Shown here one piece after another: positions 1 to 64,000 of a stretch of 64,000 nucleotides of DNA. Position 1 is the stretch's first letter; the number at the start of each line of letters is the position of its first letter. The position numbers and the translations under genes were made by a program. The stretch is from contig OX485808.1 of assembly GCA_950295325.1 (NCBI GenBank), forward strand, positions 43,175,180 through 43,239,179, in the 5' to 3' direction. Below the pieces are notes generated by a model, which saw only the letters and a list, made by a program, of their open reading frames with translations, made no database searches and had not been told where the DNA came from. This DNA comes from Polytrichum commune. Its lineage: Eukaryota; Streptophyta; Polytrichopsida; Polytrichales; Polytrichaceae.

Positions 1-7
1 TAACTTA

Positions 8-3000
8 ATGATCATGGCAGTGCTGTCCTCGTCCTGCTCTAGTTCCTTACTCTTGCTTCGCGTCTCTAGTGCTGCCTTCTCAACACACCGCGCAACTTGC
101 TCCAGAGCAACCACCTCACGCTGCCAAATCTCCACAACCGCTATTTTCTGTCGCGGTTTGCGCACAGCTGCAGCTGCTCCCGCGCTCGCAACAAGCTCGT
201 CGTCGGTGTTCGGGAAGAGGTTGGTAGGCGCAGCAGAAGGCGTGGTGAGGAAAGCGGCCTTCATTGCCGTCACGCTGGGGACCGGGGCTTCCACCATGGC
301 ATCCGCCGCGCAGGTTGGCAACAAGAGTATCTACGACTTCGTGGTGAAGGTGAGCACGGAATTCGTGACAGCCGCATAATATTTTTCTCTTGTGCAACCC
401 GGAGACGATCGTAAGAGAGTGTGGTTTTTCTTGGAAATCTTGCGGACATGGCTTCCATCAGTTAGCGCAGGCCTGGGTTCCTTTCTTTGCATTTCTGTGC
501 AATTAGACGTGCTTTCGGCTGCCAATGGAAGTTCTTCTCCGGAGTGATGTAGCCAGTCAGGTCGGAACACGAGTCATATGTCATGTCCAATTAGCAGTCA
601 TGTCATGTCGTGTTGTGTAATTCGAAGATGGTTGCAAGAGAGTGTATGGATTTGCGTGGAAATCTTGTGGATACGGCTTCTATCAGTTACCTCACGGGTT
701 CTTTCTTGTCATTTCTGTGCAATTAGACTTGCGTTCAGCTGGTAATTTGACTTCCTTCCCCGGAGTGGTGTAGCCGGTCAGGTCGGGATCAAGTGTATTT
801 AGGACTTTGTGGTGAATGTGCGAACGGAATTCGTGAGATCCACATGTCATATCATGTCGTGCTGTGTATTTTGGAGATGATTGCGAGAGTGTGCGATTTT
901 CTTGGAAATTTTGCGTTCAGTCTCAATTGGGTAGCGCAGGGGTTCTTCTCTTCATTTCTGTGCAATTAAACCTGCGTTCAGCTGCCAATTGGACTTCCTT
1001 CCCTAGGAGTGATGTAGCCAGTAAGCGAATTGCGAATATGGAGATATTGTTTCTGGTCGGTGTGAGATTTGCCCTGGTGTTGGAAGAGGGACGATGTGGT
1101 GCTGTTCAATTTTTTAAATAATTGCGAGAGTGTGGATTTTCTTGGAAAATTTACGGATGTGGCCGTAATTAGTTAGCACAGGGGTTCTCCTCTCCATTTC
1201 CGTGCAGCTAGACGTGATTTCAGCTGCTAATTGGACTTCCTCCCCCTGGAGTAGACAACTACGGATTTGGAGATTTTCGCTTTTCGGTGATGTGTCCCGG
1301 TAATGGCAGAGGGACGATTTTTCCTGGATGCGGCTGCAATAATCGAGCGCAGCAGTTCAATCGAATCGATCCATTTGTGCTAAGATGTGCGTGCAGCTGC
1401 CAATTGGACTTTTCCTCTTTTGAAGTGCACAGCTAGTGGATTAATATGGGCATGGAAATTTTGGATGTTCGGTGTGTGTAATATGAGTGTGTGAATGAGC
1501 GGAAGGGAATGGAAGTTCTGGCGCCGGGGATACAGATGGTGTGCTGCTGTATTTCTTGAAGGGATTGTGGGATGCAGAGAGTGTAGTCAAAGGAAAATTC
1601 TGCGGACTGGCTGCAATTAGGTAGCGTCCTTTTTGGCACTTAGACGTGCATCTAGCTATTATTTGGCTGGTTTTGCGGAGTGACATAGTGAGTCAGACGC
1701 GGAGATTTTGCTGGCGGTCGTTGTGCGATTTGATCTTTTGGAGGCGATGAAAGAGATTGCAAACGTAAATGATGTCCTACATCTTGCCGTGGGAAATGTG
1801 GGTAACGAAGTTTTCTTTGAAACTTTTGCGCACATGATTGCGTTCAGGTGGCGTTAGGGCTTTTTTGGTTGTCGGCATTGAGCTGTTGATTGAATGTTTT
1901 CCCTCGTACGCATGGCGTGGGGTGGGTAGACCACGTGTGGTACATAATTACAGACATGGAGAGTGTGCCGGTCACCTCTTTCGTCAGTCATGGAGAGTGT
2001 GGCTGACAGCATCCGGCACATACAGTCGCCTCTTTTCTGATTTGTAATCAATTGAGCATGTGTCCAAGCCATTGGCGTGTCGTTGAAGCCGAGAAAATAT
2101 TATTTGGTTGCATCCACCGCCAATATCTCCCCTAATACACATCTCTTGGCATTTACAGTCTCTATGCTAACAGTTTGTTCGGGACGCCTCAACCATTGCC
2201 CTCGACTTAAACTAGTCATTCCTTCAGCTTGATACTGATTTCCCAGGAGAGTTGAAGATAACCGAATACATGTGAATAAAGCGCGGTTGCAAGGGGAAAG
2301 GTCACATTTTGATTATGGTGTGTTCCTGGATTGGTGTTAGTTTGCAGAAACTAGCGAAGCTTCAACGAAATTTAGTTCCACAAGCTTATCCCAGCTTTCT
2401 AAGAACTAGTTTAATCTCCATGAAGTTGTGCCTCTTGGTTCAGGTTGCTTCTAGTGGCAATCTTTTCTGATGCATCATGACATTTTTGGATGAACCAGGA
2501 CATTGATGGCAGTGATGTGGAATTGAGCAAGTACAGGGGCAAGGTCCTCCTCATCGTAAATGTGGCCTCTGCATGGTAAGTTTCTTTATCAATTGCGACT
2601 TTGAGATACTTCGTCTATTACGAGTCCTTGATTTGGGTATACTTATGCAAAATTGGAATGTATTTTTGTTGGTCTTAGTGCATTGTTGAGACCTTATTAG
2701 TCTTTGAAACATGTCAGCGAATTTGCAACCAGACACAGTCATCGTTATAGTTTCCAGTTTTGGTTTTGACATTGTGAAGGGTTTCAACAATGCTAACATG
2801 TGTTTTGCATCATCTGATGTCTGCAGCGGTTTGACGACAAACAATTACACTGAACTTGCTGAGATCTACAGCAAGTATAAGAATCAAGGTGAGCTGTATG
2901 GAACATATTGTTTTTGACATATGCCTGGGTGTGACTTAGGGAAGGTTTGGAACTTGGGTTCCTAGAATGTGATGATGGGTGGATTGCTTACATCTGATCA

Positions 3001-3974
3001 CTGTATCTTGCATGTCCGCATCTTCCACATCTTCCAAGAACTTCTTTTTCTCGTTAGATTTGGAGATTTTAGAGCTCAGGTTAGCGACGTCCTTAAGGAT
3101 CCCTTCCCGTTCTGGTAGGTGCAATAGCCTAACTATTTACACTGTGATATGGTGTGCCAGACTTTGAAATCTTGGCATTCCCTTGCAACCAATTTGGAGG
3201 TCAAGAGCCTGGCTCAAATGAGCAAATCAAGCAATTTGCTTGCACCAGGTTCAAGGCTGAGTACCCAATTTTTGATAAGGTACTTACCATTTGCTGAATT
3301 TTTTGTTTGTTTGTTTTGTTTTGGTTTAAATGTTGCAATGGTGTCTCTGTTTTAGTCAAGAACATGTGGGCAGCAGGTGGTAACTTGTGAACGTTTTGTT
3401 GGGGTGACAGATTGATGTGAATGGCTCAAAGGAGGCGCCACTTTACAAGTACTTGAAGTCACAGAAAGGTGGAGGCTTGTTGGGCGACAGCATCAAGTGG
3501 AACTTCGCCAAGTTCCTTGTTGACAAGAATGGGAAGGTCGTTGACCGATATGCTCCCACCACCTCTCCTTCCCATATTGAGGTATTTTTTTTTACGGACC
3601 CATGAAATGCCTCCATAAATTTTTGTTCCATGTGCATCACTTTAGGAATAAATTCAAAAAGGCTCTTTAGAGTGTAGGAATTGTGGCTGAAAGATGTGAT
3701 TGTTAACTAGCAGCGAGTTTCTTTGTAATATGGTTACATGCCATTTCTGTGTGGAATATAAACATAAGATTTGGTGGCTTCTGAATGGGTGATGGATGTG
3801 ATGATCAAAAATCTCACTGTGTCGAGTGTGTTGTGTACTCCACAGCTGTTTTTAGCAAAGAAGAGTGTATTAGGAAGAATATTGTTAGGCCAGAACCCCA
3901 CCTCTGACTCACCATCGTCTGTGCAATGTCTGCTGTAATTGCAGAAGGACATCAAGAAGTACCTCGATGCTTGA
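8..3974 (+). CDS. GPX: Plastid-type glutathione peroxidase (thiol peroxidase), six exons
   Basis: Exons read by GT-AG and conserved frame: 8-349, 2499-2575, 2827-2888, 3161-3279, 3411-3581, 3945-3974, giving 266 residues. The protein reduces hydrogen peroxide and lipid hydroperoxides; plant members use thioredoxin rather than glutathione and have cysteine instead of selenocysteine. Visible motifs: NVASACGLT with peroxidatic Cys140 (its codon is split by intron 2), [14 protein letters not shown] with Cys169 and Gln171, [11 protein letters not shown] with the usual resolving Cys188, and [10 protein letters not shown] with Trp230-Asn231. Residues 1 to about 95 are rich in Ser, Ala, Arg and Thr, as expected of a chloroplast transit peptide; the catalytic core begins at [12 protein letters not shown]. 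Met97 lies in a strong initiation context (ccaccatggc) and would give a 170-residue form without the leader. Only 7 bp precede the first ATG, so the promoter is outside the window. All junctions keep frame and no lesion is seen. Confidence 0.95.
402..1695 (+). repeat. Degenerate tandem repeats in GPX intron 1
   Basis: Intron 1 of the peroxidase gene contains about six diverged copies of a unit of roughly 150-180 bp, spaced about 190-280 bp apart. Copies start near 402, 624, 873, 1117, 1311 and 1588. Each has in order a 'gcgagagtgtggattttctt' type start, a 'catttctgtgcaattagac' type middle (weak in the last two copies), a 'tgcgttcagctgccaattgg' type segment and a 'ccggagtgatgtagccagt' type end. 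The copies decay progressively to the right. The array accounts for most of the first half of this intron. Confidence 0.8.
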
Positions 3975-6900
3975 GCGATTATATCACATACAGGAGCTGA
4001 AGTATATTTCTTACTGGTTTTGTCATTTGCCATTGCTTAGGATTTGTAGTTATTTGTGTACATTGGTGTGAAGCATACACAGGCTTCTGATTTTGTCCAA
4101 TACTTTGCCCCAATTTTGTAAAGGCAGCAATACTACTCTTCATTTTAGTGTACTACCTCTCCTTGCAACCAGGGGGCATGGGAACATCTTGAGACTTGAA
4201 CTCACTCACTAATGTGTTTCAACTGCGTTAATGTCAACTTATTGAGCACAATAATGCCACCAATATGACACTTTCCGTGGAAACCAAGAATGACACAAAG
4301 TTGACAGACGAATACGACATTCAATCCACTGGATTCCAATAGTGACTGCTTGTGCAGTTGTCGAAATTTGGAGCAGATCTGGAACAAGGAATAACGAATG
4401 TTGTTGCAACTTGTAAGTATATCTGTATTCTATACTTCTGAAAGAGGATAGGATTATACCTAACCTATGCCACCTTACACATGGCCTTGTTACCTGTCCG
4501 GTTTGTGATACCTGAGATGCTGGCGGGAGGCTACTAGATACACTGGTTTCATGCTGATCTGAAGACTTTGAAAACAGTCCTTCTGGACCTGTTGAACGAA
4601 CCGGTTGGTACCTTGCTGATGAGGTCAGAGAATCTCACCTTGCCTTCATAAATCTCGTGACCACACGAATTGTTAATGATCCCTCAGCACATGTGAAATA
4701 ATGGGTGTGGCATCCACTAACCGTAAAAGCTGCCTCCACACATATTCACTCATAAATTCGGATGCTAGCTAGAACAGCAGGCAAACATACTTGCTCCTAG
4801 CTAGGTAATAAGTTAACTACTGCAGCAGTGGTGTCAACAAGTCAACCGTTCTGAAATTCTCCTCCTATTGCAGCTGGAATTATGGTAGACTTTCTGATTG
4901 TGCGTGTTAGGTGTGTAGGCCAAATGTGGTTACCTTTCTTATAGTCAGAAGTCTAAGGTATGTGGGCCTTACGCGGTCAGTCTCTAGCTCTTTGCCCACC
5001 TAATTTTTGAATAGGAATGTAGACATGTCTTAAGTGAACATTTTTCTGACACACAACCACCCGCACAGTGTTCAGGGAGATTTCTGGGCATAATCGGTTG
5101 AGATCCTAGTGTTTGCAAGTCCAACTGGTTGCCTGTTGACATCCTCCGGTTTTCCTGTAGTCTTCAACTTCGACCGGTTATTTCTCAAACTCAACCGGTT
5201 CATCTGTAACTAACTGCCAGTTCTCCCCAATCATTGCACCTGCGATGGTGGAATTGTGGTTCGGGTCCACTTTCAACCACCACTGCGAATTTTTTCCATT
5301 TATGCGCGATGACTGCGATAGTTGAAGATTAGATTTGTCCTCAACGATTGTTTCTCTCATTGGTTTGATGTGTAGAGTGGATACAAGCACTTTTATGGAT
5401 TCTAGTGGGAAGGTTGTCCAAGAGTAATCACCTCTGCATTCTCTCACAAGGCCATATAGTAACTACAAACAACATAGAGCCAAAAGAAATAAACGATATT
5501 TATCACAACTACTCCCAACTACACCTTGTATCTTAGTTGGGCAAGTCCGAGTAGTTATGGTTGCCATCAATGTACCTTTTCCCTCATCCCTCAAGAAAAT
5601 AAACTACATCCATTAACCACCAAAACAATGGTTGTGTATGAATGTACCTTAGGATTGAACCCTTCTTGTGGGAGATTTCCAACCCTCTAATTTTTGAGGT
5701 ATTTGCGAATGGAAGTAATGGAGACAACCAATAGCAATCTAAAGGTTGTGGAAATTTTCCTTGAATTCCAAAACTTGAGATTATTTTGCTTTTAAAATAG
5801 GCACACCCCCCCCCCCCTTCCTCAACGGAGAAAGAATTTGTTGCTAAAAGGACACTCCCAACCACTCCCATGTTGAGCCACATGTTGCGTATTTTGGGCA
5901 CTCATTCACCCAAGATCGATCATTTGGAAAACTTGTGCAGTTGGTGGGTGAATTCACTTTCAAATTATGTTACATGCCTTTATGAACTTAGTGACATGGT
6001 AAAGCTAATTCGCACATGATTTCTGAGTATTAATGATCACTTCATGATGTTATTTACCATAATTCAACCTTGAAGTATATATTTCACTATCAAAGATGTC
6101 GGATTAAGACATGTAAGCCTTACATGACAAGGCTAGTTGTTATGAATGGACCCCAAAAAGTTACATGTTAAAATGAAAGTGGACTATGTCCTCAAAATAT
6201 GAACACCAATCTAGGTTCGATTAGTGAACACAATTCGGAGGGTCTATGTGGCCACTAAGAGAAATAGAAATTTCACTATGCATCTCACCTTGATTTCAAA
6301 ACTTGATATATTCTAATTTTCTAATTGTAATCACCACTGTAATGAAATAATGCCCAATCTTATCCAACAATCGGAGTGTTTGTGGAGTTGGAAGTGCACA
6401 CAATTAGAGCACATACCTTACATGAAAGTGGTACAAGATAAGGCTTGTACTTAAGAATGGACACCAAAAAGAGACTAGTCACAATGGGATTGGACTATGT
6501 GCCCCATAATATAGATATCATTCTAGGTTCAATAATTAACATACTTAAAAAACGACCTATACAATTGTTAAACATCTTATAACTTTTACATATCAACTAT
6601 GATTTTGAAACTTAGATCCACACCTAGCCACACACCACTCAAGTAAAATGCTATTTGAATGCTTGTTGTGGGTGCTTAACAAAGTGGTGTGCAATACCAC
6701 GTATAACTAGACTTGGACCTTCAAGGGTTCCTTTCTAAATAAATTGTTCATTTCACCTTTGTTCATGCTTGTTGTGCTATATAAACTTCATTTCACGATA
6801 CCTATCATCAGGAGTGCAGTATAAATCTACCCCTATCACTTTATTACTAATTCATGCTAAAATAAAATCAACAAACTAATTCTAAATGTATGACTTAGGT

Positions 6901-7227
6901 TTAAGTTGACCAAAAATAACAATTATCATGCTCTACATAATAATCGGCATCTTCAACCCTCTTCAAAAGGTACACGACTTTAGGTATGTGAATCTTACAT
7001 TCAACGTGCCACCCAAGTCTCACCAACCCCTATTTTATGAAGGACCTTCTAGACCTATTTTGTCATAGAACAACAACAAAAAGAACCCACTTTTTTTTTC
7101 AACTTTTGGTGGTAAGAAAGAGACCCTATTTCGGAAGAGAATATAACGGCCTAAAGGATCCCTTGAACCTTCAAATGTGGAAAGGAAGGATATAAAGTCA
7201 AATATGAGAACCTACTACTACATATAG

Positions 7228-7276
7228 TTGACTCACCATCATCGTCATCATCATCATCATCACCATCACCATCACA
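7228..7276. repeat. CAT trinucleotide microsatellite
   Basis: A run of CAT/CAC triplets with a few interruptions. It would read as poly-histidine in one frame but has no gene context. Confidence 0.8.
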
Positions 7277-7734
7277 ATAATCACATATATAGAGTAGAGG
7301 CACCTATTCCCGATCAAGATTCATCGGCAATCTATAAGGTATCAGAATTGATGAGGCTGGGATTCAATTTTGATCATGTCGAAATCAATAGTACCATGAC
7401 ACATGTCCTAGTCTTGAGTGTTGGAGTGTGGATAAGTGAGCGATTAAAATGAGCAGTTTCGGTAGACTCTAGACATTAAGAATATGTTTGGACCAACTTT
7501 TGGCTTCCAAAATTCACGGTATTCTTAATTTAAGGAATATAATTACTGAAAAATGCGCAATTCTCCTTATTCCTATCTTCCAACATGGGAAAAACTTGCA
7601 CCACCTCATACTTCTCCATATCTAGTGCAAAATCTCAGGCGATCGGTTACGAGTGCCTCTACTCTAACAGACTCTTTCTTTCTTTTTTGGCACAAATTGA
7701 AAATTCAATTGCAAAAGAACCCACATGCAGGCTC

Positions 7735-7772
7735 ATCATCATCATCATCATCATCACCATCACCACCATTGC
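7735..7772. repeat. ATC trinucleotide microsatellite
   Basis: A second ATC/ACC triplet run about 500 bp from the first and of the same motif. It lies in non-coding sequence. Confidence 0.8.
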
Positions 7773-9396
7773 AATAATTTTTGTTGTACTTCCCTTCATT
7801 GGGTTTACTAAATTTGGCATTCTTTTTGCTTACAATTGCTTACGTGAGCTGCCTATAACTGCACTCGATCCCGCCATCTGGAAGCTGGTGGGCCTCTACA
7901 CTAATACTTATGATGCCAAATTTAGAGCGAACAGGTCAGGCAACTTGTTGCTTCGTTTTTGGAAGCTCCCCGGGCTTCTTCCTCTTGAGCCCTAGCAAGA
8001 GTGCAAGTCCCTTTATTATGATATATATGAAGCCCAAAATGAGTGGTTGAGAGTGTTTTCCAAATATGTTTACGCAAGGTCGAATTCTCCATTTATGACT
8101 TAGTTTTGTTTTGTGAAACTTGGAACAACGTCACTTGTAGCATCCCCACACCAGGAGTGGCGACTGCCCCACAACAACATGAGAGTTTTCACTTCGATAG
8201 GAGTTTTTGTCTTGTATGTAGTGAGGTGCATGGACAAAACGGCAACATGTTACATCTACTGAGGTTATTGCGAGTAGGATGAAAAAAATCCTCACTGATA
8301 GCAATATATTGCGGGAAGAGATGAACTTTCCCTATCATGAGGGACCCCTCTTGCTGCCGAGGAACAACAATTGACCCTAACGTGGGCATGCTATTAATCG
8401 CATGGAGATTTACGGCTTTTATTGCCAAGTTATAGAGCTTGTAATTTTGGTCCATAGAATTAAATGTCATTTGGGAATGAGCTATCTTGAAAATCTTAGA
8501 TATTTTCAAGAGTTCAATGCTTTCAAAAAAAAAGAAAATTGCTAGAGATTAAAGACAACGATCGTCATTCAACCCATATGGATGCAATTTGATATACACC
8601 TTGTACAACTTTCTTTCATCCACCAACTCTTAACAAGGTCTCCAAATGTATGTGCCACATCTTTTATACCATCTTATCATTTATATATGTGAATTATCAT
8701 TGAGCCAAGTTGGAACTCCCATGATTTAAGGACCTAAAAGTACATGAAAATTTTATCATTTTGAAGAATCAATAATAAAATCTTGGTAGATTTCTTCCAC
8801 TTTGTTACTATATTAATCAAAATAAGCGTTCGAATACTAGAAACCCAAGGAGTTGTTGGTTTTTGTGTGGGAGTGGAAGTGACTTTGGTGTGAAAAACAA
8901 AGATAGTGACTTGACACGGTAATGAAGTCACCCCCTTCAAGTAAGGTTGTTATTTCACACGAATGTGCTTCTCAATCATCCAACATATGTAGAAGCTCTA
9001 AAAGAATGCGCATTCCGGATGTTACTTTCAAAAAGAAAATTACTTCACACGAGACTTAGCTTCGAAGAAGCCAATTATTAGTCTAGTTGAAGCCATGCAA
9101 CATGAATCAACCACAAACCCATAGGGTCAAGTTGGTGTATTGGATGGATGAGAGCTCGTGTGTCACAATTCCCTCTCGGTTTTAATTAAGCATATGCTAA
9201 ATTTCACATCACATGGATTGGATGAAATTACTGGCTACATATGATCGCCGCACATTGAATAATCCACTAAGCTTGGTAGTATTTTACAATATCTCTATGG
9301 TGTTCTTCAGGACAATGACCACAAATAATTCAATAACAAACCATCACACCTATAATTGACTTTCTCAAGCTCCTCGATGTAAGAACAACTTTGGTT

Positions 9397-9459
9397 TATG
9401 GTAGAGGGTGCGTAAACCAACATTTCAAGCTATTGCACATACATATGACTACGTGGTTG

Positions 9460-9495
<36 letters not shown>

Positions 9496-10147
9496 CATAT
9501 AAGCCTCTAGGCTAAACATATATGTAGAGAAAGAAAGGAATTACCCTCAATTGAATATTTGATGAACATTCAAAGTCAAAACCAATCCGCAGGCATGTGT
9601 ATGATGACCTTGCATATGATGAGGACCCCCACCTTCGTTGCCTAGAACCAACACAAGACTGTCTAGAACCAATACAACATAGTTGGGTACTAGACCAAAG
9701 CAAGATGAAAGGCCTACTAGTAATGGTGCGCAAAGCCACATGGCCACCCAGCTCGCTTGCAAAACCGTCACCTTGCATCCTGGGTACCGACTCCCTTTAT
9801 GCCTAAAACCGGACCCCTTTGTGTTTTGTGGGTTTTCCTCCTTGGTTGTGTGAATAGAATGGTTAGACCCCCCCCCCCCCCCCGCGCGTGCGGTGTATAG
9901 AATGGTTAGAATATGCATTGACAAGCCGCCCTAAACCCACCTTGAACAAACTTGAGATAGAGTGGAGCCCATTACCTGCCCTACATGGAGGTAGTGAAGG
10001 TCGCTATGAGGTTGCGCCACTGATGGCACCTAAGATTGTCACTCTATGGGCCTGGATGCTCCTACACCATGGGAAACGGTTAAAGGTAGTAGAGTGTGGG
10101 CAATTGCGAGGCGATTACAAATGTTGGTTTTAGCACCCTCTACCTTA
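9397..10147. mobile_element. Non-autonomous TIR element, family E copy 1
   Basis: The ends are inverted: ggtagagggtgcgtaaacc at the left and ggttttagcaccctctacc at the right. The interior (about 9550-9800) is the reverse complement of the copy at 46235-46839, including the block around tgcctagaaccaacacaaga. It carries an AT microsatellite (about 9463-9486) and a 16-base C tract (9868-9883). No transposase ORF is visible. The termini read TAAGGTAGAGGG in the best copies, so the target duplication may be TA, but the palindromic end makes this uncertain. Confidence 0.65.
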
Positions 10148-10524
10148 GAGCATGTTCACTGGTTCTTCATACAATGCCCCATAACAAAAGAGTGTTGGGT
10201 TTAGCCTTGGAGCTAGACCCACGCATCATACCCAACCGCTATACTTCCGTTGGCAGGGCCCAAAAAGCCCTCATGGACTAGAATAGCTTAGGTATATTGC
10301 GGCCCAACTTTCCACTCCTCTATAAGAGAATTAGCTATTGATACCTCACATTCTTTGACCAGATAGAATCTTAGCTTCCAACTATTGCATTTGGCGTACA
10401 ACGTGTGAACATGCCCTTAGGGTTTAAGATTCAAGGTTCATAAGATATAGAACCTACTTGGTTCACATTCACAGTTGCATAAAGGGGTGCATTTAAAAAG
10501 TTGGTTTACAGTGGCCCACATTCA

Positions 10525-10680
10525 TAACATTACTCAATACTCAATGCTCATTTTGTGGGCCCTCGGAATATAACAATGGGACGCTCAAAAATTTGTGGAG
10601 GGAGACTCATATTCATATTGAGCTCCTAACATCCCACTATTATATTCCGAGGGTCCGGGTCATTGAGTGTTCTCATGGTA
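10525..10680. repeat. Short inverted repeat (hairpin)
   Basis: The arms gggccctcggaatataac (about 10557) and ttatattccgagggtcc (about 10641) pair across a centre near 10606. Weaker pairing continues outward (caatgctc against gagtgttc). This is a small MITE remnant or foldback; no other copy was identified in the window. Confidence 0.55.
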
Positions 10681-11826
10681 TTCATCGTTGACCCACATTA
10701 GTTGTCTTGCAGTCACTAGGTCGTAGCTATAAAGGGTATCAAATGAACCTTGGTGCTACATTACAAGTCACAAAGACCACTTCAAATAACATGACACACT
10801 AATTCCAGTATCACACTAAATCGGATATTTTGTGTGGTTTTAAAATATGCCGTATCAAGGGGTCATGAACTTGGCATCATGCCTGGCATGGAGTGGCTAT
10901 TACCTAGTACCTAATCCCATCTTAATTTAAACATGAAATATGTATAAATGTATATACAAACTCCATCATAGTAGTATTTTTTGCATCTAAAGTAGAAATG
11001 GGTTTAGCGTTACCAAAATTTTGATTCCTAAAAAGCACCCTCCATGAAGGAGTAATCATAAATCATAGTTGGAAAGAAAAAGAAAAGAAAAGAAACACAC
11101 ATACGCATGTGCGCACACACAACAATGGCTAGAGAGAATCCACTAAGGGCGTTCTTTATCGTCACTCAACAATTTGGTCATCTAAGTTGTGTGAAGGGTT
11201 ATTTCCAACGATGAGGGGTTTAATAACAAAGTACAAATTACTACAACACTAATATAACAAAGTCATATGAGACTTGTTATTCTTGGAGTCAAGATGAATG
11301 TCCTCTTAAACTTCCAAGTGAAACTCATTAGCAACTTCTTCCAAATTCCATTTCAATCATGTAAATCAATATGTACACATGTGGTGGAAACCATTATAAG
11401 TCAATGCTCACATCAAGGTGTATTATCCGCCCCCTTTAGTATGACATGTTTGGGAAACACAAAAAATAGTTGTATTATCGAGGTGTTCTCTTCACATTAA
11501 TATGACAAATGGCGTAGAGTTGTTGTATTTTCAAGGGAATACGAAAACATAAGTAATATGGGTTTTAAAATATGTACAATGAGTTTAAGTAATACAAATG
11601 GTATGAAATAATAATGTATAACTCCAAACAAATACAAATTTTCTCAAGAACTCTTGAAATAAGAGTCCAAAGATCTTTGGTGTTGCCTACCCATGTTAGC
11701 AGCTGTCATCTTATCTACATTCCCTACTAACTTTTGAAAACTAATAATTCCATTAACATCAAAATATAGAGACTTCTCTAATAAGAAACCAAACATCCAC
11801 GATGCATGACGTTTAGCATCAAGACA

Positions 11827-12129
11827 CTACACAAAATATGATATTTAGTGTTAGATACACTAAATACGAACACTACACTAAATATCACTAACCCTATGAA
11901 AGTAAGTAACATTAAATGTAAACTCAAACACTAAATATCATCTATGGTAATATGTGAAAGTTACATACACGAATTTAGTGTTTAGTAGAAAAGAAGTGGC
12001 AACAAGGAAGGAGGCGGCGGTGCATTTATGTCTAACACTAATTATCAAAGAATTGAAAATTAGTGTTGAGCAGAGTAGGGTGGTAAAACACTAAATCTAA
12101 TCAAACACTAAATATCATATTTTGTGTAG
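11827..12129. mobile_element. CACTA-like MITE with perfect 26-bp TIRs
   Basis: The left end, beginning ctacacaaaatatgatattt, is matched exactly and inverted at 12104-12129. The preceding bases make the left terminus cactacac, which resembles CACTA-type ends, but the right end reads gtgtagta. The interior repeats the 'acactaaata' motif several times in both orientations. At 303 bp it is non-coding and so non-autonomous. The superfamily is inferred from the termini only. Confidence 0.65.
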
Positions 12130-12613
12130 TAATATTATATCACCCGTGTACAAGGCAACATACTAGGCATGTACCCACTCCAACGTTGACCATGTCTATT
12201 CTACACTAGTAACCCTAATTATCATTAAGTTCCCAACAATAAGTGAAGTTCCGAAGTAGTTTCCAAGTGAAAATGGATGTATGTTAGATGTACATAATAC
12301 AGACGACATGAATTTTAGCATTAACTACCTCTTTTAGTATGACAAAACAGAGATTCCAAATGTCGCATTATCGAGTGCCGTAGTCGTATAAAAGGGGGAG
12401 TTTTGAACTAACAAGTTTGGTCTCACAAAAATGTGTCATAATATCGAGGGTGTTGTATAAACGAGTGTCATATTAAGGATAATGTAAAGCGCGGACGCTT
12501 TGTCCGTTGTGCCAAAAAGGTCAACTACTACCGAATCCAAGCCGCATATAATGCGCGCTCAACCCTTAACCTAATACCTTAATATCTCGAGTCATGCATT
12601 GGCCCGCTCTTTA

Positions 12614-13146
12614 GGGCTGCTTTACACTTAGAGGCCGGGCCAATTCGTTGTGTAAGAGGCTTGAAATCCTCATTTGTGATTGGTCAAAAGGCTCAAATCG
12701 GCCCCAACCCCTTTACATCTAGAGGCCGGGCCGATTTGGTGGTATGATTTTTTAAATTAAAAAATGTATGTTATGACACGGCCCGAGCTCGTTGAATTGG
12801 GTGCACCCAAAATGGAAGGCCAATTCTTGGCCTAGAGGCCAATGTCATATTCCACTAAAAAAATCTTCTTAAATAAAGTATAATTTTTTAAAGTGAACTA
12901 GATCCATTGGATTATGTGGAATCTAAAGGCTCTATCTTAGATTATGCTACATCCGTTGGATTAGGCTAATTTTTTTGAATCAGCTTGGCTTCTTGGCCCG
13001 AGGGCCTTTACATATGGGAAAATTGGCCCCCGGTATAATCTTATTATAATGTGTAGTAGAGGCCGGCCTCCAACCCAAAAAAGGCTGAAATTTTGTGCAA
13101 TCGGCCTCAAGGGAAATTGGCCCGGTCTCTAGGTGTAAAGCGGCCC
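12614..13146. mobile_element. Tourist-like MITE, subfamily 1, copy 1 (TTA target duplication)
   Basis: It begins gggctgctttacacttag and ends ctaggtgtaaagcggccc, with TTA directly outside both ends (12611-12613 and 13147-13149). A 3-bp TTA duplication and a GGG/CCC-tipped inverted repeat are typical of PIF/Harbinger-derived Tourist MITEs. The element is 533 bp with no coding capacity. The copy at 15411-15813 lies in the opposite orientation. Confidence 0.8.
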
Positions 13147-13394
13147 TTAGTAGCCTCACCTTTAGTAGGGAATCATCAAATCCACCCAAATTGTCCAAAC
13201 TTCAAGCCCTTGATAAAATAGAATTATAACTTGACACTGAAATCCTTGCAAACATATATTGTCCCACCTCAATAAGAGGAAGCTAATCCCGATCCTTGCC
13301 CTAAATCCTTCCCCTAGGTTATCCTCCCATTCCAATATCTTTATGCAATGCAAATATATCTCATTGTAAGCATGAAGTTTAAGGGTCGGTATTG

Positions 13395-13700
13395 AGTGTG
13401 TTGCCTACATTGAGTATTGTGTTTAGTGTCGTTATGGTAACTTTTATGATCACACTTCATATAAATAGGTTTACAAAAATTGTCATCCCAACTTACAATT
13501 TGTAACAAAATACTTAAAAAGTTTGGTATATTTTGCATCTTAACATTTATGTAATGACATGTTGTCATGGACGAGTGGAATTTGAATGAAAAATCACTTA
13601 GTAAGTGACAATGATTGCAACATTGTATATCGATAATGCCCAATCAATTTACAAGTAGTGACGAATAATGCTAGGTTTACATTAAGGGTCAGTGGCAACT
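13395..13700. repeat. Family B repeat, partial copy
   Basis: This is a diverged copy of the interior of family B. It shares the tttagtgtcgttatggtaac start, the 'cactta gtaagtgacaatg' core and the 'aacattgtatatcgataatg' segment with the copies at about 19367-19660 and 42772-43149 (the last inverted). No intact terminal repeat is seen. Confidence 0.55.
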
Positions 13701-14316
13701 CCATAGGCAGTTTACAATTAGTTTTGAGTAAGACGATAGAATCAGTGCCACTAAATAAGAATGTTAATTATATTGAGGTTGGGCATTCATTGGACATGTT
13801 AATGGTTGATCGGGGTTAATAAATATTAATTATAAAATGTAGTTAGCTACGTTGAATCACACATGACGCATAAGATGAAATATAGTATTGAATATAGTAA
13901 GTGGTGTGTTGGTTTGTGGACGGATTAAGCTATATGGGGTATGGTTCAAAGAGTTAATGGGGATTTTTTTGGATCCATGTGCTAGAACCAAAGGCGAATA
14001 TACTAAGGTTGTGGCAAGCCCTCTCAAGGGTAGGACAAGCTACTATTGCCCTCTATCTTCGGCAATCAACCTTCACTTCCTATCTAAAGATAAGTGAAAC
14101 ATCTATAATGCTTACCCCCATCACTCTCTCATGACTTACATCATTTCTCACTGCCTCGAATTGGCTCTTTCTCTTAGCCTATTGCCATAATTTATTTATG
14201 ATCAACTTTGGCTCTCGGACTCTTAAATCAATCCTTCTCAATCAACTTCTTGACGGTTTATTTGCCTACTTCATCGCTAATGGATATTGTCATCGAACAC
14301 TCAAGACAATATTTTC

Positions 14317-14430
14317 ATTTCAAAGAATATTGCAACATCAATCAATCTCTCATTTCAAAGAATATTGCAACATCAATCAATCTCTCATTTCAAAGAATAT
14401 TGCAACATCAATCAATCTCTCATTTCAAAG
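14317..14430. repeat. 35-bp tandem repeat, about 3.3 copies
   Basis: The unit atttcaaagaatattgcaac... (35 bp) is repeated three times without visible mismatch and followed by a partial copy. The perfect identity suggests a recent expansion. Because 35 is not a multiple of three, it shows up as overlapping short ORFs in all three frames, none of them a gene. Confidence 0.9.
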
Positions 14431-15410
14431 ATTCCAAGACAATTGCACCAATGTCTTGCTCATTTAATCTCATCATTAGAGTTTGAAAAGTTATAGAACC
14501 CAAATCACTTAGTTCTACTAGCCTATTGTCACTTCTCTCAAGCATCTCACTTGAAGAAGAATCAATCCCTGAACTTGATCACTGAGTTTTGGCACGTACA
14601 ATTTATCGATACTCTACGCCGAGGCTATATAAGATTTATTTGTTAAGACAAACGCCTCCCTTCTCTCTAGTCTACCCTCTCCTTAAGGGTGGAAGAAGGT
14701 GGTTGGCCTAACCAACCAACCATTTCCTCCTATTCCCGCTATGGATGTAACCCTAACTTCCATTGTTTGATATTTTATAATTTTAAAAATTTAGCCTACA
14801 AGCCATGCTATAGCCAAAAAACTTGAGATTATAAACACACCTAAATATTTACAAAACAACCTAAACCTAGGCATAAGCATGTTGGGCATGACTTTATGAA
14901 TTCACTAAAACCGTGGACTTCGGAGGGTGATTCATACCCTCTTCATGTCCACACTTTACAAATAACTTTAATGTGGTTGCATTTACATTAAGGGGGGGGG
15001 GGGGGGGGAAGGGGCACACATGTTATGAAATTGTTGGTTTCCCTCACTAACGCCACCTTCCTAGCATTCTAGGAGCTAAATAGAAAAGTTGATTCTTCAT
15101 TGAATTAGTAGCTGGGAACGGGGGTTTGCCTTCCCACCAAATTGTCGCCTCTTGAAAAATGGTGGGGGGGAACATGGCCCATCATTTTGGGACCCAAGTT
15201 TCAAAACATACGGTTTCACCTCTCCAGTTTGAGACGGTTGTTTATGGAAACCTCCAGTTTTGGACATGTGTGGCCCCCACTTCAAACATACATGCCGTTT
15301 CTTGTGTAATTTGGAATATATATATATATATAGATATAGGCTAAATAAGCCAAAGGGTTGGTGTGAGCACCCTTTGGGTCACTCACACTTCATGAAAATA
15401 CAAAAACTTG

Positions 15411-15813
15411 GGGTCGCTTTACACCTAGAGGCTAGGCCAATCCCCCTTGAGGCCGATTGCATAATCCAACGGATCTAGCATAATCTAGCATAGAGCCATT
15501 TATATTTCCACATATTCCAATGGATATGGTTCCCTCAAAAAATAATAGTTTATTTTATTTTAAAAAATAAATTGAAATGTGACATTGACCCTGAGACCAA
15601 GAATTGGCCCTCTATTTTGGGTGCACCCAATTCAACGAGCTCGGGCCGTGTCAGACCATGCATTTTTTGATTAAAAAATTCATACCACCAAATCGACATG
15701 ACTTCTAGGTATAAAGGAGTTGGGTCCGATTTCAGCCTTTTGACCAATCACAAGTGAGGATTTCAAGCCTCTTACACAACGAATTGGCCCGGCCTCTAAG
15801 TGTAAAGAGGCCC
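15411..15813. mobile_element. Tourist-like MITE, subfamily 1, copy 2
   Basis: It begins gggtcgctttacacctagag and ends ctctaagtgtaaagaggccc, flanked by TTG on the left (15408-15410) and TTA on the right (15814-15816). This is a TTA duplication with one substitution. It is 403 bp and inverted relative to 12614-13146, with a central deletion. It is non-coding. Confidence 0.75.
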
Positions 15814-16084
15814 TTATCCTCCAAGAGGATGGATGTATTTCCTGACATGGGCTATTTTCGGTCTCGGCTGAAAGAGCCTAGAAAATGCCATAGCCGTTGA
15901 CCTATTTTATTAAACCCACGTGGGATATAAAATTGTATTGCCTAGGTGGCATCTTGAATTGGGTCAACCTTGAATGCGGACCGGGGCCCACCACCTCTAG
16001 TGTGTCTAGAAGCTCTTCCCCTATTGGCCCATGACATGCCTCCCTTGTCCCTTGGGTAAGGTAGGGAAAATGGGAGAACGTTGA

Positions 16085-16682
16085 AAATAAGTTGATTCGG
16101 CCACAAAGAGTGGCGTGGAATTTGTGCGATGTTTTTCAAGAGACCGATATAGAAGAGGAAATGGCGAGGAATGCGAGTTGTTTAGTAGTTGAATTCTGTG
16201 TACATTATTAGTTACGCTTTTTCAAAGAGGCAAGTAAGTCAAACCCCCCTCTTGCATAATATAGTAAAGTCTCCTTGCTGGTTTGAGCGTCGATTTCTCC
16301 TTCCTCTGCTTGTGAATGCATGTAACATAGTTAACTCGATGTCATCCGAAAGTGATTTCAAGTGGTGTGAAAGATAACCTAATGTAAGGTGGATATATGG
16401 AAAACGATGAAAACAAGCTATTTTGTAAAGAAAGATTGGCTTGGAATTTGCATAATCTTTTTAAAGAGATGGAGTAGAGGAAATGATGAGGAATGCAAGT
16501 TGTTTTGTAATTTTATTCATGGTAAATTAATTGGTTACATTTTCCCAAAGAAGCAAATAACTCAAAACCCTTCTTTGTACACTAGAGTATTCTTAATTTG
16601 AGCATCAAAATGTCCCATTGCACACAAACTGGTTAACTCAATGGCACCCAAAAGTGATCACGAGTGACATGAAACAACACCT
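16085..16682. repeat. Tandem duplication of about 300 bp
   Basis: Two diverged direct copies (about 16085-16380 and 16400-16682). They share in order 'gatgaggaatgcaagttgtt', 'caaagaagcaaata', 'tttgagcatc' and 'ttaactcaatg...aaagtgat' blocks. There is no ORF of interest and the origin is unknown. Confidence 0.6.
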
Positions 16683-17869
16683 ATCCAGCCAATCATTGCA
16701 TCTGACTTTTCACAATAACCTTTTCAGGCCACCACTTTTACAACGTTTTGGATCCACACAATAATCATTCTACCCATAGGTTAGTGCACCAGTACTGGTC
16801 GTTCATTATTTTAGGTTTTCTACCTTATCAGGCCAATGAATGCATTTGGCCTATCATTGCATCCTTTTTAAGCCACAACTTTTATAATTAACCTTGGTCC
16901 ACACAAGATATCATTACACTCCTAGTATGGTGCACCAATAGTGCTCATACACTGCTTTTCTACCTTGGGGGCGAGTGTCCAAAGAGATCAAGAATCAAGC
17001 CCAACACATGTTGCAAAGAAGTAAAGACACCCTATCCTCCTAAAACTCACCCTTGAGATACACAACATTGTTACAAATAGGCTTATAGTGCTGCCCCCCC
17101 CCCCTCCCAAAAAAAGAATGAGGTAATAGCAGTTGTTCCATAACCATGTTGAATAAACTTGCGACTAGCTATGATCAAGGTGAAGCATCCCCTTGATAAT
17201 GGCAACATTAGAGGTTGGTGTCGTCTCTATATGTACACTACTTCCCTTAATAATATTTATAGTGTGAGGCACACACTATAGAGTTTCCCAAGGTAGACTT
17301 CATTGTAGACCTACCCACGATATTCACATGTTGGAAATGTTTCAATATGACAAACACCATGTGCTCTATTTGTAATGGTAGGTAGGAGAAGACTTCCATG
17401 TTAGAGTATTGGAATCCTCATCCAAGTCGATATTTGTAGTTTATTATTGTCATGTCTTTGGTTCAAGTGCCAAGGAATCCTTCACATCATTAGGTTCACC
17501 TAGTACTAGGTCTCTCTTAACATTAGGTTACATGTTTAACAAGCTTTGTGGATTTGGATCATGGACTTCAACCAACAAGTAAGTGTATTACATAAGATAG
17601 TCGAGCCTAAAAGTGACACTTTAAGAAAATTTTATCTATTTGAAGCACGTTAAAAAGTTTGGAGATTTTTTTGATTGTTTTTGTAGATGAGCGAATCTAC
17701 ACGAAATCTATAAAAGAAATTCAATAATAATTTGCATGCAACTTATGTAAATTCGCAAATTTGTTTGAAGAAACGAGCCTTTCACTTTTCACTAGGGGGT
17801 TTCAATGATGTTGGATTGCTAGGTGAGAATCATCACAAAATCAAACTTATTGCGGATGATGATCTTCTA

Positions 17870-18270
17870 TTAAACAAAGACGTTTCTTAGTGTTTCTACT
17901 TGAGACTCAATGGACCCATCTCACAGGGATAACTCAATGGATGATTGTATCGAGGTGAAACTCTTGACCGAAGTGGTATGTGGTTTGAAAGAGATTGGAC
18001 TATGTTCTCAAATCAATAGAACCATTCTAAGTTCAATAGTCTATATGGCCACCTAATGAGCACAAGCATCTCCACTTTGATAATGAATAGGATATTCATA
18101 CAAGCACTAGAATTCATGAGGGAAGTGGCAACGGCCTCGAATTTAGATTTGTTAATCATCTTGTACTAATCACGTGTTCCAAACCTTCGAGAAGCACTCT
18201 AGTTGTTAGAATAACCATGCAAGACCCATCTACCTTATTTCAATGTAAGGGGGGTTGGACATAATCACTT
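17870..18270. repeat. Family D dispersed repeat copy
   Basis: It contains the family blocks 'gattggactatgttctcaaa', 'accattctaagttcaatag' and 'gttaatcatcttgtactaat'. The same succession occurs at about 58860-59175 in the flippase intron and, more diverged, at several other sites. It is non-coding. Confidence 0.5.
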
Positions 18271-18284
18271 GAGACCCTTGTAAC

Positions 18285-18429
18285 ATTATTTAGATCCATA
18301 ACAATGTTTTGTGGGACTAGAAATATTCCACGAAATATTCCCTATATCCATTATAAATATAGGGAACATCCAAGTATATTCCATGGAACATTGTTAGTCC
18401 CACAAGACATTGTTATCGATCTAAATAAT
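18285..18429. mobile_element. Short foldback MITE, copy 1
   Basis: Arms of about 35 bp (attatttagatccataacaa... and ...ttgttatcgatctaaataat) flank a centre that also folds (ccctatat / atataggg). The total is 145 bp. A diverged second copy lies at about 40420-40554. It is too small to code for anything. Confidence 0.7.
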
Positions 18430-18739
18430 GATGCTATGCTAGTGTTTCCATGTCCAACCGATTATATGTTGACATCTTTCAATTTTTCTTTATCAGTTTG
18501 AGATATATTCTTTAAATTCCTTTAAAACGATCGGTAATTTTCCCGAAGTCTTGAACCTCAACCGGTTATTGCTCAAGCTCAACTGGGTTCATCTGTAAGT
18601 AGCTGTTGGTTTTCCCCTTTCATTGCCTTGTTTAATGGCTCAATACAGTACACTTGCAAGTTGCTCACAGGGCCAGGCTTCTAGAAGAGAGGTTAGTTAT
18701 ATTCTTATAATAATATTAATGGTGGTAATAGTAGTGTAG

Positions 18740-19660
18740 TAGTACAACACTAGATATGAAATTTAGGGCCACTTCACACATGAGCCAAGAGCCGTGACCT
18801 TCTAATGGTGAGGACCCTTGACTCTCATCCAAAGGGCGTACCATGGGTGTTGGGAAAGCCGTTTTATGTAGTCTTGGGCCCTCAAGCAGTGTGTGAAGTG
18901 AGAATGAACCATGTTGCGGGACCATTGCATATTCTGTTGGCGGAAAAAGAGGGGAGGATTTGGTTTAATATAATATGTCTCCAAGTTTATCAATTTAAGA
19001 TAATTACTTGGTGGTGTTTGTTTGTCTTGGAATCTATCTTGGAATCTATTATAGAATATGGCATGTAGTCTGTCTTGAAATATGTCTTGCTGGAAAAATA
19101 TTAAAAAAATCATGGTCTCCCGGAATTTGCATCAAGCCCACCTCTTGGAGGTGGGTCTGACGCAAATTCCGGTAGACCATGCACCCTTATCCACAACCAG
19201 CCATGTAGGATTCCATGTAGACTTTTCATCCACGAACTTTTATTTGGACCTTTAGACCTTCACCTCCTAGTGTGAAGTGAACTTGGATGGTCTCTGCCTT
19301 TTCGACCAATGAGAGCTCTTACATTGCCATGGTCAAGGGCCTTCAACCTTATGTGTGAAGTGGCCCTTAGTGTCATATGGTATTTTATGTCGCTATGGTA
19401 TCTTTTTGGATGACACTTCTTATGATTAAGTGAACAAATATTGTCATTGATGATGGACGAGTTCGTCCATTGGCCAAATCCGCACCTTCTCTTGTCATCA
19501 ACTTACATGTGTGATGAAATATTGTCATGAATGGTTGAAATTTGGATGAATAATCACTCGATAAGTGACAGTAACTGCAACATTGTAAATCTATAATACC
19601 CCAAAGAACTTACAAGGCATGACAAATAATGTTGGGTTAACATTCGGTCATCATCAATAT
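18740..19660. mobile_element. Family B TIR element interrupted by a Tourist-like MITE
   Basis: The sequence acactagatatgaaattta up to 18765 and gtgtcatatggtattttatg from 19370 together match the uninterrupted terminal region of the family B copy at 42772-43149 (inverted there). The MITE at 18766-19366 therefore landed inside this element. The right half continues to about 19660 and then diverges. Confidence 0.7.
18766..19366. mobile_element. Tourist-like MITE, subfamily 2, copy 1
   Basis: It begins gggccacttcacacatgag and ends ttatgtgtgaagtggccc, with TTA on both sides (18763-18765 and 19367-19369). It is 601 bp. It contains an internal inverted pair (gtctcccggaatttgc / gcaaattccggtagac near 19111-19168). 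It is non-coding; copy 2 is at 20822-21320. Confidence 0.82.
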
Positions 19661-20479
19661 TTTAGCATCAACCCATCCCAACTACAAGCCTTGCTAAAAC
19701 TATGGAGATTCACTTTCAAAATGACCATTCTAGGCCTTTTCAAAGTCCAAGAATTGAGCACACTTTTGTGTTCACATGGAGTCTCAAATCCCAACTTTTT
19801 AGCCTCATGAAGCCATTTAAATATGGTTAATTATCATTGAAGTTGTATCTCGATTGTTTTATGCAAAAATATGCGCCGGACTTGTGTTGAGAGTTGGGTC
19901 TAGCTTTTTGTTCAACCCAACTTTTGACACAAGTCCCAAGCCTCACCTCCAAAAAGCGTTGCCATGTAAGCACCCATGCCATACATGGGTCTTAGGACTT
20001 GGGGCCCATGTGGAGTGGTCAGTTCCTACTCCCATGCTCTCAACATATGAGATTGCATGGATTGAGCTCAAGTACTTGGGATTTAGGACTTGGGACCCAT
20101 GTGAACCAACCCTTAGTTCTTTTGCGGGCCTTTGGAATCTTCCAATGTGCAACTTCCCTCTTTCATCCGTTTGATAAAGGGTACCTGGTAATTATGGGAA
20201 ATATATAAGGCTTTGAGATTTTGATGTCTCACATGATGAGCATGTTGAGGTACATGGGTTCTAAATGGTTATTTTATTATGTTTGCTATGAAATACAACT
20301 CCAATTGCAACCCAACACTTTGGTGAATCCGCAAATTTGGATGAAGAAGCCATGTTTAAAGGAAACCTAATGCCCACATTAAATTGATATGACTTTCCAA
20401 AAACGACACCCAAGAAACCATATATTTTCAGTCATGTAATCCCCTCCCCCCCCATTATGTCGACTACTGAGTCTAAGAA

Positions 20480-20570
20480 AAGGTAACAAATAGTGATCAC
20501 ATAGTCCAATCTCTTTTAATATATATGCATTTTGTTTGGGTGTCGAGTCTTAGATGCACAAACAACTAAT
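20480..20570. repeat. Family D repeat fragment (inverted)
   Basis: A short segment with 'cacatagtccaatctctttt' and 'gggtgtcgagtcttagat', the reverse complement of the family D core. The remainder of the family is not recognisable here. Confidence 0.4.
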
Positions 20571-20821
20571 TATTCATTTCCTTACTTGTTCATTTAGAAT
20601 GCAATCTACATCAACATGTGCAATTAGGTTGCCATTTTACATGTGTAAATTATCTTAAATCAAAATTGGATTACAAGAAACTTATAATTTTGCTTATACA
20701 AGTATATAGCAACCATAACAATAAAATATTCAATATAGTGTGGAACGTCAATAAATTAGTGCATGACAACCTATCGGTGTACATATTAGCGTAGTGTTGA
20801 GCAATGATGTGTTGGTGCTCA

Positions 20822-21320
20822 GGGCCACTTCACATACAAGCCAAGAGTTGTGACCATGAAATTGTGAGAGCCCAAAAGAAAGTGTCCAAAGGCCGTCCCA
20901 AGACACCTACAAGCTCATGTAGTGTGGTCACGGATTCTCAAGTGTAGTGTGAAGTCATACGTTACGGGCCCTCAACCGAATGCTATTTCAATGAATTTTC
21001 TATTCATGTGGGTCCTCACACATGGTAAAATAGAGTTAATCAACGGTTGTGAGCAATTGGAGTGCCATGGTCTCATGGTTTTGTGTTAGACCTACCTCCA
21101 AGAGGTGATTTTTGAAAACAATCCAAGTGATCATGAAACATGATCCATTCGATGCCATGTAGGAATCCATGTAGACTTTACATCCATCTTGCATTCACCT
21201 ACTCCATTGGTCCCTCAAGCGTAGTGTGAAGTGAACTTGGACCGGCTCCGCCTTTTCCACCAACATGAGTGCTTGAAGTGTAATGGTCACGGGCTCTCAG
21301 TCTCGTGTGTGAAGTGGCCT
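20822..21320. mobile_element. Tourist-like MITE, subfamily 2, copy 2
   Basis: It begins gggccacttcacatacaagc and ends cgtgtgtgaagtggcct, flanked by TCA and TTA, a one-base-diverged TTA duplication. It is 499 bp, in the same orientation as 18766-19366 and similar along its length. Its right end is only 47 bp from the Mutator-like element. Confidence 0.78.
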
Positions 21321-21358
21321 TTAGACAACGAGCTTGTGCCATTGACCTCATGCGGATG

Positions 21359-21367
21359 CAAACTTTT
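21359..21367. repeat. Left target-site duplication of the Mutator-like element
   Basis: The sequence caaactttt directly precedes the left terminal inverted repeat and is identical to 34538-34546. Nine bases is the typical Mutator-superfamily duplication length. Confidence 0.92.
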
Positions 21368-21617
21368 CCCTAACATTACCCAACCCAACAGTCATAATTG
21401 CATTCCGGTTCTCGAGGCTCGACAGAGGGGTGTCAGGGGTACTATGTGGGCGACCTGCTCCCAGGCCAGGCCGGCGCCCCAGCATGCAGCCCCGTGCGCC
21501 ATGCTGGCACCGGTTGCCCCTGTCTCCACGCTGGCACCGGTGCCACGCTGTCTCCCAGTTGCAACGTGTCGCCGGCCGCGCCACGTCCCCATGCCCATCC
21601 TCGAGGGTCGCCCATGC
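21368..21617 (+). repeat. Left terminal inverted repeat of the Mutator-like element
   Basis: 250 bp, strongly GC-rich after the first 70 bp, and closely matching the reverse complement of 34272-34537. It includes a small internal minisatellite based on cacgctggcaccggt. Weaker similarity to the right arm continues to about 21790. The ORFs across it on both strands are products of its composition, not genes. Confidence 0.92.
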
Positions 21618-21984
21618 CCTTGCGCCTCATCATGGCATGGGCCTCGGTATGGCCATGGCCTACACCCCCATCCCTACTGGTCATCCAGCCGCCCTCGGGG
21701 AGCGCGTATTTTCAAACATACAATGAACCACTCCTGATGCTTGTCTGTAACCTGCTCATTCTGTGGAGACTACAAATTTTTGTTGCAATGGAGAGTGATA
21801 CACTTGAGCAATGATGCGCACAAGGGTTTAGGACAAGATCACCTCATTGCTAGTTTCTTTTCGGGGTTCCTTTGCTTTCATGCTTCTGATTAATCGCAAC
21901 ATGCCCATTCACTAAACAATCTGCATTTCTGTAGCACTGGATTCTCTTGAATGTAATGATGCGACCTCTCCCTTTTCTTGTACT

Positions 21985-22250
21985 GAAGGTATATGTCGAC
22001 AAGTAGATCATTGTGCTTTCATCAGATCTGCACTCAACAATGCAGATCTGCTCTTCTCTTGCATGTAATGACAAGGTATATGTCGACATTGTGCTTTCAT
22101 TAGATCTGCACTCAACAATGCAAATATGCTCCTGTCTTGCATGTAATGATGTGAACCCAACACACATCTGCTCCTCTATTGCAGCCACTGATGTGACCCC
22201 AACGCAAATCTGCTCCTGTATTGCATCCTCGCAGACGAACCCAACAATCG
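21985..22250. repeat. Subterminal direct repeats in the left arm
   Basis: Units of about 60-85 bp contain agatctgcactcaacaatgc, 'ctgctc(t/c)t..cttgcatgtaatga' and 'tatatgtcgaca'. Two close copies (about 21990-22075 and 22076-22150) and two shorter derivatives are seen up to 22250. Subterminal repeats of this kind can serve as transposase-binding sites in TIR elements; that role is inference here. Confidence 0.65.
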
Positions 22251-22471
22251 CCCTCACTCATTGTGCTTTCCATATATGATATTAGATCTGCAGTACACCA
22301 TCGCGCGTGTTTGACTGTAACCTATCCATTTTCTGGTCACTCCCCACCTTGTGCCAGCTTTAGGGTTCTCCTCACTGCTTTTCATTTTTTGGTCACTCCT
22401 CACTTGGGTTAGGACGTTGTTACATGCACGACCAGCTGTAGGTGCTCGAAGTGCTCTAGAAGACAACATCA

Positions 22472-25247
22472 ATGGGATCCTGTGCTGAATTGTCAACTGC
22501 ACTAGATGTTATCCGAGATGGAGACCATGCCACTGAACGCACACTTCGCACTCCGTTGGCCGTGGATCCCTCCTATGAGTCTACATACCGGGAGGCACAC
22601 AAAGGGGAGTTTCAGCGGCTCCTCAGTTTGGTCCAGAGACCTCAAGCGGGAGCCTTCATGCACAGTGACCTATCGTGGGCAAGGCAAATCCGCCTGAAAG
22701 GGAGGAGGAGTGACCCCAAGACTCATGCAGCAACTTCGGTTGCATACATACCTTGGGCAAGAGTGCAGGATTTTCTCAAAGGTGAGGAGGCCCGCCTTGA
22801 TACTCCCTGCAAATTCGTTTGCTAAGGCACTCCATCGAACATACAAGGGAAACTAGTGTTCCCCCGTTGGAATAGCTATTCTGACGTCATCAGGTGTGTT
22901 TGTAATATGCAATTCCAATTCCATTTTCCCCGTTGCAATGTTACGACACAAAAACTTATATGGGCGTCTGGTGCCTGATATTCCCTTGCCGCACTTGTTG
23001 TCTGCCACATGTATCACTGCCAGTATGGGCCAAATGACAATGCCTCGCACATTCCAGTTGTTACAAAGGAAATGTACCAGAAGAAAAGAAAACTCGACTC
23101 CAAGGGCAAATATGTTCCAAATGGAAAGGGACACTCAGGTCCTCGCACGTCTGCGAGGATGAGAGGATTTGGGCAACGAAGGGGTTGCCAATGTGGTTTT
23201 GTTGTCAAACGACTATACCTTGAGCCCTCGATTGCAGAAGTAACGTACCATCAGATGCAACATGTCAACTTGGAAAGAATCTTCTGCCATGGCGTTACAA
23301 AGAGCGGCCATAAAAGCAGATTCTCTAGCCATCTCTCACCGCATGTTCGGGAATTCATCATGACTCATCTACGTTTGGATTTGTCCATCCCGCAAATAAT
23401 GGCAAAGCATAGGAAACGCTTCCTTGAAGTGTGTGAAAGGGGGGAAGAGCTTACAAGGGACCTCTTCATTTCTGACCAAGACATCCGTAACGTCGCTGGC
23501 CGCCTGGCAATAGAGACCTTCAAACGCGACAACAACAATGCAAAATTTGTTCGCATGTGGGTGCAAGAACATCCCCACCTCGTCTTCTACTACAAAGAAT
23601 CTGGCGTGCATGTTCGCGGCACTATTACACGCGACAACATTCCATTCACAATAGGTATCCAAACTGCGTGGCAACAAGATATGATGGTCAAGCACGGACA
23701 TAAAAAGGCTGTCTCCATTGATGCCACATTTGCAACAAATGAAAACAATATTTGTTGCTATCATGCTCCATGAACTCTCAAGTTACAGACTGTCAGAGGT
23801 ACTTGCTTTGCCAGATTCCATGTTACAACGGTGTTATCTGTAACATCTACCATCCCCCAGCATGTAATGTTATTATTTTTCCTTGTTATTGCAGTTTCCG
23901 CTCTACACCTTGATGGTGTTTGATGACTGGCTGAACGAAGTACCCGTGGCATACATTATTACATCGAGTTCCAAGCAACCCGATCTTGAACCATGGATGA
24001 CGGCGCTCAAGACGAAATTGGTGTCAGTGCAATCGGATTGGATGCCGAATGCTTTCATCACAGATTGTGCGCAGGCTGAGATCGGAGGGTTGCAATCAGT
24101 ATGGCCCGGAGTGAAAGTCTTTCTTTGCCTTTGGCATGTTCGTCGTGCATGGTTGAAACAGGCGGTGGCAAGAATTAAGGACCATGCTATCCGGGCTGGT
24201 GTGCTGAAAGGATTGGGTCGTATTATGTACGATACAAAGTGCCCCCAAGGAGATGAAATGGGGCCTTGGGCTCTTCGCCAACTCTCCGCTCTCATGGATA
24301 GCTTCTCCATTGTGACCAATTTTTGGGCGTATTTCAACAAACAATGGGCTGATAAGACCAATATGTGGGTTGTGGGGCATCGTAACCTGCCTTATGCTGG
24401 GCAGGACACAAATGCGGCAATCGAGAGCTACCACTCTAACCTTAAAGCCACCTTGCGTGCCTCAAAAGGAAGAGCGTATGGACGTCGTCTAGAGTGGGTC
24501 ATATACGAGCTGACGGAGGAAATCCTCTCCCACTATTGGTACCAGGCCATGAGGAAACAACATGGGTTCGTCCCCAACTTAAAACAGGAGCAATTCGTTA
24601 TCAATGCGGTTCTGAAAGCGAGAGAAATTTCGGACAGTTGTGTCACTCTCCCCATTGCGGATGACGCCCCAGCCATTGTAACCTCCAAGACAAACTCAGC
24701 TAAACGGTACTCTGTGTACAACCCAGACTGTGAGTGGGGTTGTTGTGACTGCGTGTGGGCGCTCAAGGGAAACATTTGCAAACATCAGATCAAAGTACTG
24801 ATGATGCTCCATCCTAGCCTAGCCGAAGGAACCATCACACGTTACTGTGGGTCCCTTGCAGGCACAACCAAAGGCGGCCGTGGTAACATGTTGGACCCTG
24901 TTGTGCATTTTCCATATGCTTGTTACGACACTGGATTAGCAGTGCCCACCTCCACACCCATTCTTGCTAGTGGCAGCCAACGTGTCCAACCATCTCATGA
25001 AGACATCGAATCCCATGTTCGCAACCTCGCAACACAGTTCTTGGACCTGACCACGGGTGATACTTTCCTGCTGAAGCACCTCCTGGTAGACCTGCACGTT
25101 GTAAGGGGGAAGCAACAGACATTGTTGGCTCAGATCAAACATGGGTTGGTTGAGCCCTCCCAAGTGGACTTGCATTTCTTGCCCATCAACGATGGCAGCA
25201 ACATGTCCCTCAAGCACAGGAAGGACTTTCTGGCCAAACGTCGGTAA
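22472..25247 (+). pseudogene. MULE transposase with SWIM zinc finger, probably damaged
   Basis: It catalyses cut-and-paste movement of Mutator elements. Coding blocks: 22472 to about 22893, about 23011 to 23753, and 23895-25247. A GCM1/FAR1-like N-terminal Cys/His arrangement is suggested by YHC, CQCGFVVKRL and YHQMQH. The DDE triad is visible: Asp in SIDATFATNENN (codon 23720), Asp in ITDCAQAE (codon 24063) followed by CLWHVRRAW, and Glu in NAAIESYHSNL (codon 24423). A SWIM finger, CDCVW...CKHQ, lies near 24740-24786. Three defects are seen: an in-frame TAA at 22823-22825 after which the same frame continues with GTPSNIQGKLVFP; the expected splice acceptor before 23011 reads cacat instead of cacag; and the donor at 23754 (phase 1) does not match the acceptor before 23895 (phase 0). 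Undetected introns could explain some of these. The family call is secure; functionality is doubtful. Confidence 0.85.
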
Positions 25248-25266
25248 CTAACTAGTGACAGTCAAC

Positions 25267-25358
25267 CACGTGTCGTAACACTGGCATGTTACAACATGGC
25301 CTGCACGTTACGACACATGCCACACGTGTGTTCACGTGCTGAGGTCTAGGGTATATAA
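25267..25358 (+). promoter_or_regulatory. TATA box with three CACGTG motifs
   Basis: A TATATAA at 25352-25358 lies 133 bp before the ATG at 25491. Upstream are three palindromic CACGTG (G-box) motifs at 25267, 25323 and 25333 and an ATGTTACA at 25286. The arrangement looks like a plant core promoter reading right, separate from the transposase gene that ends at 25247. Confidence 0.6.
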
Positions 25359-25490
25359 GGTCACGACCAGCCCTCAAGGAGACAGGTTCCATTCGTCCGC
25401 TTTAGTTTCGTATGGTTAGGCAAGAGGTTGCATTAGCATTAGCACTCTCCACCATCTCCCTCCTCCTTTATACCCCACTTTCCCGCATCC

Positions 25491-25730
25491 ATGGCCCGTT
25501 TTGACGTCGCGCGAGTTGGCCAGTCTGTCTGGAAATGGCTTTGTAGATGCCCCGATGCCATCGGACCCGTTGAAGATGGTTCAAGCGACGACGAATTCTT
25601 CACGCCTCCAACGACGCCAGGGCGTTACACCAAAGAGCACCATGTGGACACCTCCAAGCGATCGGATTCGGTCTTCACACCCACAGCATGCGCCGTTCCA
25701 AAGTTGCTCTCGCCGGCGCAGACTGCTTGA
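25491..25730 (+). CDS. Small ORF of unknown function inside the transposon
   Basis: 79 codons from an ATG 133 bp downstream of a TATA box. The protein begins MARFDVARVGQSVWKWLCRC, then has an acidic stretch (EDGSSDDEF) and a TPPTTP segment. No family is recognised and no signal peptide or membrane segment is evident. An aataaa at 25922-25927 could serve as polyadenylation signal. It could be a short protein of the element, a first exon spliced to something downstream, or a captured host fragment. The protein assignment is tentative; the promoter context is the main support. Confidence 0.4.
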   Translation: MARFDVARVGQSVWKWLCRCPDAIGPVEDGSSDDEFFTPPTTPGRYTKEHHVDTSKRSDSVFTPTACAVPKLLSPAQTA

Positions 25731-26345
25731 CTGCGGTGCCGACATGCAGAGGTTGTGCGGCAGCTGGTTACCCCAGCTCCAATCATCACACCCCCCCCCC
25801 CCGCAAGGACCTCTAAAGGCTTACCAGCGGCCGATTAAGGTTTACAGGCCTGTGTGGGTCCCGTAGTGTGTGCATGCATGTTACATCGCCAATATGTTCA
25901 CGCAGTTTCAAACGTAGGCTTAATAAACACATTTTGTTTCGTGCATGACTTGTTCTGATGCATGAATTGTCTTGCAACCTGTTCTGCTGTATATGTTCTG
26001 ATGTGTATGCGAGTTGCAAGTACATGTTAGACGTGCACGTGGGTTCCCATTCTGCGGGAGCATCGCAACACATTTTCGGCATACTTTACATCTTGTCATG
26101 CTTCACAAACAACGCATTTTGTATTGGGACTGGGTGAATAAAAGGGGGAAATGTTATTCCATGTTACAACTTTTACACATCAATCGGCATATTACATCAC
26201 AAGGGACCCGTAGCTTGGATGGTTTGCAGAGAGTTTGCAACAAAGCTTATCCTTAGTTTTTCTTCCATCCCGTGCTAAACATCAACCTGGAATACACACA
26301 CGCATGCCCTAAGTCTCTTGCAACAATTGCAACAGTAACCTAAGC

Positions 26346-29300
26346 CTAAATCTGCGATGCATCCGAAATGCCGTCCGTAGTCGTGGCAGAATGTGGCTGA
26401 CTGGTGGCATCCACGCAGGCCTCGCGGGCAATCTGGGAAACCTGGCCAAATGTGTTTACATCCACCTCGCATGCTCCAACGGGAGGCTGGGGAGTGCCCA
26501 CGACGTCCAACTCTCCGCCAAGACTACGTGCTGTAACATGGGCAGCTGTAGAGTTAGGGGACACGGAATCTTGCCACTCAAAATCGAGTTGGCTCGGCAA
26601 GTCCTCCATGCTCTTTCCCTGGGTCATGGGGATGTGAAATGCCGGCTCAACATGCGCTGGGCTTTGAGGACATGGCTGGGACGATGGCTGGGACGCCCTG
26701 CAAGACGTAGATTCCCGCGCTGGTGTGGCATGGGCTGGTGGTAGCACCTCCGAGTGCTCCAAGCGCTCTTTCACAAAGTTGTTGCCAATGTTGCGAAGCT
26801 CCTCCATGTACTCGGGTCGCTCCAACGAGGGGACGAGGACATCTGCGAAGGAGTGCACACATGCAATTGCTTAATGGGGCTGGGTACATGGATGTTGAAG
26901 GCGGTGCATTAATATGTTACAAGGTTGAAATGTTAGCAAAATACCTGGGTTTCCAAGAACATAGCCAATGTCCAAGTCTTCCCGATGATGTAACCAACTC
27001 TCGTAACATGCAAGGGGGGGTGAGTGAGTGTTGGGACGATTTCGAATCACCCAAGCGTTCAGCCATTCTGACTTGGAGTGAAACGCCATGTCCTGCAATG
27101 CCCTGAACTGGATGGAGTTGCACCACCTACGGAAATCTGCCCACCACTGAGGTGTGGGAATTTTCAATTCCATCCAGGCTGCTTCCACGGCTGCAACCCA
27201 CTCTTGCCGCGAATCCCCAAACCTGGCATCTGCAAACACAAGGAAACCCTCATTTTTCAAGTAACATCTGGCCAAATACCACGCACGTGCACCCTCTCCA
27301 TTGCTTTCTTCGGCAAGCTTCAACCACTCCGTAACGTTGCCGACAGATCCACCGCTGTGTGGGTGAGAGAGGGGAGGGGGCACCATGATATAGAATTTCA
27401 AGAAGCAACGAAGGAGAAGCACGGACCAAGGCACAGGGTAAGCTCTCTCAACATGGGATTGCTGCAAGAGGGACGCATGCACTCCTAAACCCTCAACGAC
27501 TGAATGGTACAAAGGGTAGGAGGGTCTGAAGTTTTGGCTCAAAGGGTTAGAAACGAATGCGGCATAGAAAGGGTGCCACCCCCATGTGGCCTCCAGCAAA
27601 CGGGGGAAGTGCACATTGTCCCACTCTTTCATGGCCCCTGAAACGATGTCATTAATCTTCGCCTGCCGCTCTTCCTCCCACAGTTTGCGTTGTTTGTTGA
27701 CCTCGCGTGCCTCAACTGTGTGCTGGACGTAGTGGCATAGGCCACCAATCTCGGACTGAAGCGCGGCCTCGTCGTCTACCTGGCTCATTGCTACGTTGAC
27801 GATCTTCGTGATTAGTGGCGTTACATGTGGTTTAGCCTGCGTCAACATATAGAACCCATGTTACAAACTTATTATGCTACAGCCATGTGCTGTGTGACAG
27901 ACCATTATCTTAGAAGACCATAAGCAAGCACGAAATCTACTTGAATGCTAGTGAACGCTGATTGAAAGCTTAGCTCAGGCAGAATTCAATTTACAGGGCC
28001 CTATACTTGCTGATTTCCTGGCTCAAACTACCGTGGCCACCCTAAACCATACCACAACCCCATTTCATATTCAAAATTTCCATGTACAATAGCCTGAAGC
28101 ATGTTACAACGCATATACTTTGAAGCCAATGCGCCAGGTTAGGAGAAGACAGAACATTTACCTGATGCTTGTGCCAGGAAAATCTACCATAGGCAGCGAA
28201 CAACCGGTCCATATACGCCGGGTCATTCCTCCAATTGTCAATCTCCTCCTGAAACGCATGGTAGTCACCGCACTCGAGGTCAAATTTCAACAAACCACAT
28301 GGTATTAAATGAAACAAGCCTGGGGGTTGAATTGGGGGCCTCAACGCTGGTTTGGGGACTTCCATCCTCACAGATCCACGGGCTGCAGCTGCTGCTTGCA
28401 CATAGAAGAATTGCCGCTCCTTCTTCAACACCGTTGCAATATCAGGCGCACTTCTTGAGGCCTACATGGGGGGAACATGACTTCCAATATCAGGCTCACC
28501 TCTTGCGGCCTGCATGGGGGGAACAGGGGTAACAGGTGGCGTAAGGGCAGCCTGTGGAATGGGCGAAGGAGGAGCCAAGATGATCCTCCTCTCTGGGGTT
28601 GGGCTGCGAGAAGCGATTGGCTTCACACTAATGGGGTGGGGAGGCGGTGCAGGTGCAGCTTGGGCAGGTTGTGGAGGCGGAGTCGGGTGGTGTCTCCTTG
28701 ACACAGAGTTCCATTGGTGGGTGGAGGTGAAAACCCGATGGCCCTCCTCCATCCGTGCGTGACTTCGTTTCTTGGGCCGAGAAAGTGGAGGTTCCCCCTC
28801 ATCGGTGGCGTCATCCCCTAGGTCCACAACCTCTTCCAGGGGGGGTGGTGGGGTACGTCGTAAGGGAGACCGATCTGCTCTAGGGGCCGATTGCGACCCA
28901 CCCTCCGGCCTTGGATGTGAAGCTCTCAATCGGTCGATGGAGCGCTCCATGAACCGCCGCACCTGCACTCTCGCTCCAGGGGGAGGGTACGTTATCTCCA
29001 TTAGCTCCGGGTTTAGCTCGAGCCACATTGAATTATCTTGCAAATTGTCCCAAACCGCACGTTCATGTGGTACTTTTGGGCCACCCCCTTTCGAGGGAGC
29101 CTAAAAGTATCACACAAGCCCTTCGGTGAAGGTGGCCTGCATTTGCAGGCGCCCAAGCCGAACCCGGATGATAGGTGTATAACGTGAGTAGTTAGATTTT
29201 TAAGGGAGATTAAATTGCGTCGTAGTACCTCCGGAGGTTAGGCCTTAGTTTTTTACTAGTGTGGCTTTAAACTCCACTAACCAATTTCATATCTAGTTCT

Positions 29301-32300
29301 AACCTTAACCTACAACCTATTCTACGCGCAGACGCACCAGCCTTGAAACCAAGGCAATCCTAATTTGTGAATTGGGATGGTTCTGATACACCCAACCGGG
29401 TGTGACTCATACTATCCTAACTCAACGAACGGAATAACGACAATTTGATGGACCATTCAATTCTTCCTATTTCTTTATTTAGTTCTATTTAGTTTTCTAA
29501 GCGGGGGAACTTGGCCTAAGTCCCACCCTTCACACAAATTCCTTCTTAATTACTTACTTTTGTTTGCACGTCCTAACTTACTACATTAACATATTAGGCA
29601 TCACCCCTTACCTCGGGTCTCTTGCCAACAAGGGTTTACGATTTATTTTGTATGTTTTGATTGTTAAATGTGTTTACACTGGATAGACCACGAAATGCAA
29701 CTCAATGGGACCAGGGTGACGGGCGACCTGTAGGTTCAACCTGTTGCGCAATCTTCATAAATTGGGGCCATTACTCCCAATCTATGGGGCCAACAACATA
29801 ATAGTGGATTCGCGGGTCATTAACCCCACCTTTCCACCAACAACATTCAGAGTGGTCGTGTCGGTGATTAATCCGACTTACCACACACGAAACTTGCTAA
29901 TAAATGAAGCTACTACCACAAAACATATCAAGGGCCCCGAAAACAATGGAATTGGGTACTCCCTTGGCGGTCAAGTGGTCAAGCCACTTGACCTTACGAG
30001 ATAGGTGAGTGGGTTTAGAGATGCGTACCTTAGCCGTGCTCCCTCCAATCCTAAATGGAAGGCTTAAGGTTAGTTAATTTACCTCAATTTTCCTCGGTTG
30101 ATTTGGGCTTGATGTAGGCCGAGCCACTACCTCCTTCCTTGCTCCACTTTCCGAGCGTCGACCTTGCCTCCTTCTTTGTAACTAGTTTGGTAGTAAGCGT
30201 ACCTTAGTTAACAATTAAAATATAAAGTGTTATTCTGCCCTGTAATTTAATCCTAAGCATAATTTTTATACTTAGTGCACCAAATTATCTTTCCAATGAT
30301 CTAAAAATCACTCTAATCAGATAAGAAATGCAAAAGTTATGAGGGTTGGAAGTATGAGGTCGATTCAACCGACCCTTCCAACCCACCTATCTACCTTCTA
30401 ACTTCAAAAATTCATAGCACATTCCTTACTACTTGGATCTAGGCTTTCCTTATACCATTGGAAAGCTATGAACAAGCTCTAACTAGAAAAATTATGACAT
30501 CAGCAGGTTAAGCTAATAGAAATTCAGCGGACTCCTTGTAACACAGCAGTCAATCAAGAAGGCTTAAACTATGTATCTCGCCTTCAACAATTCATATCTA
30601 ATTCAAATCTTATTCAAATCAAACGTTCTATATGACCCTGGAGAGATATTAAAAATATGTATTTGATAAAAATATGTGATTAGAAAGGTAAGCCGAAGTG
30701 AACCCAGCAGGTCCTCTGTAATGCAGCAGTCAACCAAAAGTTCTCAAACTATGTGTCCCATCTTGCATAATTCATATCTGATTCAAATCATGCTCAAATC
30801 AAATGTTCTAAGCCATTTTGGAAAGCTACACAAAAGTTCTACTTGGGAAAAATATAATTTCTTGGAATTAAAATTCCTATTGGGCTCGCAGGTCTGATCC
30901 AGCAGCCGCTACCCACAAGACCACCCAGTTTTTCTACTCCATCTTTGAAAATCCATAACTAATTGTCATCTTAACCAAATCACAAATGGGAAACGGCTAT
31001 GGATAGCTATATGAAATCTCTCTAAGAGAAAAATGATAAGTATCTTGTTCTAGCTTTTGAACTAAGCCTTCAGGGCATTGGCAGATGAGGTCTATAATGC
31101 CTCTACTCAAAACTCTACCATCCAACCTACCTCTACAAAAGAAGGAATAATTTTGTTGGTGTGTTAATAAATACACAACCTAACTAGAAAAGAGAGAGTA
31201 GAGGAGGTTCTCAAGCCTTTCTTCTAGACCATTGAGAATACATGCTAAAGGATTTTTTCCTAACTACATTGAAGCAGGGCTTCGCCCAAAAACTAGAGAA
31301 AGAGAGAGAGCTACAAGGTGGAAGGAGGGGTTTTTAAACCCTCTCACAAAAGGGTTGGACCCCTCCTCCACCGGATCCATTTTTCAAACCCTTTCCCGAA
31401 ATTTTGGCTCGGGGGTTTTCCCGGTTGAGGTTGCCACCCTCTCGCCGAGGTGGCTCCGACAAAAAACCTTTAGAAATCTTTCTAATTTTTCCGCCATCGA
31501 GTTGGCAAGGGTCAAGTATCCCCCTTGCTCTCTTTCTTTTTTTCTTCAAAATTCTTCACGCCGATTTTATCTTCTTACGTAAAACACCTCCAATAGTCTT
31601 GTGTGCCTCACACTAACTAATAAACTAACACTTGCTTAGCTAGCATTTACTAACATTTGCTTAATAACTAGCATCTACTAATATTTGCTTAGCTAGTTGT
31701 TTTTACTAGCTAGCACATTTTTTCTACTTTGCTATCTTCTAGCACTACTTAGTTTCATTTTGACCTTCCTTCTTCTAAGCTAAATGCTAAATGAACTAAT
31801 TTTTCCTAAATTCCCTATCAATTCTAACTTTTAATGCTAACATTCTAACTAAAAGTGATCCCGCAGAGTGGTGGACCACTCAAAGGGTTCACAGTTCACC
31901 TCGTTCGATTGCTGCTTTCAGGTCTTTACCTTGCTTCGCTGTCTTGAGGTTGGGGTAGACCGGGAGCTCCAACTTTGCGCCATTTGGGTCAACGGGTCCA
32001 CATGGGCAACCCCCCACCCTATGATCCGTCAAGCGCAACTTGCTTGGGAAAGATGACCTGCAGTAGACACACAACCAGACGTCCCTCGACTTATGCCCAT
32101 CTCGACATCGATTGCGTGTACATTCGAGCTTGAGCTCGATGTACACCCGCCTCTTGACAGTCTGCTGCACCCAACCTTGCGAGTCTCTGTTCACAAAATA
32201 TGTGACCTCATCCACTTCGAGAAACGTTGCTTCTGCAGCGGCTTCCATAGTTTGCACAGCACAATGGAGGTCAATGGCACGAAACAGAGCATACTGAGGC

Positions 32301-32434
32301 GCCATCATGAAGGAATTGGGGTGGCAGTTTGAGGCGCAGGGAAAAGACATGAAGGTGCGCCTGTGTTGATAGTTGTGTCCCTGGGGAACAACTGCCCCAA
32401 CGGCCATGGCCAGCAAACTCAGAATATGCGCCAA
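26346..32434 (-). CDS. Long convergent gene of unknown family carried by the transposon
   Basis: Read on the minus strand. Coding blocks: about 32434-31900, 29087 to about 28480, about 28470-28162, 27836-26945 and 26842-26346. The last two junctions (28162/27836, phase 0; 26945/26842, phase 1) are clean GT-AG joins. The first (31900/29087) also joins in phase 1. The join near 28480 is unresolved because of a local duplication. Total is roughly 940 residues. The N-terminal part has a zinc-finger-like WLCVYCRSSFPSKLRL..H..GGCPC. Next comes a basic, Pro-rich, probably disordered region (PRPEGGSQSAPRADRSPLRR, PPPPLEEVVDLGDD). Then follows a Trp- and aromatic-rich globular part (WGWHPFYAAFVSNP, ARAWYLARCYLKNEGFLVFA, PTPQWWADFRRWCNSIQFRA) and a Ser/Pro-rich tail. 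I recognise no known family. The start codon is not certain; an internal ATG near 32407 is possible. Position and conserved reading frames argue that it belongs to the element. Confidence 0.6.
28443..28550. repeat. 52-bp tandem duplication at an exon boundary of the accessory gene
   Basis: The segment containing gcctgcatggggggaacag is followed (minus-strand sense) by a second copy, with cttgaggcctacatgggggg in place of cttgcggcctgcatgggggg. Because the unit is not a multiple of three, the downstream copy is out of frame and carries a TAG. This makes the exon 2/3 junction ambiguous. Confidence 0.65.
29101..31856. mobile_element. 2.7-kb insertion in an intron of the accessory gene
   Basis: The 8-bp sequence ctaaaagt stands at both ends (29101-29108 and 31849-31856). 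Removing the insert and one copy leaves a 72-nt intron between 31900 and 29087. The insert (29109-31848) is AT-rich. It contains three diverged direct segments (near 30420, 30580 and 30770) with the 'aattcatatctaattcaaat' motif, a pattern common in long LTRs of plant retrotransposons. Near the left end are two small stem-loops (gcctgcatttgcaggc and ccttcggtgaagg). No TG...CA termini or terminal repeat are seen and no protein domain is recognised, so the class is open. Confidence 0.6.
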
Positions 32435-32693
32435 GGGAATTTTGTTAAACCTTCTGTATGATTTACCTAAACAGCACTACAAACAATACTAAAATCAGCA
32501 GCAGTCATTGCAGATTCATATTCCCTTGCTCTGACTGCGTGTTGTGACATCCAACATGATGTATGCTGCCCCTAAACTTCTTCTGACCCTAAACTATCCT
32601 GACTGTGAACTCTTGTGACTTTGAAGTCTCTTGACCGTAAATTGTTCTGCCTTCATGCCAAGCGCATTGCTGAAGCAGCTCTAACATTATTGT

Positions 32694-32740
32694 CTAACAT
32701 TACCCTAACATTACCCTAATTGGATTCCCTAACATTACCC
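32694..32740. repeat. Internal array of the element's terminal motif
   Basis: Three copies of taacattaccc follow each other within 47 bp, two directly adjacent and one after a short gap; the last reads ccctaacattacccaa. This is the same sequence as the first 16 bases of the terminal inverted repeat. It lies about 1.8 kb inside the right end, 5' of the accessory gene. Confidence 0.75.
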
Positions 32741-33270
32741 AAGCAGTTCCTTGTAAACCCTGACCAATCTCCCCGGCTTCTGTGCCTCCTTCACAATGTT
32801 CAGCAATCTCCCGTTCCCGAGTACCAGAATGCTACGGTCGGATGGAACTCAGCTGAACCCTGATTCCTGCTTCCCCAAACTCCTCTCCTTGTCGACCTCC
32901 TTGACAGCCCCAAGTGAACCTCCCCAACCCTAAAGACTCCTTCAAAGTAAGCCTCCGCAGAAACCCTAAACCAGCACGAAGTAAGACCACCACGGTAGAC
33001 TCAAACTCCTCACCTTCTCCGACTCTCCCTCACAACCCTGGCCAAGGCTGCGTGGAAAAACAGCGGCTGCTCCAACTACCAACCCACCCCTAAACCCCTT
33101 CGAAGCTCAAAATTTTTGCAGGTAAGATTCGCCCACACAGAGCACAACATAGCATAGCAGAGCAGCAAGATCTGCTCTGGACCTCATGACCCTAAACCTC
33201 TGCACATTGCAGACTCGGAAGCACTCACACGCGAAGCACACAGAGTAGACCTGCAGTACTTGAATTCTGA

Positions 33271-33520
33271 ACTTGGAGACTAACGTCGCCCCTAACAAGT
33301 TTAGGGCGATCGATTGCCACAGATCTGGAGTCTGTAAGTTTAATGGTACTAGATGGCCATGGCGATAGAGATGTTGGTCGCATTCAGAAGACCACCCCAA
33401 ACAACGTGGCGACAGCGACAACCCATGCCGCACCAAACCCTAACCCGTAGGAGACTAACTTCGGAGACTAACTACACCCCTAACAGCATTTGGTCGATCG
33501 ATTGCCACAGATCTGAACTT
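33271..33520. repeat. Direct repeat pair in the right arm
   Basis: Two segments about 190 bp apart share gagactaac, 'cccctaaca' and cgatcgattgccacagatct. They lie between the accessory gene and the right terminal repeat. No ORF is convincing in this arm. Confidence 0.6.
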
Positions 33521-34271
33521 TGCAGACCACAAGCACTGCACTAACAAGCAGACCAGAAACTCTGCCTAACAAACCCTAGCCAAACACAAAACATTGCCAT
33601 ATAGAAAAGGTAAATAAGGGAAAACTGCAGCATAAAGATAGGAAAGGCATGTTACATTATGCCACGTGATGCTTGGATGTTCGATGGTCCTTGTAACCAC
33701 GTGCCTTCGATGTTGCGCTCCTAAACCAGCTAGGAATCTTGTGCGGCACCCTGGTGGTCGGCGTCGCTCCTGCCTGGCAACAAAGCAAAACATGAGCACA
33801 CAATCATATTGACGTGTATGTGATTGCGGCAATGACAATATACACAATGCATTTATGCCTTCTGTAACATGACTGGCCTAAACCCCAAAAAACCCCAAAA
33901 CAAAGTACACTGACTGGGTGGCCTAAAGCAAAACATCATATCCCTAAACGCACACATCATCAACATGCGGCTCAAACAAAAGTTGCAAAAACACATTCAA
34001 CTTGCAGCGCACTCAGAAGTTGCAATGACAGGGAAGCGGGGGTTTGGAATTCGAAGTGGCCAAACTCACCTTGATTGTTACACGCTCTTCGAAAAGCCGC
34101 AGTTTGGGTGCGATCAGCAGCACCACCACCAACTACCCTGCAAGCAGCATCACCTTCGAATCGCAGGTACCCTAAACAAAGAAGAATTTGCGGCAAAAGC
34201 TTCGAGTCTCCATCGCAACAGCAGGTTACACACAACAGGTGGTTGAAGGCCATGGCGCGCCCGAGGCCATA

Positions 34272-34537
34272 GCATGGGCGACCCTCGAGGATGGGCATGG
34301 GGACGTGGCGCGGCCGGCGACACGTTGCAACTGGGAGACAGCGTGGCACCGGTGCCAGCGTGGAGGCAGGGGCGACCGGTGCCAGCGTGGGCGACGGCCA
34401 GCGTGGCGCACGGGGCTGCATGCTGGGGCGCCGGCCCGGCCTGGGAGCAGGTCGCCCACATAGTACCCCTGACACCCCTCTGTCGAGCCTCGAGAACCGG
34501 AATGCAATTATGATTGTTGGGTTGGGTAATGTTAGGG
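34272..34537 (-). repeat. Right terminal inverted repeat of the Mutator-like element
   Basis: 266 bp, the inverted counterpart of 21368-21617. It is longer by about 16-18 bp because the internal cacgctggcaccggt minisatellite has one more unit. Apart from that the two ends differ by only scattered substitutions. Confidence 0.92.
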
Positions 34538-34546
34538 CAAACTTTT
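34538..34546. repeat. Right target-site duplication of the Mutator-like element
   Basis: The sequence caaactttt is identical to 21359-21367 and directly follows the terminal ggg. Confidence 0.92.
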
Positions 34547-37538
34547 TTTCCTTGTATGTATGTAAAATATATACCGGTATACATGTATTGAGTGATACGA
34601 AGTCATGAAAAAAGTGAGTGACTTAAGATTTGCTCGGTTTGTAACATCATTGCTTGCATTTCTTGTTACTAGGCCACCATGTCCACATGACATCCAACAC
34701 ACAAATAATGAGGACTCTCACACCACCCATCCCGCTTCACCAACCTATAACAAGTGGAATATGTTATTTCATAGCTTTCCCAAAATTGCAAAGCAAGCAA
34801 ATTCCCCATCAATGTTCTATTATATGGGTGTTGAAGTCCATTGATGTAAAATGGTGTTTAACAAACAAGTGTTCTATCACATTTCATTGTCTCGTTGTAA
34901 GACTCTCCAAGTTCACAAGTTGTTGTTCATTTTAATCCGATATCTAATCTATCTGGGACAAAACCGTGGAATTTTATCCTTCTTTGAGGAAACTTTCTAT
35001 GGAGAGCTCATTAGCTTGTCATGTACTAGAGACTAATTTGAACGTTGGGTGAAATTTCTGGGACCTCCTCTCACTCTTGAGAGAATTTGGATCTGAAAAA
35101 GAGTACTACAAATGCACGTGGCACCCACTATCCTTCATCCCGGATTAGTGTATGCGGGTCTTGGACCCATGTTAATTCCACCTCGACTAAAAATTAATGT
35201 GATCCACTCTAATTATTTTGACGCTAATTTCCCACCCACACTAAAAGGACTATCTAGTGTAGTAATTCAACCCTTAACTTCTTGAGAGCCCCGTTTTGGG
35301 CTTGTGAAGGACTCTTGAAGGCAAATACATCAAGAAGGAAGGCGCTAGGAAGGTTATAGTAGGTGTCATTGTGCTCCCGGTTAAACCTTATTATCAATGG
35401 TGATGATCCCATTCCAATATGAAAATATGATTTTTCACAAAAAATTCTTAAAGTCAAGAATGAACTAATTGTTTCCTTTGTTGATACATCAACTTACATA
35501 GTAACTTTATAATATTTTGATTGAAAAAATTTAGTTTTCTATGGACTTTTTTTTTCTTTACCTTGAAGGGCATATCTATTCATAAAAATAATCTTGAAAG
35601 TTTGAACTATCGTTCCATTTCATAAACTTATTACAATTTCTCGAAGTTCAATGATTCTCGATCAATTATTAACAAATCATGAGAATGACTAGATATTGCT
35701 ACTATATTGATGTGATCTTAGGATCATCAACAACAACTTTTCATCCTGGTATGATAAAATTGAGCTTTAAAAAACTTACTTTACATATGATCTAATCAAA
35801 GACCACAATACACTCCAAGAAGTTAAGAGTTAATGGGCCGTATATGCATTTTCAAATATATATACATATATAAGTTGAAGCCATGAAGTTGTTGGTAAAC
35901 GAAGAACACGCGCTAAGGACAAAAATGTGACGATTTATCAATCCTTTCATTCATAGAGATGGGTCATTCCTCACAAAAGAAAGGGACGTTTGAACCAAAA
36001 ACGCACAAGAGAGAAGGATGACTTTCTCAGCATTGGGCATCCCTTGTGAGAAGATCTCCCACCACAAGGTGGCTATTTCAAAAGAAACCCACTTTCATTC
36101 ATCTCATGTTCTAGAAGCCCTTTGGTGGGTCACTCTTTGAAGTCGCGTATGGACAATCATCCTAAACTCCCAACGTTCATACCACTTAAAAGTCTTTGGC
36201 TTCTAGATCCCAACATCTCATCTTAAAGCCCTTTGAATCTCATAAACCCATCAATCCAAATTCTTGTGGATATAATAGAAGTAAATGAAAGCACTTTTTA
36301 CTAATTGTGTTGAAAGTGGGGCCATCTATCCGAATCCTACATGTAGGACCAAAGAATTTGAACCATCATACCTTTGTTTCAATACCCACATGTCAAAATG
36401 AGTTACTTACATGCCGCTTTCAATTTAGGCAAATCAAATTACGTTTTTTTCCTTTCCATAATTGGGCAAACCGGTAACATAATATTTTGGTGATTGTCGA
36501 GATGCAAGCAAAAATATTTATTTTTTTATCCCTTTTCTCGGGTTGCGCTAGTTCACCCATGTTGGTTGTAGTTTGGCTCCATTCTTGCAATAGAATTCTC
36601 AATCAACCTCCTCAGCCATTACAATAACAAGTTTGTAGTATTACCAGGGTGGAGTCTAGCAGTAAGGTAGAGGTGTGTTATTCGGATGTTTTTCTCTCTA
36701 CACCCACTTCTCGTAGGATACGAAACACGCAATTAGTGCGACAAAATTAGCAACTCCAAATCATGTCCAAAGCCATTTGCTTCATATATGTTGGGGCTCG
36801 TATGAATATCTTATTCATTATAAAAGTGAAGGTTTTTCTTGCTCATCAAGTGGTCATACAAGTCTCCCTTCGATATTGTTGAAAATCAGACCTAGAAATG
36901 GTTAACGTATTTTGAACACGTAGTCCAATCTATCTTTGAACATGTGTCTTTTTAGTGTGTGTTCTTAGATCCACACATGATCACACACCACTCAAGTACA
37001 AGTTAGGTGTCCAAACTATTGCTATGTTGCAATTAGCCATGTCTACCTTATGATATCGAACGTTTGTTTGTGGTGTTTGTTTTGTTTTTTTTCCCAACTA
37101 CCCAAGCATGATCTTAGTTTGTCAAGACCTCGTGGGTATTTTGCTACGATGCACACTCCACCCAAGAAGGCCACATGTGAGTTGACTTTCACCCCACTTT
37201 AATATTCCTCTTTTGTCCATCTTTAAACGGTCACTCTAGAAGGGATATTGCGTCATCATAATACCAAGGTATACTTGTTGACCACTCTTAACATCGACAA
37301 GGTTCATGCTCCTTCACCCTTCTACATAGAAGAGATGCCGTGTTCCAAGGAACATTGTGATGGCACCAAGACTTTGGCCGTATTATGAGAATCACAACAT
37401 GCTTCTTCCCCACCCTTGGTCATATTATTCTCGAGAGAGAGTGTGACTCAAGAGTTGTGATATAATGTTGTATAATATTGTATGACTCATGAGTTGTGGT
37501 ATAATGTTGACATGTGTTATTTCTTTGACCAGTAAATA
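34547..37538. other. AT-rich spacer without a recognisable gene
   Basis: No ORF with protein-like features. An inverted family D copy is visible at about 36880-37020 ('tagtccaatctatctttgaa', 'agatccacacatgatcacac'). The rest is unremarkable AT-rich sequence. Confidence 0.6.
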
Positions 37539-38305
37539 CTCCTTTGGTAAGATGAATTCAAAGAAGTGCATATTCAATTTCATGTTTTTACAAACCAATT
37601 TAGCAATAGGATTGGAATCATGAACCACGTTTACTTGAACGTTCAACCAATTTTATTACATGTTGTGAACAATTTCATGATTTGGTACCCATATTCACAA
37701 CTTCACAAAATCAATTTCTTTAACTTTATCCACAAAGAACGTGTACATCACGTATAAGATTCTCTTAATCACTCCCCTTGACTAGCTCTACCAAAATTTT
37801 GATTGACCTCTCTTAGCCAACCTTGGATCATGTCTGCAGTGATTGCTTGTACATCATCATTGATGTACGAATAATCAAGGACCCGAGAAGAACCGACCCT
37901 CCTTGCTTTTGGCTTTTATGTACTATAATGAAAGACGGAAGAAAAATCGATGTCAAGGCCAGAGGCTTCCAAGTAAACACAAAACTAAGAGAAACCACAG
38001 AACAACAAGAAGGCAAAGAATGCAAAACGAGGAGGTGAGAAGTTCAGAAAACGAAAACTGCAAAGTGCGAAAATGTTTATGAATTTGGTTTGGAAGATTC
38101 ATGAAGTTGTTAGAGGTAAAGGCCCAAAATCATGATTTTAAGCTTTGCTACATATTAAGTCAGTTTAGATGAATCATGAACTAATTTAAAATTTTCATGA
38201 AATTGGTAGAACACTCTAGTAGTTTTGGTTAGAAGGTTCATGAAATAGCTTGGAACCTTCATGAAATTGAGTTTGCACTTCTTTGAAGTCATCTTACCAA
38301 AGGAG
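37539..38305. mobile_element. Stowaway-like TIR element with TA target duplication
   Basis: It begins ctcctttggtaagatgaatt and ends with the inverted match (...catcttaccaaaggag). The arms are about 48 bp with few mismatches and TA lies directly outside each end. CTCC-tipped ends with a TA duplication fit Tc1/mariner-derived Stowaway elements. At 767 bp it is long for the class. No transposase is seen; the short ORF at 37823-38038 has no recognisable feature. Confidence 0.72.
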
Positions 38306-39726
38306 TATAAGCTATATGTTGCAACCCACATAAAGTAGTTTCCTTTATCATTTACGGGTCATTTGTGACAATTGATATTAAGAAACTATAGTGACCCATG
38401 AAACATCTTTAAAAATAACGATTGGTTTCAAGTCACAATAGTTAATTTAGTAGTAGAGTAAAGCCGCTCAAGACCCCATAGGAAATCTATAGGGTGCCAT
38501 AAGTTTGATCAGGCTTGGGATTGATTTCGGATATTTCGTTTTGTGGGCGGTTAAAATAAGGTTACATGTTTCACGATTTCTAAGGGCTAAATTCCATGCA
38601 AGTTGCTCGCTCACCATGTTCTAATGGAAATGTAGATGCCAATAGGTGAATCTATATTTCCACTAGAATTTGATGGGGGAAGCAACCTACATGGAAACCA
38701 ACCCCAAGTCTCCAACTTTAAACATAATATCACCAAGGAATTGATAGTACAATGACACATTTCCTAGTTTTGAATGCTAAAGTGAGGAGAAATTCGTCTC
38801 AAACTGAGCGGTTACGGCATGCTCTAGACATTGGTAATGTGTGCAAGCCAACTTTTGGCTTCAAAATCATTGTAATTTCAATTCAAGAAATTAAGCTACC
38901 ATTTTTTTTGCAATCCTCTTGATTTCTATCTTCTTGTATGGGATAAATTTGCATTGCCTTATAATTGTCTAAATTTGGCATAGAATATCTCAAGCGTTTG
39001 GTTATGGGCGCCTCTACTCTAGTTGGGATAACGCCTCCTATGAGTGATGATAATATGTTTCAATAATGGGACAAAGAGTCTTTGATCTTGATTCAAATAG
39101 CCAAGGTATGTTATTTGGTTTGTTTTTCATGTTTATTTATTCTTATTTCTTCTCACTCATAGACTTGAACGAGTTCACGGCTATGATCAAGGTGAAGCGT
39201 TCCTCATTCACACCAAAACCAACAACTGGCATCGTCTCTCTCTCACTGTAATAAACATAAGGCCAAAGGTCAATGCCATAAATAAAAATAAAAATAGAAG
39301 GCTAGCCCACTTGGAGGGGAGGCGGGCCCCTCAAGCTTGCCACACATCCACGATGTTCTCCAACTTCTACCACTTGGACCTTCACAATAAAAACTTGAAT
39401 TCATTAGCAAATCAACGATGAAGCATCAACAAAAATCATATTGAAGATTGGACCTCCCCTGCTTTAGTCATGGTTATCAAAATTGCATGTTTGTTGATTT
39501 CTAAACTGAATACATAAGGTCCTCCCAATTATTCATTGTTAAATGGAGAGTAGTTAACCGTCCTTATAAACTAATTTTACATCGTAGCTTTATTTGTATT
39601 TATTTAGTTATTTAGTTATTATTGTTATTGTTATTGGAAATGGAGAAAAAATACACTAATTGATGGTGCCATCTTCATTGCACTATGTGTCAATGACCCC
39701 ATCACATATGAGATGAAATGGCCCTA

Positions 39727-40368
39727 TAAGGTAGAGGGTGCTAAATCCAATACCCCACCCAAAACTAACATCTATAAATGTCTCCTAATCTTGTACATGA
39801 AACACACCTTAAACCAACCAAATGTTTTCAATGCAAACGGAGGGGGATTCAGGTGAAAAGCGGAGTGGTTGTGGGAAAATGCAAGGTTGGTTTTGGACGA
39901 GAGTGGGATGGGATTTGAGCAAGCATCGGAATATAGCTAGGGGTGGTTCACTTGTATGTGTTTACTAAGATCTCACGTGCAAAAGTTATAAAAGCTCAAA
40001 TTTCTTATCGAGTAGGAAGTTGGTTTTAGCGCAGGGGTAGTTTGGACAAAATGTGGGCCAATTTTGGGAGAAAACGGGGTTGGTTTTGGGTTGAAGAATG
40101 AGAGCATTTTGGGTGAGTGTCGGAATGCTTTTGGGAGCCCTTTACAATGAAAAAAAGTAGGAGCCAAGGGACCTATTTAAGAAGCCATGGGTAAGTGACT
40201 TCAAAAGTTTCTATTATATTCATATGGTGTGCAATGTGTTCTATTTTTGTTTCTCCTACATATGTCTAAGCCAATTTTCTTAAGCCAATCAAGCATACCG
40301 CTAATCCAAACAAACTCCAAAAATAGGCTAAATCGTTTAAAGTGTTGGTTCAAGCACCCTCGACCTTA
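39727..40368. mobile_element. Non-autonomous TIR element, family E copy 3
   Basis: The ends taaggtagagggtgctaaat and ttcaagcaccctcgacctta are inverted and match the ends of the copies at 9397-10147 and 46235-46839. The next block (ccccacccaaaactaacatc) matches the 46-kb copy. The interior is otherwise different, so it is probably a separate subfamily sharing termini. It is non-coding. Confidence 0.62.
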
Positions 40369-40419
40369 ATTATGAGAGGAGGGTGTCGAGTGATACATTG
40401 TCTATTCTTGAGGATGTCA

Positions 40420-40554
40420 TCATAGCATTCTCCATATCCATGACAATGTTCCGTGGGATCGACAATATTCCAGAAAATATTCATGGATATCCCCCACATT
40501 CAATATGTGAAATAATGTCAGTCCCACATAACGTTGTTATGAATCTGAATAATG
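40420..40554. mobile_element. Short foldback MITE, copy 2
   Basis: The arms around tgacaatgttccgtgggat and agtcccacataacgttgtta pair with mismatches. The element is a diverged relative of 18285-18429, sharing the arms, spacing and 'aatattcc' centre. Confidence 0.6.
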
Positions 40555-40854
40555 TGATGAAAGGCATTGTCGACGGAGGATGAGGAGATTATTTTAAGCA
40601 CCTTGCATTGAGCACTCCACGTGGTGTGAACGAGAGTTGAAAAGAAACATAGTAGCAATTGTACACTTTTGTGACAATTGACAACAATAGTATCTACTTC
40701 ATACATGTTGACCGATGTGGTTAATTTTACCACTCACTTTTGCAACACACGACTTCATGTTCTATTTTTTGACACTACTGCCATTGAGAGTGAGCTGGCG
40801 GGGCTCCTATATAAGTGAGGCCATGTTCAGCCCCGGCGATCTAAGTTAACGTGC

Positions 40855-42771
40855 GGGGGGGGGGGGGGGGTCCATTATGGACATGTATAAGGTCCACTCT
40901 TCAATTAGTGTGGAAACTAAAGAGGGGGTTCCTAGCACGTTTATTAAGGAGCTTTCTCCAACCCCATCCTCAAGTTTGCTTTCCAACTAAATTTCAGTCA
41001 ACTCGATAGCCCCCAAGGGCTGCACCTTTCATAACACATATGAGTATACGTGAGTGTTCAAAAGGGGTATTAATTTGAACTTTTTGTAGTACGTATACAT
41101 GTGCTACGTAAATTGTGACTTGCAGATATGTATATGTACAGAGGGCCTCTAGAGAACGTGTAACATTTGTACTTGTATGCTAGGGTCACTAGACTCTATG
41201 GGATAAGTATGTATTGTTGGATGAAACTAGGATGGATACTTTTCTCATTTTCTAATCTCATCCGTGCTTGTATGGAGGAGGGAGTATGAGGGTTTTGGAA
41301 GGCGTGGTGGAGCTAAGATCAAGGCCACTTGTTGCTTAGAGTTACAAGAGGAACACCTTTGTTAGATCATTGGTGGCATTGAAATTGTGAAGGTGTTGAT
41401 TCCCATCTGGGGTTTTCTCTAAATTGATTTCGTATCATTAGTTTACCTTCGATGTGTGCAACAATTTGGGTCAAGCTTGTAGAGATGGCAATTGTTGCAA
41501 GTTCTAGAATTTAAGCAAGTTCTAGGTTTATGTGGGTATCAAAAAGGAACCAACAATAGGTGGACTTACAATCTTACATACCATTTGAGGGTAGATTTAG
41601 AAACAATAACAACATTAGCTTCAATGACATATATTGCAGACTTAGATGCTTTTGAGTTACATCCGGAGGATGAAAAAATGTTCAACAACTTCATTAACGA
41701 ATGTTGTCCTAAACATATCAAAAGTATAAAATGATTCAATGCGTTCACGTAGACACCACGAATCTTTGGCCAAGGATTTATGGTGTCTACATAAATCCAT
41801 CCGTTGCGTGAGTGAAAAACACAATGAATTATGACATAGCTTGTAAACGACTACTTTTAGATGATTTGACTCCAGAAATAGGATCAACACCCCAAACTAA
41901 TGCAGCAAAGTCTAGCTGGAATGAATCGACCCTTAACCTTGTAAAGAACTTGTTTTTACTAGATCCCCTTCATCCACAATGGATGAATGTACATGGACTC
42001 CACGAATCCCAAGTCCAAATCCTTCTCCATCCTTCGGAGGGTATCGTAGATCACAAGTCTACTCATTTCCTCTAATTCCCGAAATGTTATCCACAACCCC
42101 GACTCAAGTTATGAACCCAAGTCAACTGGTAATATTCCAAAGCAAAAGCAAGTTACATAGTATATCATAACATGCGAGACTCCCAATTTCCCAAAGCCTT
42201 GCCAGCTCCACAATTGGCTAGAAAGCCGGAACCTTCTAGGCCGCACTTTAACATAAGCTACCCAAGCCCATAAAACAAGCACAAAAGCCATGCACATTTG
42301 CATGCCTAGCGACTCGGGCCCGCTTCTAGTAGCTTTTGAGTTAATGTTTTAAGTCTATTATATGTATACATGTTAGGCAACTTCTCGATCGACTTCCTTC
42401 CCCCTCGTTCCCATTGCACCCTACTTTGAGAATCTTATTACTTGCTTTGAGAACTCCTTCTATGGCATATATTTGGGAGATTCATTGATTAGGAGGGGAG
42501 GGGGTCACAACTTCAAAGGAGATGGTTACTTTATTACAAATATATAAAAAACCAAAAGTACACCTGGGTTTCCAAAAGCTTCTTCGATGCTCTTATTAGA
42601 TTTAAGTTCCATTACGGGTACATAACTAGATTATTATGCACTATACATGGAACTGACTATTATGAAGCCTCGAGGGTGAACTCAACTAGGCTATTATGGA
42701 GCCGAGTGGATAAGAATAGATTAGTGTCAATGTGGTTAACTACTTGTGACCCTTAGAGGTAGTCTTGCTAA
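40855..42771. other. Spacer with a family C repeat
   Basis: It starts with a 16-base G tract (40855-40870). The segment about 41740-42050 is a repeat shared with about 47900-48190; both contain ccccttcatccacaatgg (41965 and 48122). An 80-codon ORF at 41492-41734 is acidic near its end, but I recognise nothing in it and it overlaps repeat sequence. Confidence 0.5.
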
Positions 42772-43149
42772 CTACACTAAATATGGTATTTAGTGTCGCC
42801 AATTTTGCTTGTCTTGCTCAATCCTAATTGTAAACCGTGGTGTAGTTTCACCCACACTAAAAGTTAACCTAACAACATTTACCATTCCTTGTTAAAGTTT
42901 TGGATGACTATATATTCATAGTGTTGCGATTACATGCACTTACCGATTGAATTTTCATCCAAATCTCAATCATCCATGACAATATTTCATCACAAGTTGT
43001 TGACAAGAGAAGGTATGGTTTCGGCCAATGGATGAACTCATTCATCATCCATGACAATATTCGTTCACTTATTCATAAGAAGTATCATCCAAAAAGTTAC
43101 CATAGTGACATAAAATATTATATGACACTAAATATCATATTTAGTGTAC
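42772..43149. mobile_element. Family B TIR element, uninterrupted copy
   Basis: It begins ctacactaaatatggtattt and ends with an inverted match (gacactaaatatcatattta...). Each terminal segment is itself palindromic (acactaaatat / atatttagtgt). It is 378 bp and non-coding. The interior matches, in reverse, the segments at 13395-13700 and 19367-19660. The ends resemble the 11827-12129 element. Confidence 0.68.
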
Positions 43150-46031
43150 TTCTAACTCCTCTTATCTTGAATATCTTGCTCTTATGCCCCCTTCCCACCT
43201 GACTTTAGCTAAGACTAAAAGTTGGTTCTAACAAACCGGCCTTCACACCATTGACATTATCTAGTGCCGAGCCTAGTTGGCAAATGATGTGGCATGGCTT
43301 AAAAGTGGAAGTCTTATTAAGCTTCAACCACCGACCCTCCCATCGGTACCTAAACATGAGGCAAGGATATAGGACCTTTAAAAGTGTCGCCTCCTGCCCT
43401 TGTGATTGGTTGTTTTTAAGTCTTAACTATGAGGACACAAGGTGCTCCATTAACAAAAACCAATGGTAAGATAGATGAGTAGTAAAGCAATTGGGGATGG
43501 GACAAAAACTATCCAACATGTCATTGCTTGGTAGATAAAACCATGAACATGTATGAAAGCTAAACTAAAACCTACTTGACAATCTCCAGAGCAAGTTCTT
43601 GTAGGTGCATTGGGATAGCCGGATGCCTCCGCTATAACCAAGGGAGCTTTACCCGGGTTTTAGGAAATACTTTGGTTATTTGGTAAAGTCAAGTGAGAAG
43701 GGGGCATTACTCTTATATTATCTTAGCTCCACAGCTCCAAAAAGATCCCCCTTCCCCCGGTCCAATCACATTGTTGGACAAATAACAATGTCCACCTCGT
43801 TGGCCCCCAATAATGTCCCCGAACACTCCTCATATATTACTTTTCGCTTTAAAACTTACTTTTATCGGATAAAGAGGAGGGAGGAATAAAAGCCTAGTAA
43901 GTTGACTCATTCCCAATTTCCCAAAGTTGCCATGTTGTTGTTAGGTGCATTTCTTTCTATTGGGAAGTGGGAATGAACACCTTCATTGGTGTTACACGGT
44001 TATTTTTTTTCCAACTAGTCCACTTCTCCTAGGATGTGAGCATAGTTTCAACGTGCGTTTTGAAACAAACAAAATACGTTTAAAAATCATTTAAAACGTT
44101 TTGAAATACACAAATTTTATGGAAAAAAAACTAGAGTATGTTATAAGTTGTAGGATTACAATTCATCGTTTGTACAAAGCCTTAACAAGGTTAAAGCGTA
44201 ACTTTTTGCAAGAATAAGCATGAAGGTCTTTGTTACCGTCAAATTCTTGCGAACCATAAGCAATTAAATCAACTAAACTACTAAAATGATCATCACGACT
44301 GTCAATTTTGAAATCATTGACAATGTAAGTGTTGCTTTTTAAATTGTCGGCTTCAAAATTTCTTGGAATCGATATTCTTTTGTTGCAGCTAGCATGATCA
44401 AAACTTGACTCAAAGTCTTAGATTCCCATTTATGTGGCACATGTTGAGATGGTTGAGCTCTTTCTTCATACAAGAAATAATGTTGATCTTCAATTTCCAA
44501 CCAAGAAGGTAAAGAAGGAACCTTGGTAATGTCAATTTCATCGGGATTTAATTATTGAACCGGATCATTAGTTCCCGTGCTCTTCAGCATCCTCTAGATC
44601 GTCTGCATGAAAACCAATTTATTTGATTTGAGAGAAGGATAACTTGTTACATTATTTGATATGTTCTGCGACTAATCTAACCACCAATTTTTAGTTTTTG
44701 ATTACAAATACAATAGGAAATGCAACATCTCTAGAAACGTTGGGAATCATAAGAACGGCGCATGCACAACCACAAAAAACCCGAAATCTGAAACATAGAC
44801 TCTTGTTTCAAAACACCATTCGAAACAAACATTTATGTTCATTTCAAAACAGATAGAAACATGTTTCATTGCAATTGTAGATGTGAAACAAGTGATTAGT
44901 ACAAAATAGCTAACAAAAAAAACTTGAGGTTGTAGCCCCTTACCTCATGTTTTTGGTAACTCATATGAATATCTTATTCAATTGCAAAGTGAATATTCTT
45001 GTGCTTGTGAAATGGTCATGGAAGTCCCTGGGTTCTAATGTTGACTATTGAACCTAGAATGATTACCACAAGTAAAAAGTATAAGGAAAATAGCTACGAC
45101 ATGGATTTGGATTGCTAGTCATCTCATCATATCGTGTGTTTAATGTCATAAGAGAAGTGGGCGTAAGGTATGTGGGTGTTATTCGGTTCATTCTTCATAT
45201 TCTCTGACTTCTACCAAATAGATTCACATAACGAACTTGCTTTACATTAGCAAGTTTGTGGTGGAACATCGACAAAGGATTGGACTTCCCCTTATTTAGT
45301 TGTGGTTATCAACAACACATATTTGTTGATTTCTTAAATTGATGCACAGGTCCTCCCAATTGTGTTCATTATTGAGTGTGAAATAGATAATAAAAATTGA
45401 GAATGTAGTCCAATCTATTACAAACACGTGTCTTTATGGTATTTGTTCTTTGACCCTCATTGAATCACCAATCAATTAGAGGCTAGGTGTCCAATGAAGA
45501 AAAGTAACTCAATAACACCCACATACGTTAGAGCTAATCAATGTCTATTTCCAACTACAAGGTGGCACATGATGGACGAGGATCTCTATGCATGGTGGAT
45601 TCTTTGTTAAGCCGAGGTATCTATATATCCTTATGTGTATTGCTAGAGTCACTCAAATATTCGCAAGAGTGCTCTGTCCTAGTGTTATCTTGCACACGTG
45701 GCTAGTTGAGGTTGGTCATCCGACCAAGACCAAACTTTGACTCATTTTAGGGATCATTTTATATCGGCACCCACTTGCAATTGGACTGCACTTGCAGAGC
45801 AAATTACTAACATCATATGTGACTAGTTCTAGTTATTTGCGAAACTTTGGCCCATTTCATAGTCCACCCATGGGTCTCTCTTCCCACAAGGTAGAGCCAA
45901 TAAACAAGTACTTGGATGACATTCATGGAATTTGCCACATCTTCCAAAAACTATCATTCACTTTCATGTCACATGGAGAATGTCATCTTTGAGTCAAGAA
46001 CAAGAAGAAACCTCATATGGAATTTTATGTA

Positions 46032-46078
<47 letters not shown>

Positions 46079-46234
46079 CACACACATATATAATTTGATA
46101 ATTGTGTGATGACTTCTAGTGCATACCTATGTTGGGCTTCTCAACATTCTTTCTTCGTTAAATTTGAACAAATAAATAGGTCAATGTGAATTTGTAGATG
46201 GAAACATCCTTAATAACACACTCCCGCCCTAACA
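43150..46234. other. AT-rich spacer without a recognisable gene
   Basis: No supported gene. An inverted family D copy lies at about 45050-45480. A CT dinucleotide run passing into a CA run is at about 46028-46088. Short ORFs here have no recognisable content. Confidence 0.6.
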
Positions 46235-46839
46235 TAAGGTAGAGGGTGCTAAAACACACACCCCACCCAAAGGCAACATCTATAAACGCCTCCCAACCAC
46301 CGACATTCTCCTACTATCTTGAATTGTTTCCCATTGAAAAGGAGTGCATGGGCCCATGGAGTGACATGTTTAGGTGCCATTAGTGTCGCCACCACATACT
46401 GGCCTTCACAACCTCCATATATGGTAGGTACGGAGCTCCACTCTATTTTGGGCAACAAGGGGGTCGATACCAGGGATGCAAGGGGGTTGGTACTTGGGAT
46501 TCAAGGGGACAATTTTACAACCGAACCGGTTGGGATTGGGTCTAGTACTCAACTATGTTGTGTTAGTTCTAGACAATCTTGTATTGGTTCTAGGCAATGA
46601 AGGTGGGGGTTGTCATCACATGCAAGGTCATTGAACATGACGCCTAGGGATTGGTTTAAGAAAGCTAGTGATTTTGACTTTGAATGTTCATCAAATATTC
46701 AATTTAGGTTAATTTATGTTCTCTATACCTATGTTTAGCCCAAAGACTAATATGAATATGAATATATATTTTATATCAATCACATAGTCATATGTATGTG
46801 CAATAGTTTAAAGTGTTGGTTTAAGCACCCTCTACCTTA
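46235..46839. mobile_element. Non-autonomous TIR element, family E copy 2
   Basis: The ends taaggtagagggtgctaaaa and tttaagcaccctctacctta are inverted. The interior matches the reverse complement of 9397-10147 over several hundred bases (for example ttctaggcaatgaaggtggg). It is 605 bp and non-coding. Confidence 0.7.
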
Positions 46840-47142
46840 CATGCTTATAAGAGTTGCCCATCAATCCATGATGAGATCTAAATTGTCACATTGATTGCAC
46901 CAAACACTTTTTGAAATTTTGTTGTTTGAGACCATGCTTCTACTGGCTTGAAGGAAGTGGACCTAATATGGTTACGATGTCTTGATTGAACACATGTGTA
47001 TGAATGGTGTGTGGTTGGGTGTGGATTTCATGATGGTCACAAGTATATAAAATACAAGTTTATAAAAGAAAATGAGCAACATACACATAGCATGTTAACT
47101 ATTATAGGTTCAATCATTAATATATATGAACACACACACACA

Positions 47143-47318
47143 CATCTATATCCATATCCATATCCATATCCATATCCATATCCATATCCATATCCATATC
47201 CATATCCATATCTATATCCATATCCATATCTATATCCATATCCATATCTATATCTATATCCATATCCATATCCATATCTATATCCATATCCATATCCATA
47301 TCCATATCCATATCCATC

Positions 47319-47355
<37 letters not shown>

Positions 47356-47356
47356 A
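47143..47356. repeat. Long ATATCC hexanucleotide microsatellite passing into TATC
   Basis: About 28-30 units of tatcca with some tatcta variants, followed by a tatc tetranucleotide run near 47317-47356. The Asp-Met and Ile-His repeat ORFs on both strands are by-products. The pattern suggests a tetranucleotide tract that spread into hexamers. Confidence 0.95.
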
Positions 47357-49170
47357 TAGATAAAATTTCATGAAAAACAAGAGAATTGTTCTCTTTTCTT
47401 TCTATTCGAACCAACGAACTTTCATTTGAATATTGAATAGGTTATAACATAGTTTCATATCATTGATAGGAAAATTGGGCAATATACTCCATAACGTCTA
47501 TAATGTCACCCTTTGAAATGTCACTCCCTTGGTCATATTCCAAAACCATGGGGAACAAATGTGCTCAATTTGAATCTCCCTCCTTGTTGTCACATTTCCC
47601 TCCCACGTTGTCATTAAAATAATCCACCAATAAATCTATACCACACGTTTGCATGCATCACATTGTCATCATTGCACTATTGACTTTGTGTAATTTCATA
47701 ATGTCACATGCTACACTAATTCTCTATCACCATGCATCCATGTTAACATTACAAACCTCTTTAATACCACACGTGCTTTGGTTACCACAAAGCATTATAT
47801 CAGGGAGGTTATAGTGTACTAGAAGAAGTGGGCTACCTAATTGGAATTAAAAACATACAACCACATAGGAACCCTCTAAATCACCTTAGCTTAGTGGAAG
47901 CTCATTGCTATGTGCCCAAAGTTCGTGATGTTTACGTAAACTCATTCATTAGGAAAGTGAAACGCATAGAGCTATTCCATGGCTTGGAGAAATATAATAT
48001 AATATAATGTAATAATGTTTCTGATTCAAATAATATACTTTATATTATTTGACCCTATAATAGCATTAAAAATTCCAACACAAAAAGCTCTCAACATGCA
48101 AGGACCTTGGTTTTACTAGAGCCCCTTCATCCACAATGGCCGAGTTTACATATATGCCATGGATTCTAGGCCATTGTTATTTGATCAACAGGTTGTTACA
48201 CCAACTTAAGGTGGATGTGCCTAATATAATTAAACATCTTAATTAAGCACCTATAGTTGAGTGGTATGTGGTTAGGTTTGGCTCCAACATTGGATACCAA
48301 AAAAACACATGACTAATAATAGATTGAACTACATGTGCATAATATCTTAATCATTCTAAGCTCAATAATCAACACAATTTTAAGGGGGGGGGGGGTGGGC
48401 GCCTATATGACCACTTAAGGAGAATGAGAATCTTCACTTGAAAATGAACAAGTTCTAAATAAGGAGCTCCAAAAAGGATGCAAATTATTACACAATGTAT
48501 TAGGGTTGGTTTTTTTTTTCTATAAAGGGAGCCCTAGTAGTTGGTTGTGAATCCTTCCATATAAATTCCACGACACGTGAGTATGTATTCTTCCATGACA
48601 AATTGCCCAGCCATGTTGGCTATCTGAATTATTAATACTAAATATGATTTTTTGTAGTGGGCAATTTTTTTGAATATCCACATGCATGTCCACCTTTGCA
48701 AAGTGATAATACACATGCTGAGTACTATTCAGTTTACAAGGATGACCTGACAAAAATGGGGAATCATGCCTACAAAAATCTTGACATTAAGGGATTGAAC
48801 ACCCTAATGCCGAGTAATTTTGTGTGAGAAAAAATGGCTATGGCCTCGGGTAACCATCTCTTACTAATCGCATGTTTCATATCCTAGGAGAGGTGGGCTA
48901 GTCGGAAATAGTAACCAATTTACGACCCATGCACCTTACATCCCCAAGTGCACCCATCCAAGTTCATCTACCATTTTTCATCCAAATGGGCCCACCGCCC
49001 TGAAGTAGCTTATGTCATTGGAATCATGAGGGCCCATGTCATCTGTGCCGAAAATGTGATGGAAGCCACTCACAACACTCCAAAAACATGGCCCCATAGT
49101 CTCCTTTTTCCATTCATAATACGGACAAAAACCAACCCCTCTAGCCCACCTGGCACATAGGATGGGCCCC
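47357..49170. other. AT-rich spacer without a recognisable gene
   Basis: It contains the second family C copy (about 47900-48190), a family D copy (about 48220-48460, resumed near 48790-48910) with a 12-base G tract at 48384-48395, and nothing coding that I can support. Confidence 0.55.
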
Positions 49171-49560
49171 ACTAAAACGGGTATCTCGAAACCCGGCCCG
49201 TCGTTGACTGGTGGATAGCGGGTGCCACGAGCGCGGGCCGCCTTGCTTGTGGGGTAGAAACTATTATAGGGTGTTTCTGGAACCCGGCCCGGCGTGGGTT
49301 GGGAAAGCCCGGATTCTGGACCCGGCCCGTCCTCGGCATGGCGCGGGCCACGTGGGACAGTTGTGAGCCAGATGTGACGGGTAAGTTCTGGAACCTTGCG
49401 CCAGCGTGGACCGGGAGGACGTGTTCTGGGGGAACAGGACGGGCCGGTCCGGGCCGTGAATGGACTCCACCCAGCCTAGGGAGGTGGGTGTAGCTATGGC
49501 GGGGCGGGGGAGGTTGAACGTGCAGTATAGGGCGGAGGTCCGTTGTACCAGTCGGCGACT
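49171..49560. other. GC-rich segment upstream of the flippase gene
   Basis: Base composition changes sharply here. The motif acccggcccg recurs (near 49193, 49281 and 49320) with related cgggccggtccgggccg. It sits at the boundary between AT-rich repeat sequence and the flippase leader, so it may be part of a CpG-rich promoter region or the end of an unrecognised GC-rich repeat. No transcription start can be read. Confidence 0.4.
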
Positions 49561-49931
49561 TGTAGTACGTCTGTCTACGATTCCCCCCTCCACACACATC
49601 TGGGTTGCGCTTCGCGCCTGCACCTGCAAAGCTCTTTAATTGAATTTCTGCGATTTTCGAGGGTTTTTTGCGGAATTTTGAGGCATTTTCCCGTTCGGTC
49701 TTGTCGGAGTTTTCGGGCGCAAGTGCGTGAGTTGCCATTCCGCGGGTTTAGGAGGAGGCGATCCGAAAAGCGCAGCGGGCTCGGTGCCATCGTGTGTGCG
49801 TGGCAAGAAGAAGCATCTCAATATTATTGTGTCTGGTGGAAAATGGTGGCCGTTTGAGGGAGTGGTTAGGTTGTTGCTGCGTGGCTGTTGTTGACTTGCG
49901 GGCGAGCGCAGGAGGCATGTGATGCGAAGGT

Positions 49932-50710
49932 GATTTTCCATCCCTCTGCCGCACCTCGACACATTGGAATGTTGTAGTTGAGCGGGAGGTTTTATGGAAG
50001 CTTGATCAAGTTTTTTAGACGATTGAGAGGGACGTGAGGCAGGAGGAGTTGGCATCCCGACTGACCGACTTTGACTCTGAAGCGCGACATCGGCCGAGAA
50101 GAGGAGGCTCTTTCTATTTACCGTGGATTACGCATTCTGTCATCGAAGCCAAATAGAAGCTCGATGAGAATCTGGTTATTTTCTGGTGATTTTCATCCAT
50201 CTGCCGCACCTTGGACGTATTGGAGTGTTGTAGTCGTGGGGAACTTATTTGGAAGCTTGATCGAGTTTTTTTCAACGAGTGAGAGGGACGTGAGGTAGGG
50301 AGGAGGAGTTGGCAGCCGCCTGAGTGACTGACTTCTGACTCCAAACTAGGACATCGGCCGAGAAGCGTAGGCTGTTTTGTATTTATCGCGGATTTCACAT
50401 TTCTGTCCGAGTCGAAGCCTTTTTCATCGAAGTCAAATAGAATCTCGATTAGAATGTGGTTATTATTTTCTGGCGATTTTCATCCCTCTGCCGCACCTCG
50501 GACACATTAGAGTGTTGTAGTCGAGCGGGAGGATTTTTTGGAAGCTTGATCGAGATTTCGAACGAGCGAGACTTCTGACTACGAAGCGTGACATCTGCCG
50601 AGAAGAGGATGCTGTTTTGTATTTACCGTGGATTTCTATCCGAGTCGAAGACTTTTTCATCGAAGTTAAATAGAAGCTCGATTTGAAACGGGTTATTTCT
50701 TCTGGTCGTA
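49932..50710. repeat. Three tandem repeats of 240-290 bp in the flippase upstream/leader region
   Basis: Copies start at 49932, 50188 and 50475. Each runs from 'gattttcatccctctgccgc' through 'ttggaagcttgatcgag', 'gacatcggccgagaag' and 'tcgaagtcaaatagaagctc' to 'ggttattttctgg'. They are diverged by substitutions and small indels. They lie about 2 kb before the start codon, in what is either promoter or leader sequence. Confidence 0.85.
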
Positions 50711-51975
50711 CGAAATGGCCGCCGCTTGTTGACGAAAACGTTTGGGCGTTCTGAAACCATTTTCGCTACTGCGTGTCAACATTGTCAACGTGCGTTATTT
50801 AGTCATTCTCTTACGCCTCTCTAACTTATCCCTCTCATTTCTTCCGACAGATTTATCATCAGCAGGGATTCAATCACGAGCTTCAAACTGCGCGTTAATT
50901 CACTTTATGATACACTTATCGTTGACCTTACGTAAGCGGGTCGTGCTGTGAATTCTGGCGATAGACTACAGAAATGGTTGCTCTCACACTTCCGTATGCG
51001 TAGTTCCGAGAAACTGAGAGCTTGAGCCCGAGTTTTGGAAGAAGTTTGCACCCGGCGCTATTTATCCACGAATAGCTAGCTACATGAATTAGGGAGACGA
51101 GTAGCAGAGAAGTAAGGTGCCAGTATTTTTTATCATTGCGCAGCCTGAAGATTCACCGCTACACTCGAGAGCTCCTCCGTCTGCCTTGAAACTAAGAGAG
51201 TCCTGATTATTTGTTCGTAACTTCACTCTCTCTTATCGCTTTGAAGTATATCAAGATGGAGACATAATCGCAAGCTTTCTAAGCTCGAGTTGCCAGTCAA
51301 ATTTTCACGGAATATAGTCTGTTGAGGGAATAGTTATGGCTGAAGTTTTGATTATTTGTGCGTAACTTCCTCTCCCTTGCCGCTATGAAGTATATCAAGA
51401 TGGAGAGATGATTGCAAGGTTTCTAAGCTTGAGTTGTCAATCGACGTTCCACGGAATATAGTCTCTTGCGGGAATAGTTGTGGCTAAGGTCGTGACGGCG
51501 GCGGGCATATTTCATCTTTATTGCGTCAGTCTTTTATACTGGTTTGCGGCCGACTTTAGAGCTCCACAGAATGTCATGGAAGTTGGAAATTTATGAAGTT
51601 CCGAGTTTTTGAAGTCTCCCCGAGCTCAAAAGAACGGAGCTCTTCTTCGCAAGAAATTATCCTCTCAGAATTTAGATTGGAATGCCCTTCGATTTTCTGG
51701 TGGAGGTCTATTGTGTCCGACTTAAAGTTTAGTGTCGTGCCTAAAACCTGCAAGCGCTGTCCTGAAACTTGGGTTCGCATAATAATTTTTTTCTCTGATG
51801 CGATTTCCCTCTCCGTTATTGGAAGGAGAACGAGTCAAAGAGCAAGCCTGTACGATAATCCCTTAGTGTATGAGAACCAGGTGTGTAGGTTTTCTTAGAC
51901 TTTGAGCATAGTTGCTTCACAATTGTGATGATCGCGGTTGACTGATCAGAATATTTTGATTATTACTATCGCAGA

Positions 51976-52027
51976 TTGAAGTAGCTCAGTCAGCAAACGG
52001 TGGTGGATCCCTACCTCGGATGAAAGG
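51976..52027 (+). other. Possible small 5' untranslated exon of the flippase gene
   Basis: This segment is bordered by a good acceptor (tactatcgcag) and donor (gaaag|gtacgt). A further acceptor (ctcaccag, ending 52741) lies nine bases before the start codon at 52751. Joining it to the coding exon does not extend the reading frame in phase, so it would be leader rather than coding. No transcript evidence is available. Confidence 0.35.
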
Positions 52028-52750
52028 TACGTTTGTCGATGTCGCTCTTGCTCCTTTTTCTTTCTCTTTCAGTTTGTAGGGTCTCGCACTTTGCTCCAAC
52101 GTTGTCCGTCTCAAGCAAGCTCAACGATACTAGGTTTCGATTGGTGAACAGCACTGTATATATTCCTTCCTGTGTTGCAACCTACCGATTTGACATTAAT
52201 GTGAATGTGTAGTTATCTGTACATATATCTCGGACATATAATCTTTGAGAGGAGTTTCTCCAGGTTATCGTCCTGCGTTTACCTGGTACATGAGGAATTT
52301 TAGGGTCCAAGGTGAATTTGCAAAAAGCACGCTTATCTATATTCTAGTGGATTTGTGAAAGATTCCGATGGCATTTACTGTGTGAATTGAGCCCTAATAG
52401 AATTTTTTTGGCCATGGGATTTGCAGATGAGAAGATTTTAGTATAAGGTTGTCATGGTCCAAAGATGTTACAGACAGGGCTCTGACATTTCAGATGAGGG
52501 CTGTCACAAACTATCTTCGAGATCGAGGAGATTTTCAGCGCTGCTCTTATCTTGTTCATATAAATAGGGACAGGACAAGGAGGAATTGCAGCGGCATCAG
52601 CACTTGTCAGGTTCTTAAGTATTGGTCTCACTGAGACCGCTATTTCAATAACGCCACGCCCCTAGTCTTTCGCCTCTACGGGTATACCTTGAAAGTCCAA
52701 TAGTCAATGGCCACAATTGCTTCCCATCTGTTCCTCACCAGGCTTCCTTG

Positions 52751-55700
52751 ATGAGCAATTTAAATTCTCCTGTCAAAGACGGATCGTTTGAGGAATCAGT
52801 ACCTCCTACTGATGGTCAGTCAAATGTCATTGTTGCCGAACCCTCTGAAAAGTATGTAAGTGAACCTCGTATTCCTGTAGAGGAGACCACGAGCGGGCAT
52901 TATCCGAGGTCGGAAACTTCTGTGACCTTGGATGATGCTTTCATGCCTGATTTTGAGTCTTCCAGTCGGCCATCTGAGGACTTGCCTCCGCGAGTAAGCA
53001 ATGGGGGTCAAATTGGTGATGAGGCAGAGAGGCAAACCCAGGAGGAAATTGAACCTAGCAGAATGTCGAAGGCGATTCCTGCCTCCCAATCCAGGAGGGC
53101 GAGCTCAGTCCGGATACGCGAAGGGGTTCAGCCTGACGGAATCAGGAGGACTTATACGGGTTCGGAAAGATTATCAAGTCCAGGGAGGATATCGGGCTCA
53201 CGCCGATTCTCTGGCGCACGAACACTGTCGGGTACACGATGGCCTAGTGAAAAAGATTTGCTGAAGCAAAGGATTATATTTATAAACAATGCAGAGAGGA
53301 GCAATGAAAAGTTTACTATGGCAGGGAACACGGTTCGGACGAGCAAGTACTCTTTCTTAACATTTATTCCCAAGAATTTGTTTGAGCAATTCCATCGAAT
53401 CGCTTATATCTACTTTCTCCTCATTGTCATTCTCAATCAGATTCCGCAGCTTGCGGTTTTTGGGAGAACCGCTTCTCTCTTCCCCCTTATCCTGGTTCTA
53501 GTGGTCACCGCCATTAAAGATGGCTACGAGGACTGGGGTCGACATAGATCAGATCGGAAGGAGAATAACCGAATGTCATTGGTACTTCAAGAGGGCGAGT
53601 ATCAATACAAGAAATGGAAACACATTCGAGTGGGGGAGTTGGTAAAAGTCCATGCCAACGAGACCGTTCCTTGTGACATGGTTGTGCTTGCAACAAGCGA
53701 CCCATCAGGGGTATGTTATGTGGAAACCCTAAATCTTGACGGGGAGTCAAATTTAAAAAGCAGGTATGCAAGGCAAGAGACAGCGGACAGGATTTCTCAA
53801 GATCAGCCTGTAAATGGATTTCTTGTCTGCGAGCTTCCCAATAGGAACATCTATGAATTCCAAGGCTACATGGATTTGGGGTCTGGACAGCTATCTCTGG
53901 CGGCCAATAATATCGTCTTGCGGGGATGTGAGGTGAAAAACACATCCTGGATCGTCGGGGTTGTTGTATATGCAGGGAGAGAGACGAAGGCGATGTTGAA
54001 TAGCTCTGGAGCTCAGTCGAAGAGGAGTAGATTGGAAGAGTACATGAACAGGGAAACTGGCTGGCTAGCAGTTTTCCTAATCATCATATGCATCGTGGGT
54101 GGATTGGGAATGGGGATTTGGGTGAATTCAAATCGTGACTGGTTAAACATCATACCTTATTATAAGAAGACTGACTTGTCTGGAAAGAACTATAGGTTCT
54201 ATGGGAGCTGGGGTGAGGGAGTTATTGGGTTCCTGAGCTGCGTCATCAGGTTTCAAATTATGATTCCTTTGTCTTTATATATCTCAATGGAATTGGTACG
54301 ACTTGGTCAATCATACTTCATGACCCATGACACGGAAATGTACCATGAAGGCTCAAATTCAAAATTTCAGTGTCGGGCATTGAACATCAATGAGGACTTG
54401 GGCCAAATTAAGTACCTGTTTTCGGACAAGACGGGAACTCTTACGGAGAACAAGATGGAGTTTGACTCAGCAAGCATTGGAGGTGTGGATTACAGCAAAG
54501 CGAAGATCAGTGTGGAACCCGAAGCTGTGAAGATTGAAGGCTCAGTAAGACTTGAGGATACTCAGGTCGTACAAGGTGAGTCCACTGGCAGCAACTCTCC
54601 GCCGTTCCATTATTTACAGGACTTAAGCTGAATGTGTGCAGATGTGCAGATATTGACTGCGACCAATGTGAAAGCTCATCATGTGGATGACTTATGCACG
54701 CTTGATATTCTATAGAATTGAGTACGTATTGTCAATATCTACCACTAACTGCTGGCTTAATTCCAGAAATATTGAGCAGGCAAACGTGGAGACCAAAATC
54801 TGGGGCTAAAGTAGACCCAGATCTCGTTCGATTTTTGGCAAGTGCGCCTTCACCTGAACATGACGTCGTGTTTGAGTACTTCCTGGTTTTGGCAGCCTGT
54901 AACACCGTTGTCCCAACGAGGGTCAAGAAATCTGACTCTGGCCAGCTGGAAATGGAGGCAGTCAATAGCAGTGAGGAAAGTACAGGATTCATTGAGTATC
55001 AGGGGGAGTCGCCTGATGAGCAAGCATTAGTTGCTGCAGCGTCAGCCTATGGGTTTACTCTTCTAGAGAGGAATTCAAACAGCATAGTCATCGATTTCCG
55101 CGGAAACCGTAAAAAGTAAGCGTTTCAGTGCATTCAGTTGCCATACTTGTCTCGTTTGATGTGTGTGGTGGTTTGCTCATCCCGGATTTATTTTCTTTCT
55201 TTGTGGTCATCAAGTTGTACCCCTTTGCTTCTGCAGCCTGGTTACATTCAGTGGTTGATTCTTATAAATGTGATTTGTCCACTGAGCATTTTTTGTGGTG
55301 GAAGCAGGTACGATATATTGGGGATGCATGAATTTGACAGTGTGAGAAAGCGCATGTCAGTACTAGTCGAGGGTCCTGATGAGTCTATCAAGCTTCTCGT
55401 GAAGGGGGCTGATTCTTCGGTTATGAGCATTATTAGCCAAGGCGAGAATGGCGACTCATTGGCTCAGATACAGAGGCGTGCTGAAATTTCAAGTGCAACA
55501 TTGGCCCATTTGGATCGGTATTCCCGGGATGGTTTGCGGACTCTCGTCGTAGCGTCGAAAGAACTTTCACATAACGAGGTGAGTCTTAAGTCGAGTTCTG
55601 AAGTCGGGGAAGTTTGAACATGGACTAGACTTAAGAAGTCGGGGAAATTGGGAAGAATCGGAAATTTCAGCAATCTGTTCAAACCTTAGTACGAGCATAT

Positions 55701-58700
55701 TAAGCGTTACAAGAGTTGCACCTAGGCGTTTTAATCTTTGTCTACGTGGTGATGTTACATGTGTGCGTTGTTGGATGAAGGCTTGACAAGGATGCCAGTT
55801 ACTTCTCCTTTTCTAGTCTCAATGAAGTACGTTGTAAATTATCAAGTGGATGAAACTCATGAATTTCAGTCCTCACTGTTTTGAGTGGCAATGTCAGGTT
55901 GAGGCTTGGCATTTTCATTATGCCAAAGCGAGTACAGCTTTGCAAGACAGAGTAGGTATGCTACGAAATGCAGCAGCCTTGGTGGAGAATAATCTCAACC
56001 TTCTAGGTGCCACAGGGATTGAAGATAGACTCCAGGTCTGATTATCCTTCAGGCCCTTGTCGCCCCTTTGTACCTGTAGCCAATCAGCTAGATGTGCCAA
56101 CTATAAAAGTCTAGCACTGGTGTACATATTGAAGCGTTATTGTATTATCCAACGAAATCTACTATTTCAATAATAATGTATTGAAGTAATACTATTACTA
56201 TCCTTTCAATCGTAGGATTTCTCCTATGCCGCCAATTTTGTTTTTTAGTAGTTACTTTCGCAGGTTTGTTGGTCAAGATGTTTTATTAAGTGGTATTACC
56301 TCTTCGACCAATGATTTCCTCCTAAAATTTGTTGCTCATCTGCATGTTATTTGCAACAGGGTGGAGTTCCCGAGACTATACAATCGCTTAGGGATGCAGG
56401 AATTAAGGTATGGGTGCTGACAGGGGATAAGCAAGAGACGGCTATCTCCATAGGATTCTCTTGCCTGCTCCTCACTCACGATATGGAGAAAATTATAATA
56501 AATGAGGGCACAGTTGAGGGGTGCCGAGATAGAATCTTAGAAGCGAAAGCAAGATATGGCATCAAAACACCTTTGAAGAAGAGGAGGTGGTATTCCTGGA
56601 GGCGTCAAAACAGTGTGGAAGGCGTCAACCCTTATTCGGCCGAAGCAAATGCAGGTCCAGGAGAAGAGAGGAGCAGATTCAACCAACAACTAGCCCTCAT
56701 TATTGATGGCAACAGTCTGGTCCATGCATTGACAGGAGTACTGGAGGAAGATGTATGTGTCTTATCTGAATTGTTTGCTTGTTCAGGCAGTGAATCGCCT
56801 AGAATGATTAGTTGAGCCTAATAATCTGATGTACTTGAGGTATTCCTGTTCAGATTTTGTCCCTAATTTTTGTCTCGTTGGCGTGTTCACAGCTCTATGA
56901 ATTGGCAACGGCTTGTAAAGTAGTAATCTGCTGCCGAGTCGCACCTTTGCAGAAGGCTGGTATCGTTTCCCTCGTCAAGCGGAGAAGCCACGAGATGACT
57001 TTGGCAGTTGGCGATGGTCAGTTTTCTACACTCTTTCAAGGTTTTTCTCTGTTTTTCTGTCAAGTAGCATAAACAAATTTCTACACAAAGAGAACTTGCG
57101 AGAATGGCCGGGATGGTATTAGAAAATGCTGAGTAGTGTGAGCAGATTGCCCATTGTTTTGAATCAATCTGTGACGACCTCAGCTTTTAACATGGGTCGG
57201 TATTATGAGCAGGGGCCAATGATGTGTCAATGATTCAAATGGCTGATGTTGGAGTTGGTATCAGTGGGCAAGAGGGCAGGCAAGCTGTCATGGCATCTGA
57301 TTACGCCATGGGGCAATTCCGGTTTCTGAAGCGATTGCTTCTTGTACATGGTCATTGGAATTATGAGCGCCTAGGTTACATGGTTCTATACAACTTTTAT
57401 CGCAACGCTGTGTTTGTAATGTTGCTTTTCTGGTAAGTTTTCAAGTTCCTCTCTCAACTTGTCAAGTTACTGATTCCTTTCTTTCCTCGTGGTGATTTCA
57501 AAGTATGAGCAGATATATTGTCAATAACATGCAGACATTTTGAGATTGCGTCATTACACAAAAAACTCTGTTAGTGATCATTCCATGAGTACAAAGTCAC
57601 TCAATAAGAATAAGCACATGAGTGGCACCTGAGGAATCTGGCACATCTTCCTAGAAAGTGTCTGTCACTTGCATATTATATGGGAATGTCCCCTTCACAT
57701 AAATGAGATATGTGAAAAGCAGAGACACTGATACGCACAAACTTTTGTGTAGCAATTCCTGGCATCAGCTCCTTGATTCTGCACACTTGTGGCCTGCCAC
57801 GCTGTTTTCTTGAAACACTAAACGACGTGTGCCTTTTGTGTGCATATGCAGGTTTATTTTTTATGCAGCCTTCTCACCGCAGTCAGCTATGACTGACTGG
57901 AACTTAGTCTTCTTCTCCCTCCTCTACACATCCGTCCCCACAGTTGTGGTTGGGATTCTCGACAAGGACTTGAGCGCAAGGACACTATACAAATACCCAC
58001 AACTGTATGGTTCCGGCCAGAGGGGAGAGGCGTACAACCAGCCCCTTTTCTGGGCGTACATGCTGGACACACTTTATCAAAGCCTGGTTCTCTTCTATGT
58101 TCCCTATTTCATCTACGAGAAAAGCGATGTCGACCTTTACGGCCTGGGCCTGGTGTGGTGCATGGCAGTCGTCATCTTGGTCAATACCCATCTGGCGATG
58201 GACATCAATCGGTGGACGTGGATTGAACATGCTGCCATTTGGGGTTCCACCTTGGCAACCTACTTATGCCAAGTAATTATGGACGCTGTCACCTTTTCGT
58301 CTGACCTCCTCCCTAATCACTGGTAACAACCTCCACACTTTGCATGAGATTCCCAGGATGTGTTTTGACCAAACTAGAACAATGGGCGAGTGGCCCTACA
58401 TGGTAACGGATCGATAGATGATTTGATATTGTAATGAATTCCGTAATCCTTGAATGCATGTAGTGGGATTTAATGGAGATGATCTAATTACAAATCTATA
58501 GGAGGAATGTTTTGAGCTTGAATGGATGAGGTACAAACGCATGTGATAATTCCCCTTGGCCATGTGTGTGTACCACATTTCAATTTTGTCATAAATGCCT
58601 GTAATAACTATTGTAGTGAAAGGACCAAATGATAAGTGGCATTTTTTTTACTTCAAATATGGCTCGGCTAGTTCTCATTCTCTCATTGAGTGGAAATGTT

Positions 58701-59621
58701 GAGAACTACCTAAAGTTTGAAAATTGCCTTAGCTTCAAAACCCATGCATGAGTGTAGTGGGATTCAGTTGGGAAAAATTACCCACAAATCAACCCATAGG
58801 AGAAAAGGTTCCAAGTCTGAATGTGTGGGAGGTAATGTAAAGCAGGCCTAATTCAGTGCCTCATCTTAAATGAACACCTATATTGAGTGTCGTGTGGTTA
58901 GGTGTGGATCTAAGAACGGACACCAAAAAGAAATGGATTCAAAAGAGATTGGACTATGTGCTCAAAATTTGTAATTTATTTTGGCCTCAATTGTCAACAT
59001 AATTAGGGGGACATGTGTGATCATTCAATGAGAGAATCTTCACATTGACTATGAATAAGATTTTCATATAAGCTCCAAAAATTATGAGGAATATGGCTAT
59101 GGGCACAATTTGGGTTTGCTAATCATCTTGCACTCATTGCGTGTTTCATATCCTACTAGAAGTGGGTGCAGGACTTACCTCACACTTGTATGCAATGATT
59201 CTTCCCCCCGGGCCATGTGTTCTGTGCTACATTTCAATTTTGTCACAGCATACTAACTTTCGGCTTTACTAGTGAAAGGATGAATTTGTAAGTGATATTC
59301 GTTCGACTGTAAATATGCTCTTGGCTAAGTGATTTTGTGGGTCTTGTGTGCAGGGTCGTGTTTCACATGAGCAACACATGGAGATTCTGGTTTGCTCTAC
59401 TATTGACTGTAATTATAGCGTTGTTGCCCCGATTCTGTATTAAAGTTCTGAAGCAACGGTTCTGGCCCTCTGACATTCAGAGAGCACGGGAAGCTGAGGT
59501 TCTTGGCTGCATTGGCGACGCCAATAATTCTTCACAAAGTGGGACAGCTATGGAACTTAGGGAAGTGTCCCATTCTTTGAGATCATCAAACAAGCTCCTT
59601 ACATCCCCAACCCCTGTTTGA
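52751..59621 (+). CDS. P4-type ATPase, phospholipid flippase (ALA1-like), nine exons
   Basis: Exons: 52751-54575, 54767-55115, 55308-55578, 55898-56035, 56360-56752, 56893-57016, 57213-57432, 57852-58322, 59354-59621. All joins keep frame and give 1,352 residues. P4-ATPases move phospholipids from the outer to the inner leaflet and usually work with a CDC50/ALIS subunit. Seen in order: a disordered Ser/Arg-rich N-terminus (about 170 residues), the [12 protein letters not shown] block, TM1-2 (about 217-260), the actuator DGES at 330-333, TM3-4 with [13 protein letters not shown], the phosphorylated Asp559 in [54 protein letters not shown] near 1031, and six C-terminal membrane segments. It has PLSL where the family usually has PISL in TM4. 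The N-terminal region is longer than in Arabidopsis ALA1 (about 1,158 residues in total). The ATG follows a splice acceptor by nine bases, so the leader is spliced. Confidence 0.95.
58323..59353 (+). repeat. Flippase intron 8 with tandem duplications and a family D repeat
   Basis: At 1,031 bp this is the longest intron of the gene. Segments near 58456 and 58745 are diverged direct copies (gtagtgggat ... aggag ... tgaatg). Another pair, near 58560 and 59205, shares 'ggccatgtgt' and acatttcaattttgtca. Between them (about 58860-59175) is a family D dispersed repeat with 'gattggactatgtgctcaaa'. The splice sites themselves look normal. Confidence 0.7.
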
Positions 59622-61350
59622 TCTCATCCTCTTCTTTTTTCAGTTTCCTAAAACACAATTGTAGTCAAGAGGGCTATATTTATCGCCCTGAGTTCTGCTG
59701 AAATTTTGTAGAATCTTTTCCCCTTTTTAGACATCCCTGTTTGATTACATTACTTCAGTGAAACCAATAACCCAGAAGAATTGGTGCAGTGCCGCTAGTT
59801 TCGCAGAGCTAGCGCCTTGTGCTGAGGTGCCAGAGTCGAGTAGTGTTTACCCTAAAGCAATCCTAGAAAGTCAATTCTTCTTCCAACTCAACAGCCCAAG
59901 TTTGTTCTTCTTTGATAGAGTTGGAACAGCGCCTCGTACGCGGTGGAGTCCATATTGGATGCACCCCGCCCCGCAGGCCTTTGTAACCAAACCACTGTCT
60001 ACTACTACCATGTGAAATAGGCTCATTCACAAGGGGACGAGGATGAGGATGATGTTGATGATGCTCACCTCCCTGTGTCAGATTCAGCTTCACTTTTTCA
60101 TTTTGTACATTACAACGTTTGCTGCTGTGGCCCCCTTCTTCCTCCTCATTCATAGTTTCGTACATTACTCAGAACCTCTTTCGGCCACTTTCGCTTCCCG
60201 ACCCTCTGTAACCGTCCTTTCCCCCCTGGCAGTAAAATGAAGAGGCCGACTGTGTTCCCCACACACCGTTTGCATCTCTGGTGCTTTGTTTGAATTCAAT
60301 TTTCTTGGAGAATGTTGAACTCATCAACCTTGCTTTGCATGGAATTGGAATTGTGGAGTAGTCCTCTGACTCGTGTACTTGACACTTCTGGGTTGAGCTT
60401 TGTGTACATCCTCTGTAGTCTTCAGAAGAACATAGTTCAGTAAATTAGCCCATGAAGTCTTGTGATATCATGCTATTTCCATTCCTATTGTGTAAAGAGC
60501 AAGGCACGAATGCATCAACCTAGAAAGTTGGTGATCTGAATACTTTTATGCACATAAAGACATGTGGCCCTCAAAGAGGTCATGCCATTTCTAAATTCAC
60601 CATTCTATATTTAGTAGACACCATATCTAGGTTCATTGTTCTATGGTCAATAGACACCATTTCTGGAGTCACCATTGTATGTTACACCATTCTTATGTTC
60701 AGTAGGCACCATCCTTGGTTCACCATTCTAGGCTCAATAGAAACTGTTTTTGGTTGAATAGTGTACACAATTGCGAAGGCCAATGTGATTGATTAAACAG
60801 AAGAGATTCTTCACTTTGACCTCTTATAACATTTGCATCTTTGATATGAATCTTGACTCCAGTTTTGAAACCTGAAACGCCACTTCGAATGGCTAACCAG
60901 ATGAGGAAATCTCTGAACCAGTCCAAACCCCAAACAATATACCAGGGTCCTCTGCGGTTCAATTGTGTAAGTATGTTACTTTTTTCTAATAGCCTACTTA
61001 TCCTAAGATATAAAACGCACGATCAGTACTAGGATGGTTAGCAAATCCAAATTGAGGCAATAGCGACTTTTCTAATAATTTCCAGATCTTATGAGTATCT
61101 TTTGCATTATCAAATTAAAGGCTTTTGTTCAATTACATTATATTGACTATTGGGTTTAGAATGGTTATCATATTTTGAGTGGCTTCTTGGTATGCGTTCG
61201 TATAGCACACACATGGGTATCCAAATAAGAGAAGGAAGCGAATAAGGGATCTTTACCCTAAACTTATGCATATATAAATTTATACGAAGACATCATAGAC
61301 ATCGAAATTCGACGGGTCGGTTGAGCATTTCGCTTGATACCTCGGAGATA
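59622..61350. other. 3' flank of the flippase gene and spacer
   Basis: The first several hundred bases probably include the flippase 3' untranslated region. A degenerate tandem repeat of about 36 bp lies at 60594-60760. The short ORFs between 59758 and 60240 show no recognisable features, and no further gene is supported before the tRNA. Confidence 0.55.
60594..60760. repeat. Degenerate repeat of about 36 bp, four to five copies
   Basis: Repeated pattern 'ggttcaccattctatggtca' then 'atagacaccat'. The copies differ in several positions and one is extended. It lies downstream of the flippase gene, where no coding is seen. Confidence 0.65.
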
Positions 61351-61423
61351 GCCGTCCTAGCTCAGTTGGTAGAGCGCAAGGCTCTTAACCTTGTGGTCCA
61401 GGGTTCGAGCCCCTGGGGTGGCG
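61351..61423 (+). tRNA. tRNA-Lys (anticodon CUU)
   Basis: A full cloverleaf can be drawn. The acceptor stem is gccgtcc with gggtggc (two G-U pairs), and the D arm is gctc...gagc. The anticodon stem is caagg/ccttg with loop ctCTTaa, giving anticodon CUU for AAG codons. The T arm is caggg-ttcgagc-ccctg, with a discriminator G. A and B boxes (tagctcagttgg, ggttcgagccc) are intact. There is no intron, and CCA is not encoded, as usual in eukaryotes. Confidence 0.97.
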
Positions 61424-61426
61424 AAG

Positions 61427-61448
61427 TTTTTTTTTTTTTTTTTTTTTT
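61427..61448 (+). terminator. RNA polymerase III terminator (22 T)
   Basis: An uninterrupted run of 22 T begins four bases after the tRNA 3' end. Four or more T suffice for Pol III termination; this tract is unusually long. Confidence 0.9.
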
Positions 61449-62689
61449 GATGGCAACATCGATGCAGGAACATCGTAAGTCTCACGTCGCATTCCATATT
61501 TTTTCAATTACTTCGATGCAATTGATTCAACAAGCTCATCTTCATGGCTATTAGAGACATCATCATCATGAAACAGACATTCCACATGCACATCATCCTC
61601 TAAAGATACTGATTCTCGTTCAAAACTTGCAAGCGCAAGGAAGAAGACACCTCCACACAGAGCATTCATGCAAGAATTCTTTTGTCTAACCCAAAAGCTT
61701 GGCAGAAATGGACCATTGCGGTAAAACAATCTGAGAGACAGATGAAGTACCCTCAGACTCAAGACGCCAACTCAGAATCATCATCATAATCACTGTCCAG
61801 TTTGAAACCCTGTAGTAGGATGCAGCAATGTAATGCAATATGGAAGCTGTGAATATTTCAGAAGATAAAAAAATTCACGGGAGATGAAACCCTGTCAAGA
61901 AGTTGCAATGGAGCCAGCATACGGGGAATCCTTGAACAGGCTCAAAATGGTTCAGAGTGTCTGTTTTTGGGAAAGTCGGGAAGAAAAAATCGGACACAAC
62001 TAATTACCAAAGATCCTGACAAAACAAGCAGAGAGCCATGCCACAAAATCGTGGGCAAAAAAGAAGATAACGCCCAAAAACATCAGAAACACTGCCCAGT
62101 CGAACTTCATGTTTAAACTTCACTCGGATATCCAAGTTTTTGGATTGACAGGAACAAGAGAAGCATCTAAGTTCTCTCTGCTGCTTCTCAAAACTAAGTC
62201 ATGCTAATGGGACCTGTTGCACAGGTTTTGTTCGTCCTCTAAATGAATGGGTTTCCATGTTACAATCCCTAACTACACCATACACCTATTCAAGGGATCC
62301 CAAGGGTCATAAACTCTATGAGCTCGCTTGATCCCCTATGAGCTCGCCACCTTCTACACCTGAAAAGGTAGTTCAAGGCTTTTGTTCCCTAATATGTACT
62401 TATTATATACCCCCAGAGCCACCAGGATGATGGGTCACACTGGAAAAATCCAATTACTTGGCTGATGCAAAAAATGAGATGTCTGAGAAGAACAAATTGA
62501 TCTTATGAGGGAAAGGCAGACAAAGCCCATGCGTGGGAAAGAATTATACAACGAAACTTGCAGTTTTGCAATGTAGGCTTGACAGAAAGGGGACTATGAC
62601 ATAGAGAAGTCATAGCTGGGTGATGTGGGGGAGATCTTTCGATGACACACGGCCTTGAAATAAAGAGAAAAATGCAAGGAGGAAGGTTC
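61449..62689. other. 3' flank of the syntaxin gene
   Basis: It probably includes the 3' untranslated region of the minus-strand syntaxin gene. No ORF is supported. A minus-strand ORF at 61508-61762 has no recognisable content. Confidence 0.5.
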
Positions 62690-63481
62690 TCAGGCTAGTA
62701 AAACGAGGACGACGCCAACTAAGATAGTGCCAATGACCGCCAAAATCACACATTTCCAGTACTCTGACGACTTTGAGCTCTTAGCTGCACGAGTGAGATG
62801 AATGTTCGCCTGAACGGTTGCCGAATGCGAACTTTCAATGTTGGCTTCGATGTCATCGATCATATAACCTTGATTCGACACAATTTGTGCCAAGTCTTTG
62901 AAAATCTCGCTCACTTCGCCTATTTGTTGCTGAATTTCTTGGATCCCCTGCTCCCTCTCCTCGATCACAGAAGCATTAAACAGGACCTCAGACTCGTTTG
63001 CTTCCACAATTTGCACCGACTGTAATAACGATGATGCTTGGTCAGATTCTTCACCATTCGCCCACCTTGAGTTCAATTGCGGAAGGTTAACAGACGGGGG
63101 CAGAACGGGTGCATATTTCTTCTCTCGAGACTGAGCAGTTTTCTGGGCGCTTTGAAACTCCAGCAACACTGCTTGGAAGTCTTTCGCAAGTTTGGCATCC
63201 CTAATCCTCTTGTTAGCGCTTGCAGAGGACAAATGATCAGTCACATTCTCCTCTTTCAATTTTGCCACGGTTTCATCCACAAGCTGGCTTATCTTATGTT
63301 CGGTTGCATGCAGCTTCTCACGAAGTGCCGGGGTATCTTTTGGACTCCCAAGTATGTTCACCAAACGCTTAAAAGTGGACACACTCGTATTGATCCGGAA
63401 CACACCAGCTGCAACGACATCGCTGTGATCTTGCCTCTGAACCTCGGCGTTTGAGCCTGATTCAAAATCTTGGAAGCTCAT
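62690..63481 (-). CDS. Qa-SNARE, SYP2-type syntaxin (vacuolar/prevacuolar)
   Basis: 263 residues in one exon. Qa-SNAREs supply one helix to the four-helix bundle that fuses membranes; the plant SYP2 group acts at the prevacuolar compartment and vacuole. The N-terminus MSFQDFESG is typical of the group. An Habc domain spans roughly residues 25-130 (GVFRINTSVSTFKRLVNILG, then two further helices). The SNARE helix runs about 172-234, with the zero-layer glutamine at Gln204 in IVSNQGYMIDDIEANI. A C-terminal membrane anchor follows at 244-263 (CVILAVIGTILVGVVLVLLA). The length matches plant SYP22-like proteins. The start is the first ATG, and the stop is TGA at 62690-62692. No lesion is seen. I assign the SYP2 group, not a specific orthologue. 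Confidence 0.95.
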   Translation of the reverse strand: MSFQDFESGSNAEVQRQDHSDVVAAGVFRINTSVSTFKRLVNILGSPKDTPALREKLHATEHKISQLVDETVAKLKEENVTDHLSSASANKRIRDAKLAKDFQAVLLEFQSAQKTAQSREKKYAPVLPPSVNLPQLNSRWANGEESDQASSLLQSVQIVEANESEVLFNASVIEEREQGIQEIQQQIGEVSEIFKDLAQIVSNQGYMIDDIEANIESSHSATVQANIHLTRAAKSSKSSEYWKCVILAVIGTILVGVVLVLLA

Positions 63482-64000
63482 GATTCTCTCTTATCTTCAA
63501 TGATGAAGTTGCAATTCGGATGTCAAAACAGAAAGACGTTCAAAGTGTCTCTTAAAGTGGGGTTCTCTCTTCCTCTGCACACAATTTGATTGCTTTCAAA
63601 AAACTGCACTCAAACTGCAACGGCAAGCACGCGGCTGTAACCTTCAATTGAAGGTATCTCACCTCCGCCAAGTTCACTCCACCGACATCTTCAATAAAAA
63701 CCACTACCCTCTCTGCAAATAAACAAGTACAAAGCTTCAGTCACTGGGGTTTCACAACAGATCAAAGTGCAACGAACTGCCATACCTCCAGATCTGCAAA
63801 GTAGGAAGAGGATCTCATAGGTGAATCGAGGTTTCGCCAGTTTGATTTACTTAAATCATGCATTGGTGACATCCAGAGACCAATATCCTCCTCCATAACC
63901 TCCTCCATAACCACAATCTGCAAGAATTCTGGTCTCTGGATGTACAATAATTCTGAACAAGAAAGTGCACTTAAAAGCGATAACAAAGTGACCAAATCAT
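63482..64000 (-). other. Leader of the syntaxin gene with a possible short intron
   Basis: On the minus strand a donor (tggag|gtatgg) and acceptor (tatttgcag|agagg) define a possible 73-nt intron at 63713-63785 in the 5' untranslated region. A 77-codon upstream ORF (63995-63762) has no recognisable domain and is more likely leader sequence or an upstream ORF than a gene. The transcription start lies at or beyond the window edge. Confidence 0.4.

Follow-up and report, generated by a model that had tools for sequence, protein, structure and literature searches.

The 64,000-nt stretch of Polytrichum commune DNA analysed here (the window) holds, at positions 21368-34537, a 13,170-bp element with a perfect 9-bp duplication on both sides, a transposase gene, a second gene (gene 2) of three exons that runs convergently from the opposite end, and an insertion nested within gene 2:

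21359..21367, unstranded: left target site duplication, 9 bp, CAAACTTTT, read from the sequence
21368..21617, + strand: left terminal inverted repeat (TIR), 250 bp, starting CCCTAACATTACCCAACCC and holding an internal 27-bp GC-rich tandem unit
22472..22893, + strand: transposase exon 1, with a premature stop in the window copy (modelled on copy C5:50416926-50426899 and placed here through an alignment)
23011..23749, + strand: transposase exon 2, whose flanking introns each have one damaged splice site in the window copy
23895..25247, + strand: transposase exon 3, with most of the MULE domain and a SWIM-type CxC..CxH motif
26346..26842, - strand: gene 2 exon 3
26945..27836, - strand: gene 2 exon 2, a conserved Trp-rich domain of about 300 aa
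28162..29065, - strand: gene 2 exon 1, 3' part, proline-rich, with a stop in the window copy
29061..29065, unstranded: left duplication of the solo LTR, 5 bp, GTTCA
29066..31893, unstranded: nested solo LTR, 2,828 bp, TGTGG...TTCACA on the + strand, splitting gene 2 exon 1
31894..31898, unstranded: right duplication of the solo LTR, 5 bp, GTTCA
31894..32407, - strand: gene 2 exon 1, 5' part, with a CxxC..H..CxC motif
34272..34537, - strand: right TIR, 266 bp
34538..34546, unstranded: right target site duplication, 9 bp, CAAACTTTT

A decayed Mutator-like element with a nested solo LTR

The two TIR arms match at 92.5% over 266 columns (16-nt gap counted), and nine bases at a fixed offset would agree exactly by chance with a probability of about 5e-6 given the composition of the window, reproducing the inverted ends and duplication described in an earlier note on this DNA. 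Long TIRs (250/266 bp) and duplications within the 8-11 bp of the superfamily, the latter found at large copies and small derivatives alike, confirm the feature as a Mutator-like element (MULE). The transposase supports this assignment, which the earlier note had drawn from the long GC-rich TIRs and from the gene content, a transposase of the DDE/SWIM type together with a second, long gene. An 837-aa model from copy F matched the MULE domain PF10551 above the cut-off (E 2.1e-13), as did the window exon (E 3.4e-8), and we take the D/D/E candidates to lie in SIDATF, ITDCA and AAIESYH. Pfam SWIM had no match on the 837-aa protein, though the CxC..CxH motif is present (CDCVWALKGNICKH), and a PDB sequence search with the transposase gave no match up to E 1. 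An alternative splice that would keep the window transposase open was dropped after comparison with other copies. As in other MULEs, the transposase would bind the long TIRs, cut and paste the element and leave 9-bp duplications, a chemistry that we infer for the family by analogy.

The 2,828-bp stretch within gene 2 has TG...CA ends, its own 5-bp duplication and paired LTRs of the same sequence elsewhere (two direct copies on C3, 7,415 bp apart, known from coordinates alone). Its sequence recurs at 98-100% identity at no fewer than 40 places (the window's own counted; 40 of 1014 candidates scored), including another position inside copy C, where the duplication is AACCC. An LTR retrotransposon struck the window copy and left a solo LTR in gene 2. 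That 13.2 kb is instead the native length, with the stretch lost from other copies, is vanishingly improbable: we ruled it out from the GTTCA duplication, the dozens of dispersed copies, and the uninterrupted matching site in copies B, C, D, E and F. With 2,828 bp of foreign sequence inside it, the 13.2-kb span is not native, and the element is about 10.34 kb long once the solo LTR is subtracted, so its description as unusually large is not supported; a search for nested inserts is advisable before any long transposon is termed so. Given the solo LTR inside the span and the damage to both genes, the earlier description as structurally complete is true of the ends and not of the genes. The window feature is a decayed member of a family of large two-gene Mutator-type elements.

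Copies, small derivatives and recent movement

A search of the whole 407.8-Mb genome with the 19-bp tip (at most one mismatch) returned 107 + 115 matches, compared with 0 + 0 for the reversed pattern. Seven further paired large copies were examined, four of them with different perfect 9-bp duplications; across all eight, the window copy included, duplications were perfect over 9 bp in five, 10 bp in one, 8 bp in one and absent in one. Derivatives of about 360 bp have the same tips as the large copies, and 11 of 12 sampled had perfect 9-bp duplications. Further copies with different duplications, the test proposed in the earlier note, were therefore found among large and small elements. The family moved recently: copies F and G, on separate chromosomes, are 99.68% identical, and the outer arms of copy H are identical at 317/317 positions.

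Both genes are open in one of six aligned copies. As the ends of the window copy are intact while its genes have decayed, it would be movable at most in trans, as the tip-sharing derivatives of about 360 bp presumably are. No empty site spanning the junction (flanks joined with one CAAACTTTT) was found among the 40 of 1689 candidates scored in the same genome. The left flank, met in that search, is the edge of an abundant repeat.

Gene 2, the family's own accessory gene

The 943-aa product of gene 2 has a putative zinc-binding motif, CxxC..H..CxC, in the 5' part of exon 1. When 24 copies were aligned (the window, D, E and F together with 20 fetched from 90 merged loci, mostly chosen without internal stops), 34 columns of the exon 2 domain proved invariant. 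Gene 2 has at least 122 matches in the genome, a transposon-like copy number. It lay within 10 kb of 43 of 54 close transposase loci and was convergent in 43/43, when random placement gave a partner to a mean of 0.46 of 90 gene-2 loci; at the same distance, 11 of the 54 transposase loci had no gene 2 and 19 of 65 gene-2 loci had no transposase. The linkage count used 95 of 116 transposase matches (the 21 weakest, short-stretch matches left out) and all 122 gene-2 matches, and each of the two lists gives a minimum, 94 of 652 first-look candidates having been scored for the former and 130 of 177 for the latter. Between subfamilies, dN/dS was 0.23-0.28 for the transposase and 0.30-0.40 for gene 2, which is under purifying selection at this level. 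Ratios were higher in close pairs for both genes (transposase: A-B 0.69, F-G 1.1 from 10 changes; gene 2: A-B 0.55, F-G 0.6 from 6 changes), so selection is visible only between subfamilies.

Gene capture is frequent among MULEs, and a gene with no convincing Pfam relative could be read as captured host cargo (a Pack-MULE or a domestication), in line with the earlier label of cargo-bearing. We regard this as very improbable in view of the convergent arrangement family-wide, the copy number and the purifying selection; no captured host gene fragment was recognised, and gene 2 belongs to the family itself as a conserved accessory gene. Beyond the Pfam scan, in which weak HSA-domain matches (best E 0.0042, 8 of 24 members) were not adopted as an identity, a PDB sequence search gave weak matches alone (best E 0.069), and two structure predictions of exon 2 (mean pLDDT 43 and 47) were too poor for a fold search.

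Kaonashi-type MULEs carry a Ulp1 peptidase, and one sister-clade locus (L047) resembles them in its convergent accessory gene region, where a domain homologous to gene 2 (hhalign 97.7%) stands beside a Peptidase_C48 stretch (E 3.5e-6). Gene 2 might on this basis be a peptidase-less relative of Ulp1-type accessory proteins that acts on SUMO pathways through its remaining domain; however, the window family differs from Kaonashi in having no peptidase, Pfam finding no Peptidase_C48 or other peptidase domain in gene 2, and the match at L047 is one from two sister loci scanned, which leaves the idea quite improbable.

MuDR is about 4.9 kb long, and the present family differs in being about twice that length and in the size of its accessory protein (943 aa). 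In the excerpted literature, MuDR has two oppositely transcribed genes (PMC9168764; PMC3276141), members of its group combine SWIM with TIRs of 30-320 bp and duplications of 9-10 bp (PMC6446971), and mudrB is confined to Zea (PMC3276141). The window family is like MuDR in the opposed position of its second gene, and its TIR length and 9-bp duplications are within the group features, with the CxC..CxH motif as a candidate SWIM. Barley Hvu_Abermu is described, in the same excerpt of PMC9168764, as 8,176 bp long with TIRs of 138-145 bp, 9-bp duplications, an 826-aa transposase and, on the opposite strand, ORFR, whose evolution is quicker than that of the transposase and shows purifying selection. 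The likeness is in described features, namely large size, long TIRs, duplications, transposase and opposite-strand accessory ORF, whereas the window family is about 10.3 kb long, with two genes found, the accessory gene being common to the family in the genome, and a repeated short motif that goes unmentioned in the excerpted text of PMC9168764. Mutyl of Yarrowia, as excerpted from PMC6446971, shares 9-10-bp duplications, an antisense second ORF (MutB) and a C2H2-type finger, again as described features, but has TIRs of 22 bp compared with 250/266 bp here.

A repeated motif and the proposed role of gene 2

The non-coding parts of the element are dense in one short motif:

23819..33871, unstranded: eleven CATGTTAC/GTAACATG sites, starting at 23819, 24883, 25285, 25877, 26160, 26533, 27003, 27857, 28100, 33648 and 33864

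None of these sites is in the LTR, and two more occur elsewhere in the window. Three of the eleven lie in exons, an observation that speaks against motif binding by gene 2. CATGTTAC occurred 11-17 times per copy in 6/6 copies compared with 0.44 per 10 kb genome-wide; since the motif was picked on copy F and then tested on others, copies A, B, D, E and G, being alignable with F, are not independent tests. In 6/6 diverged members we counted 7-10 motifs per 3.3-4.0 kb of masked non-coding DNA (coding masked by tblastn hits alone, with stretches extending beyond the element tip), and other words outranked the motif in one of the six. Sites turn over while their density is kept: three copies together occupy 18 columns, of which all three share six. 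They are dispersed on both strands across leaders, introns and the convergent spacer, with a consensus of CATGTTACA and near-random outer flanks. Two sister-clade loci (coding masked via hand-listed ORFs) carry other words in place of CATGTTAC, part of their signal lying in a tandem array. As a word, the motif was not found in the literature among the matches listed.

Host factors could bind the motif instead of gene 2, which counts against a gene-2 mechanism. The element might instead use CATGTTACA as a motif of host promoters or transcription factors, with gene 2 having another role. This reading would suit sites in leaders, introns and spacer and the parallel enrichment of a telobox-like CCCTAAAC; it is nonetheless unlikely, as introns and the convergent spacer, and not leaders alone, hold sites, and the two sister-clade loci use other words in the same genome. 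Gene 2 may otherwise be a helper of transposition or integration, the role suggested for mudrB of maize, with the motif serving as an assembly site for proteins of movement. The two opposed genes recall MuDR, and MURB is reported to be crucial for insertion (PMC9168764, in excerpt), but ATGTTAC was absent from 10 of 12 fetched loci of the derivatives of about 360 bp, which have moved, indicating that movement does not require the motif in cis; we consider this helper role possible, if somewhat unlikely.

Our leading guess is that the gene-2 product would bind CATGTTAC(A) sites in the introns, leaders and spacer of its own element and, so bound, would protect that element from silencing, in the manner of VANC in Arabidopsis VANDAL elements but without being a VANC itself. 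With this mechanism placed as a guess, we hold the account of anatomy and classification to be probably correct as a whole; the mechanism taken by itself is an analogy that we advance tentatively. Perhaps, then, MULEs outside VANDAL also have a self-recognition system against silencing, composed of an accessory protein without a convincing Pfam relative and a 9-bp motif repeated in their own non-coding DNA, kept across members and replaced in a sister clade, a generalisation to be held just as loosely. If true, the VANC principle would have originated a second time, or would exist here in a much older form. The exon-2 domain is only 54% identical across members that retain the motif. The excerpted PMC3276141 and PMC9168764 do not settle what MULE accessory genes on the opposite strand do. 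Because the present family supplies a copy with both genes open, numerous diverged relatives, an orphan domain that is conserved and a sharply defined candidate motif for binding, assays of binding and of methylation can address the question directly.

VANDAL21 (Hiun), as excerpted, has three genes, of which VANC has demonstrated anti-silencing activity (PMC5735166, PMC10398659), and VANC domains are DUF1985/DUF287 (PMC5735166). Gene 2 had no Pfam match to DUF1985/DUF287, and a DUF1985 search of the genome returned nothing over the cut-off, in a search without a positive control (the control matched 0/14 genomes). According to the same excerpts, VANC21 motifs are arrayed as tandem repeats in one orientation, whereas those of the window family are dispersed on both strands, with no one-orientation tandem array found; VANDAL21 also differs in its gene number, two genes having been found here. 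The two are alike in non-coding parts dense in one family-specific short motif, with other motifs in another member, and in an accessory protein more diverged than the transposase.

Ends, copies and native length of the element

The Mutator-like element (MULE) in the window (copy A) had been described as having long inverted ends and a 9-bp duplication, and this structure was borne out: CAAACTTTT occurs on both sides, and the inverted arms, 250 and 266 bp long, share 92.5% identity across 266 columns, one 16-nt gap counted. Features placed in the window are:

21368–34537: MULE, flanked by CAAACTTTT at 21359–21367 and 34538–34546
29066–31893: solo LTR, starting TGTGG and ending TTCACA, with a GTTCA duplication on either side

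We searched the genome (407.8 Mb in 64 contigs, 406.07 Mb of it in seven) using the left arm as query, and obtained 25 matches, many of which form pairs delimiting large elements. Eight regions beyond the window were retrieved, giving eight paired elements in total (window copy included) and a ninth region with a single end. The earlier note had proposed looking for more copies with different 9-bp duplications, and four other perfect ones were found across the paired copies, making five of eight (CAAACTTTT, GAAGATATT, GTGTCGATC, CAAGCGCCC, CACTTTTAG); the remaining three have a duplication of 10 bp, one of 8 bp and none, respectively. Allowing one mismatch at most, we counted 107 + 115 genomic matches to the 19-bp tip CCCTAACATTACCCAACCC, and 0 + 0 to the reversed control. 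Around tips, 11 of 12 loci picked among the matches listed for the 19-bp tip (L048–L059) hold small derivatives of 354–371 bp that have the two ends and are flanked by a perfect 9-bp duplication. These MITE-like derivatives have their first 19–21 bp in common with the large element but a different interior, and the family is thus made up of large copies and these short forms. Recent movement of the family is pointed to by the 99.68% identity of copies F and G, on separate chromosomes, across 9,957 aligned bases, and by the outer arms of copy H, identical along 317 bp. At the copy H locus (L022–L023, C3:19730384-19749900) family ends abut: an inverted end lies immediately to the left of the duplication of H, and another right end is situated 317 bp further in from its right end.

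The 13.2 kb given previously is not the native size, as the window copy is split by a 2,828-bp foreign insert at a site uninterrupted in copies B, C, D, E and F. Its own 5-bp duplication, the uninterrupted copies and its presence at other genomic places identify the insert as a solo LTR inside the accessory gene (gene 2), and native element length is ~10.34 kb. A genome search with the LTR returned 1014 candidate places, of which 40 were scored, the window's own included, at 98–100% identity; this abundance is suggestive of a recent burst. Two direct LTR copies on contig C3 (10431593-10441841), with starts 7,415 bp apart judging from coordinates, look like the two LTRs of one full element. This LTR is also present in copy C, at another position and with the duplication AACCC. 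Copy C (L011–L013, C7:16967226-16995142) is 27.9 kb long and carries three nested inserts, namely the same LTR as in the window copy, one of ~0.41 kb and one of ~14.3 kb.

Two convergent genes and the state of their copies

Gene models were predicted from the sequence of copy F (C5:50416926-50426899), the only copy among the six aligned that keeps both genes open. The predicted transposase (837 aa, three exons) is convergent with the predicted gene 2 (943 aa, three exons). Pfam matches of the transposase are the MULE domain (2.1e-13) and ZSWIM1-3_RNaseH-like (2.6e-8); a CxC..CxH motif is present, and the Pfam SWIM profile was not matched. In the window copy, the transposase has a premature stop in exon 1 and one damaged splice site in each intron, and gene 2 is interrupted by the LTR and has a further stop. 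Copies B, D and E are disrupted by stops, a frameshift or loss of the start, while copy G has an open transposase and a frame-shifted gene 2.

Gene 2 belongs to the element. At least 122 genome matches were detected for gene 2 and at least 116 for the transposase. Counting merged loci (from 95 of the 116 transposase matches), there are 54 close transposase loci (≥69% identity), and 43 of them have gene 2 within 10 kb, convergent in every case; conversely, among 65 gene-2 loci with ≥50% identity, 46 lie within 10 kb of a transposase (45 convergent), compared to a mean of 0.46 gene-2 loci with a partner under random placement. Between subfamilies, dN/dS was 0.23–0.28 for the transposase and 0.30–0.40 for gene 2, which evolves faster (dN 0.13–0.16 vs 0.06–0.07). 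Values were higher inside close pairs, as expected for mostly decaying copies (transposase and gene 2, respectively: A-B, 0.69 and 0.55; D-E, 0.33 and 0.42; F-G, 1.1 and 0.6, from few changes). Across 24 aligned copies of exon 2, 34 columns are invariant, and Trp, Pro and Gly are frequent among them. No convincing relative of this domain was found in Pfam or PDB sequence searches, and the two structure predictions made were both poor.

A dense short motif and possible roles of gene 2

Words over-represented in the non-coding DNA of copy F were CATGTTAC/ATGTTACA/TGTAACA and the telobox-like CCCTAAAC. CATGTTAC occurs 11 times in copy A (LTR removed; three of these sites in exons), 12 in B, 17 in D, 16 in E, and 12 each in F and G, whereas shuffling gives means of 0.07–0.37. 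It is present once in either window flank (21–29 kb each), and absent from the LTR and the flanks of B, D, E and G. The 2-kb flanks of copy F contain it three times and adjoin another gene-2 match (C5:50427754-50428653, more diverged at 55% identity). The whole genome contains it 18,001 times (0.44 per 10 kb), compared with 15,809 times for the reversed word. In six further members, with exon-2 domains 54–71% identical to the window's, the motif occurs 7–10 times per 3.3–4.0 kb of masked DNA, with one of its words ranking first among 7-mers in four and second in one; in the sixth, the top eight 7-mers derive from another repeat, and the motif is still present seven times. As a yardstick, top 8-mers in 4-kb chunks of the window flanks were low-complexity or tandem-repeat words, or present 3–8 times. 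The telobox-like CCCTAAAC is also enriched in the window copy and relatives (6–14 per copy vs 0.13–0.47 shuffled), and the element tip itself starts CCCTAAC.

Individual sites turn over: copies A, D and F together have 18 ATGTTAC columns in non-coding DNA, of which 6 are common to all three. Both strands are used, and of 133 ATGTTAC sites 104 have a C before the word and 86 an A after it, the outer bases being near-random. The motif is not required in cis for movement, because most sampled MITE-like loci (10 of 12) do not contain ATGTTAC.

We also compared a sister clade of transposases at 41–48% identity (31 merged loci), two of which (L046 and L047) have a convergent gene-2-like partner within 10 kb, matched weakly by gene 2 using tblastn (4.5e-8 and 1.4e-5). 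In the convergent gene of L047, one domain is homologous to exon 2 (97.7% probability by hhalign), and a Peptidase_C48 stretch lies on the strand of that gene (3.5e-6); no peptidase was found in the scanned stretches of L046. The accessory gene may thus be ancient, one branch having a peptidase and the other lacking it. Across L046 and L047 there is no CATGTTAC and a single ATGTTAC; instead, their non-coding DNA holds GTCATTCA (18 and 9 vs about 0.4) and GAAGGAC (15 and 7 vs about 0.2), a signal partly inside a tandem array. L047 has a 28–35-bp tandem array at 3014–3409, composed of ACTGAATGACA-like words and lying downstream of its transposase.

A motif kept despite site turnover, and differing between the two clades compared, fits the binding sites of an element-encoded regulator, although a host factor acting on it is also possible. 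Passages on Arabidopsis VANDAL MULEs describe VANC21 binding YAGTATTAY, dense in VANDAL21 non-coding DNA, methylation loss caused by VANC proteins, and other motifs for VANC6 (PMC5735166, PMC10398659). The VANC domains DUF1985 and DUF287 are both absent from gene 2 by Pfam, and DUF1985 had no genome match above cut-off, in a search whose control matched in 0 of 14 genomes. Gene 2 may thus act like VANC, yet is not classed as VANC; a helper role like that of mudrB, the second gene of maize MuDR, is a possible alternative. Among papers listed by searches of an open-licence library, we found no MULE with a CATGTTAC-type motif, nor VANC-like motif clusters outside VANDALs, and the CATGTTAC-type motif as search word was absent from the best matches. 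Two-gene and opposite-strand MULEs are already known, including MuDR (PMC3276141, PMC9168764), the 8.2-kb Abermu with ORFR (PMC9168764) and Mutyl with antisense MutB (PMC6446971).

Surroundings of the element in the window

The window covers 43175180–43239179 of contig C6, and its other genes encode a phospholipid-translocating ATPase and a syntaxin, which makes the host a eukaryote; it may be a land plant, possibly a seven-chromosome moss. The element's left flank (21222–21367) forms the border of a repeat that is abundant in the genome (1689 candidate places), and a 78% copy is also found at 19268–19370. Inverted repeats of 242 bp (12613–12854 and 15573–15814) are 88% alike and separated by 2.7 kb; they are not bordered by an exact duplication of 5, 8, 9 or 10 bp when the listed ends are shifted symmetrically by up to 6 bp. 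An array of 29 copies of the hexamer ATCCAT occupies 47144–47317.
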